A stretch of DNA of 64,000 nt. Source: Methylovorus glucosotrophus (GTDB lineage: Bacteria; Pseudomonadota; Gammaproteobacteria; Burkholderiales; Methylophilaceae). The notes under the pieces were generated by a model. That model had not been told where the DNA came from, searched no databases, and was given only the letters and a program-made list of their open reading frames with translations. The DNA lies in the NCBI RefSeq assembly GCF_009858335.1, contig NZ_VMSE01000001.1:1550001-1614000 (forward strand), in the 5' to 3' direction. Positions 1 to 64,000 of this stretch are shown one piece after another; the first letter of the stretch is position 1; every line of letters begins with the position of its first letter. Both the position numbers and the translations under genes were made by a program.

Positions 1-1
1 T

Positions 2-694
2 TTTGCGCGGTTTTTCCATCACCACGGCATGCTCACGGTTAACGACAGGCCGCAATGGCGCGTGATACGTGGCGGTTCGGCGCGCTATGCCGAGGCGTTG
101 ACCGCCGGTTTTGCAGATCGCATACGCCTCAACACCCCGGTGAGCCAGGTACGTCGCCTGGAAAACGCAGTCGCCATCACCCCGGCGGGGGGCACAGAAG
201 AACTCTACGACTGGGTGTTTTTTGCCTGCCACAGCGATCAGGCTCTGCGCCTGCTGGCCGATGCAACGCCAGCTGAGCGCGAAGTGCTGGGGGCGATTCC
301 CTATCAGGAAAACAGCATAGTCCTGCATAGTGACCGGCGCCTGCTGCCCAAGCGCAAGCTGGCATGGGCGGCCTGGAATTACCACGTAACCCCAACGCCG
401 ACCGACCGGGTGGCTGTCACCTACAACATGAACATCCTGCAGGGTTTGCAGTCCCGCGAGCCATTGCTGGTGACGCTGAATCATACTGCTGGCATCGCCG
501 AAGACAAGATCATCAAGCGGCTCACCTATCATCACCCGGTATACACCACTGCCGGGGCGGCAGCCCAGCTGCGCCATGCCGAGATCAGCGGTGTGAATCG
601 CACCGCTTATGCAGGCGCCTACTGGCGCAATGGTTTTCATGAAGATGGCGTGGTCAGTGCCCTGCGTGCGCTGGAGCATTTCAAGCATGCCTGA
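2..694 (+). CDS. NAD/FAD-binding amine-oxidase-like flavoprotein (COG2907 type), 3' part
   Basis: The gene enters from the left edge; the frame is open from base 2, so the N-terminal FAD-binding Rossmann region lies outside the window. The visible 230 residues begin with [11 protein letters not shown] and continue with [18 protein letters not shown], the substrate-domain signature I associate with COG2907 predicted NAD/FAD-dependent oxidoreductases. The C-terminus ([26 protein letters not shown]) matches the usual closing FAD-contact segment. Its stop overlaps the start of the DUF1365 gene by 8 bases, and a Cfa-like methyltransferase follows. This trio is a recurrent bacterial cluster acting on membrane lipids. 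By analogy to alphaproteobacterial furan fatty acid genes it may desaturate or oxidise a methylated acyl chain; that role is inference. Confidence 0.8.
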
Positions 695-1493
695 TCCGCG
701 TCATTCTGACACCTGCAACAGCCTGAAGACGCCAAAGAGCGCGATCTACAGCGGCGTAGTGCGGCATCGCCGCTTCATGCCTGTGCTGCATGCCTTCCGC
801 TATCGGCTGTTCATGATGTACCTCGATCTCGACGAGCTACCCACGCTGTTCAGCCAGCGCTGGCTTTGGTCATCCCGCCGACGCAATCTGGCCTGGTTCA
901 AGCGCAGTGATTATCTGGGCGATCCGACTATGCCGCTCAAGACCGCGGTGCAGCAACTCGTGCATGAGCAAACTGGCATCACGCTGACCGGCCCCATCCG
1001 CCTGCTCACGCATATGCGCTATTTTGGCTATTGCTTCAACCCGGTCAGTTTTTACTATTGCTTTGATGCGGATGGCACCACCCTGCGCGCCATCGTCGCC
1101 GACATCACCAACACGCCCTGGGGCGAGCGCCACGCCTATGTATTGAACTGCGATAACCCGCAAAAAGGTGGTTTTCGCTTTGCCATGCGCAAGGATTTTC
1201 ATGTGTCGCCGTTCATGCCCATGGATATCGACTACGACTGGTTTTTTTCGGCGCCGGGTGCTGAGTTGAATGTCCACATGCGCAATCTGCATGCCGACGG
1301 CAAGATGTTTGATGCCACCCTGCAATTGCAGCGACAGCCGCTGAGTGGTGTTCGTCTTAACCTGCTGATGTTGCAGTACCCACTGATGACGCTGAACGTG
1401 ATTCGTGCCATCTACTGGCAAGCGCTACGGCTGTGGCTGAAGCGCGTGCCCTTTTTCAGTCATCCGCAACCCGCCGACTCCCGGCAACCTTAA
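687..1493 (+). CDS. DUF1365 family protein
   Basis: This is a 268-residue protein of the DUF1365 (COG3496) family, function unknown. Recognisable features are the N-terminal [20 protein letters not shown] segment, [23 protein letters not shown] in the middle, and [18 protein letters not shown] chose the ATG at 687, in frame with a longer upstream frame, because it gives the family-typical N-terminus and an 8-base overlap with the preceding flavoprotein gene, which implies translational coupling. The Cfa-like gene starts 18 bases after the stop, so the three form one operon. The family is repeatedly linked with Cfa-type methyltransferases and is assumed to work on membrane lipids; no catalytic role can be read from the sequence. 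Confidence 0.88.
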
Positions 1494-1511
1494 CTCTCGC
1501 TGAGTCTTCAC

Positions 1512-2810
1512 ATGAAAAACATGAGCCTGAAATCCATGACGCCCAAGCCTGCCTTGCCCACCGTTAGCCCGATCACCAGCTTGCCGCAAAAAGCCGGCTG
1601 GTTGCAATCGCTTGCCAGAAAACTGGTACTGCAACGTCTGGCCCGCCTGAGTCGGGGCGAGCTGATCGTGAGCGAGCAGCAGGAAACGCTACATTTTGGC
1701 CAACCTGGTTCGGGCTTGCGTGTGCATCTCACCGTGCTGGATGCCCGTTTCTATGCGGATATTGCCTTTGCGGGCTCCATAGGCGCAGGCGAGGCTTACA
1801 TCCAAGGCTACTGGCAGTGCGATGACCTCACCGGACTGATTCGTCTGATGGCGATCAACCAATCGGTGATGGATACGCTGGAAGGCGGCTTTGCCAGCCT
1901 GTTCAAGCCCTTGCTGAAAGGCCTGCACTGGCTGAACCGCAATACCGAGCAAGGCAGCCGCAAGAATATTGCCGCGCATTATGATTTGGGCAACGACATG
2001 TTCCAGCTGTTTCTGGACCCGACCATGATGTACTCCTCCGCCATCTTCGCGCGTGATGACATGACGCTGGAACAAGCCTCGCTGCACAAGCTGGAGCGCA
2101 TCTGCCAGAAGCTGCAGCTCAGTCCGGCGGATCATGTGGTCGAGATTGGCACCGGCTGGGGCGGTTTTGCCATTTATGCCGCCAGCCACTATGGCTGCAA
2201 GGTGACCACCACCACCATCTCGCAAGCGCAGTATGACCTGGCGCAACAGCGCGTGGCCGCAGCCGGGTTGAGCGACAAGATCAATATCCTGCTGACGGAT
2301 TATCGTGAACTGGAAGGCCAATACGACAAGCTGGTATCGATCGAGATGATCGAGGCCGTGGGCTATCAGTTTTACGATACCTACTTCGCGCAGTGCGCCC
2401 GCCTTTTGAAGCCGGAAGGCATGATGCTGCTGCAAGCCATCACCATTGCCGACCAGCGCTACGATGCGGCCCGCCGCTCGGTAGATTTCATCCAGCGCTA
2501 TATTTTCCCCGGCAGCTGCATCCCCTCGGTCACCGCCATGCTGCAGAGCATTACCCGGGCGACTGATATGCGCCTGTTTGACCTGGAAGACATCGGCCCG
2601 CATTACGCTCGCACCCTGGCCGAGTGGCGCCACAACTTCTTCCGCAATGAAGCCGCCATACGCGCGCTGGGTTACCCCGATGAGTTTATTCGGATGTGGG
2701 AGTTTTATCTGTGCTATTGCGAGGGTGGCTTTGCCGAGCGTGCGCTGGGCGATGTGCACATGCTGCTGGTCAAGCCGGAAAACCGCCGGGCACCGGTGGC
2801 TGTAGCTTAA
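1512..2810 (+). CDS. Cfa-family SAM-dependent fatty-acyl-phospholipid methyltransferase
   Basis: This 432-residue protein belongs to the cyclopropane fatty acid synthase family, which uses S-adenosylmethionine on unsaturated acyl chains of phospholipids. HYDLGNDMFQLFLDP, the SAM-binding VVEIGTGWGGFAIYAA and the C-terminal HYARTLAEW block are clear. Two positions differ from E. coli Cfa at its bicarbonate site. The Cys of YSCAYW is Ser here (YSSAIF), and the His of LLHTIG is Gln (LLQAIT). The corresponding Glu (EMIEAVG), Ile and Tyr are kept. Because bicarbonate acts as the base in ring closure, this enzyme may stop at a methyl or methylene product rather than a cyclopropane; that is inference. 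It is the third gene of an operon with a flavoprotein and DUF1365. Confidence 0.9.
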   Translation: MKNMSLKSMTPKPALPTVSPITSLPQKAGWLQSLARKLVLQRLARLSRGELIVSEQQETLHFGQPGSGLRVHLTVLDARFYADIAFAGSIGAGEAYIQGYWQCDDLTGLIRLMAINQSVMDTLEGGFASLFKPLLKGLHWLNRNTEQGSRKNIAAHYDLGNDMFQLFLDPTMMYSSAIFARDDMTLEQASLHKLERICQKLQLSPADHVVEIGTGWGGFAIYAASHYGCKVTTTTISQAQYDLAQQRVAAAGLSDKINILLTDYRELEGQYDKLVSIEMIEAVGYQFYDTYFAQCARLLKPEGMMLLQAITIADQRYDAARRSVDFIQRYIFPGSCIPSVTAMLQSITRATDMRLFDLEDIGPHYARTLAEWRHNFFRNEAAIRALGYPDEFIRMWEFYLCYCEGGFAERALGDVHMLLVKPENRRAPVAVA

Positions 2811-2816
2811 TCTGAA

Positions 2817-3344
2817 TCAGCTGGCCCGCTTGCGCGCGCAAATGCGCTGCATCATGGCGGGTGTCTGCTGCTTGAACAAACCCTGCTCAAAGGCGAGCAC
2901 CTCAAAGCCCGGCGTCACCACTTGCCGCAGTTCATCCGGCTCCAGCAGAAAGTCCGGGTTCTGCGGCCGTCCCAGCAGCTCCTGCCCGCGCATAAAGGTT
3001 TCGTAGATCAAGAGACCGCCGGGCTTGATGCTGGATAACAGCGAGGGAAACAAGGGCCGGTGCAGATAACGGCACACCACCACGGCATCAAAAAGATCTA
3101 CGCCATAAGGCCATGGATCCGACTCCAGGTCAGCACATAGCGCCTCTACATTGGCGAGCTTGCTGAGGCATATGCAGGCCGTCGCATCAATATCCACCGC
3201 CTCGACGCGAAAGCCCTGGGCTGCCAGCCAGCGCGTATTGCGGCCATAACCCGCCGCCACATCCAGCACATGGGCACCCGCTGGCAACCCGGTGAGATGC
3301 TGGCGCAGCCAGGCAGAGGCTTCATTGGTCGGTAGCGGCGTCAT
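2817..3344 (-). CDS. Small class I SAM-dependent methyltransferase
   Basis: This 175-residue single-domain protein has a Rossmann methyltransferase core. Motif I is HVLDVAAGYGRNTRWLA, followed by an acidic residue at the next strand end (VEAVDID) and motif IV around LFDAVVVCRYLHRP. The C-terminal half carries YETFMRGQELLGRPQNPDFLLEP, a segment common in TehB/Tam-like small methyltransferases of betaproteobacteria. The substrate is unknown. The gene is convergent with the Cfa-like gene, with only six bases between the stops and no visible terminator. It is divergent from mnmC. Confidence 0.8.
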   Translation of the reverse strand: MTPLPTNEASAWLRQHLTGLPAGAHVLDVAAGYGRNTRWLAAQGFRVEAVDIDATACICLSKLANVEALCADLESDPWPYGVDLFDAVVVCRYLHRPLFPSLLSSIKPGGLLIYETFMRGQELLGRPQNPDFLLEPDELRQVVTPGFEVLAFEQGLFKQQTPAMMQRICARKRAS

Positions 3345-3408
3345 CTGGCAAGCGTGACGGGGAGAATGGGGATGTACAGGGTGCGCATATATCGTATTAT
3401 ACAGCGCA

Positions 3409-3421
3409 GTCTTTTAAAGAC
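3409..3421. promoter_or_regulatory. Palindrome between divergent methyltransferase and mnmC genes
   Basis: GTCTTT-T-AAAGAC is a perfect 6+6 inverted repeat in the 155-base divergent spacer. A TATTAT box suitable as a -10 element lies just to its left (3395–3400). It may be an operator or only part of an AT-rich promoter; no binding protein can be named. Confidence 0.3.
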
Positions 3422-3499
3422 AGCGTTCAAGACAGCCATCCGGAATTTCACACCTCAGCATGCAAGCCCAAGTCAGATACTCCAAACGCAGGTACGCCC

Positions 3500-5542
3500 A
3501 TGATTGAATGGCGCGATGGCGAGCCCTACTCCACGGTCTACCAGGATGTCTATTTCTCGCGTGAGAGCGGGCCGGACGAAACGCGCCATGTCTTTCTGCA
3601 GCACAACCAGTTGCGCGAGCGCTGGCTTGCCATGCATGGTCAGCCAGGCCAGGGAAATGAGGGGCGTCAGGCGCGCCATTTCACCATCGCCGAAACGGGC
3701 TTCGGCACCGGGCTCAACCTGCTTTGCGCCTGGCAGCTGTGGGAAGAAACCGCCCCGCATGATGCCCGCCTGCATTTCATCAGCACCGAAAAACACCCGC
3801 TCAGCCTCAGCGACATGCAGCAGGCCTGGGCCAGCTGGCCGGAATTTTCACGCTACAGCGCGGAGCTGCTAGCCCAATACCAATGGCTGGCCCCTGGCAT
3901 GCACAGGCTCTCGCTGGCGAACGGCCGCGTGATACTGACCTTGCTGATTGGCGATGTGGCCCAAACCTTGCCCAGCCTGCGAGCCTCTGTCGACGCCTGG
4001 TTTCTCGATGGCTTTGCGCCGTCGCGCAATCCGGAGATGTGGCAGGCACCATTGTTTACGCAGATGGCCCGCCTCTCGCATGCCGAGACCACCTTTGCCA
4101 CCTTCACCAGCGCCGGTATCGTCAAACGCGGTTTGCAGGCGGCAGGCTTTGTGGTGCGCAAGGTGCCCGGCCATGGCCGTAAGCGCGAGATGCTTGCCGG
4201 GCATGTTGGCGACAAGCCCCTTGAGCAACGCGCTGGCGAATCCGTTAATCAAGCAACGGCGCAAGATGCTCCGGCATCCACCGCCAGGCAACGTCATGCA
4301 GCGCCTGCGCGCCCTGCCCCACACTCCCCAGGCAAGGCCATTGTTATTGGCGGTGGTATTGCCGGGTGTGCAACGAGTCACGCCCTGGCTCAACGCGGCT
4401 GGCAGGTCACGCTGATTGAGCGTCACCCACAGATTGCCGAGGCCGCCTCCGGCAATCCACTGGGCGTGCTTTACCCGCGGCTGGCCGGGCAAGACATCAT
4501 ACTCAGCCGCCTCGCGCAGCACGGGTTTTTGCACAGTTTGCGCCTGTTGCAGCAATTGCAACTGAGCGCAGCGGACCATGCGCGCTGCGGTTTGCTGCAG
4601 CTGGCGTACGATGCACGTGAGCGCGAGCGCTGCCTGGCAATAGCCGCACGTGATTTGCCGCCGGATCTCGTGCAATGGCTATCCAGTGCTGAAGCCAGTG
4701 CGCTTGCCGGACAGGCAGTAGCGCAGGATGCCTTGTATTTTCCCGCAGGTGGCTGGGTGCATCCCCCCGCCTTCTGCCGCGCATTGGTGAACCATGCCAA
4801 CATCCATCAGCGCGTGTCCACAGAGGCGCTCAACATCCAGCGAGTGGGCGATGAATGGCAGGTCATCGGCATCGATGGCTTGCTGGAGACTGCACCGGTG
4901 CTGGTAATTGCCGCTGCCACCGATAGCGCGCGCTTTGACCTGACAGCGCATTTGCCCCTGCAAAATGTGCGCGGGCAGATCACCCTGCTGCCAGCCACCG
5001 CTACGGATGTCCCGCTGAATAATATTGTCTGCAGCGATGGCTATATCAGCCCCGCCGTGCAAGGCCGCCATTGCCTGGGTGCCACCTTTGACGCGGACGA
5101 TGCCGATACCAGCGTCAAAGCACAGGACCATGCCAGCAACCTCGCCATGCTGGCGCGCACTCTGCCCGCCATGCACGCCAGCCTGCCACCGCTGGATTTT
5201 GACACCCTGGAGGGGCGCACCGCATTTCGTGCCGCCACGCCGGATTACCTGCCCATGGCGGGCCCGGTACTTGATGCGGCGGCCCTGCAAGCCCAGCCAC
5301 CGCGCCATACCGCCAACCCGGCGGACTTGCCCTGGCTGCCGGGCTTGTATGTCAATACCGGCCACGGCTCCAAAGGTCTGATCAATGCCCCGCTGTGCGC
5401 CGAGATGCTGGCGAGTGCCATTGCGGGTGAGCCTGCCCCGGTCGATAGCAAACTGCTCGCGGCATTGGACCCCAACCGTTTTCTGCTGCGCAGCATGGGC
5501 TTGAAGCGCCTGGTGCTTGGCCTCGCTGCCTATCCCTCGTAA
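3500..5542 (+). CDS. mnmC: Bifunctional tRNA mnm5s2U34 methyltransferase / cmnm5s2U34 FAD oxidoreductase
   Basis: This 680-residue MnmC makes the last steps of 5-methylaminomethyl-2-thiouridine at the wobble base of tRNAs. The N-terminal MnmD methyltransferase domain (about residues 1–240) shows FTIAETGFGTGLNLLCAWQLW and VDAWFLDGFAPSRNPEMW. A linker rich in Ala, Pro and Gln (about 240–275) leads to the MnmC(o) FAD domain with the dinucleotide motif AIVIGGGIAGCATSHALAQR and the family motif EAASGNPLGVLYPRL. The C-terminal GLYVNTGHGSKGLINAPLCA closes the FAD site. Length and order match the E. coli fusion. Start ATG at 3500. The TPR-glycosyltransferase gene begins 9 bases downstream, suggesting co-transcription. 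Confidence 0.96.
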   Translation: MIEWRDGEPYSTVYQDVYFSRESGPDETRHVFLQHNQLRERWLAMHGQPGQGNEGRQARHFTIAETGFGTGLNLLCAWQLWEETAPHDARLHFISTEKHPLSLSDMQQAWASWPEFSRYSAELLAQYQWLAPGMHRLSLANGRVILTLLIGDVAQTLPSLRASVDAWFLDGFAPSRNPEMWQAPLFTQMARLSHAETTFATFTSAGIVKRGLQAAGFVVRKVPGHGRKREMLAGHVGDKPLEQRAGESVNQATAQDAPASTARQRHAAPARPAPHSPGKAIVIGGGIAGCATSHALAQRGWQVTLIERHPQIAEAASGNPLGVLYPRLAGQDIILSRLAQHGFLHSLRLLQQLQLSAADHARCGLLQLAYDARERERCLAIAARDLPPDLVQWLSSAEASALAGQAVAQDALYFPAGGWVHPPAFCRALVNHANIHQRVSTEALNIQRVGDEWQVIGIDGLLETAPVLVIAAATDSARFDLTAHLPLQNVRGQITLLPATATDVPLNNIVCSDGYISPAVQGRHCLGATFDADDADTSVKAQDHASNLAMLARTLPAMHASLPPLDFDTLEGRTAFRAATPDYLPMAGPVLDAAALQAQPPRHTANPADLPWLPGLYVNTGHGSKGLINAPLCAEMLASAIAGEPAPVDSKLLAALDPNRFLLRSMGLKRLVLGLAAYPS

Positions 5543-5551
5543 AATCGGTTT

Positions 5552-7645
5552 ATGTCACCCACGCAACTTTACCAACAGGCCAGCGGCGCCCATCGTGAAG
5601 GCCGCTTTCAGCAGGCTGAACTTCTCTACCGTCAATTGCTGCAACATGCGCCGCGCCATGCCGATGGTCTGCATATGCTGGGCATCCTCTGCTACCAGAC
5701 CGAGCGCGCCGCCGAGGCGGCCGAACTGATTGCTCAAGCGGTCGCATTGGAGCCGCGCAATGCCGATATGCTGATCAACCATGGGTTGACCCTGCGTGCG
5801 GCAGGCAAGCGGCAAGAGGCCCTGAAAAGCTACGAGCGCGCCATGCTGCTAACGCCCAAGGATCTGGTGCTGCAAAACAATCTGGGTAACCTCTACCATG
5901 AGCTGGGGCGTTTTGAAGACGCCGCCGCCTGTTACCGCCGCGTACTGCGCGTGCATCCGGGCGAAGCCGAAGTGCGGGATGCCCTCGGCCATAGCCTGCT
6001 GGGCTGGGGCAATGCCTGCCAGGATGCTGGACGCTATGCCGAGGCCGAGCGCTGTTACGAAGAAGCGCTGACGCTGGCGCCCAACGATGCAGCCCTGCAT
6101 TTCAACCTCGGCAATGCCAGGCGCGAGCTGGGCAAAACCGCGCAGGCCGCCGCCAGCTACCAGCGTGCCATTGCGCTGTCTCCTAACGATGCCGATGCCC
6201 ACAACAATCTGGGTAACGCTTTGCGCGAGCTGGGCCAGCTGCCGGAGGCGATTGTCTGCTACCAGCGCGCACTGGCGCTAAAGCCTGATCTCTACCATGC
6301 ACGGGTTCACCTGATACACCAGCAACAGCATGCGGCCGACTGGCGAGGCCTGGAGCAGCAGATAGACGAAGTGCGGGGCTGGCTGCATAGCGCGCCCTCT
6401 GCGCAGATTTCGCCGTTTGCCTTTCTGTCCATGCCGGGCACCACGGCCGCCGAGCAGCGCCTGTGCGCAGAGCGCTGGCTGGAAAATCGCTATGCCAGCC
6501 TGACCGCCCAGGCCAGCGAGCTGGCCTTTACCCATATCCGCCATGAGAACAAGCGCTTGCGCATCGGTTATCTGTCGGCCGATTTTCGGCGACATCCGCT
6601 GGCGGCGCTGGTAACCGAGCTCCTGGAGCTGCATGATCGCGATCAGCTGGAGGTGTTTGCTTATTCGTATGGCGTGGATGACAACAGTCCCGAGCGGCAA
6701 CGCCTGCAGCATGCGGTCGATCACTTTGTCGACATTCGCGCACTCTCGCTGGTCGATGCTGCGAAGCGCATCCATGCTGATGGAATTGATATTCTGGTTG
6801 ACCTTACCGGCTTTACCCAAAGCAGCCGCACCGGCATTGTCGCCTTGCGTCCTGCGCCTATCAGCATCAACTGGCTGGGCTTCCCCGGCAGCATGGGCAG
6901 CCTGCACGGCAAGCCGCTGTTTGACTATGTGCTGAGCGATGCCTACATCACCCCAGCTGCCAGCCAGCCGGATTATGCCGAGCGCTTGCTGTTGCTGCCG
7001 GGCAGCTATCAGCCCAATGACAGAAACCGCCCTATCGGCAAAACCCCTGCCCGCGTTGACTATGGCTTGCCTGAAGAGGCTTTCGTTTATTGCTGCTTTA
7101 ACCAGAGCTTCAAGATCACCCCGGCAGTTTTCGCCTGCTGGATGCGAATCTTGCAGCAGGTGCCCGACAGCGTGCTGTGGCTGCTGGAGAGCAATGCCAC
7201 TGCCACCGCCAACCTGCAGCAGGCCGCCAAAGCCGCGGGCGTAGAACCGGCACGGCTGGTGTTTGCCCCGCGCGTTGCCATGGCCGACCATCTGGCCCGC
7301 CACGCGCTGGCCGATTTGTTCCTGGATACCTTGCCCTACAATGCCCACACCACCGCCAGCGATGCCCTGTGGATGTGCCTGCCGGTGCTGACCTGCAGCG
7401 GCGAGACCTTTGCCTCGCGCGTGGCGGGCAGTCTTTTGCATGCGGTGAATTTGCCCGAACTGATTGCGCCTGACATGGCGGCCTATGAGGCCATGGCGAT
7501 CAGCCTGAGACATGATCCTGCAACCCTGGAGGGATTGCGCGAACGCTTGCAGCAAGCCTCAGCAGACTTGCCGCTGTTTGATACCCGCCACTTTGCCCGG
7601 AAGCTGGAATCGGTATATCAGGACATCTGGCGGGCGCAGCGCTAG
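5552..7645 (+). CDS. TPR-repeat SPINDLY/O-GlcNAc-transferase-like glycosyltransferase (GT41)
   Basis: This 697-residue cytoplasmic protein has two parts. About residues 1–245 are tandem TPR units with the W-L-G-Y-A-F-A-P spacing (for example NNLGNLYHELGRFEDAAACYRR and NNLGNALRELGQLPEAIVCYQR). Residues about 310–690 form the GT41 catalytic region, with LRIGYLSADFRRHPLA, PAPISINWLGFPGSMGS, VYCCFNQSFKITP and LADLFLDTLPYNAHTTASDALWMCLPVLT. The family transfers GlcNAc or other sugars to Ser/Thr (or Asn) of proteins; bacterial substrates include flagellin and adhesins in some species. No substrate gene is adjacent. It starts 9 bases after mnmC and ends at a strong terminator. Confidence 0.9.
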   Translation: MSPTQLYQQASGAHREGRFQQAELLYRQLLQHAPRHADGLHMLGILCYQTERAAEAAELIAQAVALEPRNADMLINHGLTLRAAGKRQEALKSYERAMLLTPKDLVLQNNLGNLYHELGRFEDAAACYRRVLRVHPGEAEVRDALGHSLLGWGNACQDAGRYAEAERCYEEALTLAPNDAALHFNLGNARRELGKTAQAAASYQRAIALSPNDADAHNNLGNALRELGQLPEAIVCYQRALALKPDLYHARVHLIHQQQHAADWRGLEQQIDEVRGWLHSAPSAQISPFAFLSMPGTTAAEQRLCAERWLENRYASLTAQASELAFTHIRHENKRLRIGYLSADFRRHPLAALVTELLELHDRDQLEVFAYSYGVDDNSPERQRLQHAVDHFVDIRALSLVDAAKRIHADGIDILVDLTGFTQSSRTGIVALRPAPISINWLGFPGSMGSLHGKPLFDYVLSDAYITPAASQPDYAERLLLLPGSYQPNDRNRPIGKTPARVDYGLPEEAFVYCCFNQSFKITPAVFACWMRILQQVPDSVLWLLESNATATANLQQAAKAAGVEPARLVFAPRVAMADHLARHALADLFLDTLPYNAHTTASDALWMCLPVLTCSGETFASRVAGSLLHAVNLPELIAPDMAAYEAMAISLRHDPATLEGLRERLQQASADLPLFDTRHFARKLESVYQDIWRAQR

Positions 7646-7661
7646 CAATTCCTCAAGATGC

Positions 7662-7702
7662 AAAAAGCCGGGCGGCCCTTATGCAGAGTCCGCCCGGCTT
7701 TT
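7662..7702. terminator. Bidirectional intrinsic terminator
   Basis: AAAAGCCGGGCGG pairs with CCGCCCGGCTTTT across a 13-base loop. A-runs and T-runs flank both sides, so it can serve both the GT41 gene and the convergent EAL-GGDEF gene. Confidence 0.88.
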
Positions 7703-7722
7703 ATTCAGAAATGACTTAACGA

Positions 7723-10080
7723 TCAGGTACTGCTCAGCATGGCCATGGCGGCAATGCTGATGTCGGCAACCAGGATGCCGGTCAAGCGGCCAGTGTCATC
7801 CAGCATGGGCAGCGACACCGTCAGGCAGAAGTCCTCGGTGGCAGTCGACAGGTAAATGCTGGAGATATACGGCTTGAGGCTTTGCAGCACGACATTGGCA
7901 TAGGCTTGCGGGCTTCTGTCTACCCCGGCGCCGCCGGCCTTGATCTTGCCGTACATATTGGGGTTGATCCAGTTCGGATAGCGTTGCACGCCCTTGTCAT
8001 CCAGCTCAAACACCACCTCAAAGAACGGATATTCGGAGAAGCAGCTATCCAGGCAGTGGGCATCTTCGCTGCGGTGCCATGCCAGCAGTGATCGCAAGGC
8101 TTCCAGCGCCCGGCCCTGCCAGTCGGAATAATCCTCGGTTTCCGGCAGGATCAGTTGTGGCGGCTCATCTTCCACCACAATGATGCTGCCGATGTTGGAC
8201 TTGCCGATTTTCTTCAGCGTTGCCGCGCGCTCGGCGGCGGCCACGCTGTTGGACAAGCGCCCCTGCTTGCCATTGACCACGGCAATCGACACGCTCGCCA
8301 CCGGATGCTCCTTGCCATCTTCGGTCGTGAAGAAGCCGCGCTGCAAGTCGCTTTCGTCGTAAAGGTGTATCGCCAGGGTCTGGAAATGATGGATGACCGA
8401 CAGCAGCGTTTGCGGCAAGTCGGGATCGTAGTGATCCAGAATCAGCACAAAGTCATCGCCGCCAATATGGCCGACCAGCATGCCAACCCGGCCCTGGAAT
8501 TCCTGGCGCACGATTTCAGACAGCAGGCGGATCATGGCATCGCCACGGATAAAGCCATAGCGGTCGTTGTAGGCCTTGAAGTGATCAAGATCGATATATA
8601 CCAGCTCGGTGGTCGGATTGTTACGCAGACTGATATCCAGCGACTGGCGCAGCGTAGGCCCGGTGGTCAGCTGGCTCAATGGGTGCAGGCTACCGGTGCT
8701 GGTCTTGCGACTGATCAGTTGCGACAGGATTTCCAGCGGCTGCAGAATGCCGATGTAGGTGCCATCTTCATGCACCATCACCCAGGGTTCGACTTCACCG
8801 CGCTCCAGATACAAGCCGCGGGCCAGCATGCTGGTTGGCATGCGGTTGGTCACCATGCGCGGCAGTGGATCACAGTAATTGCTGAGCGCCAGGTTGCGAT
8901 AACTGAAGGCTTTGCCGCGCTTCAGCAGGCCAATCGGGCGCTGCCCATCCAGTACCACGGCCATGGCCACATCCGGAAATTCAAGAAAGGTCCGGCGGGC
9001 CTGATCTATCGGGGTATTGACGTCCATGGTCATGCCGCGCGTCACATATTCGGTAATGCGGAACTCATCCGGGATGTGCGAGCGGTGGGATTCATCGCGC
9101 GTGGGCAGCGAATTTACCGTGCTGACGGGCTTTTGCTGCGGCTTGGCGAAATAATAGCCCTGGGCATAGGTAAGCCCCAGATCCTGACAGTAGGTAATGT
9201 CTTCCACCCGCTCCAGCCCCTCGGCCACCACCGTGCACCCCAAGCGCTGCGCCATGGAAATGATGGCTTCCAGCAGCACCGTGCGTACACGGCTGCCCTG
9301 CGCCTCGTGCACAATGGCGCGGTCGATCTTGATAAAGTCGGCCCGCACGGCAGCCAGCGCACGCAGGCCGTTAAAGCCGGAACCCATGTCATCCAGCGCA
9401 ATACGCAGGCCATGGGTACGGATAATGTCGCAATACTTGGCAAGAAGCTCGGGCGAGACATCTTCGCTTTCCACAATCTCCACCACCACATCGCGCTGCT
9501 CGATGCCGAGCCGTGTCAGAGTTTCCAGCAAAGGTGGCAACCAGTCGTCCCGCATGATGGTTTGCGGAAGTACATTCACGAAGACTGGGATGCCTTTGGC
9601 TATCGAATTCGCCTTGCCGGCCAGTGCCAGCCGCTGGCAGACAATATCCAGCTCCATGGTGCGGCGCACCTGCCGTGCCAGCTGAAAGGCCTCTTCACCA
9701 TTCAGCAGGTGCCCATCGGGATCACGCAGCCGACACAGGGCTTCGTAGCCAAAAATCTTGCCATTCTGGCTGAAGTCGACGATGGGCTGAAAATGCATCT
9801 GCACATGCTGCTCAAGATCATCCAGCAACCAGGGGTAACGCCGGCGCGCATAAAAGGTGCGGAACGGCATGATGTCGGCCAGGGCAGCTTCCAGGCTGGC
9901 CGGATTATCGCTCTCGGCAAGGTAAACCAGCGCCTCATCCAGTGCGGCGGCCGGGTATTCCTTGGTGATGGCTTCCAGCTGCGCCAGCAAGGCGGCTTCG
10001 TCCGCACATTCAAAGGACGCAATGGCTTTGCCACCCGTGATATTCAGGGTTTGATAATGTGTATTGAGATAAAGCTTCAT
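7723..10080 (-). CDS. EAL-CBS-GGDEF protein with C-terminal PDC/Cache-like domain
   Basis: This 785-residue soluble c-di-GMP enzyme has no membrane segment. After an N-terminal helical region, the EAL phosphodiesterase domain (about 90–335) keeps YEALCR, VFVNVLP, VEIVESE, LDDMGSG, FIKID and AEGLE, so its metal and catalytic residues look intact. A CBS pair (about 345–465) follows. The GGDEF domain (about 475–640) has GGDDF as its signature, a permitted active variant. The tail (about 650–785; YPFFEVVFELDDKGVQRYPNW to LTGILVADISIAAMA) resembles a PDC/Cache sensor, normally found outside the cell. The protein may degrade and make c-di-GMP in response to ligands of the CBS or Cache domain. It is divergent from pilU. 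A paralogue lies at 33849–35708. Confidence 0.92.
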   Translation of the reverse strand: MKLYLNTHYQTLNITGGKAIASFECADEAALLAQLEAITKEYPAAALDEALVYLAESDNPASLEAALADIMPFRTFYARRRYPWLLDDLEQHVQMHFQPIVDFSQNGKIFGYEALCRLRDPDGHLLNGEEAFQLARQVRRTMELDIVCQRLALAGKANSIAKGIPVFVNVLPQTIMRDDWLPPLLETLTRLGIEQRDVVVEIVESEDVSPELLAKYCDIIRTHGLRIALDDMGSGFNGLRALAAVRADFIKIDRAIVHEAQGSRVRTVLLEAIISMAQRLGCTVVAEGLERVEDITYCQDLGLTYAQGYYFAKPQQKPVSTVNSLPTRDESHRSHIPDEFRITEYVTRGMTMDVNTPIDQARRTFLEFPDVAMAVVLDGQRPIGLLKRGKAFSYRNLALSNYCDPLPRMVTNRMPTSMLARGLYLERGEVEPWVMVHEDGTYIGILQPLEILSQLISRKTSTGSLHPLSQLTTGPTLRQSLDISLRNNPTTELVYIDLDHFKAYNDRYGFIRGDAMIRLLSEIVRQEFQGRVGMLVGHIGGDDFVLILDHYDPDLPQTLLSVIHHFQTLAIHLYDESDLQRGFFTTEDGKEHPVASVSIAVVNGKQGRLSNSVAAAERAATLKKIGKSNIGSIIVVEDEPPQLILPETEDYSDWQGRALEALRSLLAWHRSEDAHCLDSCFSEYPFFEVVFELDDKGVQRYPNWINPNMYGKIKAGGAGVDRSPQAYANVVLQSLKPYISSIYLSTATEDFCLTVSLPMLDDTGRLTGILVADISIAAMAMLSST

Positions 10081-10303
10081 AGATGAGGTCGTTGTGAAAT
10101 CCCGGTTGGTTAATGCAAGCCTTGTGCCATCCCCGGCATGTGCTGAATGCCCGTTTATGGGCCCTGGGAATCGTCAGTCTGCCAGCATCGCGTGCATGGC
10201 GAAGTATAGCGCACCATTATCGCGCAACTGCATTTTGTCATCTCGAATTTCGCTGGCGTCGCCTTATGGTAAAGTAGGCCGATTACACGCTCAGGGGAGG
10301 ACT

Positions 10304-11392
10304 ATGGCAGCCATTGATATCACGCCGGTTTTGCGTTTCATGGTCGATAAAAACGGATCAGATCTTTTCTTCAGCACGGGTACCCCTATCCATATCGAGA
10401 TTGAGGGCAAAACCGTGCCGGTGAACACGCAGGTGATGGCGCCCGGCATGGTAAAAGAGGTGGCCTATGCCCTGATGTCCCCCGAGCAGATCAAGGAATT
10501 TGAAGCCACGCTGGAAATGAACTTTGCCTATAGCGTGGATGAAATCGAAGATGCGCGTTTCCGCGTCAATATCTTTCGCCAGCGTGGCGATGTCGCCATC
10601 GTCATTCGCTGTATCAAGGCGCTGATTCCCACATTTGAAGCGCTGGGGCTGCCGCCTATCCTGAAAGAGCTGATCATGAAGCCACGCGGCCTGGTGCTGG
10701 TCGTGGGTTCTACCGGGTCTGGCAAATCCACCACGCTCGCTTCCATGATCGACTACCGCAATGAAAATACCACCGGCCATATCCTGACGCTGGAAGACCC
10801 GATCGAATTCATCCACAAGCACAAAAAATCCATCGTCGATCAGCGCGAAATCGGCATTGATACGCTGTCTTTTGACAATGGCCTGAAAAACGCCATGCGG
10901 CAGGCGCCGGATGTGATTCTGATAGGGGAAATTCGCGACATGGAAACCATGAAGCACGCCATGGCCTACTCCGAAACCGGGCACTTGTGCCTGGCTACCT
11001 TGCATGCCAACAACGCCAACCAGGCCATTGAGCGCATCATTTCCTTCTTCCCGCCCGAGGGTAAAGCCGGTTTGCTGCTGGGGCTTTCCATGAATCTGGT
11101 GGCCATTGTTTCGCAGCGCCTGATCCCGGGCAAGCTGACCAAACGCGCAGCGGCTATCGAGGTGTTGATCAACACGCCTTATATCTCCGAGCTGATCCAG
11201 AAATCCAAGCTGGAAGAGATCAAGGATGTCATGGCGGACAACAACGATATCGGCATGTGCACTTTCGACCAGTCGCTATTCCGCTTGTACAGCAACGACA
11301 GGATCACCGAGGAAAATGCGCTGGCAAATGCCGATTCCCGCAATGACCTGTCCTTGCGCATCCGGTTTGCGGATGAGTCCGAGGAATCCTGA
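10304..11392 (+). CDS. pilU: Type IV pilus retraction ATPase PilU
   Basis: This 362-residue secretion-type ATPase assists PilT in depolymerising type IV pili. It shows the Walker A GSTGSGKSTT, the Asp box around LEDPIEF, Walker B VILIGEIRDMET and the His box HLCLATLHANNANQAIER. The opening FMVDKNGSDLFF and the ending FDQSLFRLYSNDRITEENALANADSRNDL match PilU better than PilT. The ATG at 10304 is chosen over a start 210 bases upstream because a GGGGAGGA ribosome-binding site sits just before it and the N-terminus then matches the family. No other pilus gene is in the window. The divergent neighbour is a c-di-GMP enzyme, and type IV pilus activity is commonly c-di-GMP controlled. Confidence 0.88.
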   Translation: MAAIDITPVLRFMVDKNGSDLFFSTGTPIHIEIEGKTVPVNTQVMAPGMVKEVAYALMSPEQIKEFEATLEMNFAYSVDEIEDARFRVNIFRQRGDVAIVIRCIKALIPTFEALGLPPILKELIMKPRGLVLVVGSTGSGKSTTLASMIDYRNENTTGHILTLEDPIEFIHKHKKSIVDQREIGIDTLSFDNGLKNAMRQAPDVILIGEIRDMETMKHAMAYSETGHLCLATLHANNANQAIERIISFFPPEGKAGLLLGLSMNLVAIVSQRLIPGKLTKRAAAIEVLINTPYISELIQKSKLEEIKDVMADNNDIGMCTFDQSLFRLYSNDRITEENALANADSRNDLSLRIRFADESEES

Positions 11393-11491
11393 GCTTAATC
11401 AGGCTTTACATTTTTTTGCCTGTGGAGCCCCTGTCGGGGCAGGCTGAGCGCGCTATAGTGGTGCCGTTCTGTTACCCCGACGATTCCACGC

Positions 11492-12289
11492 ATGTGCACT
11501 ACCCGCGCTTTCTCCGGCTTACGCCGCAAACTGCTTGCTTTTCTGCTGACCGCGCCAATGGCAGGCCGCGCCATATGGGCGAGCGCCAGTAACAATATCA
11601 CCTGCATCGCCAAGCCCGAGCGCACGGAAGGCCCGTATTTTGTCGATCATCAGCTGAATCGCAGGGATATACGCCTTGATCCTGTCACACATCTGTTCAG
11701 CCCCGGTGTACCGCTGATATTGAGCATAGACCTGCTGAATCTGGCCCAGCACAGCTGCGAGCCGCTGGCGGGCGCCACTGTCGATGTGTGGCATTGCGAC
11801 GCACAGGGGGTGTACTCAGGGGTGAGTGACATGAATACGCTGGGCAAGAAGTTTTTGCGCGGGTATCAGGTATCAGATCAGGCTGGGAGCGTGACCTTCA
11901 AAACCATCTATCCCGGCTGGTATTCTGGCCGGGCCGTGCATGTCCACTTCAAGGTACGTACCCAGAACAGCGTGGGGGCAAGTTACGAATTTACTTCGCA
12001 ACTGTTTTTTGATGACAGGCTGAGCGATGCTGTTTTTCAGCATGCGCCATACAAACGGCCCAAGCCACGCGACACGCGCAATACGCGTGACATACATTAT
12101 GGCAAAGATGGCAACCAGCTACTGTTGTCGCCGATAGAAAAGGCAGATGGCTATCATGCCAACATCACTGTGGCTCTGGACTTGAGCGATGACAAGGTCG
12201 GCGCTCCCGATGGGTTCAGCATGCCACTGGGCCCGGATGGTCGTCCTATGCCGCCTCCGCCCGGGCTGCGGCCACCGCAGCGAGGATAA
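11492..12289 (+). CDS. Exported intradiol ring-cleavage dioxygenase family protein
   Basis: This 265-residue protein opens with a twin-arginine/hydrophobic leader (LRRKLLAFLLTAPMAG), suggesting export, possibly through Tat. The mature part carries the intradiol dioxygenase fold: RTEGPYFVD, GATVDVWHCDAQGVYSGV and GWYSGRAVHVHFKVR. The four expected non-haem Fe(III) ligands, two Tyr (in GVYSG and GWYSG) and two His (in VHVHF), are all present. The family splits catechol-type rings between the hydroxyls, but exported members are poorly characterised and the substrate is unknown. The C-terminus is Pro/Gly-rich. Its 3' end overlaps the convergent DMT transporter gene by 44 bases. Confidence 0.85.
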   Translation: MCTTRAFSGLRRKLLAFLLTAPMAGRAIWASASNNITCIAKPERTEGPYFVDHQLNRRDIRLDPVTHLFSPGVPLILSIDLLNLAQHSCEPLAGATVDVWHCDAQGVYSGVSDMNTLGKKFLRGYQVSDQAGSVTFKTIYPGWYSGRAVHVHFKVRTQNSVGASYEFTSQLFFDDRLSDAVFQHAPYKRPKPRDTRNTRDIHYGKDGNQLLLSPIEKADGYHANITVALDLSDDKVGAPDGFSMPLGPDGRPMPPPPGLRPPQRG

Positions 12290-13124
12290 TCAGCCCGCCC
12301 CCCAGCCACTCGTTCCATTGCATGGTTTCGCCAGCCCAGTAATACGACGCCACCGCGGCCACTACCAGTTCAAACAGGAAAAGCACGGACGCCCGGGTAA
12401 CGGGTATATGGGTGATGCCATATTGCACAAACAGGGTCGCCGCCATCAGCAACAGCGAAATCAGGCCCATGATCAGCCAGCTAGTGAGACTGAAAGTCGC
12501 GGGTGTCGGGAATGCCAGAGGCTGAAACGGCAGAAACACCAGACACATGCCGATCACCCCCACCCATACCGCCATCGACTTGGCGACGATGCTCAAATGC
12601 GCCGACTTGCGCGTAATGACATTGGTCAGCGCGAAGCCAATACCGGAAGACAGCCCCAGCCAGTCAGCGCGACTACTCGGCAGCGGCCATTCTCCAGGCT
12701 GCCAGAGCATGATGAATGCACCGGTCAGCGATACTGCTATCACCGCCAACCGCTTGGCATCCACCCGCTCCTTCAACCAGAAATGCGCCAGAATCAACGT
12801 CCACAATGGGGAAAGATAAAACAGCAGCATGACGCGCATCACTTCGCCATCAATGACCGCCAATACATAACTCAGATTGGTCCAGCCTGCGACCAGGCAC
12901 AACCAGAAAATACTGGCAGGCTGCTTGAACAGCCCGCGCCAGTGCCGTCCGAACAAGAGTGCCGCCAGAAAAACCGTCAGGCTATAGGTATAAAAGCTGG
13001 AAGCCACGCCAGAGACGCCTGCCTCCTGCATGAGGCGATAGGGATACCAGACCACACCCCAACAGAGGGCGCCAAACAGCAAGCCTGCGCTTGCGATGGT
13101 TTGTGTTGTTTTTTGCGATACCAC
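12246..13124 (-). CDS. DMT superfamily (EamA) transporter
   Basis: This is a 292-residue inner-membrane protein with about ten hydrophobic segments arranged as two EamA repeats. The first starts at ASAGLLFGALCWGVVWYPYR and the second at LSSGIGFALTNVITRK. The conserved end of the second repeat is SVLFLFELVVAAVASYYWAGETMQWNEWLGGGLII. Members export amino acids or other metabolites; the substrate cannot be deduced. The gene is divergent from dapC, 82 bases away, and overlaps the 3' end of the dioxygenase gene. Confidence 0.9.
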   Translation of the reverse strand: MVSQKTTQTIASAGLLFGALCWGVVWYPYRLMQEAGVSGVASSFYTYSLTVFLAALLFGRHWRGLFKQPASIFWLCLVAGWTNLSYVLAVIDGEVMRVMLLFYLSPLWTLILAHFWLKERVDAKRLAVIAVSLTGAFIMLWQPGEWPLPSSRADWLGLSSGIGFALTNVITRKSAHLSIVAKSMAVWVGVIGMCLVFLPFQPLAFPTPATFSLTSWLIMGLISLLLMAATLFVQYGITHIPVTRASVLFLFELVVAAVASYYWAGETMQWNEWLGGGLIILAAVAAARAEAA

Positions 13125-13206
13125 AGAACGTCTTTTCTTGAAGTTAAGCCGCCATTTGGCTGGCTGCCGCAGCCCAAGCCCGGCGGACTTGCGTTAAAAT
13201 ATACGA

Positions 13207-14388
13207 ATGAATCCAAACCTGAATAAATTACAGCCCTACCCTTTTCAGCGACTGCGCGACCTGTTTGCCGGCATCAAGCCCAATCCGGACTATAGCCCCG
13301 TCAATCTTTCTATCGGCGAGCCCAAGCACGCGACGCCTGCGCTGATTCAGCAAGCCCTGGTGGACAATCTGGCCGGGCTGGCCAATTATCCCACAACTCT
13401 GGGGGTGCCCGCCCTGCGTGAAGCCATTGCGGCGTGGTTAAGCCGTCGCTATGGCATCCCGTTGATGAATCCCGAAACGGAAATCGTGCCGGTCAACGGT
13501 AGCCGCGAAGCCTTGTTTGCCTTTGCTCAAGCGGTGATCGATAACAGTCGGCCAGCGCCAGTGGTGGTCTGCCCCAATCCGTTTTACCAGATTTATGAAG
13601 GAGCCGCCTTCTTGGCAGGCGCCGAACCGTATTTCCTGAATACGCTGCCCGAAAACGACTTTGCCATGGATCTGGAAAGCGTGCCGGAAAGCGTGTGGCT
13701 GCGTACCCAGCTCTTGTACTTGTGCTCGCCGGGCAATCCCACGGGCAAGGTGATGTCGCTGGAGCAATGGAAGCTGGCCTTTATGCTCTCGGATCGCTAT
13801 GGCTTTACCATTGCTGCCGACGAATGCTACTCGGAAATCTATTTCACGGAAGGTGAAGCGCCGCTTGGTGCTTTGCAGGCCGCCCATCTGCTGGGACGTG
13901 ATTTCAGCCGGCTGGTGATTTTCAGCTCATTGTCCAAGCGCTCCAATGTGCCGGGCATGCGTTCGGGCTTCGTAGCGGGCGATGCCACCATTCTTGAGAA
14001 ATTCCTGCTGTACCGCACCTACCATGGTTGCGCCATGAGCCCTGCGGTGCAGGCCGCCAGCGTTGCCGCCTGGAATGATGAAGTGCATGTGCAGGAAAAC
14101 CGCCGCCTGTACGCCGAAAAGTTTGATCAGGTAACCCCGTTGCTGCAAGGTGCCATGGAAACTTCGCGGCCAGATGCTGCGTTTTATCTGTGGGCAAAAA
14201 CAGATGGCAGCGATACCGACCTGGCCATTCGCCTGTATCGTGACCTGAATATCACGGTGCTACCGGGTAGCTTCCTGGCGCGCGAGGCGCATGGCATCAA
14301 TCCCGGCAAGGGTTTCATTCGCATGGCGCTGGTGGCCTCTTTGCAAGAATGCCTGGACGCAGCCAAGCGCATACAATCGCTCAGCTAG
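13207..14388 (+). CDS. dapC: Succinyldiaminopimelate transaminase
   Basis: This 393-residue PLP-dependent class I aminotransferase acts in the succinylase branch of lysine/diaminopimelate synthesis, converting N-succinyl-2-amino-6-ketopimelate. The N-terminus MNPNLNKLQPYPFQRLRDLF and NLSIGEPKHATP are typical of DapC. The PLP lysine is in FSSLSKRSNVPGMRSGF. The ATG at 13207 has no visible Shine-Dalgarno sequence. A TAAAAT box ends only eight bases before it, so the message may have a very short leader. The start choice rests on homology to the family. Confidence 0.92.
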   Translation: MNPNLNKLQPYPFQRLRDLFAGIKPNPDYSPVNLSIGEPKHATPALIQQALVDNLAGLANYPTTLGVPALREAIAAWLSRRYGIPLMNPETEIVPVNGSREALFAFAQAVIDNSRPAPVVVCPNPFYQIYEGAAFLAGAEPYFLNTLPENDFAMDLESVPESVWLRTQLLYLCSPGNPTGKVMSLEQWKLAFMLSDRYGFTIAADECYSEIYFTEGEAPLGALQAAHLLGRDFSRLVIFSSLSKRSNVPGMRSGFVAGDATILEKFLLYRTYHGCAMSPAVQAASVAAWNDEVHVQENRRLYAEKFDQVTPLLQGAMETSRPDAAFYLWAKTDGSDTDLAIRLYRDLNITVLPGSFLAREAHGINPGKGFIRMALVASLQECLDAAKRIQSLS

Positions 14389-14402
14389 CCCCCAAGCACC
14401 CT

Positions 14403-14430
14403 ACCTGATTTCGTATAATCGGTATCAGGT
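14403..14430. repeat. Inverted repeat between dapC and miaA 3' ends
   Basis: ACCTGAT and ATCAGGT form a 7-base inverted repeat around a 14-base spacer, between the convergent dapC and miaA genes. It includes the end of miaA. It has no U-run and may be only a weak terminator. Confidence 0.3.
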
Positions 14431-15381
14431 TCCCACCGCAAGAAACTGATTAATTGTAGAAAAAACCTTGGCCTCAAGATCAGGGGCCAGGCAATCCACC
14501 TCGACCGTATCCTGCATGCCACGCAACCAGGTAAGCTGGCGTTTGGCCAGTTGCCGGGTGGCGATGATGCCTTTTTCACGCATGGTGAAATGGTCGATCT
14601 GCTGATCCAGGTACTCCCACACCTGCCGATAGCCTACGCACCGCATGGAGGGCAGCCCAAGATGCAAGGCGGGATATTTCTGGCGCAGATGCTCCACTTC
14701 GGCAATCAGGCCCTGTTGCAGCATCAGGTCAAAGCGCTCGGCAATACGTGCATGCAGCACGCTCCGATCAGACGGCACCAGCGCCAGCTTGAGCAGGCGG
14801 TAAGGGAAGGTGCTGCCGTTATCGTCGACAAACAAGGCCGACATGGGGCCACCACTTAACTCGCAGACTTCCAGAGCGCGCTGTATGCGCTGCGAATCCG
14901 TAGGTTTCAATCTAGCAGCGGTTTCCGGATCCAGGGTTGCCAGGCGCGCATGCATGGCAGGCCAGCCCAGCACAGCGGCCTCTTCATCCAGGCGCTGCCG
15001 CAGATCGGCATCCGCTTGCGGCAGATTATTAAGCCCCTCCTGCAAGGCTTTGAAATACAACATGGTGCCACCCACCAGCAGCGGTATACGGCCACGCTCC
15101 GTAATCTCGGCCATCAGTTGCAAGGCATCGTGGCGAAAATGCGCCGCGGAATACGATTGCAAAGGACTAATCACGTCAAGAAGATGGTGTGGCGCCTGCT
15201 TTAAAGTCGCGGCATCCGGCTTGGCGCTACCAATGTCCATATCCTGATAAACCAGCGCTGAGTCCACACTGATCAACTCTACCGGCAGCTGCTGGGCAAG
15301 GGCGACAGCCAGACCGGTTTTGCCGCTGGCGGTGGGACCCATCAGAAAGATGGCTGGCGGAAGTGCGAGCGGCTCGCTCAT
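14425..15381 (-). CDS. miaA: tRNA dimethylallyltransferase
   Basis: This 318-residue enzyme adds a dimethylallyl group to N6 of A37 in tRNAs reading UNN codons. The P-loop is [17 protein letters not shown], followed by [19 protein letters not shown] (substrate Asp and RNA contacts) and [37 protein letters not shown] and [13 protein letters not shown] are further family blocks. It is the last gene of a minus-strand run mutL–DUF817–thiD–miaA. In many proteobacteria miaA directly follows mutL, so two genes appear to have been inserted here. Confidence 0.96.
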
Positions 15382-15388
15382 GCCAACC

Positions 15389-15408
15389 TGCGCATGCGTA
15401 CATGCGCA
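15389..15408. repeat. Hairpin just upstream of miaA
   Basis: TGCGCATG and CATGCGCA form an 8-base stem with a four-base loop. It starts eight bases before the miaA start codon on the transcribed (minus) strand, so it could limit ribosome access if transcribed. The rest of the 94-base spacer to thiD is AT-rich with no gene. Confidence 0.4.
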
Positions 15409-15475
15409 TCAATGAAATCCATGTGGGACAGGTTATTAATTACAATCAACATGAATAATAATTCTTAACTTATTG

Positions 15476-16312
15476 TTATTTATTTAACTTTATTTTCATT
15501 TCAACCGGTGAGTATCCATGATTCATGGGACCGGTGCCTTGGCCTATCTTCACCGCTGCGCCGGCCGCAATGGCCTGCATTACGTAATCTCTGGCCGCAA
15601 CCACCGCTTGTGGCAAGCTTTCGCCCAAGCCCAGAAAGGCAGCAATCGCCGATGAAAGCGTGCAACCAGCGCCATGCAGATTCAAGGTGACGATACGGGG
15701 CGAGCGCATGACCAGCGGCTCGCCACCCTTTTCCTGAAAAATATCCACCACGTCGTGCCCCGGCATATGGCCACCTTTCACCAGCACCGCGCGTGCACCC
15801 AGCTGCAAAAGATCGGAGGCAGCCTGCAGCATGTCATCCTGCGTCAGCAATGGTCGTCCCAGTAGCATGGCGGCTTCGTCCAGATTGGGCGTCACCACGC
15901 TAGCCCGCGGGAATAACTCACGCACCAGGGTTTGCACGGCCTCATCGCTGATCAGCCGGGCGCCATTCGCCGCCGCCATGACCGGATCCAGCACTATCTG
16001 CGACAAGCCATGATCATCCAGCGCCTGCGCCACGGTGATGACGACCTCAGGCGCATGCAGCATGCCGATCTTTACCGCATCCACGCCTATATCCTCCACC
16101 ACCGCGTCAATTTGCGCGCGCAGGATATCCTGCGGCACGCCATGAATCGCACGTACGCCACAGGTATTCTGCGCTGTGAGTGCGGTGATGGCTGTCATGC
16201 CATAACAACCCAGCGCCGAGAAGGTCTTGAGGTCCGCCTGTATGCCCGCCCCGCCGCCGCTATCGGAGCCGGCGATGGAGAGTATACGGGGATAGGTGTA
16301 ATGCGTTTTCAC
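15476..16312 (-). CDS. thiD: Hydroxymethylpyrimidine/phosphomethylpyrimidine kinase
   Basis: This 278-residue ribokinase-fold enzyme phosphorylates HMP and HMP-P in thiamine synthesis. [20 protein letters not shown] and [17 protein letters not shown] are the defining N-terminal blocks. [10 protein letters not shown] and the anion-hole/catalytic segment [21 protein letters not shown] (Cys in place of the usual Asp neighbourhood GTGC) follow. The start codon overlaps the stop of the DUF817 gene by four bases (ATGA), indicating coupled translation. No thiamine riboswitch or other thi gene is visible nearby. Confidence 0.94.
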
Positions 16313-17133
16313 AGGGGTGTATCCATGGACGTTGCATGCTCAACTTTCCCAGACGGTATTGTTAAGCGTACAAATTTTGGTTTATGTACAAAAGAAACGA
16401 GCACAAAACTAAGCATCATCAGCAGATACCAAGCCAGCAATTTGCTTGGTGACACCATGTGCCATTGTGAGGATTGATCAGGATAAACCCAGGCACGGCT
16501 GTAGGTGCCAATATTTTCGCCAAACCAAATGAACAAAGCGACCAATAGCCAGCCAAGCAATAAGGGCATGCGCCTGTATACCTGATCAACCTTGAAATAA
16601 ATGTAAGTTCTGCCAAAAAGAATCACGCTGGCCGCCAGCAATATCCATCGAAGATCATAGAAATAATGATGGGTGAAAAAATTAATATAAATCAGGACAA
16701 CCAGAACAACAGGCTTCCATGCCTCAGGATACGCCGAGTATCTGAATTCAAAAATCCGCCAGATGCGCGCCAGATAACTCCCTACAGCGCTATACATGAA
16801 CCCGGCAAACAAGGGAAAATTACCGATCCCAAAATAAAAAGCTTCGGGATAATGCCATGAGCCTATGGCATCAGATGTTTTAAATAACTCCATGCCGGTG
16901 GCCACACAATGAAACAGCACAATCACAATAGCTTCTTTGGGCGTTTCAAACTTGAACCCAAGCAAAAAAAGCTGGAATGCTACCGCAGCCAAAAAGAGGA
17001 AATCATACCGAGGGAGTGAAAATGGATACCAGTAATTAGTAAGGAAAATCAAGCCGAGCAAATATCCCCCGAACATGCATGCGTATGCCTGCTTAAGGCC
17101 GAATAACCAGAACTCGCGGAGAAAGCGATGCAT
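16309..17133 (-). CDS. DUF817 family integral membrane protein
   Basis: This 274-residue protein has about seven to eight hydrophobic helices. The family signature is seen in [40 protein letters not shown] and [22 protein letters not shown]. The function of DUF817 is unknown. Its bases are clearly AT-richer than its neighbours: 16621–16680 holds 25 G+C of 60, while 17161–17220 in mutL holds 39 of 60. It lies two bases after mutL and overlaps thiD by four, so it is translated as part of that operon. Composition and position suggest later acquisition. Confidence 0.85.
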
Positions 17134-17135
17134 GC

Positions 17136-19010
17136 TTACTTGCCACGCATGAACATTTTATCCAGATCGGCCATCGTCGCCTGGAACCAGGTGGGACGGC
17201 CGTGATTGCACTGGCCGGAACGCTCGGTCGCTTCCATGTCGCGCAGCAAGGCATTCATTTCCTGGATGCTGAGGATACGATTGGCGCGCACGGCGGCATG
17301 GCAGGCCATGGTGGCCAGCAGCTCGTTGCGGCGTTCGGTCAACACGCGGCTGCCGCCGTATTCGCGCAGGTCGCGCAATACATCGCGGGCCAGTGCCACC
17401 GCATCGGCGTCTTGCAACATGGCCGGAATGGCGCGTACCGCGAGGGTAGATGGTGATAATTGCACAATTTCGAACCCGAGCTGATGCAGGGTTTGCTGGC
17501 CTTCTGGCGTCGACAGTTGCTCCTGCACCGTGGCGACTTCAAAGCGGTCAGCATTAAAGCTGACGGGCAACAACAATGGTTGCATGGGAACGCTATCGCC
17601 ATCCAGCGCGTTTTTGAGGCGCTCGTACATGATGCGTTCATGGGCGGCATGCATATCCACCACAATCAAGCCAAGGGCGTTTTGTGCAAGCACATAAACC
17701 CCGTGCAACTGGGCCAGCGCAAACCCCAGGGGGTACTCCTGCGCAGCCTGCTCCGGACTCAGACTCGAAGAAGCCTGCGATGGCGACAAGGTTGCCTGCA
17801 AATTGGCAGAGGAAATAGCACTGGGCACAAATGACGATGCCGTATCCACCGCCTCGCGAGGCAGGCCGCCGAACAGGGTCTGATAAAAACCCGGCGCTTC
17901 ATTGGCGCGCAGATCAAAGCTGCCCTGCTGGCGCGGATAAGGCTGACCAGCCGGGATGCCGGAGGAATAGCTGGTGGCAAGTGCGGCAACAGGCGGTGGC
18001 ACCAGTCCATTGGCTGGCAAGCCAACAGGGGTCGCCAGCGCCTTGTGCAGCGCATGGAAAATGAACCGGTGCACCGCCTGCCCTTCGCGGAAACGCACCT
18101 CGGTTTTGCTGGGATGCACATTCACATCCACCAGCGTAGGGTCCAGCTCCAGGAACAAGGCAAAAGCCGGGTGGCGATCATGATGCAATACATCCTGATA
18201 GGCCTGACGTATGGCGTGGCTGATAAGCTTGTCGCGCACAAAACGGCCGTTGACATACACATATTGCGTATCGCGCGCACTGCGTGAAAACGTCGGTTTG
18301 GCGGCCATGCCCCACAGGCGCAAACCACCGGCAGACTCATCGAGTTCAAACGCCTCGGCGGAAAAATCCGGCCCCAGTACTTCGGTGAATCTGCGCTTGG
18401 CCTCGCCTGGCGCGAGTCGCATCAGGGCGCGGCCATTGTGCTGCAGCATGAAGCCGACATCGGGGCGCGACAAGGCAATGCGCCGGAAGGCTTCTTCACA
18501 ATGCCCGAATTCGGTTTGCTCGGTTTTGAGGAATTTGCGCCGGGCTGGCGTGTTGAAATAAATATCCTGCACTTCCACAATCGTGCCGCGATCCAGCGCG
18601 GCGGGTGCCGCATCACCCAATAGTCCGCCGTCGGCGGCAATACGCCAGGCGTGGCTGGCTTCTGCGTGGCGACTGGTAATGGAGGTGCGCGAAATGGAGG
18701 CAATACTGGCTAGCGCCTCGCCACGGAAGCCCAGACTGGCAACGCTTTCAAGATCATCCAGCGAGGCAATTTTACTGGTGGCATGCCGTGTCAGGGCGAG
18801 GGTGAGATCGCCATGGGGAATGCCATTGCCGTCGTCCGTTACACGCAGCAATTTCACACCGCCCTGCCCCAGTGTCACAGCGATATCCGAACTGCCGGCG
18901 TCCAGGCTGTTTTCCAGCAGTTCCTTCAAGGCAGAAGCGGGACGCTCTACTACCTCGCCAGCCGCGATCTGACTGATGAGCTGGTCGGGCAGAAGTTTAA
19001 TCAGGGACAT
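17136..19010 (-). CDS. mutL: DNA mismatch repair protein MutL, endonuclease type
   Basis: This 624-residue MutL links MutS mismatch recognition to strand incision. The GHKL ATPase domain (about 1–330) shows [26 protein letters not shown] and [13 protein letters not shown] Ser/Ala/Pro-rich linker (about 335–425) precedes the dimerisation domain. That domain carries [12 protein letters not shown], a match to the DQHA(X)2E(X)4E metal-binding endonuclease motif with Met for Gln, plus ACHAAVRAN and CNHGRPT. This is the nicking-type MutL of bacteria lacking MutH, not the E. coli type. It is the first gene of the mutL–DUF817–thiD–miaA run. Confidence 0.97.
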
Positions 19011-19035
19011 GGATGCATGGGCACAAAGGGGGCCG

Positions 19036-19081
19036 GGTAATCATGGAAAGCCTATTTTAACCGCAGCCGGCCATGATTACC
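19036..19081. repeat. 11-base inverted repeat upstream of mutL
   Basis: GGTAATCATGG at 19036–19046 and CCATGATTACC at 19071–19081 are perfect complements separated by 24 bases. It starts 25 bases upstream of the mutL start codon. It could be a paired operator or an RNA hairpin in the mutL leader. Confidence 0.5.
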
Positions 19082-19085
19082 TATG

Positions 19086-19116
19086 CGATTTTAGCCATCA
19101 AGCGTGGCTAAAATCG
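19086..19116. repeat. 12-base perfect hairpin between mutL and the monooxygenase-like gene
   Basis: CGATTTTAGCCA at 19086–19097 pairs perfectly with TGGCTAAAATCG at 19105–19116 over a seven-base loop. Neither strand shows a U-run directly after the stem, so it is not a standard terminator. It lies four bases from the preceding 11-base inverted repeat. Confidence 0.55.
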
Positions 19117-19183
19117 GTGGGAGGCTTGCTCACCATGCAACAAGCAAGCGCATGGGAGGCAAACGGCTTACAAAGCTTAGAGC

Positions 19184-19555
19184 TTACAAACCGTCGATAA
19201 AGCGCAGGCCGTATTTCTTGGTGTTCACGCTCTGGGCACCCGCTACTTCGCTTTCAGCACCAATTTTGGATGCCAGCAAATCCACGGGGATGATCACGGG
19301 TTGTTCCGCCAGCAGATCATCCGCCACAGCAAACAAGGCATCTGCCACTTTGCCTTTCAGGTGGCTGTTGCGGCCATCCTCGCTGCTGAAGCTATCAAAA
19401 ATACCGAATGCGGTATCAGTGAACTTGAGCGCATACCAGGTAATGGTTTCGCTCTCGGCCAGCACCAGAGGCAGCGCATTTTTCAGGAACTCTTCTACCT
19501 CTTTCGCCTTTTCCGGTTTTGCCTCCAGACGAACGTATAACGCTGTTTTACTCAT
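19184..19555 (-). CDS. Antibiotic biosynthesis monooxygenase (ABM/YgiN-like) domain protein
   Basis: This 123-residue ferredoxin-fold dimer protein of the ABM family has LYVRLEAKPEKAKEVEEFLKN at the N-terminus and the ESETITWYALKFTDTAFGIFDSFSSEDGRNSHL core. Members include quinol monooxygenases (YgiN) and many with unknown ligands, all cofactor-free. It stands alone between mutL and the metallo-beta-lactamase gene on the minus strand. No specific substrate can be assigned. Confidence 0.8.
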   Translation of the reverse strand: MSKTALYVRLEAKPEKAKEVEEFLKNALPLVLAESETITWYALKFTDTAFGIFDSFSSEDGRNSHLKGKVADALFAVADDLLAEQPVIIPVDLLASKIGAESEVAGAQSVNTKKYGLRFIDGL

Positions 19556-19623
19556 TTCCTATCCTTGGTCAGGTGTTACAAATTAACGATACATCGACAT
19601 CATGCTTGCGTCGTGGCTATGGA

Positions 19624-20979
19624 TCACAAATCCACGGACTCAAGATATTCAGGGACGGTCACATTCCATGCAAACCGTTCCTCAATGCGAAGTCTGAGGG
19701 CATCAGCCGCAATTGGTTCGCCGTGCGTGATAAAGGTGCGCTTGGGCGGTGCGCTGAAATTATCCAGCCAGTGCAATATCTCATTGTAATCCGCGTGTGC
19801 AGAAAAGCTTGAAATGAATTCCACCTCGGCATTTATGGGCACATAGCCACCATGAATCTTGACGCTGGTGGCGCCATTGATCATCGCCGCCCCGCGCGTG
19901 CCAGCAGCCTGGTACCCCGCAAACAGAATGGTGTTGCGTGGGTCTGGCCCGAAAGCCTTGATATGGTGAACCACGCGCCCACCTGAGGCCATGCCGCTTG
20001 CGGCAAGGATAATCACCGGGTGGTTGATCTCATTCAGGGCCTGCGACTCTTCCACGCTGTTGACCATGCGTGCGGTCTGCATGATCTCGCGGCACTCGGT
20101 TGCATTGAGTTTGTGTTCGCCTGCATGCCGCATGAAAATATCCGTGGCATCCACCGCCATCGGGCTGTTCAGGTACACCGGAATATCCGGTATCAGTCCC
20201 TGCTTTTTCAGCTTGTGGATGTAATACAGCAACTCCTGTGCACGACCCACGGCAAATACGGGCACCAGCAGCACACCGCGACGACGCGCCGTACGGTTGA
20301 TAATCTCGGCCAGACGCTCATCGGGCGTGGATTGATCATGCAATCTATCCCCGTAAGTCGACTCCACCACCAGATAATCCGCCTCAGCCACCGGCGTTGG
20401 CGGCAGCATCAGTGGATCATTCATGCGCCCCAGGTCGCCAGAGAACAGAATGGAAGTCTCACTACCCTTAAGCAGCACCAAGCTTGCGCCCAGAATATGA
20501 CCTGCAGGTGACAGCTTGATGGTCACACCGGGCACCACTTCCACTGTCTCTTCAAACTCCACCGGCGTTAGCAGCGCTACCGCGCGGGCAGCATCTTCCT
20601 GGGTGTACAAGGGCAAGGCGGGATTATGCTTGGAAAAGCCGCGCTTGTTGGCATAGCGGGCTTCTTCTTCCTGCAGGTGCGCAGAATCTGGCAGCATGAT
20701 TTCGCACAAATCACGCGTGGCACTGCTGCAATACACACGGCCATTGAAGCCATTCTTTACCAGCAAAGGCAGATAGCCGGTGTGGTCGATGTGTGCATGC
20801 GTCAGTACCACAGCATCAATACTGGCGGGGTCTATCGGCAGCCTGGCCCAGTTTTTCAGCCGCAATTGCTTTAAGCCCTGAAACAGACCGCAATCCACCA
20901 GCACGCGCTTGCTGCCACTGGTGATCAGGTATTTTGAGCCGGTCACGGTGCCAGTGGCGCCGAGGAAGGTTATTTTCAT
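19624..20979 (-). CDS. Metallo-beta-lactamase/beta-CASP RNA-type hydrolase
   Basis: This 451-residue protein belongs to the bacterial/archaeal CPSF-like (YSH1) branch of the beta-CASP nucleases. The zinc motif is LTHAHIDHTGYLP. Later motifs include SAGHILGAS, GDLGRMNDP and ESTYGDRLHD. The beta-CASP insert contains PVFAVGRAQELLYYI and SGMASGGRVVHHI. The terminal RNA-metabolising motifs are SFSAHADYNEIL and THGEPIAADALR. All zinc-binding residues expected appear present. It is likely an RNA endo- or exonuclease; the biological target in proteobacteria is not established. It lies 25 bases upstream of no obvious partner and may share transcription with amiC–tsaE. Confidence 0.88.
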   Translation of the reverse strand: MKITFLGATGTVTGSKYLITSGSKRVLVDCGLFQGLKQLRLKNWARLPIDPASIDAVVLTHAHIDHTGYLPLLVKNGFNGRVYCSSATRDLCEIMLPDSAHLQEEEARYANKRGFSKHNPALPLYTQEDAARAVALLTPVEFEETVEVVPGVTIKLSPAGHILGASLVLLKGSETSILFSGDLGRMNDPLMLPPTPVAEADYLVVESTYGDRLHDQSTPDERLAEIINRTARRRGVLLVPVFAVGRAQELLYYIHKLKKQGLIPDIPVYLNSPMAVDATDIFMRHAGEHKLNATECREIMQTARMVNSVEESQALNEINHPVIILAASGMASGGRVVHHIKAFGPDPRNTILFAGYQAAGTRGAAMINGATSVKIHGGYVPINAEVEFISSFSAHADYNEILHWLDNFSAPPKRTFITHGEPIAADALRLRIEERFAWNVTVPEYLESVDL

Positions 20980-21004
20980 GAGCAGAAGCCTGTTTTTTTA
21001 GTGC

Positions 21005-22390
21005 TTATTTTTCAGCCATTTTAGGCTTGGCCAGGGCTGGATTGCTGGCGAAGTATTTTTTGATGCCGGTCAGAATGGAGGCGACGAGCTTGTCCTGATG
21101 ATTTTCATCATTGAGCTTGCGCTCCTCTTCCGGGTTGGTAATAAACGCTGTTTCTACGAGAATGGAGGGAATGTCCGGCGATTTAAGTACGGCGAATCCG
21201 GCCTGCTCCACGCTTTGCTTGTGCAGGTTGTTGATTTTGCCCACGTTATCCAGCACGGATTTACCCAGCTTGAGGCTGTCATTGATGGTGGCGGTTTGCG
21301 AGAGATCAAGCAAGGTACGGGCAAGGTAAGGATCTTTCACATCAAAGCTCACGCCGCCGATGAGGTCAGACTCGTTTTCGCGCTGGGCCAGCAAACGCGC
21401 CATGGCACTGGTGGCGCCATGCTCGGACAAGGCAAATACCGACGAGCCCTTGGCTTGAGAGCTGAGTGCCGCATCGGCATGAATCGAGACAAAAAGATCC
21501 GCTTGCAGCTTGCGCGCCTTGACCACGCGGCCATGCAAAGGAATAAAGTAGTCGCCATCGCGCGTCAGCACGCCACGCATATTGGGTTCAGCATCCACTG
21601 CCTGCTTTAGTTTTTTAGCAATCGCGAGCGTGATGTTTTTCTCGTAGGAACCATTGGCGCCCTTGGCACCAGGGTCTTCGCCACCGTGCCCTGCATCAAT
21701 GGCGATGGTAATCACGCGCCCGCCCTCCCGACTCTTGTTGGGTTCGGCCTTGAGTACGGGAGCTGCCTTGGCGCTCTCAGGCGCTTTGGCGGCTTCGGGC
21801 ATGGACTGCGCCATGGTCTGCTCAGGCTTGCCGGGCAGATTGATCTCTGGCGCCTTGCTGGTATCCAGTGGAGCCGCCGTTTCTGGCTGCGCCAGCACCT
21901 TCACATCCGGCTTCATTACCTGCTCCGCACTGGAGGCTGGCGTTTCACGCTGCTCCAGCATGGCCATCAATGGATCAAGCGCAGGATAAATATCCAGCAC
22001 CAGGCGATGCTGGTATTCACCGGCAGGCAACAGCGTGGCGAGCTCTGGGCGGATGTCGGTTTTCAGGTCGATCACCATGCGCACCACCCCAGGCTTGAAA
22101 TTGCCAACGCGTATCTGGCGGATGTACGGATCCGACGCCAATACACGATCGCTCAGGCTTTTGAGATTGGAGCCGAGGTCCACGTCTACCAGATCAACGA
22201 CCAGCCGCTCCGGGTCTTTGAGCCGCAACAGGTTATAGCTGATCGGCTTGTTCGACTCCAGGGTGATGCGGGTGTAATCGGGTGCTGGCCAGACGCGGGT
22301 TGCCGTCACCGTAGTCGCGGCTACCGCCTGAAGACTGAAAAAGACCAGCAGGAATGAACATGCCAGTTTAAGCGTGCGCAAGAGATTCAA
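21005..22390 (-). CDS. amiC: N-acetylmuramoyl-L-alanine amidase with AMIN domain
   Basis: This 461-residue periplasmic enzyme cuts septal peptidoglycan. A signal peptide (LLRTLKLACSFLLVFFSLQAVAA) is followed by the AMIN targeting domain (about 28–140), a Pro/Ala-rich linker (about 150–220) and the Amidase_3 domain (about 225–450). Zinc-site motifs are IAIDAGHGGEDPGAKG, with the Glu in GSYEKNITLAIAKKL, and SIHADAA. VETAFITNPEEE closes the domain. The start is TTG at 22390, supported by AGGGGAAG seven bases upstream inside tsaE. The two genes overlap by 23 bases, the standard tsaE–amiC arrangement. Confidence 0.94.
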   Translation of the reverse strand: MNLLRTLKLACSFLLVFFSLQAVAATTVTATRVWPAPDYTRITLESNKPISYNLLRLKDPERLVVDLVDVDLGSNLKSLSDRVLASDPYIRQIRVGNFKPGVVRMVIDLKTDIRPELATLLPAGEYQHRLVLDIYPALDPLMAMLEQRETPASSAEQVMKPDVKVLAQPETAAPLDTSKAPEINLPGKPEQTMAQSMPEAAKAPESAKAAPVLKAEPNKSREGGRVITIAIDAGHGGEDPGAKGANGSYEKNITLAIAKKLKQAVDAEPNMRGVLTRDGDYFIPLHGRVVKARKLQADLFVSIHADAALSSQAKGSSVFALSEHGATSAMARLLAQRENESDLIGGVSFDVKDPYLARTLLDLSQTATINDSLKLGKSVLDNVGKINNLHKQSVEQAGFAVLKSPDIPSILVETAFITNPEEERKLNDENHQDKLVASILTGIKKYFASNPALAKPKMAEK

Positions 22391-22835
22391 CGACAGCTTC
22401 CCCTGTTTGACTATTGGCGCTGACGGTTATCTTGCGGCCGCCAGCGTTGGGTTGGAGATGAATATCAAGATCGGGTTGCGGAATGAGATCACCGGCTTTT
22501 TCCGGCCACTCCACCAGGCAAATCGTGGCCGGATTGAAGTAATCGCGAAAGCCTGCCGCATCCCATTCCTCAGGATCAACAAAACGATACAGGTCAAAAT
22601 GGTATACGGCTAGCGCATCCAGCACATAAGGTTCAACCAGGGTATAGGTGGGACTTTTGACTTTGCCGACATGGCCCAATGCATGCAGCAGACCACGCAC
22701 CAGCGTGGTTTTACCGGCGCCGAGGTCGCCATGCAGGTAAACGGTTAAACCTGGGGTGACGGCCTTTGCCAGTTGCGCCCCGAAATGCAGGGTGGCAGCC
22801 TCATCGGCCAGGTCAAATGTAATATCATGTGCCAT
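22368..22835 (-). CDS. tsaE: tRNA threonylcarbamoyladenosine biosynthesis ATPase TsaE
   Basis: This 155-residue P-loop protein is needed with TsaB, TsaC and TsaD to form t6A37 in ANN-decoding tRNAs. LHGDLGAGKTTLVRGLLHALG is the Walker A region, followed by VKSPTYTLVEPY, YHFDLYRF and ICLVEWPEKAGDLIP. I use the ATG at 22835 rather than a TTG six bases upstream. That ATG is the left half of CATATG, whose right half is a possible queG start on the other strand, so the two genes may have no spacer at all. Confidence 0.92.
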   Translation of the reverse strand: MAHDITFDLADEAATLHFGAQLAKAVTPGLTVYLHGDLGAGKTTLVRGLLHALGHVGKVKSPTYTLVEPYVLDALAVYHFDLYRFVDPEEWDAAGFRDYFNPATICLVEWPEKAGDLIPQPDLDIHLQPNAGGRKITVSANSQTGEAVVESLAHA

Positions 22836-23948
22836 ATGCAATTTACTTCAGACAGCCCTGTGTTGCCCATTGATCTGCCAGCCTTGGCGCTGGATATCAA
22901 GCGCTGGGCGCAAGAGCTTGGGTTCAGCCAGCTTGGCATTACCGATACCGATCTCAGCGCCGCTGAGCCTGCCCATCAGGCCTGGCTGGAAAAAGGATTT
23001 CATGGTGCCATGGATTATATGGCAAAACATGGCAGCAAACGTACCCGCCCGCAGGAATTAGTCCCCGGCACCTTACGTATTTTGTCAGTCCGCATGAATT
23101 ATCAGCCACCCGCCACGCGCGACAGCTGGGAGGTCATGGCCGATGGAGAAAGCGCCTTTATCTCGCGTTATGCCCTGGGCCGGGATTATCACAAGGTATT
23201 GCGCAGCCGGCTGCAGCAGTTGTGCGATCGTATTGCTGCCCATATTGCCCCGCTGACAGACGACAGTTTTGATTATCGCGTGTTTACCGATAGCGCGCCG
23301 GTACTCGAAGTTGAGCTGGCACAGAAAGCCGGGCTAGGCTGGCGCGGCAAGCACACCCTGCTGCTGTCGCGCGATGCCGGTTCCTGGTTTTTTCTGGGGG
23401 AGATTTATACCAATCTGCCCTTGCCGGTGGATACGCCCGGGCAGAACCATTGTGGCACTTGCCACGCCTGTCTGGACATCTGCCCAACCCAGGCCATTGT
23501 GGCGCCATACGAAGTGGATGCCCGCCGCTGCATTTCCTACCTGACCATTGAGCTCAAGGATAGCATTCCCGAAAGCTTGCGGCCGCTGATAGGCAATCGC
23601 GTCTATGGCTGCGATGACTGCCAGCTGGCCTGCCCATGGAACAAGTTTGGCCAGCTGACCGCGCAGGAGGATTTTCATGTGCGCCATGGCCTGGATGATG
23701 CCAGCCTGGTAGAACTGTTCGGTTGGGATGAGGCCACCTTCAAGGAGCGCATGGCGGGTAGCGCCATTTACCGTATTGGCCATGAGCAATGGCTGCGCAA
23801 CATTGCCGTGGGCTTGGGCAATGCCCCGTCCAGCCCGGAGGTCATCAGCGCCCTGAAGAAAAGGCTGGATCACCCATCCACACTGGTCAACGAGCATGTG
23901 CGCTGGGCGTTAAAACAGCATGAACATTTATCGGCGGCAGCGCTATAA
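22836..23948 (+). CDS. queG: Epoxyqueuosine reductase
   Basis: This 370-residue cobalamin- and 4Fe-4S-dependent enzyme reduces epoxyqueuosine to queuosine in tRNA. RILSVRMNYQPP and SRYALGRDYHKVLR lie in the DUF1730 region, and DSAPVLEVELAQKAGLGWRGKHTLL is diagnostic. Two ferredoxin-type clusters follow: CGTCHACLDICPTQAI and GCDDCQLACPWNKF. A HEAT-like tail ends the protein. Two in-frame ATGs compete as start (22827 and 22836); neither has a good ribosome-binding site, and 22827 would overlap the tsaE start. Its promoter must lie inside tsaE. Confidence 0.94.
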   Translation: MQFTSDSPVLPIDLPALALDIKRWAQELGFSQLGITDTDLSAAEPAHQAWLEKGFHGAMDYMAKHGSKRTRPQELVPGTLRILSVRMNYQPPATRDSWEVMADGESAFISRYALGRDYHKVLRSRLQQLCDRIAAHIAPLTDDSFDYRVFTDSAPVLEVELAQKAGLGWRGKHTLLLSRDAGSWFFLGEIYTNLPLPVDTPGQNHCGTCHACLDICPTQAIVAPYEVDARRCISYLTIELKDSIPESLRPLIGNRVYGCDDCQLACPWNKFGQLTAQEDFHVRHGLDDASLVELFGWDEATFKERMAGSAIYRIGHEQWLRNIAVGLGNAPSSPEVISALKKRLDHPSTLVNEHVRWALKQHEHLSAAAL

Positions 23949-23979
23949 TGCCGCACCTCAACTAGTGCCATAAACTCAA

Positions 23980-25599
23980 TTGTTTAATCCATCGGTTTTC
24001 CGTCGCCTGACGATTATTCTTCTGATTGCCCTTGGGCTTTTCATTCTGCTGACCTTTGAACAATACGGCATCAGTAATGATGAAGAGGTCCAGCATATTT
24101 ATGGGCGCTTGCTGCTAGATTTCTATACCTCCGGGTTTACCGATCAGGATGCGTTCCACTATCGCAATCTCTATTTGTATGGCGGCTTCTTTGATCTGGT
24201 AGCTGCCGTGCTGGAAAAATTTGTGCCGATCTGGATCTGGGATCTGCGCCACCTGCTTTCTGCCGCATTCGGCTTGTCCGGCATCATTGCTTCCTACAAG
24301 GCAGCCCGCTTGCTGGGCAATGAGCGCAGCGGGTTTATCGTAGCGGTACTTCTTGCCATTACGGGTGCATGGACAGGCGCCATGTTTACCCACACCAAGG
24401 ATGTTCCGTTTGCCACCTGCATGGTGTGGGCCCTGTATTACTCCATGCGCTTGTCTCGTCAATTGCCTACCCCCAGCCTGGGTTTGTGCATCAAGCTGGG
24501 TATTGCCGTCGGTTGTGCGCTGGGGTTACGCATCGGTGGCGTGTTCTCTGTGTTTTATCTGCTGCTGGCTGTGTTGATCGGCGGCTGGATCGCCGGACCT
24601 GGCTTTGGCGAAAAATGGCGCTACTGGCTGACCTCCGCCTGGCGCCTGTTACCAGCAGGTATCACGGCCTTTGCGCTCATGGCTTTATTCTGGCCCTGGG
24701 GCGTGATGGCGCCCGACCATCCTCTGCAGGCGGCAGAGGCATTTTCCCACTTTGCCTTCAACATGCTGACTGTGATGGATGGTGAGGTCATGAAGATAGG
24801 CGAAGTCCCGCGCGAATACTTGCCTTCCTATTTGCTGGTGCGGCTCCCGGAGGTATTTTTATTGGGCTTGCTCGCCATGCTGGTGATCGGTTTGTTCCAT
24901 CTGCGTGAATGGCGCCCCAAATCCCGGCAATTCCTGCCATGGCTACTGGTCGCGGTGGCAGCCTTGTTCCCGCTGGTGTTCATTTTACTGGACAAACCGG
25001 CCCTGTATAACGGGGTGCGACACTTCACCTTCCTGATTCCCCCGCTTGCCATTCTGTCGGGCCTGGGTCTCAGTATGAGCTGGGATGCACTGGCAAAAAC
25101 ACCCAAGCTGAGATGGCTGGGTGCCGGTGTCGTGACTGCCCTTACGCTGGCAACGACCGTCACCATGGTGCAGCTTCACCCGTATGAATATATCTACTAC
25201 AACCGTTTGGCGGGTTCGATGCCCTATGCAGAAAGCCATTGGGAAGGCGATTACTGGTCAAGCAGCCTGCGTGAAGCCGCAGAGATACTGGAAGACAAGC
25301 TCCCTGAACTGCAGGCTGTAGACAAGCAGGCCGGAGATGGCCTAAATCATGCCCCTTACAAAGTGGCGGTATGCGCCGAATCCATACAGGGTGATGCCTA
25401 TCTGGATCATCGCTTCCAGATCACGAGTGACTGGGTCAGTGCGGACTTTTTTATTTCCAGCACCAATATGAACTGCGATAAAGTGTTGCAAGGCAAGATT
25501 ATTGGCACGGTGGAACGCATGGGCGCTATTCTGGCGGTGGTCAAGGACAGGCGTAACCTGCATCCCATGTATCGCTTCCCGCGCCCTGCCCCTCATTAA
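23980..25599 (+). CDS. GT-C fold (GT39/ArnT-like) membrane glycosyltransferase
   Basis: This 539-residue polytopic protein has about eleven hydrophobic helices. After the first helix comes YGISNDEEVQH, the Asp-Glu motif on the first periplasmic loop that marks GT-C enzymes using polyprenyl-phosphate sugars (PMT, ArnT). TGAWTGAMFTHTKDVPFATCMVWALYYSMRL and the later FPLVFILLDKPALYNGVRHFTFLIPP fit the GT39 superfamily. The start is a TTG with no strong ribosome-binding site, so the exact N-terminus is uncertain. It is the first of three tightly spaced genes. With a GT2 transferase and a YdjC-type deacetylase it resembles the Francisella FlmK–FlmF2–NaxD lipid A amino-sugar pathway; this parallel is inference. 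Confidence 0.82.
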   Translation: MFNPSVFRRLTIILLIALGLFILLTFEQYGISNDEEVQHIYGRLLLDFYTSGFTDQDAFHYRNLYLYGGFFDLVAAVLEKFVPIWIWDLRHLLSAAFGLSGIIASYKAARLLGNERSGFIVAVLLAITGAWTGAMFTHTKDVPFATCMVWALYYSMRLSRQLPTPSLGLCIKLGIAVGCALGLRIGGVFSVFYLLLAVLIGGWIAGPGFGEKWRYWLTSAWRLLPAGITAFALMALFWPWGVMAPDHPLQAAEAFSHFAFNMLTVMDGEVMKIGEVPREYLPSYLLVRLPEVFLLGLLAMLVIGLFHLREWRPKSRQFLPWLLVAVAALFPLVFILLDKPALYNGVRHFTFLIPPLAILSGLGLSMSWDALAKTPKLRWLGAGVVTALTLATTVTMVQLHPYEYIYYNRLAGSMPYAESHWEGDYWSSSLREAAEILEDKLPELQAVDKQAGDGLNHAPYKVAVCAESIQGDAYLDHRFQITSDWVSADFFISSTNMNCDKVLQGKIIGTVERMGAILAVVKDRRNLHPMYRFPRPAPH

Positions 25600-25622
25600 C
25601 CCGGACTCATGAGTCGACAACT

Positions 25623-26621
25623 ATGGTACTAGACCGCGCCTGCGCTAACCCACACATTACGGTGATCGTACCGGCTTTTAATGAAGAGGCCGCGATACAC
25701 CTGACCCTGGAAAACATTGCCAATCAGCTGAACCAGCTAAGCCCTAACTGGGATATCGTCGTGATCGACGATGGCAGCCGGGATCGTACCGCGCAGATCG
25801 TGCGCAATATGCCGCCTTTCCTGAACACCACCCTGGTGCGTTTTTCGCGGAATTTTGGCAAGGAATACGCCATCAGCGCGGGGCTCGAATATGCCACGGG
25901 TGACATCGTCGTTTGCATGGATGCCGATGGCCAACACTCATCAGACCTTGTGTCCGACATGCTGGCGCAATGGCGTCAGGGCTACGACATGGTGTATGCC
26001 GTGCGCAATGATCGCGCCGTGGAGTCACGTTTCAAGCGCTGGGGTTCACGCCTGTTTTATCGCGCCATCAGCCTGGGTGGGCAGATTCATATCCCGCGCG
26101 ATGCAGGTGACTTCCGCCTGATGGACCGCAAAGTTGTGGACGCCTTGCGTGCGCTGCCCGAGCGCAATCGCTTCATGAAAGGCATGTATGCCTGGGTCGG
26201 TTACAAGTCGATAGGCATTCCTTACACCCCCTTGCCTCGCCTGCACGGCGAAAGCGCGTTCTCACGCCTGCGGCTGATGAGCCTGGCGTGGACAGGCATT
26301 ACCAGTTTTTCGGTTATTCCATTACGGCTCGCGAGCGCGGTAGGCGGCATATTGGCATTGCTGGCATTCATTTACGGCATGACCGTCGTGGTCGACAAGC
26401 TATTCCTGCATGAATCGATCCCTGGCTGGCCGACGACCATCGCCAGCATCATGTTCTTCTCAGGCGTGCAACTGCTGTTCATCGGCATTCTGGGCGAGTA
26501 TCTGGCCCGTATCTACGATGAAGTCAAAGGGCGTCCGCCTTACATCGTGGCCGAGGTAACAAGCCCACAAAAAGCGCAGTCGGCGCCCACCGAGAACGAA
26601 ACTGCGGGCACGAGCGAGTAA
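25623..26621 (+). CDS. GT2 polyprenyl-phosphate glycosyltransferase (DPM/ArnC/GtrB-like)
   Basis: In this 332-residue protein the cytoplasmic GT2 domain (about 1–230) shows TVIVPAFNEEAAIHLTLENI, VVIDDGSRDRTAQIV, FSRNFGKEYAISAGLEYA and the metal-binding VCMDADGQH. Two C-terminal membrane helices (about 232–260 and 272–297) anchor it, then a short tail with LGEYLARIYDEVKGRPPY. This layout matches enzymes that load a sugar onto undecaprenyl phosphate (ArnC, GtrB, FlmF). It starts 23 bases after the GT-C gene and is followed after three bases by the deacetylase gene, so all three are one operon. The sugar donor is not readable; the linked deacetylase suggests an N-acetylhexosamine. Confidence 0.92.
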   Translation: MVLDRACANPHITVIVPAFNEEAAIHLTLENIANQLNQLSPNWDIVVIDDGSRDRTAQIVRNMPPFLNTTLVRFSRNFGKEYAISAGLEYATGDIVVCMDADGQHSSDLVSDMLAQWRQGYDMVYAVRNDRAVESRFKRWGSRLFYRAISLGGQIHIPRDAGDFRLMDRKVVDALRALPERNRFMKGMYAWVGYKSIGIPYTPLPRLHGESAFSRLRLMSLAWTGITSFSVIPLRLASAVGGILALLAFIYGMTVVVDKLFLHESIPGWPTTIASIMFFSGVQLLFIGILGEYLARIYDEVKGRPPYIVAEVTSPQKAQSAPTENETAGTSE

Positions 26622-26624
26622 GCC

Positions 26625-27443
26625 GTGACGCATCCCCTGGTTATCAGCGCCGATGATTATGCTTACCATCAGGCAGTTGATGATGGCATTCTGGAGCTGA
26701 TTCGCCAGGGCAGGCTCACCGCGACCTCGTGCATGGTCATGAGCCCGCGCTGGCCAGAGGCCGCCAAAGCGCTGACTCTTGATATCCGGCAGAAAGCGGA
26801 TATCGGCCTGCACCTCGACTTTACGGAATTCGGCGCGCCTGTGCGCCAGCCTCTTTCCCGACTTATCCTGCGTACCTTTTTGCATAGCCTGTCAGCCCAT
26901 GCAATTCGCCAGAACATTCAGGTGCAACTTGACCGTTTTGAAGAGGCGCTGGGTACCAGACCCGACTATATCGATGGTCATCAGCATGTACATCAGCTTC
27001 CGCAGATACGCCAAGCGCTGCTTGAGATCATCCAGCAGCGCTACGGTCAGCACGGCCCCTGGTTGCGTATTTCCAACCCGCCATCTGCTGATGGTCTGAA
27101 AGGCCACATCATTCGCGGCCTGGGTGCGCAGGCACTGCAGCGCGACGCCACCAAGCAAGGCCTGCATTGCAGCAGTCGCCTGCTGGGTGTTTATGACTTC
27201 AATGACACCTCCATGCCTTACCTCGACCGGCTGCGTATCTGCCTGCAACAAGCGCAAGACGCCGGTGACATGCCAGTGCTGATGTGTCACCCCGCCCTGC
27301 CGGACGCTAAAGCCCCAGCGAGCGACCCCATTGCCCACGCGCGTGGCGCCGAGTTTAGCGCGCTGGGCGGCTCTGGCTTTGCCTCCTTGCTCCAGCAGTT
27401 TGCGATCAGCCCGCTACGTGGAAGTGCATACCTATCTACATAG
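26625..27443 (+). CDS. YdjC/ChbG/HpnK-family carbohydrate deacetylase (NaxD-like)
   Basis: This 272-residue YdjC-superfamily deacetylase has metal-site residues in VISADDYAYHQAVDDGILEL (the paired Asp), GLHLDFTEFG and YIDGHQHVHQLPQIR. The family removes N-acetyl groups from sugars: ChbG on chitooligosaccharides, HpnK on hopanoid GlcNAc, and NaxD on undecaprenyl-phosphate-GalNAc for lipid A. A GTG start at 26625 lies three bases after the GT2 stop. Its place behind a GT2 and a GT-C transferase favours a NaxD-like role on a polyprenyl-linked sugar; nothing in the window supports a hopanoid role. A strong terminator follows. Confidence 0.88.
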   Translation: MTHPLVISADDYAYHQAVDDGILELIRQGRLTATSCMVMSPRWPEAAKALTLDIRQKADIGLHLDFTEFGAPVRQPLSRLILRTFLHSLSAHAIRQNIQVQLDRFEEALGTRPDYIDGHQHVHQLPQIRQALLEIIQQRYGQHGPWLRISNPPSADGLKGHIIRGLGAQALQRDATKQGLHCSSRLLGVYDFNDTSMPYLDRLRICLQQAQDAGDMPVLMCHPALPDAKAPASDPIAHARGAEFSALGGSGFASLLQQFAISPLRGSAYLST

Positions 27444-27494
27444 ATTCAAATTCGCCTCTCGGCAATTCACTTGTTTTCAAAAGCTGATACCCAA

Positions 27495-27525
27495 TAAAAA
27501 AGCCCGGATGTACCGGGCTTTTTTA
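27495..27525. terminator. Bidirectional intrinsic terminator
   Basis: AAAAAAGCCCGG pairs with CCGGGCTTTTTT across a five-base loop. It ends the three-gene glycan operon and also serves the convergent small exported protein gene. Confidence 0.92.
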
Positions 27526-27560
27526 TGCACCTTATTTATGCATCAGGGGAGCTGAACTGA

Positions 27561-28025
27561 TTATTTCTTTTTATCCTTGGGTTTTACGGTGGTTGCCAGC
27601 GGTGCTTTCAGTACGCAATTTTCGCTACCGTATACGCCACCGTTATCATCACCTTCGTAATACAGACGGCGGAAAGTCCAGTGACCCTGCGCGTTCTTTT
27701 TAACTAAGGCCACGCCAGTGCTGTGATCCAGGTTTTTCTTTTCGGAGAAATTGAAGCTGATGGCGAGGCGATTGCCGTCTGCTGCCACCTGCCCGCGATA
27801 CGTTACCGAGTTCTCGGTTTCAACTTCGTAATGGTATGCGCCAAACGTGCCGGAGCTGCTGACATTGTTGAGACGCAAGGTGGCGGTAACCGTGTAGTCA
27901 CCTACTTGATCATTATTGCCTTTGCATTCATACACACCACTGTAATTCTTGCCGGAAAAAGGGATTTTTGCTTGCGCAACACTGGCAACGCCCAGTAATG
28001 CGATGGCCAAAATGAGGTTTTTCAT
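27561..28025 (-). CDS. Small exported protein of unknown function
   Basis: This 154-residue protein has a clear Sec signal peptide (MKNLILAIALLGVASVAQA, cut after AQA). The ATG at 28025 is preferred over one eight codons upstream because it starts the signal. The mature part contains YSGVYECKGNNDQVGDYTVTATLRL, a repeated beta-strand pattern and two Cys (in YECKG and ENCVL) that could form a disulphide in the periplasm. It ends with a Lys-rich tail (KPKDKKK). I do not recognise the family. It is divergent from the GH17 genes. Confidence 0.78.
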   Translation of the reverse strand: MKNLILAIALLGVASVAQAKIPFSGKNYSGVYECKGNNDQVGDYTVTATLRLNNVSSSGTFGAYHYEVETENSVTYRGQVAADGNRLAISFNFSEKKNLDHSTGVALVKKNAQGHWTFRRLYYEGDDNGGVYGSENCVLKAPLATTVKPKDKKK

Positions 28026-28222
28026 TGGGTTGTTTTCTCTACCAGTCATTTACAATTCTTTGCTATTGTACCGCGAAGCCACGCGCTTCAGCAGGTATTT
28101 GCAGGTTTCATTTTGTCTTAAGCGGGCTCCTGCATTATCATTCGGAAGAATTTGCACGCCCTGCGTCAGTCATTCATTATTTAGATGTCACCAAGAGTCC
28201 AACACCTACCGCTCGGGAACCT

Positions 28223-29869
28223 ATGCCTAACGTCAGCACTCCACGATTGTGGATATACAGTATATTCAATTTAAGCCTGCTTGTTCTACTCGGTGCATGG
28301 CTGTGGTCTCAAAACAAGCCAGTGAACCTGACGGAAGCCACGCTGCCGGAAAGCGGCAAACTGCAGTGCGTGTCCTATGCTCCGTATTATGGCAAAGACC
28401 AGACGCCTTTCATCAAGGGCACCGTGATCAGCCGTCAACAAATTGACCGTGATCTGGAGTTGCTGGCAAAGCGCTCTGAATGTGTACGTATCTACTCAGT
28501 CAGCCAGGGCCTGGATTATGTTCCTGAAGCGGCTGCGCGTTTGGGTCTTAAAGTATTGATGGGTGCCTGGATAGGTGCCGACAAGATAGAGAATGATCGC
28601 GAGGTTGCGCTGGCTATCAAACTTGCCAATGAGTATCCACAGGCGATCCGCGCCATGGTCATTGGCAATGAGGTACTGCTGCGCAAGGAACAAACAGCCG
28701 ACCAGCTCAAGGCTTACTTTGATCAGGTAAAAGCCGCCACGCATGTGCCGATTACTTACGCGGATGTGTGGGAATTCTGGTTGAAGCACAAGGAACTGGA
28801 AAGTTCGGTAGATTTTGTCACCGTGCATGTGCTGCCCTACTGGGAAGATGATCCGCAACCGATTGAGCGCGCCATCAGCCATGCGACTGGCGTGATGCAG
28901 CGCCTGCAGGCGAGCTTCACCAAGCCGCTGCTGATCGGCGAAACTGGCTGGCCTTCTGTTGGGCGTCAGCGCAATGGCTCGGTGCCCAGCCTGCTTAATC
29001 AGGCCGAATACATCCGCGCTTTTGTCAGCACCGCCCAGCACAATGGCTGGCAATACAATGTGATCGAAGCGATGGATCAACCCTGGAAGCGCGAACTGGA
29101 AGGCGCGGTCGGCGGCTACTGGGGGCTTTACACCACGGATCTTGAGCCCAAGTTCCCGTTTAACGGCCCGGTCAGCGAGCGTCATGACCAGCCTGCTGAG
29201 CTTGCCATCTGGCTGGCTGCTGGCGCTGTGATCCTGATCCTGTTTACCTTGCTGGCTGACGAACGTCGTCTGCCAGCCTTGATTGGTTCTGGCCTATTGG
29301 GTGCACTTGCCGGGCTGAGTGCCAAGCTGCAATGGCAATACCTGATCGAGGCCTGCCGCAACACTCTGGAGTGGAGCTTGCTAGGCGGCATCACCATCGC
29401 CGGCATATTGCTGCTGATTGCGATCCCGACCCAGTTCAAACGGCAGTCGGACAGTGGTAACAAGCTGATAAAACTGTGCATGTGGCTGATTGCCATTGGC
29501 GTATTTACCTGCTGCATGTTGAGCCTGCCGACATTGCAGATCGTGAATATTTTTGGGCTTACCGATCCATTTGCCACGCGCTGGCTGTTCGAGATCGATG
29601 GTCGCTATCGTGATTTCCCGCTGCCGCTGTATGCGCTGCCGGTTATCCAGCTGGCCATTGGCCTGACCATATTGAACATCAGCCGCAGCAATACATGGCG
29701 GCCTTACAAGGCGATCAATCTGCTGGCACTGGCCGCCATGGTGGCCTGCATTGCCTTCGAAACAGAAAACCGCCAGGCCATTGCCTGGTTGCTGCTGGTG
29801 CTGGCGACGACCTATGCCACCTGGCCGCGGACTACCCTTTTACACAAACTTAAAACGCTGAACGCCTAA
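28223..29869 (+). CDS. GH17 glucanase/transglycosylase-like protein with membrane C-terminus
   Basis: In this 548-residue protein an N-terminal membrane anchor is followed by a GH17 beta-barrel (about residues 40–320). Its acid/base Glu lies in MVIGNEVLLRKE and its nucleophile Glu in LIGETGWPSVG. VTVHVLPYWEDDPQ and EAMDQPWKRELEGAVGGYWGL complete the cleft. About seven membrane helices follow (320–548). GH17 enzymes act on beta-1,3-glucans; bacterial membrane-linked ones are described as transglycosylases that branch or cyclise glucan. I take the ATG at 28223, which begins the anchor, over a longer frame. Its stop and the next start overlap by one base (TAATG), so it is coupled to the glucan synthase gene. 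Confidence 0.88.
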   Translation: MPNVSTPRLWIYSIFNLSLLVLLGAWLWSQNKPVNLTEATLPESGKLQCVSYAPYYGKDQTPFIKGTVISRQQIDRDLELLAKRSECVRIYSVSQGLDYVPEAAARLGLKVLMGAWIGADKIENDREVALAIKLANEYPQAIRAMVIGNEVLLRKEQTADQLKAYFDQVKAATHVPITYADVWEFWLKHKELESSVDFVTVHVLPYWEDDPQPIERAISHATGVMQRLQASFTKPLLIGETGWPSVGRQRNGSVPSLLNQAEYIRAFVSTAQHNGWQYNVIEAMDQPWKRELEGAVGGYWGLYTTDLEPKFPFNGPVSERHDQPAELAIWLAAGAVILILFTLLADERRLPALIGSGLLGALAGLSAKLQWQYLIEACRNTLEWSLLGGITIAGILLLIAIPTQFKRQSDSGNKLIKLCMWLIAIGVFTCCMLSLPTLQIVNIFGLTDPFATRWLFEIDGRYRDFPLPLYALPVIQLAIGLTILNISRSNTWRPYKAINLLALAAMVACIAFETENRQAIAWLLLVLATTYATWPRTTLLHKLKTLNA

Positions 29870-32472
29870 TGACTATTGCCAAACGTTTTGTCACCCCGCT
29901 GCTGTTTGCAGCCGCTATCGCCGCTGCGCATTTCGGATTATGGGCTGCCACCAATGGCACGCTTGAGCTGATTGATGCCCCACCACTGGTTCGCGGCTTC
30001 GCCTACAGTGGTTACCAGCTTGACCAGAGCCCGCTGGATAAAAAGTACCCCAGCAGTGCCGAATTGATGCGCGACTTGCGCATGCTGCACAACTACACCA
30101 ATCGCATCCGGACCTATGGCTCCCTAGAACTGGCTGAAATCCCGGCGCTGGCTTCGCGCCTGGGCATGAAGGTAACGGCTGGCGCATGGCTGCAAGGCAA
30201 CGACGGCGATAATCGTCGCGAAATTGCTGCTCTGGAAACACAGGTTGCCACCTATCCGCAAATCGAACGCGTGATCATCGGTAACGAAGCGCTGCTGCGC
30301 GCCGACCTCACGGTGGAGCAAATGATAGGCTACCTGGATGAGGTGCGTGAAAACGTCAATGTGCCGGTCTCCACCGCCGAACCCTGGCACGTCTGGTTGA
30401 AAAACCCCGAGCTGGTGCGCCATGTCGATTTCATTACGGTGCACTTGCTGCCCTACCACGAGGGCGTGCCTGCGGACAAAGCCGTTGACTATGCATTTCA
30501 GCGTTATCAGGAGTTGATGGAGAAGTACCCGCGCAAGAAGATCGTCATTGGCGAAATCGGCTGGCCGAGCGAAGGTCCGGCCATTGGTGCTGCGGTAGCC
30601 TCCAAGGTGAATCAGGCGCAGTTTGTCCGCGAGTTCCTGGCAAAAAGCGCTTACCAGAATTACGACTACTACCTGATGGAAGCCATCGACCAGCCATGGA
30701 AAGTCAAGGTTGAAGGCTGGGCTGGTGCGTACTGGGGCATGTTTGATGGCAAGCGCCAGATGAAATACTCGCTGCAAGGTGCCGTACCTACCGATACGCG
30801 CTGGCTTATCAAGGCTGGCTGGGCTACGTTCCTGGGCTTCCTGCCTATCCTCTTCATTGCCTACCGTTTCCGGCATTGGGGCCTGGGTGGCCGCCTATCC
30901 ATGGCGATATTGCTGCAAGCGTGTATTACCACGCTGGTCATCGCCTACAACCTGCCGAGCGACTACTACTACAGCCTGCGTGACTTTATCGTGCTGATTG
31001 GCCTGATTGTGGGTATGGCGCTCACCTCCGCCGTATTGATGATCTACGGGGTGGAGTTCAGCGAGGTGATGTTCAAGGGTGGCTGGCTGCGGGCATTCAA
31101 GCGTGCCCAGCCGTTGCCAGCTGATCAGGAAAAATTCGTCTCCGTGCATCTGGCCTGCTACAACGAGCCGCCGGAGATGGTGATTGCCACCATTGAAAGC
31201 CTGGGCAAGCTCGATTACACCAATTTTGAAGTGATTGTGGTCGACAACAATACCAAGGATGAAAGCAAGTGGAAGCCCGTGGAAGCCTACATGGCGAACA
31301 TGCCGGACAACTTCAAGTTCTTCCATCTGCCGCAATGGCCTGGGTTCAAGGCGGGCGCACTCAACTTTGCCCTGCAACAGACCGATCCACGCACCGAAGT
31401 CATCGGCGTGGTGGATGCTGACTACGTCGTCACTCCCGACTGGCTGGGTGCGCTGGTGCCGCATTTCAGCGAAGAAAAAGTGGCCGTGGTCCAGGCTCCA
31501 CAAGCCCACCGTGAATGGGAAAACAATTTCTTCCGCCGCATGAGCAACTGGGAATTCGAAGGCTTCTTCCGCATTGGCATGCACCATCGCCACGAGCGTA
31601 ACGCCCTTATTCAGCACGGCACCATGACACTAGTGCGTCACCAGGCATTGGTGGATGTGGGCGGCTGGTCCGAGTGGTGCATTTGTGAAGATACCGAGCT
31701 CGGCCTGCGCCTGCTTGAAGAGCAATATGAGCTGCGCTACATCGACGAAACCTTTGGTCGCGGCCTGACGCCTTCCGACTTTAACGCCCTGAAATCGCAG
31801 CGCTTTCGCTGGGCGTTTGGCGCCATGCAGATCCTGAAACGTCACATGCCCAAGTTGCTGGGATCCTCTACCCTCAATTTTGGTCAGCGCTATCACTTCC
31901 TGACTGGCTGGTTTGGCTGGCTGGGCGATGCATTGCAATTGGTATTCACGCTGAGCTCCATCGGCTGGACTATGGCCATGCTGGCCTTCCCCAAATCCTT
32001 CAGTCTGCCGGTGCCTATCATGCTGACGCCGATCTTGTGCTTCCTCGTGGTCAAGGGCGCCTTGGGGCCTGTGCTTTATCGCAAGACGATGAAGGAATGC
32101 AAATGGATGGATATCTTTGGCGCTTCGCTGGCTAGCCTGGGTCTTTCGCATGCCATTGCCCGCGGCATTATTGCGGGGCTGGTGCAAAAACGTGGCGTTT
32201 TCAAGACGACTGCCAAAGGCAAAGGCACCGGCAAGCGCAGCCTGATCACCCCCATCCGTGAAGAAATCCTGCTGTTGCTGGCGCTGATTGTCGCCGCTGC
32301 CGCCATGATTTACTCGCGTGGCATCGAAAATGCAGATGCCCAGCTATGGGTCACCATGCTGGCGCTGCAATCCCTGCCCTACCTCAGCACGGTTGCCTGC
32401 CAGATTCTGGCGCAAATGCCTGATCGCAAAGACAAGGCAGCACCTCCAGCCGAAGCCCTTCCGGCAAACTAG
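29869..32472 (+). CDS. GH17–GT2 fusion: processive beta-glucan synthase (NdvB-like)
   Basis: In this 867-residue inner-membrane protein a GH17 domain (about 35–305) has catalytic Glu in VIIGNEALLRAD and IGEIGWPSEG. Membrane helices then precede a processive GT2 domain (about 420–700). GT2 motifs are SVHLACYNEPPEM, VVDADYVV, CEDTELGLRLLE and the QRFRW polymerase motif, followed by further helices (about 690–850). The same GH17–GT2 layout occurs in Pseudomonas NdvB, which makes cyclic beta-1,3-glucans. The likely role is synthesis and trimming or closure of periplasmic or exported beta-glucan, together with the preceding GH17 protein. It ends at a strong terminator. Confidence 0.92.
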   Translation: MTIAKRFVTPLLFAAAIAAAHFGLWAATNGTLELIDAPPLVRGFAYSGYQLDQSPLDKKYPSSAELMRDLRMLHNYTNRIRTYGSLELAEIPALASRLGMKVTAGAWLQGNDGDNRREIAALETQVATYPQIERVIIGNEALLRADLTVEQMIGYLDEVRENVNVPVSTAEPWHVWLKNPELVRHVDFITVHLLPYHEGVPADKAVDYAFQRYQELMEKYPRKKIVIGEIGWPSEGPAIGAAVASKVNQAQFVREFLAKSAYQNYDYYLMEAIDQPWKVKVEGWAGAYWGMFDGKRQMKYSLQGAVPTDTRWLIKAGWATFLGFLPILFIAYRFRHWGLGGRLSMAILLQACITTLVIAYNLPSDYYYSLRDFIVLIGLIVGMALTSAVLMIYGVEFSEVMFKGGWLRAFKRAQPLPADQEKFVSVHLACYNEPPEMVIATIESLGKLDYTNFEVIVVDNNTKDESKWKPVEAYMANMPDNFKFFHLPQWPGFKAGALNFALQQTDPRTEVIGVVDADYVVTPDWLGALVPHFSEEKVAVVQAPQAHREWENNFFRRMSNWEFEGFFRIGMHHRHERNALIQHGTMTLVRHQALVDVGGWSEWCICEDTELGLRLLEEQYELRYIDETFGRGLTPSDFNALKSQRFRWAFGAMQILKRHMPKLLGSSTLNFGQRYHFLTGWFGWLGDALQLVFTLSSIGWTMAMLAFPKSFSLPVPIMLTPILCFLVVKGALGPVLYRKTMKECKWMDIFGASLASLGLSHAIARGIIAGLVQKRGVFKTTAKGKGTGKRSLITPIREEILLLLALIVAAAAMIYSRGIENADAQLWVTMLALQSLPYLSTVACQILAQMPDRKDKAAPPAEALPAN

Positions 32473-32479
32473 CTACAGC

Positions 32480-32502
32480 AAAGGCCCTTCGGGGCCTTTT
32501 TT
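32480..32502 (+). terminator. Intrinsic terminator with UUCG loop
   Basis: AAAGGCCC and GGGCCTTT close a stable TTCG tetraloop, followed by further T residues. It lies eight bases after the GH17–GT2 stop codon. Confidence 0.93.
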
Positions 32503-32675
32503 CATGGGGTGCATCCACGTGGACTCAATATTCACCTACGCGTTTGTCAGAATCAGCTTATAGCCAGGCTCCAGATTGCCTAGCCGATTTCAAGCAGCAC
32601 GCTGACAGGCGTTAGTTGGCGCTGATCATAGAATGATCCCACTGCAAACACCGAGTCATCAGTGCCTTGCATGAG

Positions 32676-32705
32676 GTACGTGTCAGCATGCCATGCTGAT
32701 CGTAC
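32676..32705. promoter_or_regulatory. Large interrupted inverted repeat upstream of a membrane protein gene
   Basis: GTACG–TCAGCATG–C–CATGCTGA–CGTAC forms two nested perfect arms (5 and 8 bases) with a two- and one-base offset between them. It lies 37 bases upstream of the 32742 gene start. It could be a regulator-binding site or a hairpin in the mRNA leader. The rest of the 240-base spacer after the terminator holds no gene that I can see. Confidence 0.5.
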
Positions 32706-32741
32706 TTTCCAAGATCAACAATATTCAGCTGGAGGAATACC

Positions 32742-33728
32742 ATGGCAACGACACAAACCTACGATGAAACCACAACGGTACGAAGCGGGCCCTACCCCTA
32801 CGCACCTACCCTTAAAACTATTTCCTGGTCCGCCATTTTTGCAGGCGTGGCCGTAACACTGACTGTCCAGTTTTTATTGAGCATGCTGGGTGCCGGTATC
32901 GGCCTCAGCACGCTTGATCCCCTGCAAGCCAATGGCACACCAACGGCTGAGGCATTTGGCCTGGGCGCTGGCTTATGGTGGGTTGTGTCCTTCTTCCTGT
33001 CCCTGGTCGTCGGCGGTATTGTAGCGGGCGAAATGGCAGGCCTGCCGGCCAGAATGGATGGTGCCTTGCATGGCATCGTTACCTGGGCAACCGCCACCTT
33101 GCTTGGTGTTTATCTGGTTGGCAGCCTGATCGGTGGCACGCTGGCGGGTGTTGGCAATCTTGCCAGCTCGGCAGTCAGCGGGGCAGCACATGGTGCCGCA
33201 GCCGCAGCCCCTGAGCTGATCAACCAAGGCAAACAGGAAGCTGCTAACAGCAATTTCTCCTGGGAAACCGCAGAACGTGAGTTGCAAGGTCTGCTGGCAC
33301 ACGCGGCCAATCAAAGTGGTCAGGCCGCTGCCAATCAGGATGCCGCCAATAAAAGCGAGTCAGCCGAAATTTACGCCAAGGTGAAAACCCTGGTCGATAA
33401 AGGCAGCAATGCGACTCCGGAAGATCGCCAAGCAGTGATTGACCTGATGGCTGAAAAAACCGGCATCAGCAAGGAAGAAGCTGCGCAAAAGCTGGATGCA
33501 TGGGAAAAGTCTGCCAAGGATGCTCAGGCTGCCATTAACCACACTGCTGAAGTAGCGGGTGACAAGGCTGCTGTAGCGGCAGACAAGACTGCACGCGTTG
33601 GTGCACACCTGACCTTGTGGGGCTTTCTGGCCTTTCTGCTCGGTGCTGTCGCTGCAACACTGGGTGGTATTGCCGGTAGCAATTGCCGTGCAAACCGCAC
33701 AGTAGTGAAGACCACCACCCGTTATTAA
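32742..33728 (+). CDS. Membrane protein with Ala-rich amphipathic middle region, unknown function
   Basis: In this 328-residue protein hydrophobic segments lie at about 30–52, 72–95, 106–130 and 285–308. Between the third and fourth is a long Ala/Gln/Lys-rich, helix-forming segment (about 145–280; for example AEKTGISKEEAAQKLDAWEKSAKDAQAA) that resembles a coiled or amphipathic stress-protein helix. An excellent GGAGGAA ribosome-binding site precedes the ATG. Similar proteins are common in environmental proteobacteria and are annotated only as hypothetical membrane proteins. The gene is monocistronic, with a large palindrome upstream and a hairpin downstream. Confidence 0.8.
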   Translation: MATTQTYDETTTVRSGPYPYAPTLKTISWSAIFAGVAVTLTVQFLLSMLGAGIGLSTLDPLQANGTPTAEAFGLGAGLWWVVSFFLSLVVGGIVAGEMAGLPARMDGALHGIVTWATATLLGVYLVGSLIGGTLAGVGNLASSAVSGAAHGAAAAAPELINQGKQEAANSNFSWETAERELQGLLAHAANQSGQAAANQDAANKSESAEIYAKVKTLVDKGSNATPEDRQAVIDLMAEKTGISKEEAAQKLDAWEKSAKDAQAAINHTAEVAGDKAAVAADKTARVGAHLTLWGFLAFLLGAVAATLGGIAGSNCRANRTVVKTTTRY

Positions 33729-33780
33729 TCCCCTCGCCTGCTCTACGGCGTAAGCCGCGCAGGCAAGGTATGGATAAAGC

Positions 33781-33810
33781 AACGCCCGGGAAGATCATCT
33801 CCCGGGCGTT
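33781..33810. terminator. Hairpin between convergent genes
   Basis: AACGCCCGGGA pairs with TCCCGGGCGTT over an eight-base loop. U-runs on both sides are weak (GGTGTTTTG on plus, GCTTTATCC on minus). It probably ends both the membrane protein gene and the EAL-GGDEF gene. Confidence 0.7.
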
Positions 33811-33848
33811 GGTGTTTTGTGTATCATCAGCCCCCAACAGGCGATGGG

Positions 33849-35708
33849 CTATTTGCCACGGCGCTCCAGAAACAGGCTATTACCACTGATCTTTTTCGCC
33901 TGCTTCTTGGCAATTGTCATGGCCGCCGCCACTTCATGATGGCTTCTGAATCCTACCGGGTCTGCCTTGACGCTGCCGACTGACATGCTGACAAAAGGGT
34001 AAAACAGCGGATTCCCCTGACGGTCTTCGGCGGCAATACCCCCACGCTGCCGGTCTGCCTCATCATAGAAAGCCGGTATGGCCTGCGCCAGAATATTCAG
34101 AACACGCAGGCAGCGCTCTTCCCAATCCTCACTCTGAAAAATCAGGATGAAGTCATCGCCGCCAACATGACCGACAAAATCCAGCTCATTGGCGATCTGT
34201 TCATTCAAAAGTTTGCCCGTGTACTGGATCAGCTCGTCGCCGCGCCGGAAGCCATACACATCATTAAACGGCTTGAACGAATCAAGATCGCAATAACAGG
34301 CGTGAAAGGTAATGCCTGCCTGCAGCAGCCTGTCCATGTGCTCGTTGATCGGGACATTGCCCGGCAGCATGGTCAAGGGGTTGGCATAGCGCGCGGCATT
34401 GATCTGCATCTGGGTGATCTCGCGCAGCAGGTCGTGACCACTGCCCATGCCCAGGTAATTGCCCGACTCCGTAATGATGAAGCCATTGGATAAGTGATGT
34501 GGCTCCATATTGATGATGAGGTCACTCAGGGCCTGCAGGCTCAGGCTGTTGTCCACGACCAGGGGCTGGTTATCCATGAAAATGCTGCAATAGCGCTTGC
34601 CGTAGAGCTCACGGGTATATGGCCGCGCCAGATGATCAATCATGTTGTAGCGGCTGATCAGCCCCACCGGGCGTCCCTGGGCCACCACAGGCAGCGAATA
34701 CAGCGAAGGTTGCTTTTCAAATATCTGATACACATCATCATTGCTGGTCTGCGGGCTGACAGGCGACACATAGCGTATCAGCTTGCTGATGTTGGAACGC
34801 GCCTGCACGGGCACGGCAGCGCTCTGGTAGACATGCACGGCATTGCGCTGCATCAGTTCGGCCGCCACCGGGCTTAATGCCGTATGCAAGGAGGCTTGCG
34901 GTCGATTGATCAGATAGCCCTGCCCATACGGGATTTTCAGATCTTTCACGATCATGAGTTCGGCTTCGGTTTCTATGCCCTCGGCTATCACTTTGGTACC
35001 GGAGTTGAGCGCAATCTGCTGGATGGAGCGCACAAAGTCGAGCTTCACCTGATCCCGGTCTATATTGCGAATGAAATGCTTGTCTATCTTGACGTAATCC
35101 GGACGCAGCTCGGACCACAAACGCAGGCTGGAGAAGCCCTCGCCCAGGTCATCCATGGCGATTTCAAAGCCCATGCTGCGGTAGTGCTCGGCGGCATGGC
35201 GCAAGGTATCGTAATCAAAGGTAGGCGAGTTTTCGGTGAGCTCGATAATCACATCGTGCGGGTCCAGCCCAAGCTGATGTATATAGGAAAGCGTGGCGCC
35301 CCTTGCGACGTGCGGCTGTAGCAGAGAGGCCGGGCTGACATTCAGGAACAGTTTAGCATTCGCCCCCTGCTGGGCAAAGGACTCAAGCACCACCTGGCGG
35401 CTGAGATGTTCCACTTCGAGCAGCAGATGATGCTGCTCCGCCTCTTCAAACAAGGCAAGTGGCATGTGTAAACGTGTATCGGCAGGCCCACGAATCAAGC
35501 CTTCATGTCCAAAAATGCTGGCACTGCGCAAATCTGCAATCGGCTGAAAGACCGCCGTTAGCTGGCGGTGCTTGAGTATCTTGTGCAATTCCAGTGATGA
35601 AATGGCTGTTTCATCCTGCGCTGCCGCCCGAACGGCAAGTGCGGGTTGCAGTACTACCCTGGCGCCCCAGCCACTTAAATGCGATTGTTGTACATGAACT
35701 TGTCTCAT
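33849..35708 (-). CDS. EAL-CBS-GGDEF c-di-GMP protein
   Basis: This 619-residue soluble protein is a paralogue of the one at 7723–10080, without the Cache tail. The EAL domain (about 45–285) has the signature as GHEGLIR (Gly for Ala). It keeps LFLNVSP, IIELTEN, MDDLGEGF, YVKIDK and IAEGIE, so phosphodiesterase activity is plausible. A CBS pair (about 300–425) comes next, then GGDEF (about 435–610) with GGDDF. The gene is the last of a minus-strand series that begins at glgC, 95 bases after the ROK kinase gene, and ends at the 33781–33810 hairpin. It may therefore be expressed with glycogen genes, though a separate promoter in the 95-base gap is possible. Confidence 0.92.
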   Translation of the reverse strand: MRQVHVQQSHLSGWGARVVLQPALAVRAAAQDETAISSLELHKILKHRQLTAVFQPIADLRSASIFGHEGLIRGPADTRLHMPLALFEEAEQHHLLLEVEHLSRQVVLESFAQQGANAKLFLNVSPASLLQPHVARGATLSYIHQLGLDPHDVIIELTENSPTFDYDTLRHAAEHYRSMGFEIAMDDLGEGFSSLRLWSELRPDYVKIDKHFIRNIDRDQVKLDFVRSIQQIALNSGTKVIAEGIETEAELMIVKDLKIPYGQGYLINRPQASLHTALSPVAAELMQRNAVHVYQSAAVPVQARSNISKLIRYVSPVSPQTSNDDVYQIFEKQPSLYSLPVVAQGRPVGLISRYNMIDHLARPYTRELYGKRYCSIFMDNQPLVVDNSLSLQALSDLIINMEPHHLSNGFIITESGNYLGMGSGHDLLREITQMQINAARYANPLTMLPGNVPINEHMDRLLQAGITFHACYCDLDSFKPFNDVYGFRRGDELIQYTGKLLNEQIANELDFVGHVGGDDFILIFQSEDWEERCLRVLNILAQAIPAFYDEADRQRGGIAAEDRQGNPLFYPFVSMSVGSVKADPVGFRSHHEVAAAMTIAKKQAKKISGNSLFLERRGK

Positions 35709-35803
35709 GATGCCCCCTTTTCGGAGGCGAGCTTAACAGCGGTAGATGACAGTTTTGTGGCAGATTTGCGGAGTTTGGCTGGCAGTTTTGAGGCAAACCC
35801 TTG

Positions 35804-36733
35804 TCAGGAAGATGACGCGAGAATGATCTCAGCCAGCGCAGCAGCACCGATAATGCCAGCGCGATCGCCACTGGCAGAAGGCTGGACGCGCAGTCTGTCG
35901 CGGAGCACCGGTATCATGTCGTGCTCCAGTCGGGTAAAAAAAGCAGGTGCCATCAAGTCCCAAGCCTGACTAACGCCACCACCAATCACGATAAGCCCGA
36001 CATCTACGCTCTTGACGACATGCGCCAGCGCTTGTGCCAGTGCGGCACCGGCAAGGGAAAAAGCCTCCACCGCCGCCTGCCCACCTTCGCGCGCAGCCTG
36101 GGCAATGGCATTGACCTCCACGCGCTGACCGGTCGCCATGTGGTAACTCTGCGCTATGCCACTGGCGGACGCATATTGCTCCATGCAGCCATGATTGCCG
36201 CAGCCACATAACCGCCCACCAGGCTCCACAATCAAATGGCCGATTTCCATGGCAACCCCGTGCTCGCCGGTAAATGGGCGGCCAGCATAGATCATGCCGC
36301 CACCCACACCAGTACCGAGCCCGGCATAAAGAAGACTGTGTGGCTTGGGATCACAAAGTACATATTCGCCATAGGCCGCAGCCAGAGCATCGTTTTCCAC
36401 TACGACCGGCAGACCAATGGCGGCCGACAGATCGCCAGCCAGGTCCACATTGCGCAAGCCAGGCAGGTTGGGCGACTGCGCTACGGTACCGTGCACCGGA
36501 TCAATAAAGCCTGGGAAACCAATACCAACGGCCTTTGCCTGGGGATATTGCATGAGGCACTGGCGCAAGGTGGCCGCCGTAGTCGCAATAATCTGCCGCC
36601 ATGCCTCGTCCGGGGGGTGCCGGGCACACAGACCAGAAAAGTCAGCCAGTGCGCGCTGCTCATGAATCAATGCGTGGTGCTGCACCACGCCCACTCGCAG
36701 ATTGGTGCCGCCTATATCAACGCCTAAAAACAA
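35804..36733 (-). CDS. ROK-family glucokinase/sugar kinase
   Basis: This 309-residue ROK kinase has the ATP-binding MFLGVDIGGTNLRVGVV, catalytic Asp in VVENDALAAAYGEY, and GTGVGGGMIYAGRPFTGEHGVAMEIGHL. The zinc-binding ROK signature CGCGNHGCMEQYASASG is intact. Placed directly behind two GH57 enzymes, it most likely phosphorylates glucose released from maltodextrins to glucose 6-phosphate; fructokinase activity cannot be excluded. It starts 31 bases after the GH57 glucanotransferase gene. Confidence 0.88.
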   Translation of the reverse strand: MFLGVDIGGTNLRVGVVQHHALIHEQRALADFSGLCARHPPDEAWRQIIATTAATLRQCLMQYPQAKAVGIGFPGFIDPVHGTVAQSPNLPGLRNVDLAGDLSAAIGLPVVVENDALAAAYGEYVLCDPKPHSLLYAGLGTGVGGGMIYAGRPFTGEHGVAMEIGHLIVEPGGRLCGCGNHGCMEQYASASGIAQSYHMATGQRVEVNAIAQAAREGGQAAVEAFSLAGAALAQALAHVVKSVDVGLIVIGGGVSQAWDLMAPAFFTRLEHDMIPVLRDRLRVQPSASGDRAGIIGAAALAEIILASSS

Positions 36734-36764
36734 ATGCCTATCCCCTGTTCAACAGCTTTTACGG

Positions 36765-38792
36765 TTATTTGACATGCAGACTGATGGTCAACGGACCATG
36801 CATCTGATTCAATGGCCAGCTCAGTTCCAGCGTCACCGCCTGCATGATTTTTTCAAACCCGGCCTCGGATTGCGACACACTGAAATGCGGGTATGTATTC
36901 AAATGGCACGGAATATTGACATCCAGCTGGAGGGCGCCGCCCAGGACTTCGTCTTCCAGGGTCAATCGACTCAGTTCGGGCCATTGCAAGGGCTGACCGA
37001 ATCCACCGGGAATGTGGTCCCCAATGACAAACCGACCGGCGGGACCATCGCAGCTGGGCATGGCCAGATTGATTTCAACCTTGAAGACACCATTTGCGCT
37101 GGACGTTACTTCATAGCTGACATCAAGGGACTCGCCTTGCACACTGATTTTCTTCTGGAAAGTCAGTCCCTTATGTTCGGCTTTGTAATGCACCGCATTT
37201 TTGCCACCCGCAGCAGGCTTGTAGCTGAGGCCAGTAAAACTATCGGCCTCGTGCATGACAAAGTCACAAAACAGTACTTTTCGATAACTGTCCGTAGCAA
37301 GATCAGCCTGGGTAATCTCGTGCTTGAGGCTGAGGCGCTCATGCGGATTGGCGATGCCCTCCCCGCTATGCGTATGCTCGGGCTGGGCGTGTACCTTGCG
37401 GTGATAATGTTCCTCTTGCCGGGTCAAGGTATCGCCGAAATTATGATGCAAGCGGTAGGTGTCAAATTCACAAACGGAGGCTGTCCCATCCTGACGAATC
37501 ACCGCCTGAACCTCACCACTATGCAAGAACACTTCATCGTGACCATCGAGGTCGATATCCTCCATGACCTTGATGGGACGGCTGGACACTTTGTCCAGCA
37601 GGCTTTCCAGCTTGAGCATAGCGTTATAGACCGCCCGCCGCAAATGCGGCAGGTAAAGACCGCCGAACAAGCCATGCCAGTAGGCATCATTGGCCTGCGA
37701 TTCATACAAGGCCTGGCGCATATCGGCCGTTTTCTTGTTGTCCGGCAGCTGGTTAAAGCGTTCTGACAAGGCCAGCATGCGCTTGTGCATCCAGTTTGAT
37801 TCCGGATAACGCATGAAGAAATTCCGCCAGATACCCCCACGCACATAGGGCTTGGTAATCTCGTAGCGATTATTGTATTTTTCCTGCCCGACCAGATCGG
37901 CGTAATGATGCGCCGCTGGCACAGGAAGGGTCCATTCGTTCATTTCAATATACGAAGCGGTTGGCAGATAAACCACGCCGCGAGTTTTGGCCATGGCATG
38001 GTAATCAATATAGCGCATGGGTTTGATAATCGATGAAGCCAGTACGCCTTCAATGAAGTTACGCAGCCAGCCACGCTCATACACCCACTCATAGGTTTCG
38101 GGCCAGATGCCAAACTTTTCAATGTCATCAAAGTAAATGGCAGCCGCCTGCTTGCTGTCGTCAGCCAGACTTTCCAGGTAGCCCACCACTTCTTCGGCTG
38201 GGGAGAACGGCAGGCGATAGCGCAGGGACTCGGAGATGGGGAAGAGATCAATCTGGCGGCCATCTTCTTCCGTGGTGTAGTAGCCCTTGAGCGCGTCGCC
38301 GCCGCGGCCGGTGCACATGAAGTGATAATCGTCGACCATGACATAACGGATGCCGGAATCCGACAGCGCGGGCACTACCGTGGCCTCCCAAACGCGCTCG
38401 GTCAGCCAGGCGCCCTGTGGCGTCTGCCCCAATTTTTTCTTGAGGCAGGTGGAAAGCATGCCGATTTGCCCGACGCGATCGCGAGCGGGAATAGAAGCCA
38501 GCACAGGCTCGGTAAACCCCGCCCCTACCAGTTCCGCCTGTTCACGCGCCACCATTTCCTTGAGCAAGGCCATGTCTTCCGGGTATTTGTTCAACATGTA
38601 CTCCAGCAGCCAGCCGCTGATGTGAATGGCAAACTTGAATGCCGGGTACTCATGCAACACACGCAAAAAAGGCCCATAGCAGCGTACATGCGCATCATCC
38701 AGCACGCTCTCGAAATTGCCCACGGGCTGGTGCGCATGGACTCCCAGCAAAAGTGCAACGGTCTTGGCCAAATTACGCTCCTGTCGCTTCAA
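36765..38792 (-). CDS. GH57 4-alpha-glucanotransferase/alpha-amylase
   Basis: This 675-residue cytoplasmic GH57 enzyme has the N-terminal LLLGVHAHQPVGNF (metal or substrate His pair), nucleophile Glu in AWLTERVWEATV, and general acid Asp in IYFDDIEKFGIWPETYEW. The C-terminal 330 residues form the beta-sandwich (DUF1925/1926) domains found in Thermococcus-type 4-alpha-glucanotransferases, ending in LSWPLNQMHGPLTISLHVK. It should disproportionate maltodextrins and release glucose. It lies in the glgC operon between another GH57 gene and a ROK glucokinase, so substrate and product are handled by its neighbours. Confidence 0.88.
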   Translation of the reverse strand: MKRQERNLAKTVALLLGVHAHQPVGNFESVLDDAHVRCYGPFLRVLHEYPAFKFAIHISGWLLEYMLNKYPEDMALLKEMVAREQAELVGAGFTEPVLASIPARDRVGQIGMLSTCLKKKLGQTPQGAWLTERVWEATVVPALSDSGIRYVMVDDYHFMCTGRGGDALKGYYTTEEDGRQIDLFPISESLRYRLPFSPAEEVVGYLESLADDSKQAAAIYFDDIEKFGIWPETYEWVYERGWLRNFIEGVLASSIIKPMRYIDYHAMAKTRGVVYLPTASYIEMNEWTLPVPAAHHYADLVGQEKYNNRYEITKPYVRGGIWRNFFMRYPESNWMHKRMLALSERFNQLPDNKKTADMRQALYESQANDAYWHGLFGGLYLPHLRRAVYNAMLKLESLLDKVSSRPIKVMEDIDLDGHDEVFLHSGEVQAVIRQDGTASVCEFDTYRLHHNFGDTLTRQEEHYHRKVHAQPEHTHSGEGIANPHERLSLKHEITQADLATDSYRKVLFCDFVMHEADSFTGLSYKPAAGGKNAVHYKAEHKGLTFQKKISVQGESLDVSYEVTSSANGVFKVEINLAMPSCDGPAGRFVIGDHIPGGFGQPLQWPELSRLTLEDEVLGGALQLDVNIPCHLNTYPHFSVSQSEAGFEKIMQAVTLELSWPLNQMHGPLTISLHVK

Positions 38793-38848
38793 TCGTTAAA
38801 AGTGTATGTTTCATGACTTAAAGTGGGATGCACTTAAAGCGCGATGAG

Positions 38849-40567
38849 TTAGGCTTCCTGCCCACGCCGCATGGTACCGCCGACTGCAGGGTCTCCAGCG
38901 CCCACGCTGATGGGGTGATTCAATACCTCCGGCACTGGCAGCTTGAGCAAATGGTACAGATTGCTCAGGTTGCGCCGGTAAAGCCGGTCAAAACTGTCGA
39001 CACTCATGGCGGAGTTGTAATCGCCAAACCACCAGAACCAATCGGAGCCTTCACAAATGGCCAGCTGCCGCTCGCACGCCACGATTTCCTCCTGAGTAAG
39101 CAGGCCATCCTGCATCGCCCGGTCATAGCATTCCTTGGCATCACACAGCAGATCCCAGCCCCGATTTTTTTCGGCAGAACCTATCCAGGTGCTGAAGCTG
39201 CCATAGACCCAGCTGCCAGCTGCCACCTCCGGCAGGGTTTCCATCGCCACCGTATTGCCTGGCATGGCAAGAATGTCGCTGAAGGTTGCCATCTCGATAT
39301 TGGGATGATCCACCAGAGCGGCATAAAGTTCGCTGAGAAAGTAATAAGCGTTGTAGGGATAGTATTCCCAGGCATTTTCGCCATCGAGAATCACACTGAC
39401 CACGGGGCACTGCGTGCGGGTATTGGCTGACTGAATCTGCTCCAGCGAGCGGATAAAGTCGCTCACCGCCTCGCTGGCGTAAAGCTTGGAATATTCGAAG
39501 CCGATCTTGTCCGACAGCCCGTCATCGCGGAAGAAACACAGAATGTCATGATGACCATCGGTAATGCGGTATGGCTGATACAGGTAATCCTGCTTGGCCA
39601 GGCCGAAGCCTTCAAATGATTTGTAAAGGCTGTGCGTCAGGACGCCTTCGCCGGTAGCGGCCCACTTAAGTCCGTGTTGCGCCATCAGGGTGAGTGTGGC
39701 GTAAGACACGGCTCCCTCGGCCGGCCACATGCCGGTTGCCGGCTTGCCGAAACGCGTGGCATGCGATGCCTGCGCCTGGCGGATATGGGCACAGGCCCTA
39801 TCGCTACCGCCCGGATACCTTGGACTATGCGGCAAAGGCGCATACGGCATGGCGTCGCGGGTAGATTTGAAATCAAGCAGCAAAGGGACGATGGGATGGT
39901 AATGCGGAGTGGTGGAGAGCTCGATGCGCCCCTGATCCTGCAAGGCTTTATAACGCGGGATCAAGCCGCTGATCAGCTCGCCGATCAGGCGAAACAGGGC
40001 ACGCCGCTCGTCCAGGGTAAATTGCGTCCCTTTCTCCATCAGCTTTTGAACAAAGGTGTTGGTCCGGCGTATGCTTTCGCCCGTCCATGCCAGGTGATAC
40101 CAAACCAGCAAGTCAGCCTTGTACTGGGCAGAAAGATAATTGAAGGCTGCACTGCCCTCGATCTGCAGTGCTTTGTAAATATTGTGCAGTCGCTGGTAAT
40201 GCGCAAAGGGCGCCAGCATTTTTTCGTGGTGGCTTTTGAAGCAACTATCAATAATCAGATTGCATTGATCGGTGCTGATATTGTCCAGCGCCTCTTCAGC
40301 CAGAAGCGCCAGCAATGGATCGCGAATATCGCCCGTTGCAAACTGATCGCTGTAATCTTCCAGTTGGTCGAGCAATACAGGCACAAAATTGAAGGTAACC
40401 CGGGCCTGCGGGTTGGCCTCCAGGTGCCATGCCATGTCGGTGTAATCCTTGATGGCGTGCAGGTAGGTCCAAGGCAGCACATATTGCCCGGTCAGCGTAT
40501 CGCGATAGTCGGGCTGATGCATGTGCCAGTAAAGATTAAGGTAAAGCTTGGGGCGTTTATCCGTCAT
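38849..40567 (-). CDS. GH57 family glycoside hydrolase (COG1449 type)
   Basis: In this 572-residue protein, LYLNLYWHMHQPDYRD contains the GH57 His pair. The candidate nucleophile is the Glu in TGMWPAEGAVSYATL and the acid is the Asp in VSVILDGENAWEYYP. FSTWIGSAEKNRGWDLLCDAK is the conserved substrate-cleft segment. Members are called alpha-amylase/alpha-mannosidase; the exact specificity is not certain. ATG at 40567 with GAGAGG upstream is preferred over a TTG four codons earlier. It follows glgC by 71 bases, and a role in trimming or branching storage glucan is likely. Confidence 0.85.
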   Translation of the reverse strand: MTDKRPKLYLNLYWHMHQPDYRDTLTGQYVLPWTYLHAIKDYTDMAWHLEANPQARVTFNFVPVLLDQLEDYSDQFATGDIRDPLLALLAEEALDNISTDQCNLIIDSCFKSHHEKMLAPFAHYQRLHNIYKALQIEGSAAFNYLSAQYKADLLVWYHLAWTGESIRRTNTFVQKLMEKGTQFTLDERRALFRLIGELISGLIPRYKALQDQGRIELSTTPHYHPIVPLLLDFKSTRDAMPYAPLPHSPRYPGGSDRACAHIRQAQASHATRFGKPATGMWPAEGAVSYATLTLMAQHGLKWAATGEGVLTHSLYKSFEGFGLAKQDYLYQPYRITDGHHDILCFFRDDGLSDKIGFEYSKLYASEAVSDFIRSLEQIQSANTRTQCPVVSVILDGENAWEYYPYNAYYFLSELYAALVDHPNIEMATFSDILAMPGNTVAMETLPEVAAGSWVYGSFSTWIGSAEKNRGWDLLCDAKECYDRAMQDGLLTQEEIVACERQLAICEGSDWFWWFGDYNSAMSVDSFDRLYRRNLSNLYHLLKLPVPEVLNHPISVGAGDPAVGGTMRRGQEA

Positions 40568-40638
40568 GTGGCCTCTCAAGACAGCAGGCTGCTGCTGTAC
40601 TGAACAATGAAAGTCCCCAGGCCAGTGCCCGGGAACGC

Positions 40639-41919
40639 CTATCTTGCTTGATGTATGGATTGCCCCAGCATATCCGGGGTGACCAGCGTGATTCCCTTTT
40701 CAGATACGTAAAACCGCTTGCGATCCTGGTCCGGGTTTACCCCGATTTCCATGCCGTCGGGGATTCGAGTGCCTTTGTCGACCACTACCCGTTTGAGCGT
40801 GACATAGCGGCCTATGTCCACCTTGGGCAGAATGACCGAGTCTTCAATATTCGAATAGCTATTGACGCGAATATCGGAAAACAGCACCGAGCGGCTGACC
40901 TTGGCACCACTGATAATGCATCCGCCGGATACCAGGGAGTCGGTTGCCATGCCGCAACGATCTGCATTGTCAAACACGAACTTGGCGGGCGGCAGCTGCT
41001 CCTGATAGGTCCATATTGGCCAGTGACGGTCATAAAGATTCAGCTCGGGAATCACTTTGGTCAGCTCCATATTCGCTTCCCAATAAGCATCAACCGTACC
41101 AACATCGCGCCAGTAATAATTGCCGTCGGATGCGCCAACGCAACTTTCGGTAAACCGGTGGGCGTAAACACGATACTTTTTGATCATGTAGGGAATGATG
41201 TCGCGACCAAAGTCATGTTGCGAATGCGGAGCGTCAGCATCGCGAATCAATTGCTCGTAAAGAAACGATGCATTGAAGACATAAATACCCATGCTGGCGA
41301 GCACCTGGTCCGGATTATCCGGCAGTGGCTTGGGATTATCTGGCTTCTCACTGAAGTCGATGACGCGGTCTTCATCATCCACCCCCATTACGCCAAAGGC
41401 CTTGGCATCTTCCACAGGGACATTCACGCAAGCCACCGTCATATCGGCTTTGTTCTTCACATGCGAAGCCAGCATCTGACCATAATCCATCTTGTAGATA
41501 TGGTCGCCAGCCAGAATCAGCACATACTCGGCACCTGTGTTACGCAAGATATCCAGATTCTGAAAAACGGCATCCGCCGTGCCTTTGTACCACTCTTCCT
41601 GAATGCGCTGCTGCGCCGGAAGAAGCTCGACGAACTCATTGAATTCACCGCGTAGAAAGCCCCAGCCGCGCTGGATATGCTGCATCAGGCTATGTGATTT
41701 GTACTGGGTGACAACGCCGATACGGCGTACGCCCGAGTTCATGCAATTGGACAGCGGGAAGTCAATGATGCGGAACTTGCCGCCGAACGGCACCGCCGGT
41801 TTGGCACGCCAATTGGTGAGATCTTTGAGACGGCTACCTTTACCGCCAGCGAGAATTAAAGCGACCGTATTTTTGGTCAGGGCACTAATGAAGCGAGTTG
41901 AGGTCAAATCCTGGTGCAT
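40639..41919 (-). CDS. glgC: Glucose-1-phosphate adenylyltransferase
   Basis: This 426-residue ADP-glucose pyrophosphorylase carries out the first committed step of glycogen synthesis. The nucleotide motif is [48 protein letters not shown] and the catalytic [16 protein letters not shown] follow. The left-handed beta-helix at the C-terminus ([20 protein letters not shown] to [14 protein letters not shown]) bears allosteric sites. Start ATG with CAGGAG nine bases upstream. TATAAT lies only eight bases before the AGGAG, so the leader may be very short. It is the first gene of a probable glgC–GH57–GH57–ROK operon, divergent from glgB. Confidence 0.97.
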
Positions 41920-41999
41920 TATTACTACTCCTGAATTATAGTTGTAATTAGTGCGTGAAGGCCGCCGTTATGGACTCCACAGCCTGTGTAGAGGCCGTT

Positions 42000-42017
42000 G
42001 TGACTCATTATAGTCAC
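42000..42017. promoter_or_regulatory. Palindrome in glgC–glgB divergent spacer
   Basis: GTGACT–CATTAT–AGTCAC is a perfect 6+6 inverted repeat with an AT-rich centre, 65 bases before the glgB start and 81 before glgC on the other strand. Its position suits a shared operator for both glycogen genes. Confidence 0.45.
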
Positions 42018-42081
42018 GATAATTGACGGATATCCAGTAGATTTAATTCCTTAATCCAGATATTTTTTTTCGATTGCCATT

Positions 42082-44262
42082 TTGCCAAAGCCCAATAAAA
42101 ACGATGAATTATCGCTGATTCTTCAAGCGAAACATTACAACCCGCATAACGTGCTTGGATTGCATGTGCATGACGGGCAGCACAGTTTTCGCGCATTTTT
42201 GCCATTCGCCGAACAGGCATGGCTCAAATTAGGGCATGCCTGGCAACCTCTAGTCCGTGGCGAATCAGATGGTTTTTTTGAGTGGTCAGGCCAGGAACAG
42301 CCTGAAACACCATGCCAGCTCAGGATTGAGCAACATGGGGAAATCATTGAAACCTGGGACCCCTATTCCTTTGGCCCAATGCTCAGCAATGACGAGTTGT
42401 ACTTGCTAGGTGAAGGCAAACTCAAGCTGGCCTACCGCACACTGGGCGCACATCTGTGTACGCACCAAGGGGTTGCCGGCGTTCGCTTTGCCGTATGGGC
42501 GCCCACAGCCGAGCGTGTAAGCGTTGTCGGGGATTTCAATCAATGGGATGGCCGGGTTCACGCCATGCATTGCCATGGCTCCAGCGGCGTGTGGGAGCTC
42601 TTCATCCCCCAGCTCACCGAAAATCAGCTCTATAAATTTGAAATTCGCAATCGCAACACCGGCAATCTTCATGTCAAAACCGACCCTTACGGCTTCAGCT
42701 TTGAGCAGTTGCCCGGCACTGCCAGCAAGATCACCCGGCTGGACGGCTACCAATGGCAGGACGATGCCTGGCTCAAGGCACGTGCAGAACGGGATTGGCT
42801 GCACGCCCCACTTAACTGTTACGAAGTGCATCTCGGATCCTGGCGGCGCGATGAGCACGGCCATTTCCTCGGGTATCGGCAGCTGGCCGAGCAACTGATC
42901 CCTTATGTTCAGGACATGGGCTACACCCATATTGAGCTATTGCCAGTATCCGAACACCCCCTCAATGAATCATGGGGCTATCAGACCACGGGCTATTTTG
43001 GTGTCACCAACCGTTTTGGCAGTCCCGATGATTTCCGTTACTTCGTGGATCGCTGTCACCAGGCGGGCATTGGCGTGATTCTGGATTGGGTGCCTGGGCA
43101 TTTCCCCAAAGACGACTGGGCGCTGGCCCGCTTTGATGGCTCGGCGCTGTTTGAGCACGAAGACCCGCGCCTGGGTGAACACCAGGACTGGGGCACATAT
43201 ATTTTCAATTACGGCCGCAATGAGGTACGTAACTTCCTGATCAGCAATGCCTATTACTGGCTTAAGGAATTGCACATTGATGGTTTGCGCGTGGATGCCG
43301 TGGCGTCCATGCTTTACCTCGACTACTCGCGCAAAGAGGGCCAATGGCTGCCCAACAAATTTGGCGGCCGCGAGAATCTGGAAGTCATCGACTTTCTGCG
43401 CCAGCTCAACATGATGGTGCATGAGGATTTTCCTGGCGCCCTCACCATCGCCGAAGAGTCCACCTCTTTCCCCATGGTTTCACGCCCGGTTTATCTGGGC
43501 GGCCTTGGTTTCTCCATGAAGTGGAATATGGGCTGGATGAACGACACGCTGTCGTACATGACCAATGATCCTATACATAGGCGTTATCACCAGCAAAAGC
43601 TCACGTTTGGGCAGCTCTATGCCTACACGGAAAACTTTTTGCTGCCCTTCTCGCATGATGAAGTTGTCCATGGCAAACGCTCCTTGCTGGAAAAAATGCC
43701 GGGCGATACCTGGCAAAAGTTTGCCAACCTGCGTTTGCTAATGACTTACCAGGCCACGATTTCCGGCAAAAAACTCAGCTTCATGGGCAATGAAATTGGG
43801 CAAAGTCGCGAATGGAATGTTAACGCATCGCTGGACTGGCATTTGCTGGGAGAGCATTTCAACCAGGGCATTCAGCGCCTCTGCCGCGATCTTAACCATG
43901 CCTATAAAAACTATCCCGCCTTACACGCGCTGGATTTCGAGCAGACCGGATTCCGCTGGATAGACTGCAACGATGCCGAGCAATCCACGATCAGCTTTGT
44001 ACGTACAGGTCAGGCGGGCGAAGCTCTGGTTGTCTTGCTCAACTTCACCCCAGTGCCGCGCATGCAATACCGGATTGGTGTTCCTCAGGCAGGCAGCTAT
44101 CGCGAGCTGATCAACAGTGATGCCGAATGCTATGGCGGCAGCAATATGGGCAATGGCGGCCTGTTGCACAGTGAACCTGTGCCCTGGATGGGTTGTCAGC
44201 ACTCCATTGAACTTACCTTGCCACCGCTTGCCGGACTGATATTGAAGCCCGAATCTGCATAA
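42082..44262 (+). CDS. glgB: 1,4-alpha-glucan branching enzyme
   Basis: This 726-residue GH13 enzyme introduces alpha-1,6 branches into glycogen. An N-terminal GlgB domain ([15 protein letters not shown]) and a CBM48 domain ([25 protein letters not shown]) precede the catalytic barrel. The barrel motifs are nucleophile Asp in [17 protein letters not shown], acid Glu in [12 protein letters not shown], and [12 protein letters not shown]. The length matches two-N-domain GlgB. The start is a TTG after an oligo-T stretch with no Shine-Dalgarno, so translation may be weak or the true start different. Pgi follows 174 bases later. Confidence 0.96.
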
Positions 44263-44283
44263 GGCCTGCATCACATTCGCTGA

Positions 44284-44295
44284 TTTATTAATAAA
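44284..44295. repeat. AT palindrome upstream of pgi
   Basis: TTTATTAATAAA is a perfect 12-base palindrome between glgB and pgi, in an AT-rich stretch likely to hold the pgi promoter. Weak as a functional signal by itself. Confidence 0.25.
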
Positions 44296-44307
44296 ATGTT
44301 AATTAAG

Positions 44308-44321
44308 CCAGTCTAGACTGG
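44308..44321. promoter_or_regulatory. 14-base perfect palindrome upstream of pgi
   Basis: CCAGTCTAGACTGG is fully self-complementary and lies 115 bases before the pgi start. A similar TTAGACTAG half follows at about 44353. It may be an operator for a dimeric regulator of pgi. Confidence 0.4.
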
Positions 44322-44436
44322 GCTGGCAGTATCGAAATATCGTAAAAATAGTTAGACTAGTAGCCAAATGCCACGCAGCAAGTGCGCATACCGCTAACAA
44401 CACAACCTTCCAATACCGAATAAACTAAAAAACTGC

Positions 44437-46092
44437 ATGAGTAATCCAACAAATTTGCCTGTATGGCAACAGCTGCAACGCCACTTCCAAGACATATTCC
44501 CTCTGCAAATGCGCGACATGTTTGCGCAAGACGACAAGCGCTTTGAGAAATTCTCGCTGCAATGGGGTGATCTGTTGCTGGACTATTCCAAGCATCGCAT
44601 CACGGCGGAGACCATGTCGCTGCTGTTCACATTGGCACGCGAAACGGATGTTGAGCAGTGGCGTGAGCGCATGTTCAGCGGTGAAAAAATCAACTTCACC
44701 GAGAACCGTGCGGTACTGCATACCGCCTTGCGCAACCGCAGCAATACGCCGGTGCTGGTCGATGGCAAGGATGTAATGCCGGATGTGAATCGCGTACTGG
44801 GGCAAATGCGCAGCTTCAGCGAGCAGGTGCGCTCAGGTGACTGGAAAGGCTATAGCGGCAAGCGCATTACCGATATCGTCAATATCGGCATTGGCGGCTC
44901 CGATCTGGGGCCTGTCATGGTCTGTACCGCGCTCAAGGCTTACGCCAGTCCGGAATTGAATGCGCATTTTGTATCCAATATTGATGGCGCCCACCTCGCG
45001 CAGGTACTGGAAAAATGTCAGCCCGACACCACGCTTTTCATCGTCGCTTCCAAAACATTCACCACTCAGGAAACCATGACCAATGCGCGTTCTGCCCGCA
45101 CATGGTTCCTGGAGGCCGCAGGGGATGAAGCCCATGTTGCCAAGCATTTCGTGGCGCTGTCCACCAATGCCAAGGCTGTGAGCGACTTCGGTATCGATAC
45201 TGCCAACATGTTCGAATTCTGGGACTGGGTGGGTGGACGTTACTCGCTGTGGTCGGCCATTGGCCTGCCTATCGCCATTTATATCGGCATGGATAACTTC
45301 GAGCAGCTGCTGGAAGGTGGTCATGAAACGGACCTGCATTTCCGCAGCGCACCGCTGGAGCAGAACCTGCCTGTCATCATGGCCATGCTGGGTATCTGGT
45401 ACAACAACTTTTTCGAGGCAGAAACCCACGCCATCCTGCCCTACGATCAAGGCCTGTCACGCTTTACGGCATATCTGCAGCAAGCGGATATGGAAAGTAA
45501 TGGCAAATTTGTCAACCGTGCGGGCGAACGCATCAACTACACCACAGGCCCCATCATCTGGGGTGAGTCCGGCACCAACGGCCAGCATGCGTTTTACCAG
45601 CTGATTCACCAGGGCAACAAGCTTATTCCTTGTGACTTCCTGATGCCGCTGCACAGCCATTACTCGATTGGCAAAAATGGCGATGAACATCACCATATCC
45701 TGATTGCCAACCTGCTCGCGCAAACGCGCGCGCTGATGCAAGGCAAGTCCGCCAAGGAAGCCAAGATTGAGCTGGAAGCCCAAGGCCTGGATCACCACAC
45801 CATCATGAACCTGCTGCCGCACCGCGTCTTTGGTGGCAATCGCCCGACCAGCACCATGCTGTTCGACAAGCTGGACCCGAAAACCCTGGGCAAGCTGATT
45901 GCATTGTATGAGCACAAGATCTTTGTGCAGGGCATTGTATGGAACATCAACTCCTTCGACCAATGGGGTGTGGAATACGGCAAGCAGATTGCCCAGAAGA
46001 TTCTGCCGCAACTCACCGATGGCAAACTGACCTGCGATTACGATGAGTCCACCAACAAGCTGATTGATTACATCAAGTCACAAAACATCTAG
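44437..46092 (+). CDS. pgi: Glucose-6-phosphate isomerase
   Basis: This 551-residue enzyme interconverts glucose 6-phosphate and fructose 6-phosphate. [15 protein letters not shown], the family signatures [21 protein letters not shown] and the catalytic [18 protein letters not shown] and [10 protein letters not shown] tail are present. Here it joins the storage-glucan genes (glucokinase product) to hexose phosphate metabolism. In an RuMP-cycle methylotroph, fructose 6-phosphate is the assimilation hub. There is no clear Shine-Dalgarno sequence before the ATG. It ends at a bidirectional terminator. Confidence 0.97.
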
Positions 46093-46115
46093 CAACGTAC
46101 TTCAGCGGTTTACCG

Positions 46116-46152
46116 CAATAAAAAAGCCCCGAATATCGGGGCTTTTTTATTG
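46116..46152. terminator. Bidirectional intrinsic terminator
   Basis: AATAAAAAAGCCCCG pairs with CGGGGCTTTTTTATT around a five-base loop, with A- and T-runs on both sides. It serves convergent pgi and sppA. Confidence 0.94.
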
Positions 46153-46188
46153 CCATGCCTGGCTACAAGCCAGGCCGGACTTTCAGGA

Positions 46189-47139
46189 TCAATGCATCTT
46201 CATGCCATTGAATACGGTGCCCATGGCGGCATTGCCCATAGAAGCGCCGATGCGTTTGGCAAATTTGTCTGCCAGGCCTTCACGTGCGGTAAAGTCGACG
46301 ATTTTCTCTTGCTTGATGATTTCACGCGCCACGTAATCCGAGCTGCCAAAGCCATCTGCTAGGCCCATTTGCACGCTGGTTTCGCCACTCCAGAACAAGC
46401 CGCTGAAGGTATCATCGGTTTCTTTCAGACGCTTGCCACGACCTTCACGCACAACGGCAATGAACTGCTGGTGAATCTGGTTCAGCATGCTTTGCGCGTA
46501 TTCTTTGTGCTTGGGATTCACAGGGGAAAACGGATCCAGAATCGCCTTGTTTTCACCAGCGGTGAGCAAGCGACGCTCAACCCCGACCTTGTCCATGATG
46601 CCGGTAAAGCCAAAGCCATCCATCAGAACGCCAATCGAACCAACAATACTGGCCTTGTCGACGAAAATCTTGTCAGCCGCAACCGCGATATAGTAGCCAC
46701 CGGATGCGCAAATATCTTCCACCACGGCGTATACCGGGATATTGGGGTGCAGTTTGCGCTGACGATGGATTTCGTCATTGATAATGCCCGCCTGCACTGG
46801 ACTGCCACCCGGGCTGTTGATACGCAGGATAATGCCCTTGGTATGCTTGTTTTCGTAGGCAGACTCAAGACTGCCGATGACATCATCGGCACTCACCTGA
46901 TCATCACTGCCGATCACACCGTAAATATCAATGATGGCGGTATGGTCGCTATTGGCACTGCTATCGCCCCCTACCCAGTCCAGCGCATAAAACAACAACA
47001 TGAAGAGGTAGATAAAAGTAAGCGATTTGAAAAGCACGCCCCAGAAACGGTTACGGCGTTGCTCCCGAATGGCGGCAAAAGCCAGCTTTTCCAGCGTTTG
47101 ACGTTCCCAGTTCGGATCGTTTTGATTAGTGTCAGACAT
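46189..47139 (-). CDS. sppA: S49 family signal peptide peptidase SppA
   Basis: This 316-residue inner-membrane serine protease degrades cleaved signal peptides. A single helix (FKSLTFIYLFMLLFYALDW, about 29–47) anchors it. KGIILRINSPGGSPVQAG and ICASGGYYIAVAADKIFVD contain the oxyanion and nucleophile Ser regions, and IVGSIGVLMDGFGFTG follows. The size fits the short, single-domain SppA, which carries Ser and Lys in one domain. Its start overlaps the end of the Rieske gene by eight bases in a HAD–Rieske–sppA operon. Confidence 0.93.
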   Translation of the reverse strand: MSDTNQNDPNWERQTLEKLAFAAIREQRRNRFWGVLFKSLTFIYLFMLLFYALDWVGGDSSANSDHTAIIDIYGVIGSDDQVSADDVIGSLESAYENKHTKGIILRINSPGGSPVQAGIINDEIHRQRKLHPNIPVYAVVEDICASGGYYIAVAADKIFVDKASIVGSIGVLMDGFGFTGIMDKVGVERRLLTAGENKAILDPFSPVNPKHKEYAQSMLNQIHQQFIAVVREGRGKRLKETDDTFSGLFWSGETSVQMGLADGFGSSDYVAREIIKQEKIVDFTAREGLADKFAKRIGASMGNAAMGTVFNGMKMH

Positions 47140-47494
47140 GCTTCAAACTTTCAAGGTTAATGAAAACAAAGGAATCCCGCTCGAATACGGGAAGCTGCTT
47201 GAGGCTGCGGCCTTTGCAAGGCCCCATCACACAATACCCGTTATCCGGCATAAAGTGCGCGCCGTGCGTGGCGCAAATAATATATTGCTGGGTGAGATCA
47301 AAAAAATCGCCAGGATTCCAATCCAACTCCACCGGCACGTGGGCACATTGATTGATAAATCCACAGACCTTGCCTTTATAGCGCACCACGAACCCGGTCA
47401 CGCGCTGCCCGAATTCAGGCAACTCAAACCGCACACCCTGCCCTTTTTCCAGCAGGCTGGCGCTTTCACAGATCAGGCGTTCATTATCAGCCAT
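47132..47494 (-). CDS. Rieske 2Fe-2S domain protein
   Basis: This 120-residue single Rieske domain has cluster ligands in the CxH motif INQCAHVPVEL and the CxxH motif YIICATHGAHFMPD. The second loop lacks the exact dioxygenase-ferredoxin GxG turn but retains the fold. GYCVMGPCKGRSLKQLPV ends the domain. Small Rieske proteins beside rluC/sppA are a standard betaproteobacterial feature; their electron partner is not known. The gene overlaps sppA by 8 bases and the HAD gene by 22. Confidence 0.9.
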   Translation of the reverse strand: MADNERLICESASLLEKGQGVRFELPEFGQRVTGFVVRYKGKVCGFINQCAHVPVELDWNPGDFFDLTQQYIICATHGAHFMPDNGYCVMGPCKGRSLKQLPVFERDSFVFINLESLKHV

Positions 47495-48132
47495 TGATTT
47501 AATTTAGTAAATTCATCGAAATGGGCAAGCGGCGCATGTGGCAGCAAGCGCTCCAGCGGGTGTGCGCCATAGCTCACCCCCAGGCTTCGCACCCCGGCGT
47601 TGCTCGCCATCTGCAAATCAAAACTGGTGTCTCCTATCATCAAGGTACGCTCCGGGCTCGCACCCACCTCGTCCATCAACTCATGGATCATTTGGGGGTG
47701 CGGCTTGGAATGGCACTCGTCCACACAACGGGTTGCATGAAAATAATGCCCTATGCCACTGTTTTTCAAGGCACGGTTCAGGCCCGCCCGCCCCTTGCCC
47801 GTGGCCACCGCCAATGCAATACCGCGGCCATGCAACTCGGCAACCGCTTCCGCTGCGCCGTTAAACAGGGGAATCTCGTTTTCGCCACTATTGTAATAGA
47901 GTGCATATCGCGCCATCAGTTGCTGAATTTGCGACTCCTGCACTGTACCGAACAGTTCAATGAGGGCTTCACGCAAGCCCAGGCCAATAATGCCGCTCGC
48001 GGCCTCTTGGGTGGGCAAGGGCAAGCCGACATCCACACTGCTCTGGCAAATGGCGTCGACTATGAGTTGGGTGGAATTGGCAAGCGTGCCATCCCAGTCA
48101 AAAATAATAAGATCGAATTGATTACTGCGCAT
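47473..48132 (-). CDS. HAD-superfamily phosphatase (phosphoglycolate phosphatase-like)
   Basis: This 219-residue HAD subfamily IA hydrolase has nucleophile and acid Asp in LIIFDWDGTLANST, motif II in VATGKGRAGLN, and a Lys/Asp motif in KPHPQMIHELMDEVG with MIGDTSFDLQMASNAGV. It probably hydrolyses a small phosphate ester such as 2-phosphoglycolate; specificity is not shown by sequence. It lies 15 bases after rluC. Confidence 0.88.
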   Translation of the reverse strand: MRSNQFDLIIFDWDGTLANSTQLIVDAICQSSVDVGLPLPTQEAASGIIGLGLREALIELFGTVQESQIQQLMARYALYYNSGENEIPLFNGAAEAVAELHGRGIALAVATGKGRAGLNRALKNSGIGHYFHATRCVDECHSKPHPQMIHELMDEVGASPERTLMIGDTSFDLQMASNAGVRSLGVSYGAHPLERLLPHAPLAHFDEFTKLNQWLIMNA

Positions 48133-48147
48133 GGTGGACTCTTGCTT

Positions 48148-49149
48148 CTATTCAGAATTCTTGGTGGATGGTGATTTTTCGAGGGAGGTGAGGAAAGCTT
48201 GCAACGCTGCCGGTAGCGGGGCAATCAACTTCAGCTTGTCACCAGACAAGGGATGACGGATGCCGGTTTCCGCCGAATGCAGGAACATGCGTTTAAGTCC
48301 GCGTTTTTGCAACGCCTTGTTCAAAGCAAAATCGCCGTATTTGTCATCGCCAGCGATAGGGAATCCCAAATGGGCCAGTTGCACCCGCAACTGATGGGTG
48401 CGGCCGGTAATCAGTTGCGCTTCCAGCAGGGTAAATTCCCCATACGATTTTTTCAGGTGGAAAATGGTTTCCGAGTTCTGCCCCTCCTCTTCCACCGTCA
48501 CCTTGCGCTCGCCATTGGCCGTGACATGCTTTTGCAAGGCAAGCACCACGCGCTTTTTCTTTTCTTTCCAGTCCCCGCTGACCAGCATCAGATAACGCTT
48601 GTCCATATGATTGGCGCGCATGGCTTCGTGCAGGCCGACCAATGCGCTGCGTTTTTTAGCCACCATCAGCACACCCGAGGTTTCCCTATCCAGCCGGTGA
48701 ACCAACTCCAGAAATTTGGCATGGGGACGTTCCAGACGCAATTGCTCGATAACCCCGCGGCTGACGCCACTGCCACCGTGTACGGCAAAGCCAGCAGGCT
48801 TGTCGATGACCAGCATCGCTTCATCTTCAAAAATGACGGCCTCTTCGAACCTGGCGGCAACTGGCCGAGTTTCTTCTGCGACAGGCTGCGGCTGCACCCT
48901 GATAGGCGGCACCCGCACCAGATCCCCCAGTTGCAAACGGTAAGTCGCATCTATGCGCTTGCTGTTGACCCGCACCTCCCCGCTACGCAATATGCGGTAG
49001 ACATGGCTTTTGGGCACACCCTTCAGGGTTTTGGTGAGGAAGTTATCGATGCGCTGGCCAGCCGAACCTTCGTCCACCGTCAGCATGGCTGCGCTGTTGG
49101 GTCCAATGGTCGTGCCATTTGCATTACTTGCTTTGCTTAAATTAGTCAT
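48148..49149 (-). CDS. rluC: 23S rRNA pseudouridine synthase RluC
   Basis: This 333-residue enzyme makes pseudouridines 955, 2504 and 2580 of 23S rRNA. An N-terminal S4 domain (GQRIDNFLTKTLKGVPKSHVYRILRSGEVRVN) precedes the RluA-type catalytic domain with the Asp in LVHRLDRETSGVLMVAKKR and RTHQLRVQLAHLGFPIAGDDKYGD. The ATG at 49149, with AGGTGAG just upstream, is chosen over a start 52 codons earlier, which would add an unrelated leader. It is divergent from rne, as in many proteobacteria, and heads the rluC–HAD–Rieske–sppA operon. Confidence 0.95.
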   Translation of the reverse strand: MTNLSKASNANGTTIGPNSAAMLTVDEGSAGQRIDNFLTKTLKGVPKSHVYRILRSGEVRVNSKRIDATYRLQLGDLVRVPPIRVQPQPVAEETRPVAARFEEAVIFEDEAMLVIDKPAGFAVHGGSGVSRGVIEQLRLERPHAKFLELVHRLDRETSGVLMVAKKRSALVGLHEAMRANHMDKRYLMLVSGDWKEKKKRVVLALQKHVTANGERKVTVEEEGQNSETIFHLKKSYGEFTLLEAQLITGRTHQLRVQLAHLGFPIAGDDKYGDFALNKALQKRGLKRMFLHSAETGIRHPLSGDKLKLIAPLPAALQAFLTSLEKSPSTKNSE

Positions 49150-49696
49150 CTCACCTATACTACGAAAATCTCGAAATAAATGCGCTAAGCGCTTATTCGG
49201 GAATGAATTGATGTTTGAAAAAACACCTTGAAAAATACCTTGGTTAACTCGCTCGCCAAATAAAACATCGTAGCGATTTTCTGCAACATTACTAATTGCG
49301 CTCAAGCCGCTGCAAACCAGAATCGCTAATAAATGCGCGGCCAGGAATTGCTGGAACTAAAGAATTTTAGCCGATATGACGGCTAACCAGAGACAGAATT
49401 AAAGCACCGAGGTTTAAAGCAACCCGTTAACGAGATTTTTCGTCAACTAAATCAGTCTGATACATTAAAACGATCAGAATTCTTTTTTCCGCCATGCGAC
49501 AGAATCGCAACCCGTGCGATGAAAAAAGCGGCCTAACCGCCTGGTTTTACCTCCTGCAGCAAACTCTGCTCACGCAGTAAAAGTGCACTCATATACACTG
49601 TGATTCACAGGAGCACTCCCTGCCGGACATCAGCAATCCTGCTTGTCGTTGAAGCGACAAGGTCTGCCAGACCGCTTAGAGCGCGGGAGCCTTACA
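49150..49696 (+). promoter_or_regulatory. Long divergent rluC/rne spacer and rne 5' leader
   Basis: There are 547 bases without a gene. The left half is AT-rich (around 49170–49460) and should contain the promoters. The right half holds several foldable segments: GCGG-CCTAA-CCGC near 49528, a 7-base stem at 49642–49661 and a 5-base stem at 49661–49673, then GGGAG just before the rne ATG. In E. coli a long, structured rne leader mediates self-cleavage feedback. The same logic is plausible here but not shown. Confidence 0.55.
49642..49661 (+). ncRNA. Hairpin in rne leader
   Basis: CTTGTCG and CGACAAG form a perfect 7-base stem with a six-base loop (TTGAAG), 36 bases before the rne start codon. 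GGTCT-GCC-AGACC follows at once (49661–49673). Together they make a structured element close to the translation start. Confidence 0.5.
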
Positions 49697-52444
49697 ATGA
49701 AACGCATGCTTTTCAATGCGACACAGTCGGAAGAACTACGTGTCGCCATCGTCGATGGTCAAAAACTGATCGACCTCGACATCGAATCCGCTGGCAAGGA
49801 ACAACGCAAGAGCAATATCTACAAGGGTATCATCACCCGCATCGAGCCTTCTCTTGAGGCTGCATTTGTCAATTACGGTACTGACCGTCACGGTTTTCTC
49901 CCCTTCAAGGAAGTCGCTCGCAGCTATTTCCAGAACGACAGCGATGGCCGCGCCCGCATTCAGGATGTACTGAAGGAAGGCCAGGAGCTTATCGTCCAGG
50001 TTGACAAGGACGAACGTGGCAACAAGGGCGCAGCCCTCACCACCTTTATTTCCCTGGCGGGCCGTTATCTGGTGCTGATGCCGAACAACCCTCGTGGTGG
50101 TGGTGTATCGCGCCGCATCGAAGGCGAAGACCGCAATGAACTGCGTGATCTGATGGCCCAGCTGGAAGTGCCTAACGGCATGAGCATCATTGCCCGTACC
50201 GCAGGTATTGGCCGCAATATCGAAGAGCTGCAATGGGACCTGAACTACCTCTTGCAACTGTGGACAGCCATTGAGGGTGCCTCCACCATGCAAAGCGGCC
50301 CTTTCCTGATCTATCAGGAAGGCAGCCTGGTCATTCGTGCCATCCGTGATTACTTCCAGCCAGACATTGGCGAAATCCTGATCGACACCGCCGACATTCA
50401 CGAGCAAGCCGTGCAGTTCATGAACCACGTCATGCCGGGCAATGTATCGCGTGTGAAGCTGTATCGCGACGAGATTCCTTTATTCTCCCGCTTCCAGATC
50501 GAACACCAGATTGAGACTGCGTTTTCACGTGAAGTGCGCCTGCCTTCCGGCGGCGCCATCGTGATTGACCACACGGAAGCCCTGGTATCCGTCGACGTCA
50601 ACTCCGGTCGTTCCACCAAAGGCAGCGACATTGAGCACACCGCGTTCAATACCAACCTGGAAGCTGCCGATGAAGTAGCTCGCCAGCTCCGTCTGCGCGA
50701 CCTGGGTGGTCTGGTGGTGATCGACTTCATCGACATGGAAAACCAGCGCAATCAGCGCGAAGTCGAAAACCGCCTGCGCGACGCCCTGCATCATGACCGT
50801 GCCCGCGTACAAACCGGCAAGATTTCCCGCTTCGGCCTGCTGGAGCTGTCACGCCAGCGCCTGCGTCCAAGCCTGGGCGAATCCAACCATATCCCATGTC
50901 CTCGTTGCCATGGCACAGGCCATATCCGCGGCATCGAGTCCACTGCGCTGCATATCCTGCGAATCACGCAGGAAGAAGCCATGAAGGAAAACAGCGCCAT
51001 TATTCAGGTGCAGCTGCCGGTGGAAGCAGCAACCTTCCTGCTGAATGAAAAGCGTGCCGAGATACACAAGATCGAGCAACGCTCCGGTGTACAGGTTGTG
51101 CTGATCCCTAATATTCACATGGAAACCCCGAACTACAACATCTCGCGTATTCGCAGTGATGATGTCAACGAGGAAACCAGCCGCGCCAGCTACCAGATGG
51201 TAGAGCTGCCAACCGAGGGTGAATACAACCCGGCTGCGCAACAGGAAGTCAAAGCCGTGCGCGCCGAAGCTGCCGTCAAGGGCATTACCCCTGCATCTCC
51301 AGCGCCGATTGCCACGGAAAAAGCAGTTGAAGTGCCTGCCGCCCCTTCCCTGTTTGGCCGTTTCAAGAACTGGCTTAGCAAGATCACCGAAACCAAGGAA
51401 GAAGTGGTTGCGCCTGAAACCACCAAGCAACGCAACGACAACAACCGTAACAATCGCAATCAGCCACGCAATGCGCGTAACAACCGCAATGGCCGCAATG
51501 GTGAGCGCGGTGAACGTCCAGCTGCGGAACGCAATGCGGAACGTGGTGGCGAACGCAACAACGAGCGCGCAGAACGCGGTGAGCGCCCAGCCAATGAGCG
51601 TAGCGAACGCCAGGAACGTGGCAATCGCCAGGAGCCACGTCAGCAGGAAGGCCGTGAACCACGCCAGCAAAACCAACCGCGTGCAGAGCGTGGTGAGCCA
51701 CGTGAAAAACCGGCCATCGCATCTCCAGCGCCTGCAGCAACCCAACAAGCCGCCAATGGCGAAGCTGGCAATGAGCCACGCAGCCGTCGCGGCCGTAATG
51801 GTCGCCGTGAGCGCCCAGCACGCGAGCCACGTGAAAACCAGGCACGCAAGGCAGCCGATGATGCCGCTATTGGCGCCCCGGTAGCAGATGATGTGGCGCA
51901 ACAAGTAGCAGCACCTGTCGCGGCCGCAGTTGAAACCGTTGCTCAAAACAATACCGTGAACGAAGCGCCTGCTGTCGTGGAAACAGTTGCAGCGGCACCT
52001 GCCGTTGAGACCAGCCCCGCAGTCGAGCCTGTTGCCAAGGCAGTGGAACCTCAACAAGCGGATCTGGCACTGGTCAGTGATACCCCAGCTCCGGTAGTGG
52101 CAGCAGAACCTGTTGCCGCAGTGGCTGAAGCAGCACCAGCCGCAGAACCTGTAGCCGAAGCCAAAACTGTTGTAGAGGCAGAAAAACCAGAAGCTACTGA
52201 CAAGCCCGAGAAGAAACCTCGCGCACCACGCCGCCGCAAGGCTGAGGCAGAAACCAAGCCTCTGGATCTCGCAGCAAGTGGCTTGCAACTTGTGGAAACC
52301 AAAGCCGATGCGCCGGTAGCAGCTGCGCCAGTGGAAGCAGAGCCTGCAGCCCCACGCAGCCGTAAACCAGCGGCATGGCAGCAAAAAGCCACCAGCGATG
52401 AAAGTGCTGAAGCGCCACTGGTATTGATCGAAACACAGAAGTAA
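49697..52444 (+). CDS. rne: Ribonuclease E
   Basis: This 915-residue endoribonuclease is the degradosome scaffold. The S1 domain (about 35–125; [23 protein letters not shown]), the 5' sensor/RNase H-like region and the DNase I-like catalytic part ([15 protein letters not shown] and [13 protein letters not shown], with the metal Asp residues) are intact. The zinc-link [12 protein letters not shown] follows. The C-terminal half (about 490–915) is disordered. It has an amphipathic membrane-binding-like helix ([20 protein letters not shown]), an Arg/Asn/Glu-rich RNA-binding block with NER/GER repeats, and a long Ala/Val/Pro/Glu tail. ATG at 49697 with GGGAG upstream is chosen over an upstream start. 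Confidence 0.97.
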
Positions 52445-52460
52445 ACATGTAGACCCTATT

Positions 52461-52519
52461 GGCAGCCGGTCAACGGCTGCCAAATAAAAAGCCCGTTCCA
52501 ACTCGGAACGGGCTTTTTT
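52461..52519 (+). terminator. Double hairpin terminator after rne
   Basis: GGCAGCCG pairs with CGGCTGCC (52461–52481). Then AAAAAGCCCGTTCC pairs with GGAACGGGCTTTTT (52486–52519), flanked by A and T runs. The second is a strong bidirectional terminator shared with convergent uvrB. Confidence 0.93.
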
Positions 52520-52598
52520 ATGCCTGGCACTGCCATGATACTGCCATGATTTAAGCTACATCATATCAAGCCATCTTTCAGTGACTGGCTTTCATGCG

Positions 52599-54644
52599 TC
52601 AAGGCAGAATATCGGGAACATCTGTTCCGTAGAATTTGGCCTTGAGTTTTTTCAGCTGGTCACGGAATTCTGCTGCTTTCTCAAACTCCAGATTTTGTGC
52701 GCTGTCATGCATGGATTTTTCGAGGCGTTTCATTTCCTTGATGATCTGCTTTTCGCTCAGGGCTTCATAGCTGGCCTGATCCTGCGCGGCCTGCCGTTCG
52801 CGTTTTGCGTCATCCTTGTCATACACGCCATCAATAATATCCTTGATGCGCTTGGTCACCCCCTTGGGCACGATACCGTGTGCTTCATTGAATGCCATCT
52901 GCTTGATACGACGCCGTTGCGTTTCATCCATGGCCAGCTTCATCGAGCGGGTAATGTTATTGGCGTAAAAGATCACCTTGCCATTAAGGTTACGCGCAGC
53001 GCGGCCTGCCGTTTGAATCAGGGAGCGTTCTGACCGCAGGAAACCTTCCTTGTCAGCATCCAGCACGGCAACCAGAGATACTTCAGGAATATCCAGCCCC
53101 TCACGCAGCAGGTTGATGCCGACCAGTACATCAAACTCGCCAAGGCGCAAGTCGCGAATGATTTCCACCCGTTCCACGGTATCAATGTCCGAGTGCAGAT
53201 AGCGTACCTTCACGCCGTGCTCAGACAGATAGTCTGTCAAATCCTCGGCCATGCGCTTGGTCAGGGTCGTCGCCAACACGCGCTCGCCCACGGCCACCCG
53301 CAGCTTGATTTCCGAGAGCAGATCATCCACCTGGGTATCTGCCGGTTTTACGGTGATTTCCGGGTCGATCAGGCCAGTCGGCCGGGCCACCTGCTCCACT
53401 ACCTGCTCCTGGTGCGTGGCTTCATAATCGGCAGGCGTGGCGCTGACAAACACGGTTTGCCGCATGATGCGCTCAAACTCTTCAAATCGCAGCGGCCGGT
53501 TATCCAGCGCCGAAGGCAAGCGGAACCCATAATCCACCAGGTTTTCCTTGCGCGCGCGGTCGCCCTTGTACATGCCACCGATCTGCGGAATAGTCACGTG
53601 GCTTTCATCAATGATCATCAAGGCATTGGCTGGCAGATAATCAATCAGTGTCGGCGGCGCATCGCCCGGGGAGCGGCCAGTAAGATGGCGGCTGTAGTTC
53701 TCAATTCCCTTGCAGAAACCGATTTCATTGAGCATTTCCAGGTCAAACCGCGTGCGCTGCTCTATGCGTTGTGCCTCAACCAGCTTGTTGTTCTTGATAA
53801 AGAAGTCCACGCGATCACGCAGTTCCTGCTTGATGGTTTCCATCGCCCGCACTGTCGCTTCCCGCGCGGTCACATAATGACTGGAAGGGAAGATGCGGAA
53901 ATTGTGAATCTTATTGAATACCTGCCCGGTCAGGGGATCAAACAGCTGTATGGTTTCGATTTCATCGTCAAACAGGCTGATGCGGACGGCCGTCTCACTG
54001 TTTTCTGATGGGAACACATCCACCACATCGCCACGCACCCGAAAAGCACCACGTGAGAAGTCAAAGTCATTACGGTCGTATTGCATCGTAATCAGCTTGT
54101 TCACAATGTCGCGCTGACTGATCTTCATGCCCTGATGAATATGCAACACCATGCCATGGTACTCACCCGGATCCCCGATGCCGTAAATGGCCGAGACGGT
54201 GGCGACAATAATGCTGTCTTCGCGCTCCAGCAGTGACTTGGTAGCTGAGAGCCGCATCTGCTCAATGTGATCATTGATGCTGGAGTCTTTTTCGATAAAC
54301 AGATCGCGCGAGGGCACATAGGCCTCGGGCTGATAGTAATCGTAATAGGACACAAAATACTCCACCGCATTATTCGGAAAGAACTCGCGAAACTCCGAAT
54401 ACAGCTGTGCAGCCAGCGTCTTGTTGGGCGCCATGACCATGGTCGGCCGCCCGGTACGGGCAATCACATTGGCCATGGTATAGGTTTTACCAGAGCCGGT
54501 TACCCCCAGCAGGGTCTGGTATTGCATGCCCTGCTCTATACCGGTGATGAGTTTTTCTATGGCGGCAGGCTGGTCGCCGGCGGGAGGGAAAGGCTGATGA
54601 AGCTGGTATCGACTATTGGGGAAAGTAACAATCACATCAAACAC
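52599..54644 (-). CDS. uvrB: UvrABC excinuclease subunit B
   Basis: This 681-residue nucleotide excision repair helicase-like protein has Walker [17 protein letters not shown] and the beta-hairpin segment [21 protein letters not shown]. Helicase motifs include [18 protein letters not shown] and [24 protein letters not shown]. The C-terminal UVR domain ([20 protein letters not shown]) binds UvrC. The start used is GTG at 54644; a second GTG three codons in would give MIVTFPNS, and the sequence does not settle the choice. Confidence 0.97.
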
Positions 54645-54784
54645 CTATAAAAGCGAATAGGTATTCTAGCAGTTCAAATCTATTAAGCCGAACTCGATTA
54701 TTAATTAAATGTCTTTCTGGCAGGCTCACTTACAAACAAGACGGCCATAGGCCGCAACAATAACGACATTATGGAGAATGACTC

Positions 54785-55795
54785 ATGCGTTACCTGCTGC
54801 CCCTGCTCACGGCATTAAGCCTTATCCCCACTGCGCATGCGTTTGACCGTGCAAAACTGATGGATTCCTTTTTCTCGATCGTCATGATCCGTGGATATAA
54901 CCAGAATGGTAGTCTGGCTTATGGCTCCGGGGTGATCGTCGCCCCTAATAAAGTGCTGACCAACTGTCATATTTTTCGCCAGACCAAAGAACCATGGATA
55001 TCCCGCGGCGAAGATACTTACACCATTGCCTCGATACAGGCGGACCGCTGGCATGACCTCTGCCTGATAACGACAGACAACCTGCCATTCAAACCTGCCA
55101 CGCTAGGCAAAGCCTCCGACATGAAAAAAGGCGAAGAGGTGATCGCCATTGGCCACTCCAGCGGCTCCCCTGCCCCCGTCACGTCACTGGGCACGGTGAA
55201 ATCAGCTTACCCGCTGGATGATGGCATCATCCTGCGCAGCACTGCCCGCTTTGCCCTTGGCGCCAGCGGCAGCGGCTTGTTTAACGAAGAAGGTCAGCTG
55301 GTGGGCATCAATACCTTCAAAACCATAGGGCGAGTCGCTTACTTCTATGCGGTACCGATTGAGTGGCTGGACAAGGTAGCCCAGCAGCCTGCTGAAAGTG
55401 TCATGCAAATCACCGGCAAGGCTTTCTGGGAGGAAGAGGAAGATACCAAACCCTACTTCCTGCGCATCGCCGTGCCAGAGCTGCAGGAAGACTGGCTGAA
55501 ACTGGAACAGATCGCCCAGAGCTGGGCCAAGGCAGAACCCAACAATACCGAGGCATGGTACGAATTGGGATGGGCTGAGGAAAAGCTTGCACGCACCGAA
55601 CAAGCTGAAAAACACTACCGCAAATCGCTGGCGCTGGATGCCAACAATACCGACGCCTTATTCAGGATAGGTGTTATCGCCAACGACAAGGGCGACAAGC
55701 AGGAAGTGCATAAAATCAGCGTGGCTTTGCTCAATCTGGATAAAAATATCGCAGAGGAATTCGGCAACACCGTGGGTTGCAAGCTGGAATGCTGA
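54785..55795 (+). CDS. Exported trypsin-like serine protease with C-terminal TPR
   Basis: This 336-residue protein has a signal peptide (MRYLLPLLTALSLIPTAHA). The trypsin-like domain (about 22–205) shows His in VLTNCHIFRQ, Asp in DRWHDLCLITTD and Ser in FALGASGSGLFNEEGQLVG, so the catalytic triad is complete. A TPR pair follows (about 245–310; EAWYELGWAEEKLARTEQAEKHYRKSLALDANN). There is no PDZ domain, unlike DegP/DegS. It probably acts in the periplasm; substrate unknown. The gene stands alone between uvrB and the aminotransferase gene. Confidence 0.87.
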   Translation: MRYLLPLLTALSLIPTAHAFDRAKLMDSFFSIVMIRGYNQNGSLAYGSGVIVAPNKVLTNCHIFRQTKEPWISRGEDTYTIASIQADRWHDLCLITTDNLPFKPATLGKASDMKKGEEVIAIGHSSGSPAPVTSLGTVKSAYPLDDGIILRSTARFALGASGSGLFNEEGQLVGINTFKTIGRVAYFYAVPIEWLDKVAQQPAESVMQITGKAFWEEEEDTKPYFLRIAVPELQEDWLKLEQIAQSWAKAEPNNTEAWYELGWAEEKLARTEQAEKHYRKSLALDANNTDALFRIGVIANDKGDKQEVHKISVALLNLDKNIAEEFGNTVGCKLEC

Positions 55796-55924
55796 AATAC
55801 CGAGCATGAATTTCATGACAAGCGCATGAAAGAACAATCAAAAAAACGCGCTGCCAGTTCCGCAGGATGGGTTTTGTGAGTAAAATTAGCGCTTTATCAC
55901 TCACCCCCATTCAAGGAAGTTACT

Positions 55925-57136
55925 TTGGAGCCCTTAGCTTTACCGCTCTCGCAGCGCGTTCAAACCATCAAAGAATCCCCTACTCTGGCTGTGACGGCAC
56001 GTGCAGCCAAGCTAAAGGCTGAAGGCCGCGACATTATTGGTCTCGGCGCTGGCGAACCCGATTTCGATACGCCGCAACACATCAAGGATGCCGCCAAAAA
56101 AGCCATCGACAGCGGCTTCACCAAGTACACCCCTGTCAGTGGCATTCCTGGCCTGAAAAAAGCCATCGTTGCCAAGTTCAAAAATGAAAACGGCTTTGAT
56201 TACACCGAAAAGGAAGTGATTGTCGGCGTAGGTGGCAAGCAATGTATTTTCAACCTGGCGCTGGCAGTGCTCAACCCGGGCGACGAAGTCATTGTGCCTG
56301 CGCCTTACTGGGTATCGTACGCTGACATCGCGATGGTGGCAGGTGCAAAGCCCGTGATTATCGAGTGCGGCATTGAACAAGGCTTCAAACTCACGCCAGC
56401 ACAACTCGAAGCCGCCATCACGCCGCAAACCCGCATGTTCATGATCAACTCGCCATCCAACCCCACAGGTTCGGTGTATACCCTGGCTGAGTTGCAGGCC
56501 CTGGGTGAGGTGCTGAAGAAGCATCCGCAGATTCTGGTTGCCACAGATGACATGTACGAACACGTCAACCTCACTGGCGAAAAATTCCATAACATCCTGA
56601 ATGCCACGCCTGAACTCAAGAGCCGCTGCATAGTGCTGAATGGCGTATCCAAAGCCTATTCCATGACCGGCTGGCGCATTGGCTATGCTGCAGGCCCAGC
56701 TCACATCATCAAGGCCATGGAGATTTTGCAGTCGCAATCCACCTCCAACCCCACCTCCATCTCACAAGTCGCTGCGCAAGCCGCGCTGGAAGGCCCGCAG
56801 GAATGCATCACCCCCATGGTAGAAGCATTCCGCGAGCGTCACGAGTACGTGGTGAATCGCTTCAACCAGATGCCAGGCCTCAAGTGTATCAAGGCTGGCG
56901 GCGCGTTTTATGCCTTCCCCGATGCGCGCGTTGCCATCGCCAACCTGCACAAGGCAGGCGTAATTAGCGATACCACCGATATGGCCTTGTCAGAATACCT
57001 GCTGGAAAATGTCGGCGTTGCCGTCGTTCCCGGTTCTGCATTCGGTGCCGAAGGCTATTTCCGTATCTCGTTTGCCACGTCCATGGAAAACCTGAGAAAC
57101 GCCCTCGACCGGATTGAAAAGGCACTTACTGTTTGA
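55925..57136 (+). CDS. Class I pyridoxal-phosphate aminotransferase (aspartate type)
   Basis: This 403-residue aspartate aminotransferase subgroup I-gamma protein has LSQRVQTIKESPTLAVTARA at the N-terminus and DIIGLGAGEPDFDTPQHIKDAA. NSPSNPTGSVY, the PLP lysine in LNGVSKAYSMTGWRIGYAAGP and C-terminal GEGYFRISFATS-like residues (AEGYFRISFATSMENL) complete the site. It should exchange amino groups between aspartate and 2-oxoglutarate, possibly also prephenate. The start is TTG at 55925, with AAGGAAG a few bases upstream. It lies before the tRNA genes. Confidence 0.93.
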   Translation: MEPLALPLSQRVQTIKESPTLAVTARAAKLKAEGRDIIGLGAGEPDFDTPQHIKDAAKKAIDSGFTKYTPVSGIPGLKKAIVAKFKNENGFDYTEKEVIVGVGGKQCIFNLALAVLNPGDEVIVPAPYWVSYADIAMVAGAKPVIIECGIEQGFKLTPAQLEAAITPQTRMFMINSPSNPTGSVYTLAELQALGEVLKKHPQILVATDDMYEHVNLTGEKFHNILNATPELKSRCIVLNGVSKAYSMTGWRIGYAAGPAHIIKAMEILQSQSTSNPTSISQVAAQAALEGPQECITPMVEAFRERHEYVVNRFNQMPGLKCIKAGGAFYAFPDARVAIANLHKAGVISDTTDMALSEYLLENVGVAVVPGSAFGAEGYFRISFATSMENLRNALDRIEKALTV

Positions 57137-57224
57137 TTATAAAAGCATAAGATCAGGCGGATTTTAGCCACATTTTTCCGCAAAAAAACAGTCGATTTTA
57201 CACGCTGTTTTTTGCACAAAAATG

Positions 57225-57253
57225 TTGACCGAAGCCCGCCGAGTCTTTATAGT
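57225..57253 (+). promoter_or_regulatory. Sigma-70 promoter of the tRNA-Asn genes
   Basis: TTGACC (57225–57230) and TATAGT (57248–57253) are separated by exactly 17 bases. Transcription would begin near 57260, about nine bases before the tRNA. A GC-rich discriminator (AGCGCC) follows the -10 box, as in growth-rate-controlled stable RNA promoters. Confidence 0.85.
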
Positions 57254-57268
57254 AGCGCCTTCATCGAT

Positions 57269-57344
57269 TCCCCGATAGCTCAGTCGGTAGAGCAACGGAC
57301 TGTTAATCCGTGTGTCCCTGGTTCGAGCCCAGGTCGGGGAGCCA
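57269..57344 (+). tRNA. tRNA-Asn (anticodon GTT), copy 1
   Basis: This is a 76-base cloverleaf. The acceptor TCCCCGA pairs with TCGGGGA. The D-arm is GCTC-AGTCGGTA-GAGC, the anticodon loop CTGTTAA carries GTT, the T-arm contains GGTTCGAGCC, and CCA is encoded. A hairpin terminator-like element follows at once. Confidence 0.97.
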
Positions 57345-57348
57345 AATA

Positions 57349-57380
57349 TGAAAAAGCCCACAGTCTTGTGGGCTTTTTTT
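57349..57380 (+). terminator. Intrinsic terminator after tRNA-Asn copy 1
   Basis: AAAAAGCCCACA pairs with TGTGGGCTTTTT over a four-base loop, followed by T residues. It lies between the two tRNA copies, so the second copy may be read only by read-through or a separate promoter. Confidence 0.9.
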
Positions 57381-57401
57381 CCGATGAACTTTGACCGATA
57401 T

Positions 57402-57477
57402 TCCCCGATAGCTCAGTCGGTAGAGCAACGGACTGTTAATCCGTGTGTCCCTGGTTCGAGCCCAGGTCGGGGAGCCA
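57402..57477 (+). tRNA. tRNA-Asn (anticodon GTT), copy 2
   Basis: It is identical over all 76 bases to copy 1. It lies 57 bases after it and is again followed by a similar terminator. The two tRNA-plus-terminator blocks (57269–57401 and 57402–57534) form a tandem duplication of about 133 bases. Confidence 0.97.
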
Positions 57478-57482
57478 GATAT

Positions 57483-57514
57483 AAAAAAAGCCCACCGTTT
57501 TGTGGGCTTTTTTG
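57483..57514. terminator. Intrinsic terminator after tRNA-Asn copy 2
   Basis: AAAAAAAGCCCAC pairs with GTGGGCTTTTTTT around a short loop. A-runs on the left allow it to serve the convergent SnoaL gene as well, which ends 21 bases to the right. Confidence 0.9.
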
Positions 57515-57534
57515 TTTTACAGCTCAGCGCTCAA

Positions 57535-58413
57535 TCAGAATCCGAATTTTCCATTCTGATTTTTCCAACCCTGCCGCGGCGGGATTGCTTCCATGGTGTC
57601 CCAATGTTCAGCGATCTTGCCGTTCTGCACGCGGAAAAGATCGTAAAAAGAAGTCCACTTGCCGGCAAACTCCCCTTCACTGATCACCAGTACGAAATTG
57701 CCTTCGCCCAATATCTGATGCACGCGGTTATATTTCATGGTGATGCCTTGCTCGGCCAGATATTTAAGGGCTGCACCCAGGCCTGACAAGCCATCTGCAA
57801 TTGCCGGGTTATGCTGGATGTAATGATCACCGTCAAAGTAAGACGCCAGCTTTTCCAGCTTGCCATTCACCAGGACATCATCGACGAAATCGGCCACCAG
57901 CTTTTTATTAGCGGCGGTTTTTTCAAGGTCTTTGATGGTTTTATCCCCGTCCGTCATGGTGTGCCCACTCGGGTTGGCTTGTGCAGGCGTTTGCTGCAAG
58001 TTATCCCAGTGCTCGACGATTTTTCCATGTTCAAACCGGAATATATCGAACCCGATCTTGGGGCCAAAAAAATCATATTCCGTGTGGGTGATCACAAAGT
58101 CGCCATCTTGCAGCACCCTGACGGTATTGACCTTGGCACTGCCTTTGGGCAATTGCTGCAAGACCGCACCAAACCCTGCCAAACCATCGCCTACATTCAG
58201 GTTATGTTGAATATATTTTTCGGCATTAATGTAGCCAACGGGTGCCTGTTCGCCGGTTTCGATACTTTTGAGTAACTGAATTACCTGTTCCTTTGCTGTG
58301 GGTGTCATAGCAGTTTCCTTTCTTTCAGAGGTGGGGGCGGCGAAACTTTTCATCGCCAGAAGCAAAAGCCCTATCGCAAAAAGCGATGGCATCTTGTCAA
58401 CATTCATACGCAT
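57535..58413 (-). CDS. Exported protein with two SnoaL-like domains
   Basis: This 292-residue protein has a signal peptide (about 1–25, ending SFAA). Two tandem NTF2/SnoaL-like domains follow: about 40–150, with EKYIQHNLNVGDGLAGFGAVL, and about 165–285, with DHYIQHNPAIADGLSGLGAALKYL. The shared motif YIQHN-x(5)-DGL-x-G-x-GA and the endings HGKIVEHWDNLQ and NGKIAEHWDTME show an internal duplication. Members of this fold are cyclases, isomerases or binding proteins; the function here is unknown. GGAG upstream of the ATG at 58413 supports the start. It is divergent from an AraC regulator that may control it. Confidence 0.85.
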   Translation of the reverse strand: MRMNVDKMPSLFAIGLLLLAMKSFAAPTSERKETAMTPTAKEQVIQLLKSIETGEQAPVGYINAEKYIQHNLNVGDGLAGFGAVLQQLPKGSAKVNTVRVLQDGDFVITHTEYDFFGPKIGFDIFRFEHGKIVEHWDNLQQTPAQANPSGHTMTDGDKTIKDLEKTAANKKLVADFVDDVLVNGKLEKLASYFDGDHYIQHNPAIADGLSGLGAALKYLAEQGITMKYNRVHQILGEGNFVLVISEGEFAGKWTSFYDLFRVQNGKIAEHWDTMEAIPPRQGWKNQNGKFGF

Positions 58414-58451
58414 TTAAAGCTCCATAGGGAAAAAGACATTAAAGATAAGAC

Positions 58452-58482
58452 GAGGTAATATTAGGAAATTGATTGAGGTAAT
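58452..58482. promoter_or_regulatory. Direct repeats in SnoaL/AraC divergent spacer
   Basis: GAGGTAAT occurs at 58452–58459 and 58475–58482, 23 bases apart (about two helical turns) on the same face. AraC-family regulators typically bind such direct repeats, and the spacer belongs to an AraC-type gene. Confidence 0.5.
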
Positions 58483-58505
58483 CACAGGTATTTTTGGCGC
58501 TATTT

Positions 58506-59435
58506 ATGGTAAATAAAAGACATTTTCTGAACACGCGCGAAAAAACATCGCCTCCCGCCCTGGAACGCGTGGTCTATACACCACCAGCGTCTTATGGGCT
58601 GGACATTGAAGTGATTCCATTTGCCATCCTGAGAACGCGAATTCTTGAAAACCGTTTCCGGCAGGCGCACCAGATTAACTTCTACCTGATGCTGCTGATC
58701 ACGGAGGGTAGCTCTACCCCGGTGGTGGATTACCGCCCCATTGAATGCAGCAAAGGGACGCTGCTATTGCTGAGCCCTAACCAGGCGCTGCAATTTGATC
58801 TTAATGAAGGTTGCGATGGATGGATGATCATTTTCAAGGCGGAGTTTCTGACGTCTTCGAATGAAGATGCAGGCGTCAATATCTTCATGGCCAATGCGAT
58901 GCATGGTGCTGCAGCCAAGCTGAATCTGGCGGCGGATGCAGAAAGCATTATTTGCGCACGCATGAAGCAGATGCATGCAGATACCCTGGCAGCCGGCACC
59001 AAAGCCATGAAGAATGCCATGCTGAGGTTTGAGTTGCAGGCGGTGATGCTAAGACTGACGATGCTGGGAGAACAGATGGCGGAGACTGAGCCGCATCCGG
59101 CTGAGCTTTCCCGGTTCCGGCGATTCAGAAAACTGGTTGAAGAGAAGTTCGCGCATCAACACGCAGTGGCCGACTATGCTGCTGAACTGGGCTGCACAGT
59201 GAAGAGTCTGACACGGGCAACACAGGCAGCGGTTACCATGGGGGCCAAGGAATACATTGCAGCCAGAATTAACCTGGAAGCCAAACGCCTGCTCACACAT
59301 ACCCAGATGCCGGTCACCATCATCGCTGAAGTGTTGGGGTTTGATGAAGCAACTAACTTCGTCAAATTTTTTAAACGCAATAGCGGAATGGCACCGAATG
59401 CATTCCGCAAACTACATTATTCGATTTATAACTGA
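58506..59435 (+). CDS. AraC-family transcriptional regulator
   Basis: This 309-residue protein has an N-terminal cupin-like effector domain (about 30–180; YRPIECSKGTLLLLSPNQALQFDL). The double helix-turn-helix lies at about 205–305, with HAVADYAAELGCTVKSLTRATQ and MPVTIIAEVLGFDEATNFVKFFKRNSGMAPNAFR, the standard AraC signature. ATG at 58506 is used; a TTG four codons upstream is possible. Ligand unknown. It probably regulates the divergent SnoaL gene and itself. Confidence 0.9.
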   Translation: MVNKRHFLNTREKTSPPALERVVYTPPASYGLDIEVIPFAILRTRILENRFRQAHQINFYLMLLITEGSSTPVVDYRPIECSKGTLLLLSPNQALQFDLNEGCDGWMIIFKAEFLTSSNEDAGVNIFMANAMHGAAAKLNLAADAESIICARMKQMHADTLAAGTKAMKNAMLRFELQAVMLRLTMLGEQMAETEPHPAELSRFRRFRKLVEEKFAHQHAVADYAAELGCTVKSLTRATQAAVTMGAKEYIAARINLEAKRLLTHTQMPVTIIAEVLGFDEATNFVKFFKRNSGMAPNAFRKLHYSIYN

Positions 59436-59463
59436 CGAGACATCGCCATTGGGCATGGCAGCA

Positions 59464-61101
59464 TCATGGCGCACTTTTTTCGCGAAAAGTACCGCTGACA
59501 TCAGGATTTTTAAATAGCCAGTCATCCTTGGCTGCACAGGTTTTGGTCTTCATCTCGAAGGCAATCAGCAAGGCACAGAACAAGTCATCGTGGCTAAGCG
59601 GTGCATCTTCATATGCCTTGATCATGCTGACCGGGTAGTCAAAGTGTTTACCGGCCCAGAAAACGGCAGGAACGTGGGTTTGTTCTATCGGCGCGGTGGC
59701 ATAAGGAGCTGCATGCAGGTATACGCCCTTCTCCCCTAATGATTCACCATGATCACTGACATAAAACATCGCGGTTGCATGGGTGTTGTCGTACTTTTTC
59801 AAGAAATCGATAACATTGGCTAAAAAGTAATCGGTATAGCGAACCGCGTTGTCGTAGCCGTTATTGATTTCTTGCTGGCTGCAACTACGAAGCTCGCCCG
59901 TCATGCAGACAGGTTTGAAATACTCAAAGGCTTGGGGGTAGCGCCGGTAGTATTCCGGCCCATGGTTACCCATCTGATGCAGCACTATCAATATATCTTT
60001 GCCTTTATGCCCTTCGATATATTTATCCAGGCCTGAAAGCATGCCGATATCGCGGCATTCCGTATCGCACTCAGGATTGAATGTAGGACTCTTGAAGTCT
60101 TGATATTCAACGCGGGTAGCCACTCCTTTGGAGTCGGAGTTGTTATCACGCCAGAGGACTTGCACGCCCTCTTCTGACAGCACATCAAGCGCGTTTTTAT
60201 ACTGGCTGGCCTTCTGACGCGTGTAATGTTCACGGCCCAAGGAGGAAAACATGCAAGGCACCGATTCACCTGTGGATGTTCCACAGGAGCTGACATGCTT
60301 GAAGCTGATGACATCGCGCTTTGCCAGCTCGGGATTTGTCGGGCGGTCATAGCCATTGAGCGAAAAACGATCCGCCCTGGCTGTTTCACCCACCACCAGG
60401 ATGACAAGTTCGTTCTCGGGATGCACACCCACCTCCTGCGTATCGGCCGCAGACTCATGCAACACGGTTTTCAAGCTTGCTGCTCGTGCATATTGGCTGA
60501 CATATGACAGGGTCGAATAACTCCACCCCGTTGGGTTTGCATAAAGCCGGGTAATCTTGTGCTCTTTCACAAAACCGGTGAAATTGGAGAGAGCAATGAC
60601 AATCGACAGAATCAGCGCCAGTAACAGCCACAAGGAAAGTTTGACGCGTGAAACCAGCTCTCGCTTACGTCCTTCGGAGGCCGGCCAGTAGCTTATGGCG
60701 ATCGCCGCTGGGATCAGGCCCAGAACCAGGAACCGCAAGACCATGCTGGCATTGACCAAGCCGGCGATTTCCTTGACATCGGTCTCAAAGATATTGTTAA
60801 TCATCACAACATCGATCACCACGCCGTAATGATCCATGTAATAAGCAGCCAGCGACGAAACAAGCAACAAGGTGGTCAGTACCCATTTGCCCATCCTGCC
60901 ATGGCATACCCACAACAGGAAAAGCACAGTGCTTAGCGCAAAAAATAAGGCAATGCTGGAAAAGTGCAGCAAGTTGATACTGAAAGGCTTATCCAGAGGA
61001 TAAATTTCAAGCAACTTGGCCCATAGCGAAAGATTGGCCGCGAGTATGAAAAACAGCGAGGCAATCGCGAGAAAGCGGGTTTGGCGGGTAAAAATGTTCA
61101 T
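59464..61101 (-). CDS. Lipid A phosphoethanolamine transferase (EptA-like)
   Basis: In this 545-residue inner-membrane protein, five N-terminal helices (about 8–180) anchor a periplasmic sulfatase-fold domain. The catalytic Thr lies in VVGETARADRFSLNGY. Zinc ligands lie in that motif, in HQMGNHGPEYYRRYP and in YVSDHGESLGEKGVYLHAAPY. Multiple Cys pairs (SSCGTSTGESVPCM; PECDTECRDIG) match the disulphides of EptA/MCR enzymes. It transfers phosphoethanolamine to lipid A and lowers binding of cationic peptides. ATG at 61101 with AAGGTG upstream is chosen over a TTG 20 codons earlier. Confidence 0.93.
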   Translation of the reverse strand: MNIFTRQTRFLAIASLFFILAANLSLWAKLLEIYPLDKPFSINLLHFSSIALFFALSTVLFLLWVCHGRMGKWVLTTLLLVSSLAAYYMDHYGVVIDVVMINNIFETDVKEIAGLVNASMVLRFLVLGLIPAAIAISYWPASEGRKRELVSRVKLSLWLLLALILSIVIALSNFTGFVKEHKITRLYANPTGWSYSTLSYVSQYARAASLKTVLHESAADTQEVGVHPENELVILVVGETARADRFSLNGYDRPTNPELAKRDVISFKHVSSCGTSTGESVPCMFSSLGREHYTRQKASQYKNALDVLSEEGVQVLWRDNNSDSKGVATRVEYQDFKSPTFNPECDTECRDIGMLSGLDKYIEGHKGKDILIVLHQMGNHGPEYYRRYPQAFEYFKPVCMTGELRSCSQQEINNGYDNAVRYTDYFLANVIDFLKKYDNTHATAMFYVSDHGESLGEKGVYLHAAPYATAPIEQTHVPAVFWAGKHFDYPVSMIKAYEDAPLSHDDLFCALLIAFEMKTKTCAAKDDWLFKNPDVSGTFREKSAP

Positions 61102-61205
61102 CACCTTAATATTGTTATCATGAAGTAGCCAACGCCTGACACGTTGACGGAGAAACTCCAAAGCCCAGCGTAAATGCTCAGGCGATCACTTCAATGCAAA
61201 TCCAA

Positions 61206-61230
61206 ACAAAAAGCCTGCGATCAGCAGGCT
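61206..61230 (-). terminator. Intrinsic terminator after the PilZ gene
   Basis: Read on the minus strand, AGCCTGC pairs with GCAGGCT over a five-base loop and is followed by TTTTTGTTT. It lies 31 bases after the PilZ stop and upstream of the phosphoethanolamine transferase gene. Confidence 0.85.
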
Positions 61231-61260
61231 CTGTTGATTCATTCAATTAATGCAGTCGGC

Positions 61261-61653
61261 TTATTCCGCCGCAATCTGCTGCTTGTGCAGCAAGCGCTCA
61301 AGATAGGCAATATAGCGCATCAAGCGGGCTTGGGTTTGCGGCTTAACGTCCACATAGGAAAACCCAGCACGGAAATGGCGTAGTGCAGTACCTTCGTTCA
61401 TTTCCAGTACATTTCTGACCAGCATGGTGACGTTGATTTCGCCAAACTCGGGCACCACAAAGTTACAGTCGTGATACGTCGCCCCAACCTCAAGTGTGCT
61501 GTGCTTGCTCTTGGGTAATACCAATGCCAGCCCTGCGATACTGATATCAAGTACAGGGAAGGAAGGTGCGCTTTCTATCATCGGGATAGTGCACAACAGC
61601 CCCGGTGGTGGAATACGGAAAAATTCCCGCTGATTATGTTCTGGATGAATCAT
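61261..61653 (-). CDS. PilZ domain c-di-GMP-binding protein
   Basis: This 130-residue protein has a single PilZ domain. The c-di-GMP motif RxxxR is in QREFFRIPPP, and the (D/N)xSxxG motif is DISIAGLAL. A helical C-terminal tail (ARLMRYIAYLERLLHKQQ) follows. It should bind c-di-GMP and pass the signal to a partner such as the motility or polysaccharide machinery. It fits with the two EAL-GGDEF proteins and PilU in the window. It is a single gene, with its own terminator. Confidence 0.9.
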   Translation of the reverse strand: MIHPEHNQREFFRIPPPGLLCTIPMIESAPSFPVLDISIAGLALVLPKSKHSTLEVGATYHDCNFVVPEFGEINVTMLVRNVLEMNEGTALRHFRAGFSYVDVKPQTQARLMRYIAYLERLLHKQQIAAE

Positions 61654-61696
61654 GGTTTTTTTATCATTGAATTAAAGTTATTACAAAACCGAAAGT

Positions 61697-61730
61697 CGGT
61701 TTCAGGCGCGCCCTGACGCCTCTGAAACCG
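61697..61730. repeat. Hairpin upstream of the PilZ gene
   Basis: CGGTTTCA-GGCG and CGCC-TC-TGAAACCG form a 12-base stem with a two-base bulge. It lies 44 bases upstream of the PilZ start on its transcribed strand. The remainder of the spacer shows only the next gene's terminator. Confidence 0.35.
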
Positions 61731-61775
61731 ATAACCCTTGAGTAGGATTCTAGCAGGTATTTTTCCTGCCTGAAT

Positions 61776-61807
61776 GAAAAATGCCACGCGAAAATCTTGC
61801 GTGGCAT
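61776..61807 (-). terminator. Intrinsic terminator after the DUF2059 gene
   Basis: On the minus strand ATGCCACGC pairs with GCGTGGCAT over nine bases and is followed by TTTTCATTC. It lies 26 bases after the DUF2059 stop. Confidence 0.85.
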
Positions 61808-61832
61808 GACTTTTACATTTCAAGCAAAGTTG

Positions 61833-62336
61833 TTACTGTGCTTTGCGAAACTCGACAGCCCCCTCTTGTGCCGCCTGCTGGATTCGATCCTGTACCGGGA
61901 CCAACAGCTTCTGGCTTTCCAGGATGATTTGCTGGGTAACCGCTGGCATTTTGTTCATGGCCGATTTGCCTGCTGGCGTTTTATAAAATGCGGTCAGGGC
62001 ATTCACTTCTTCCTGGGTAAAGTTCTTTTTGTAGAGGCTGGTATAAATGCTCTGGAAGTTTTCCCAGGTCATGACTTCAGCCATGATGCTGGAAATTTTT
62101 TCCGACGTGGTATTCAAAACTTTTTCCTGTTGCGGATTCAATTGCTTTCCGCCCAATTGCCCAAGAATCGAGGCTTTTACCGAGCTTGCATTTTGTGCCC
62201 GGATTTTTTCCAGCATCTGCTTGGCATTCATGGCATCCAGCAGATTTTTAATCGACTCATCAGTGGGCGCACTTTCCGCTGCCAGCGATTGAAAAGAGAG
62301 AAGCAAAGCGAAGATACATACGATAAAACGTGTCAC
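61833..62336 (-). CDS. Exported DUF2059 domain protein
   Basis: This 167-residue protein has a signal peptide (MTRFIVCIFALLLSFQSLAA). The mature part is helical, with the DUF2059 segment MTWENFQSIYTSLYKKNFTQEEVNALTAFYKTPAGKSAMNKMPAV. The family is common in Gram-negative periplasms and has no assigned function. The start is GTG at 62336, preceded by a strong CAGGAGG. The start region lies in the palindrome GTCACGTGAC (62332–62341). Confidence 0.86.
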   Translation of the reverse strand: MTRFIVCIFALLLSFQSLAAESAPTDESIKNLLDAMNAKQMLEKIRAQNASSVKASILGQLGGKQLNPQQEKVLNTTSEKISSIMAEVMTWENFQSIYTSLYKKNFTQEEVNALTAFYKTPAGKSAMNKMPAVTQQIILESQKLLVPVQDRIQQAAQEGAVEFRKAQ

Positions 62337-62502
62337 GTGACCTCCTGTAGAGTATGTCGGTTAGATGGCAAAAGCCCGATTCAGGCCACTATCGAACGTA
62401 AATCATACTCTAATGGGTCACCTTGTGGGTGCTCCGCTAATGTAAATACTCCCTGTGTCAAAAAAACATTAAGTCACCTCACTCCCCCCATTCACTATCA
62501 TT

Positions 62503-62527
62503 GGATTGCCTCACCCAGAGGCAATCC
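62503..62527. repeat. 10-base perfect hairpin downstream of the Crp/Fnr gene
   Basis: GGATTGCCTC and GAGGCAATCC pair perfectly over a five-base loop. It lies about 60 bases after the Crp/Fnr stop on the minus strand but lacks a U-run. It could slow transcription or be a binding site in front of the DUF2059 gene. Confidence 0.45.
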
Positions 62528-62587
62528 CCTCCACTTTCCCGCAGTCACTGCCACACGCACCCGGTAGATACTGGCCTGATTCCCCCT

Positions 62588-63271
62588 TCAGACTTTTGAT
62601 CCAGAGATCATGAAATCACTCGCCATCTGATGCAAGGCGGCTGGATTTTTGACGATCAGGCGCATGCCTTCCTTCTCGATCACACCTTCAGTCACGAGTA
62701 AACCGAGGGCGCGTGAGACGGTTTCGCGGCTCGTGTTAACCATGATAGCCACCTGCTGGTGCGAGGGGAAATGATCGACATATGGCTGATTTTTTGCCAT
62801 GCGGGAAATCAGTAAAAAAACACGACTATATGCATTTGGCACGCCCAGCAAACAACGAAGATCCGTCACCATTCGCATGCGATGGCACATATCCTTCAAC
62901 ATGCGCTCGGCAACCTTTGGAACATGGTTGACCAGGCTGTTGACCTTGCTTTTGGGTAAGGCCGCGATGAGGGACTCTGAAACCGCAACAATGGAAGCTG
63001 GACGAGGCAGATCATCCAACACCGACAACTCTCCAAAATAATCACCCGGAGCGATAAAATTAAGCCCGGTCTGGCGGCCCTCCAGCGAAATATCCACCAC
63101 CATGAGGCGACCACTCAGCAAGAAAAACAACTCATTGGCCTCATCCCCTTTATGACATACAAAATGCTTTTTCTCGATTCGAAACATCCTGAAATATCGG
63201 GAATACTCATCCAGCAATGGCTGAGGGAGCCCTTGGAGCAAGGGCAGCGTTTTAACTTGTGTAATACTCAT
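62588..63271 (-). CDS. Crp/Fnr-family transcriptional regulator
   Basis: This 227-residue protein has a cyclic-nucleotide-binding-like beta-roll (about 10–125; KGDEANELFFLLSGRLMVVD and APGDYFGELSVLDDLPRPASIVA), a dimer helix, and a winged helix-turn-helix (about 150–220; FPSHQQVAIMVNTSRETVSRALGLL). The Glu-Ser-Arg recognition pattern (ETVSRAL) is Fnr/Crp-like. No N-terminal Cys cluster is present, so it is not an oxygen-sensing Fnr; the effector is unknown. ATG at 63271 with AGGGG upstream is preferred to a start 36 codons earlier. Confidence 0.9.
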   Translation of the reverse strand: MSITQVKTLPLLQGLPQPLLDEYSRYFRMFRIEKKHFVCHKGDEANELFFLLSGRLMVVDISLEGRQTGLNFIAPGDYFGELSVLDDLPRPASIVAVSESLIAALPKSKVNSLVNHVPKVAERMLKDMCHRMRMVTDLRCLLGVPNAYSRVFLLISRMAKNQPYVDHFPSHQQVAIMVNTSRETVSRALGLLVTEGVIEKEGMRLIVKNPAALHQMASDFMISGSKV

Positions 63272-63780
63272 ATGAACCCCTATAGACGCTTGTGAACCTG
63301 CTTTATAGTTATTTGCGTATCCGGTCATCAGTATTGATGGCTGCCGGATGCACAACCCGGTACAACATTCCTTCATCAATTTTTATTTTGGATTTGCCAT
63401 GCATTGCTCAGAGCAAGCCAAGTTTTCTGCAGCCTGGAGAGTTGCTATGAACAAGTGAAAGGCTAGCAGTAGATTCACACCTCAACCATTGGCTCAAGGT
63501 GCTATATGGAAGACGTGCGGAAGAGGATTATCAGGAAGTTATAAAACGGAAAAACAAGCAGGCAAGAGCATCAAAAGCGACCAAATAAAATCTCAAGCCA
63601 TTGATTTTAATAAAGTATAAATTCAATGTACAAAAAGAGGCTTATGCCATTACGATGCGCAGGCGATTACCCGAAGGAAATCGCCGCGAGAAGGAAAATC
63701 TGCAGAGAGATGAAATGATAGAAAAATATTGAGGGGATGATGCGCGCTACATCGCACTCATGAGTCGAGTTGATGCAGCG
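63272..63780. other. Gene-poor region with remnant open frame
   Basis: This is 509 AT-rich bases between the Crp/Fnr and sensor kinase genes. I see no convincing gene. One stop-free plus-strand stretch (63451–63588, ending TAA) encodes 45 residues with protein-like content (HLNHWLKVLYGRRAEEDYQE) but lacks an ATG or GTG start at its head. Several very short ATG frames follow near 63643–63733. This may be a decayed gene or only a regulatory spacer. Confidence 0.4.
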
Positions 63781-64000
63781 CTAGTCCAGATATGGCAGTT
63801 GGACGGCGACTTCAAAGCCTACAGGAGAAATATTGCGCGCGGCAATTTTGCCGCCATGCATCTCGACCACCTGCTTGGCCAAGGCAAGCCCAATGCCGTG
63901 GCCATCTGAGCCCAATCCAGAGTTGGCTCTATAAAACGGCTGAAAGATGGTTTCCAACTCATGTGGGGCAACACCCATGCCTTGGTCACGTATGCGGATG
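63781..64000 (-). CDS. Sensor histidine kinase, C-terminal ATPase fragment
   Basis: The gene continues past the right edge; only about 73 C-terminal residues are visible. They show the end of a HATPase domain: the G1 box IRDQGMGV, the F box LETIFQPFYRAN and the G2 box GHGIGLALAKQVVEMHGGKI, closing with FEVAVQLPYLD. The stop is at 63781–63783. It is a two-component sensor kinase; its signal and its response regulator lie outside the window. Confidence 0.9.
   Translation of the reverse strand, partial: IRIRDQGMGVAPHELETIFQPFYRANSGLGSDGHGIGLALAKQVVEMHGGKIAARNISPVGFEVAVQLPYLD

Follow-up and report, generated by a model that had tools for sequence, protein, structure and literature searches.

Methylovorus glucosotrophus carries a conserved module of three genes for a GT-C membrane glycosyltransferase, a GtrB/ArnC-like GT2 polyprenyl-phosphate sugar transferase and a YdjC-family deacetylase, and this operon probably (about two chances in three) encodes a polyprenyl-phosphate amino-sugar pathway whose likeliest acceptor is lipid A or the LPS core, at either a phosphate or a sugar. 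In the window, the whole 64,000-nucleotide stretch of DNA that was analyzed, the genes lie on the plus strand at 23980..25599 (GT-C; 539 amino acids, TTG start), 25623..26621 (GT2; 332 amino acids), and 26625..27443 (YdjC; 272 amino acids, GTG start), separated by 23 and 3 bases. These open reading frame coordinates bear out the three-gene operon proposed in an earlier note on this DNA, and the module is conserved in relatives. No report of this system, and no title on lipid A structure in Methylophilaceae, was found in the open-access literature searched.

Conservation was read from 61 genomes, comprising the M. glucosotrophus genome and 60 relatives; the GT-C was matched in 16 of the 61 and YdjC in 15. 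Both proteins occur in the identical 15 genomes and are adjacent in every one, so the grouping is not due to chance; the sixteenth genome (G008) lacks YdjC, and its one GT-C homologue is distant (27% identity). One scan returned 372 relatives of the window-type GT-C, and because the best 80 were kept for a linkage count (profile score of at least 25, at most 4.5 kb between centers), that count holds for the closest relatives. YdjC lies within 4.5 kb of the GT-C in 74 of these best 80 loci, across three gene orders: GT2 and GtrA share the same 4.5 kb in 72 loci, and GtrA alone is missing from two further loci, both Methylovorus. In five of the remaining six loci the sequence stops, to one side of the GT-C, after less than 1 kb; YdjC was found elsewhere in four of the six genomes. 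Among 200 sampled Burkholderiales genomes, the GT-C occurs in six, all of which have YdjC, compared with 32 of 200 overall. A functional meaning for the flanking queG and beta-glucan genes was rejected because they are not retained in the other arrangements.

GtrA is normally the fourth gene of the operon. Encoding a protein of ∼130-140 amino acids, it sits between the GT2 and YdjC genes in 12 of 15 family operons and is missing from the window operon, where comparison of operons places its site at 26622..26624 (no strand), and from two other Methylovorus. GtrA proteins of the third gene arrangement have profile scores of just 37-62 bits, and two of them exceed Pfam's GtrA cut-off.

The GT2 enzyme had been called ArnC/GtrB-like, a description that held. 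It matches PF00535 (Glycos_transf_2, 1e-35), and its best PDB match is the GtrB-like glycosyltransferase sll0501 (5ekp; 1e-78, residues 8-312), with ArnC (9hwj) also matched (1.9e-42, residues 12-318); the similarity is nearly full-length and includes the C-terminal membrane part. It scores below the cut-offs of the ArnC equivalog NF007986 (166.3 bits vs 529) and of the PgfS equivalog. The YdjC protein, whose fold and metal-site Asp and His residues had likewise been recognized correctly, matches PF04794 (4e-53, 181.4 bits vs a gathering cut-off of 29.7) and is the only such match in the genome. Residues D10, D11, H63, H119, H121, H123, and H222 are invariant in 14 of 14 sequences, and all of these metal-site residues except H121 are matched in both solved YdjC proteins. 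The protein is probably cytoplasmic, no signal peptide being seen by eye, and its genome context makes it a candidate NaxD/LgmC-type deacetylase of undecaprenyl-phosphate-HexNAc. Viral contigs scanned with it gave no relative.

The GT-C enzyme appears from its sequence to form a subfamily of its own outside the ArnT family, and the earlier label of ArnT-like is not supported as a sequence assignment. It exceeds no Pfam or NCBIfam cut-off: the Pfam match is weak (PMT_2, 22.1 bits vs 26.1), no NCBIfam model matched up to E=1, the ArnT model NF009784 included, and ArnT in the PDB (5EZM) was found neither by phmmer to E=10 nor by the family profile to E=1. Two of five relatives scanned were over a cut-off, with the broad PMT_2 model only. 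An alignment of 42 members including the window protein (L087 was excluded, as its range ran into a stop) holds the motifs SNDExVQHxYG and FTHTKD in all 42 and YNGxRHF in 41. The DEE described in the earlier note as following helix 1 stands in part, with D34 and E35 invariant within SNDE and the third residue variable. The ArnT motifs RYA and YFEKP of the first periplasmic loop, as defined in PMC5377068, are present in none of the 42, strict or loosened (RY[AV], Fx(x)KP), whereas in eight control ArnT-like proteins each loosened pattern was found in all eight and the strict patterns in six and four, respectively. The fold is nonetheless like that of ArnT, which ranks first in structure comparison at 14% identity in the structural alignment, with oligosaccharyltransferases and ALG12 equally close within the tie margin. 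The protein is of the ArnT type in the sense of a GT-C fold with a periplasmic C-terminal domain, the location of that domain being predicted. The window-type family is uncharacterized and lacks a specific curated model, and it therefore offers a defined set of enzymes for an acceptor search.

In other Burkholderiales, a like GT2/YdjC cassette adjoins ArnT-like GT-Cs, with identical gene order in three cases, and the two such GT-Cs compared with the PDB (L174 and L168) match ArnT 5EZM at 2.6e-41 and 4.5e-25. Amino-sugar loading cassettes thus seem to swap terminal transferases; they appear to be coupled to at least two kinds, mutually without detectable sequence similarity, and to extend well outside pathogens to methylotrophs and aromatic degraders. 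Cassette trees included the window, 34 of the 80 loci, and 10 of the 14 cassettes used for comparison (L165 and L171 had no identified partner GT-C), excluding outgroup rows and the long-branch rows L172, L176, L177, and L178. They gave AU p-values of 0.043 and 0.040 for the tested grouping, which are marginal, and post hoc because quick trees had already shown that grouping.

The same genome holds a separate ArnT-like GT-C gene, distant from the operon and without partner genes (G000 C1:219417-220910). Its relatives were read at nine loci, each flanked by 1.5 kb and not including L190 and L192-L197: GT2 and GtrA lie alongside in five of six loci from other genera, the exception being a more distant relative (L191), and in none of three from Methylovorus. 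ArnD has no match in the genome, which encodes two full-length ArnC-like GT2s, the window's and one with its own GtrA. A third GT2-GtrA pair in the genome is a possible donor source for the separate ArnT-like GT-C. The idea that ArnT-like GT-Cs strictly require YdjC was rejected because five of eight Methylophilaceae genomes with an ArnT-like match have no YdjC match (G007, with a weaker match, G009, G022, G024, and G030).

Other readings of the operon turn on the deacetylase or on the acceptor. Sequence searches linked the YdjC protein to just two solved relatives, a chitooligosaccharide deacetylase and an uncharacterized UPF0249 protein, a result that would suit a ChbG-like chitooligosaccharide or HpnK-like hopanoid enzyme unconnected with the glycosyltransferases; yet both identities were rejected on score (66.3 bits vs 227 for the chitin disaccharide deacetylase model NF002559, and 49.1 vs 232.6 for HpnK model TIGR03473), and the association of YdjC with GT2 makes such a role very improbable. 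A YdjC survey of the 200 Burkholderiales genomes gave 39 places, of which 29 were read; nine others yielded no locus, and the last was that of the window. Of those read, 17 resemble the window YdjC (profile score of at least 130; four are Methylophilaceae, as in the profile's own sequences) and 12 are dissimilar. A GT2 lies near all 17 of the former (14 within the 1.5-kb flank, three after a 12-kb fetch) vs one of the 12 dissimilar, in a comparison where the 12-kb fetch took cassette-like cases and dissimilar loci stayed at 1.5-kb flanks except L139 and L177. These counts, together with the linkage of YdjC to the GT-C in 74 of 80 loci across three gene orders, also make it highly unlikely that YdjC is a passenger in a GtrABC-like system in which GT2 and GT-C place a plain or N-acetylated sugar on O-antigen or core, even though the GT2 finds its closest PDB match in sll0501 and GtrA belongs to the usual operon.

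The donor pathway could also stand unchanged while the GT-C serves a non-LPS acceptor, namely a protein, an exopolysaccharide, or a membrane lipid. The position of the GT-C outside the ArnT family, the structural tie with oligosaccharyltransferases and ALG12, and the separate ArnT-like GT-C, which could itself serve lipid A, all favor such an acceptor. It is nevertheless unlikely given the like cassettes beside ArnT-like GT-Cs in related bacteria, and, among 32 loci whose neighbor families were partly named, no fifth gene family adjoins the module in the majority of loci in each of the three arrangements. It is a tentative and rather doubtful idea that Methylovorus uses a single amino-sugar donor for two acceptors, with the operon making undecaprenyl-phosphate-hexosamine, the operon GT-C serving a new acceptor and the ArnT-like GT-C serving lipid A. 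In its favor are the missing GT2 and GtrA partners of the ArnT-like gene in Methylovorus, the lack of an ArnD match, and the assignment of the two full-length ArnC-like GT2s to the window operon and to a separate GtrA.

For the preferred pathway to lipid A or LPS core, the GT2 would load an N-acetylhexosamine onto undecaprenyl phosphate, GlcNAc donated by UDP-GlcNAc being the likeliest, and the cytoplasmic YdjC protein would deacetylate it to undecaprenyl-phosphate-hexosamine. The carrier would then be flipped, with GtrA assisting in most relatives and Methylovorus, having lost GtrA, flipping without it or via another protein, and the GT-C would transfer the cationic sugar to the envelope acceptor in the periplasm. 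The amino-sugar pathway first proposed for these genes is partly supported, as a polyprenyl-phosphate module of GT2, YdjC, and GT-C, minus the ArnT-family transferase. An EptA-like gene is a separate locus outside the operon (59464..61161, minus strand; PF08019, PF00884) and was confirmed at the family level by the phosphoethanolamine--lipid A transferase model NF028537 (571.6 bits vs 500), scoring under the EptA equivalog cut-off (422.7 vs 660).

Known systems share parts of this scheme. Gtr serotype cassettes combine a GtrB-like GT2, GtrA, and a variable GT-C enzyme, as the window family does; unlike these GtrA/GtrB/GtrX glucosylation cassettes, the family operon carries a linked YdjC deacetylase, which implies an amino sugar. 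In Francisella, FlmF2 loads GalNAc onto undecaprenyl phosphate, NaxD deacetylates it, and FlmK transfers the sugar to lipid A. Compared by description, that system is alike in its GT2, YdjC deacetylase, and GT-C enzyme and differs in the family of the terminal transferase and in the GtrA of the window family's operon. The one-to-one match once drawn with this trio fails at FlmK because the window GT-C is not ArnT-like by sequence, and lipid A accordingly stays a putative acceptor. PMC4688374 gives flmF2 and flmK neighboring locus numbers (FTN0545 and FTN0546).

The taxonomically nearer comparison is the lgm pathway of Bordetella. There, LgmA is a GT2, LgmC a YdjC protein, and LgmB an ArnT-like enzyme, a type to which the window GT-C does not belong by sequence, the two systems being compared by description. 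According to PMC4993483, the pathway adds GlcN to lipid A phosphates and the fourth gene of the lgmABCD cluster, lgmD, is dispensable, as GtrA seems to be here; PMC10743493 and PMC8168481 treat the pathway further. The loading cassette of the operon resembles known lipid A decoration systems, while the final enzyme comes from another, uncharacterized family.

The three ORFs of the operon, in the 2.9-Mb, three-contig genome of Methylovorus glucosotrophus (window at C1:1550001-1614000), are as previously described: genes for a GT-C protein (23980-25599, 539 aa), a GT2 enzyme (25623-26621), and a YdjC deacetylase (26625-27443), all on the forward strand and separated by 23 and 3 bases. Four relatives have an aligned MFxP start, compatible with the TTG start assigned to the GT-C ORF, whose product shares 95% identity with its Methylovorus mays counterpart and 94% with that of M. 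menthalis. Pfam places the GT2 enzyme in PF00535 (1e-35) and the YdjC protein in PF04794 (4e-53). Seven residues of the YdjC protein predicted to lie in or close to the metal site (D10, D11, H63, H119, H121, H123, and H222) are presumably its metal and catalytic residues; all are invariant in 14/14 sequences, and both solved YdjC proteins match six of the seven, the exception being H121.

The GT-C protein, which the earlier note called ArnT-like, is by sequence not a member of the ArnT family. Its only Pfam match is to PMT_2 and is sub-threshold (22.1 bits vs. a cut-off of 26.1), a search of NCBIfam up to E=1 finds none, and it does not match ArnT in the PDB, whether as a single sequence or as a profile. 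ArnT carries the motifs RYA and YFEKP, in which the Tyr and the Lys are required for activity (PMC5377068). The motifs and their relaxed forms RY[AV] and Fx(x)KP occur in 0 of 42 GT-Cs of the window's subfamily (hereafter window-type); the relaxed forms are both present in 8/8 ArnT-like proteins. The motif noted earlier as DEE is, across aligned relatives, an invariant SNDE.

Searching 84,980 species genomes yielded 372 GT-C relatives, and the best 80 of these, from Methylophilaceae, Aromatoleum, Azoarcus, Thauera, Methyloversatilis, and some Alphaproteobacteria (Ancylobacter, Novispirillum), were analysed. In 72 of these 80 loci, the GT-C gene has GT2, GtrA, and YdjC genes no more than 4.5 kb away, the four being arranged as GTC-GT2-GtrA-YdjC (40 loci), as YdjC reversed beside GT2-GTC-GtrA (25 loci), or as GT2-GtrA-YdjC-GTC (7 loci). 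Two loci, those of M. mays and M. menthalis, lack GtrA alone; among the other six, five have less than 1 kb of available DNA on one side of the GT-C gene, and the sixth (L124) is a true solo GT-C. YdjC occurs elsewhere in four of these six genomes but not in the other two. In 32 of the 80 loci, examined for recurrent neighbours, the GT-C, GT2, GtrA, and YdjC families are the only ones retained by a majority of loci whichever of the three arrangements is considered. An ABC transporter ATPase-like cluster (7 loci) and a two-component-system-like pair (3 loci), both named by eye, also cross arrangements, as may be expected of large generic families. The four-gene module reflects more than vertical inheritance. 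In Methylobacillus glycogenes JCM 2850, the GT-C gene is split over two overlapping frames (L121:5956-7571), the result of a frameshift or sequencing error.

Across the window's own genome and 60 relatives, 15/61 carry both GT-C and YdjC, neighbours every time. In one further genome, G008, which has no YdjC, the sole match is a distant homologue of the GT-C (C1:1681531-1682862, locus L047; 27% identity) that may represent another branch of the GT-C family. The 12 operons outside the window's genus contain an extra gene of ~130-140 aa between GT2 and YdjC; the one scanned is GtrA (PF04138, 66.5 bits vs. a cut-off of 26.1). GtrA is absent from the operon in the window, M. mays, and M. menthalis, and the window's genome has two other GtrA genes elsewhere, each adjoining another GT2. 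A GT2-GtrA pair on contig C2 (L051:3692-7348), with a 754-aa membrane protein and other biosynthesis genes around it, is a separate Gtr-like system in the same genome. GtrA is generally thought to aid flipping of polyprenyl-phosphate sugars. In the Bordetella pertussis lgm cluster, the fourth gene was reported to be non-essential (PMC4993483).

The same cassette also stands beside ArnT-like enzymes. Among 200 genomes sampled from the order, YdjC matches occur in 32 and window-type GT-Cs in six, all within those 32; in one of the six (G093), the cassette is ~175 kb away from the window-type GT-C. At 29 of the 39 YdjC places found, the surrounding loci were read, and a GT2 is close by in 17/17 with a YdjC resembling the window's (14 within 1.5 kb, 3 on a wider fetch) and in 1/12 with a dissimilar YdjC. 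Ten candidate GT-Cs beside such cassettes were scanned: seven exceed the PF02366 cut-off (L167, L168, L169, L172-L175), two match PMT_2 only (L166, L170), and one has no match (L177). Neither BLASTP (E 0.001 or better) nor a profile search matches the window GT-C to any of the ten. Both PF02366-type proteins compared with the PDB match ArnT (2.6e-41, 4.5e-25), with NCBIfam ArnT scores of 187 and 116 bits, below the cut-off of 567, and the other five are similar to those two by BLASTP. Three of these ArnT-like-type cassettes (L167-L169) exactly reproduce the Methylophilaceae gene order. At L146, L153, and L160 (in wider form L175, L173, and L174), whose cassettes have an ArnT-like GT-C, the GtrA match is on the strand opposite YdjC.

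The GT2 and YdjC partners of window-type GT-Cs do not form one group: forcing them together lowers the log-likelihood by 9.0 (GT2) and 15.9 (YdjC), with AU p values of 0.043 and 0.040, respectively, and the grouping is recovered in 0% of 200 bootstrap trees. Partners from Methylophilaceae and Methyloversatilis lie closer to those of ArnT-like or other GT-Cs than to partners found in the Aromatoleum-type arrangement. Because the tested grouping was first noticed in quick trees, before the AU test, these results suggest, short of proof, that terminal transferases were exchanged.

The same genome holds a second, unpartnered transferase. The NCBIfam ArnT model finds one protein there (C1:219417-220910, reverse strand; L181:8418-9911), at 127 bits vs. 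the cut-off of 567, which carries RYA and FWAKP in its first loop and matches ArnT in the PDB (1e-25). Its gene, far from the window, lies between genes of chemotaxis and LysR type (named by eye), and profiles for GT2, GtrA, and YdjC match nothing within 1.5 kb of it. Nine loci were compared, six of relatives from other genera and the three Methylovorus copies, with seven further loci outside the count: GT2 and GtrA adjoin five of the six (L185-L189) but are both missing beside L191 (34% identity), and neither adjoins any of the three Methylovorus copies. ArnD has no match in the genome, the E. coli control being positive. Two full-length GT2s match the NCBIfam ArnC model, namely the operon's own and one on C2 that is accompanied by a GtrA; two further matches are partial, and the GT2 beside the other GtrA is unmatched. 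It is therefore plausible that the window operon and this ArnT-like GT-C share one donor. Against sharing, 5/8 Methylophilaceae genomes matching the gene lack a YdjC match, so its family is not everywhere dependent on a YdjC-made donor.

Downstream of the operon, two genes (28025-32472, forward strand) resemble a pair for beta-glucan synthesis: both encode weak GH17-like domains, and the second also encodes a GT2 domain. Many Methylophilaceae have this pair after the operon; other lineages do not. Between the pair and the operon, most Methylophilaceae examined keep a gene (27561-28049, reverse strand) whose conserved 162-aa product has a signal-like N-terminus and matches nothing in Pfam or NCBIfam. 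The EptA-like assignment at 59464-61161 (reverse strand) was confirmed at family level; a SnoaL-domain gene and an AraC-type regulator (57535-59435) adjoin it. Two tandem tRNA-Asn (gtt) genes, 57 bases apart, lie at 57269-57477 (forward strand).

The operon most likely serves cationic amino-sugar decoration of the envelope, with LPS first among acceptors; we infer the sugar, the acceptor, and the flipping step. Conserved context lends good support to the loading half of the proposed pathway (GT2 and YdjC). The analogy with Francisella and Bordetella is apt for the pathway logic, with a terminal enzyme that falls, by sequence, outside the ArnT family.
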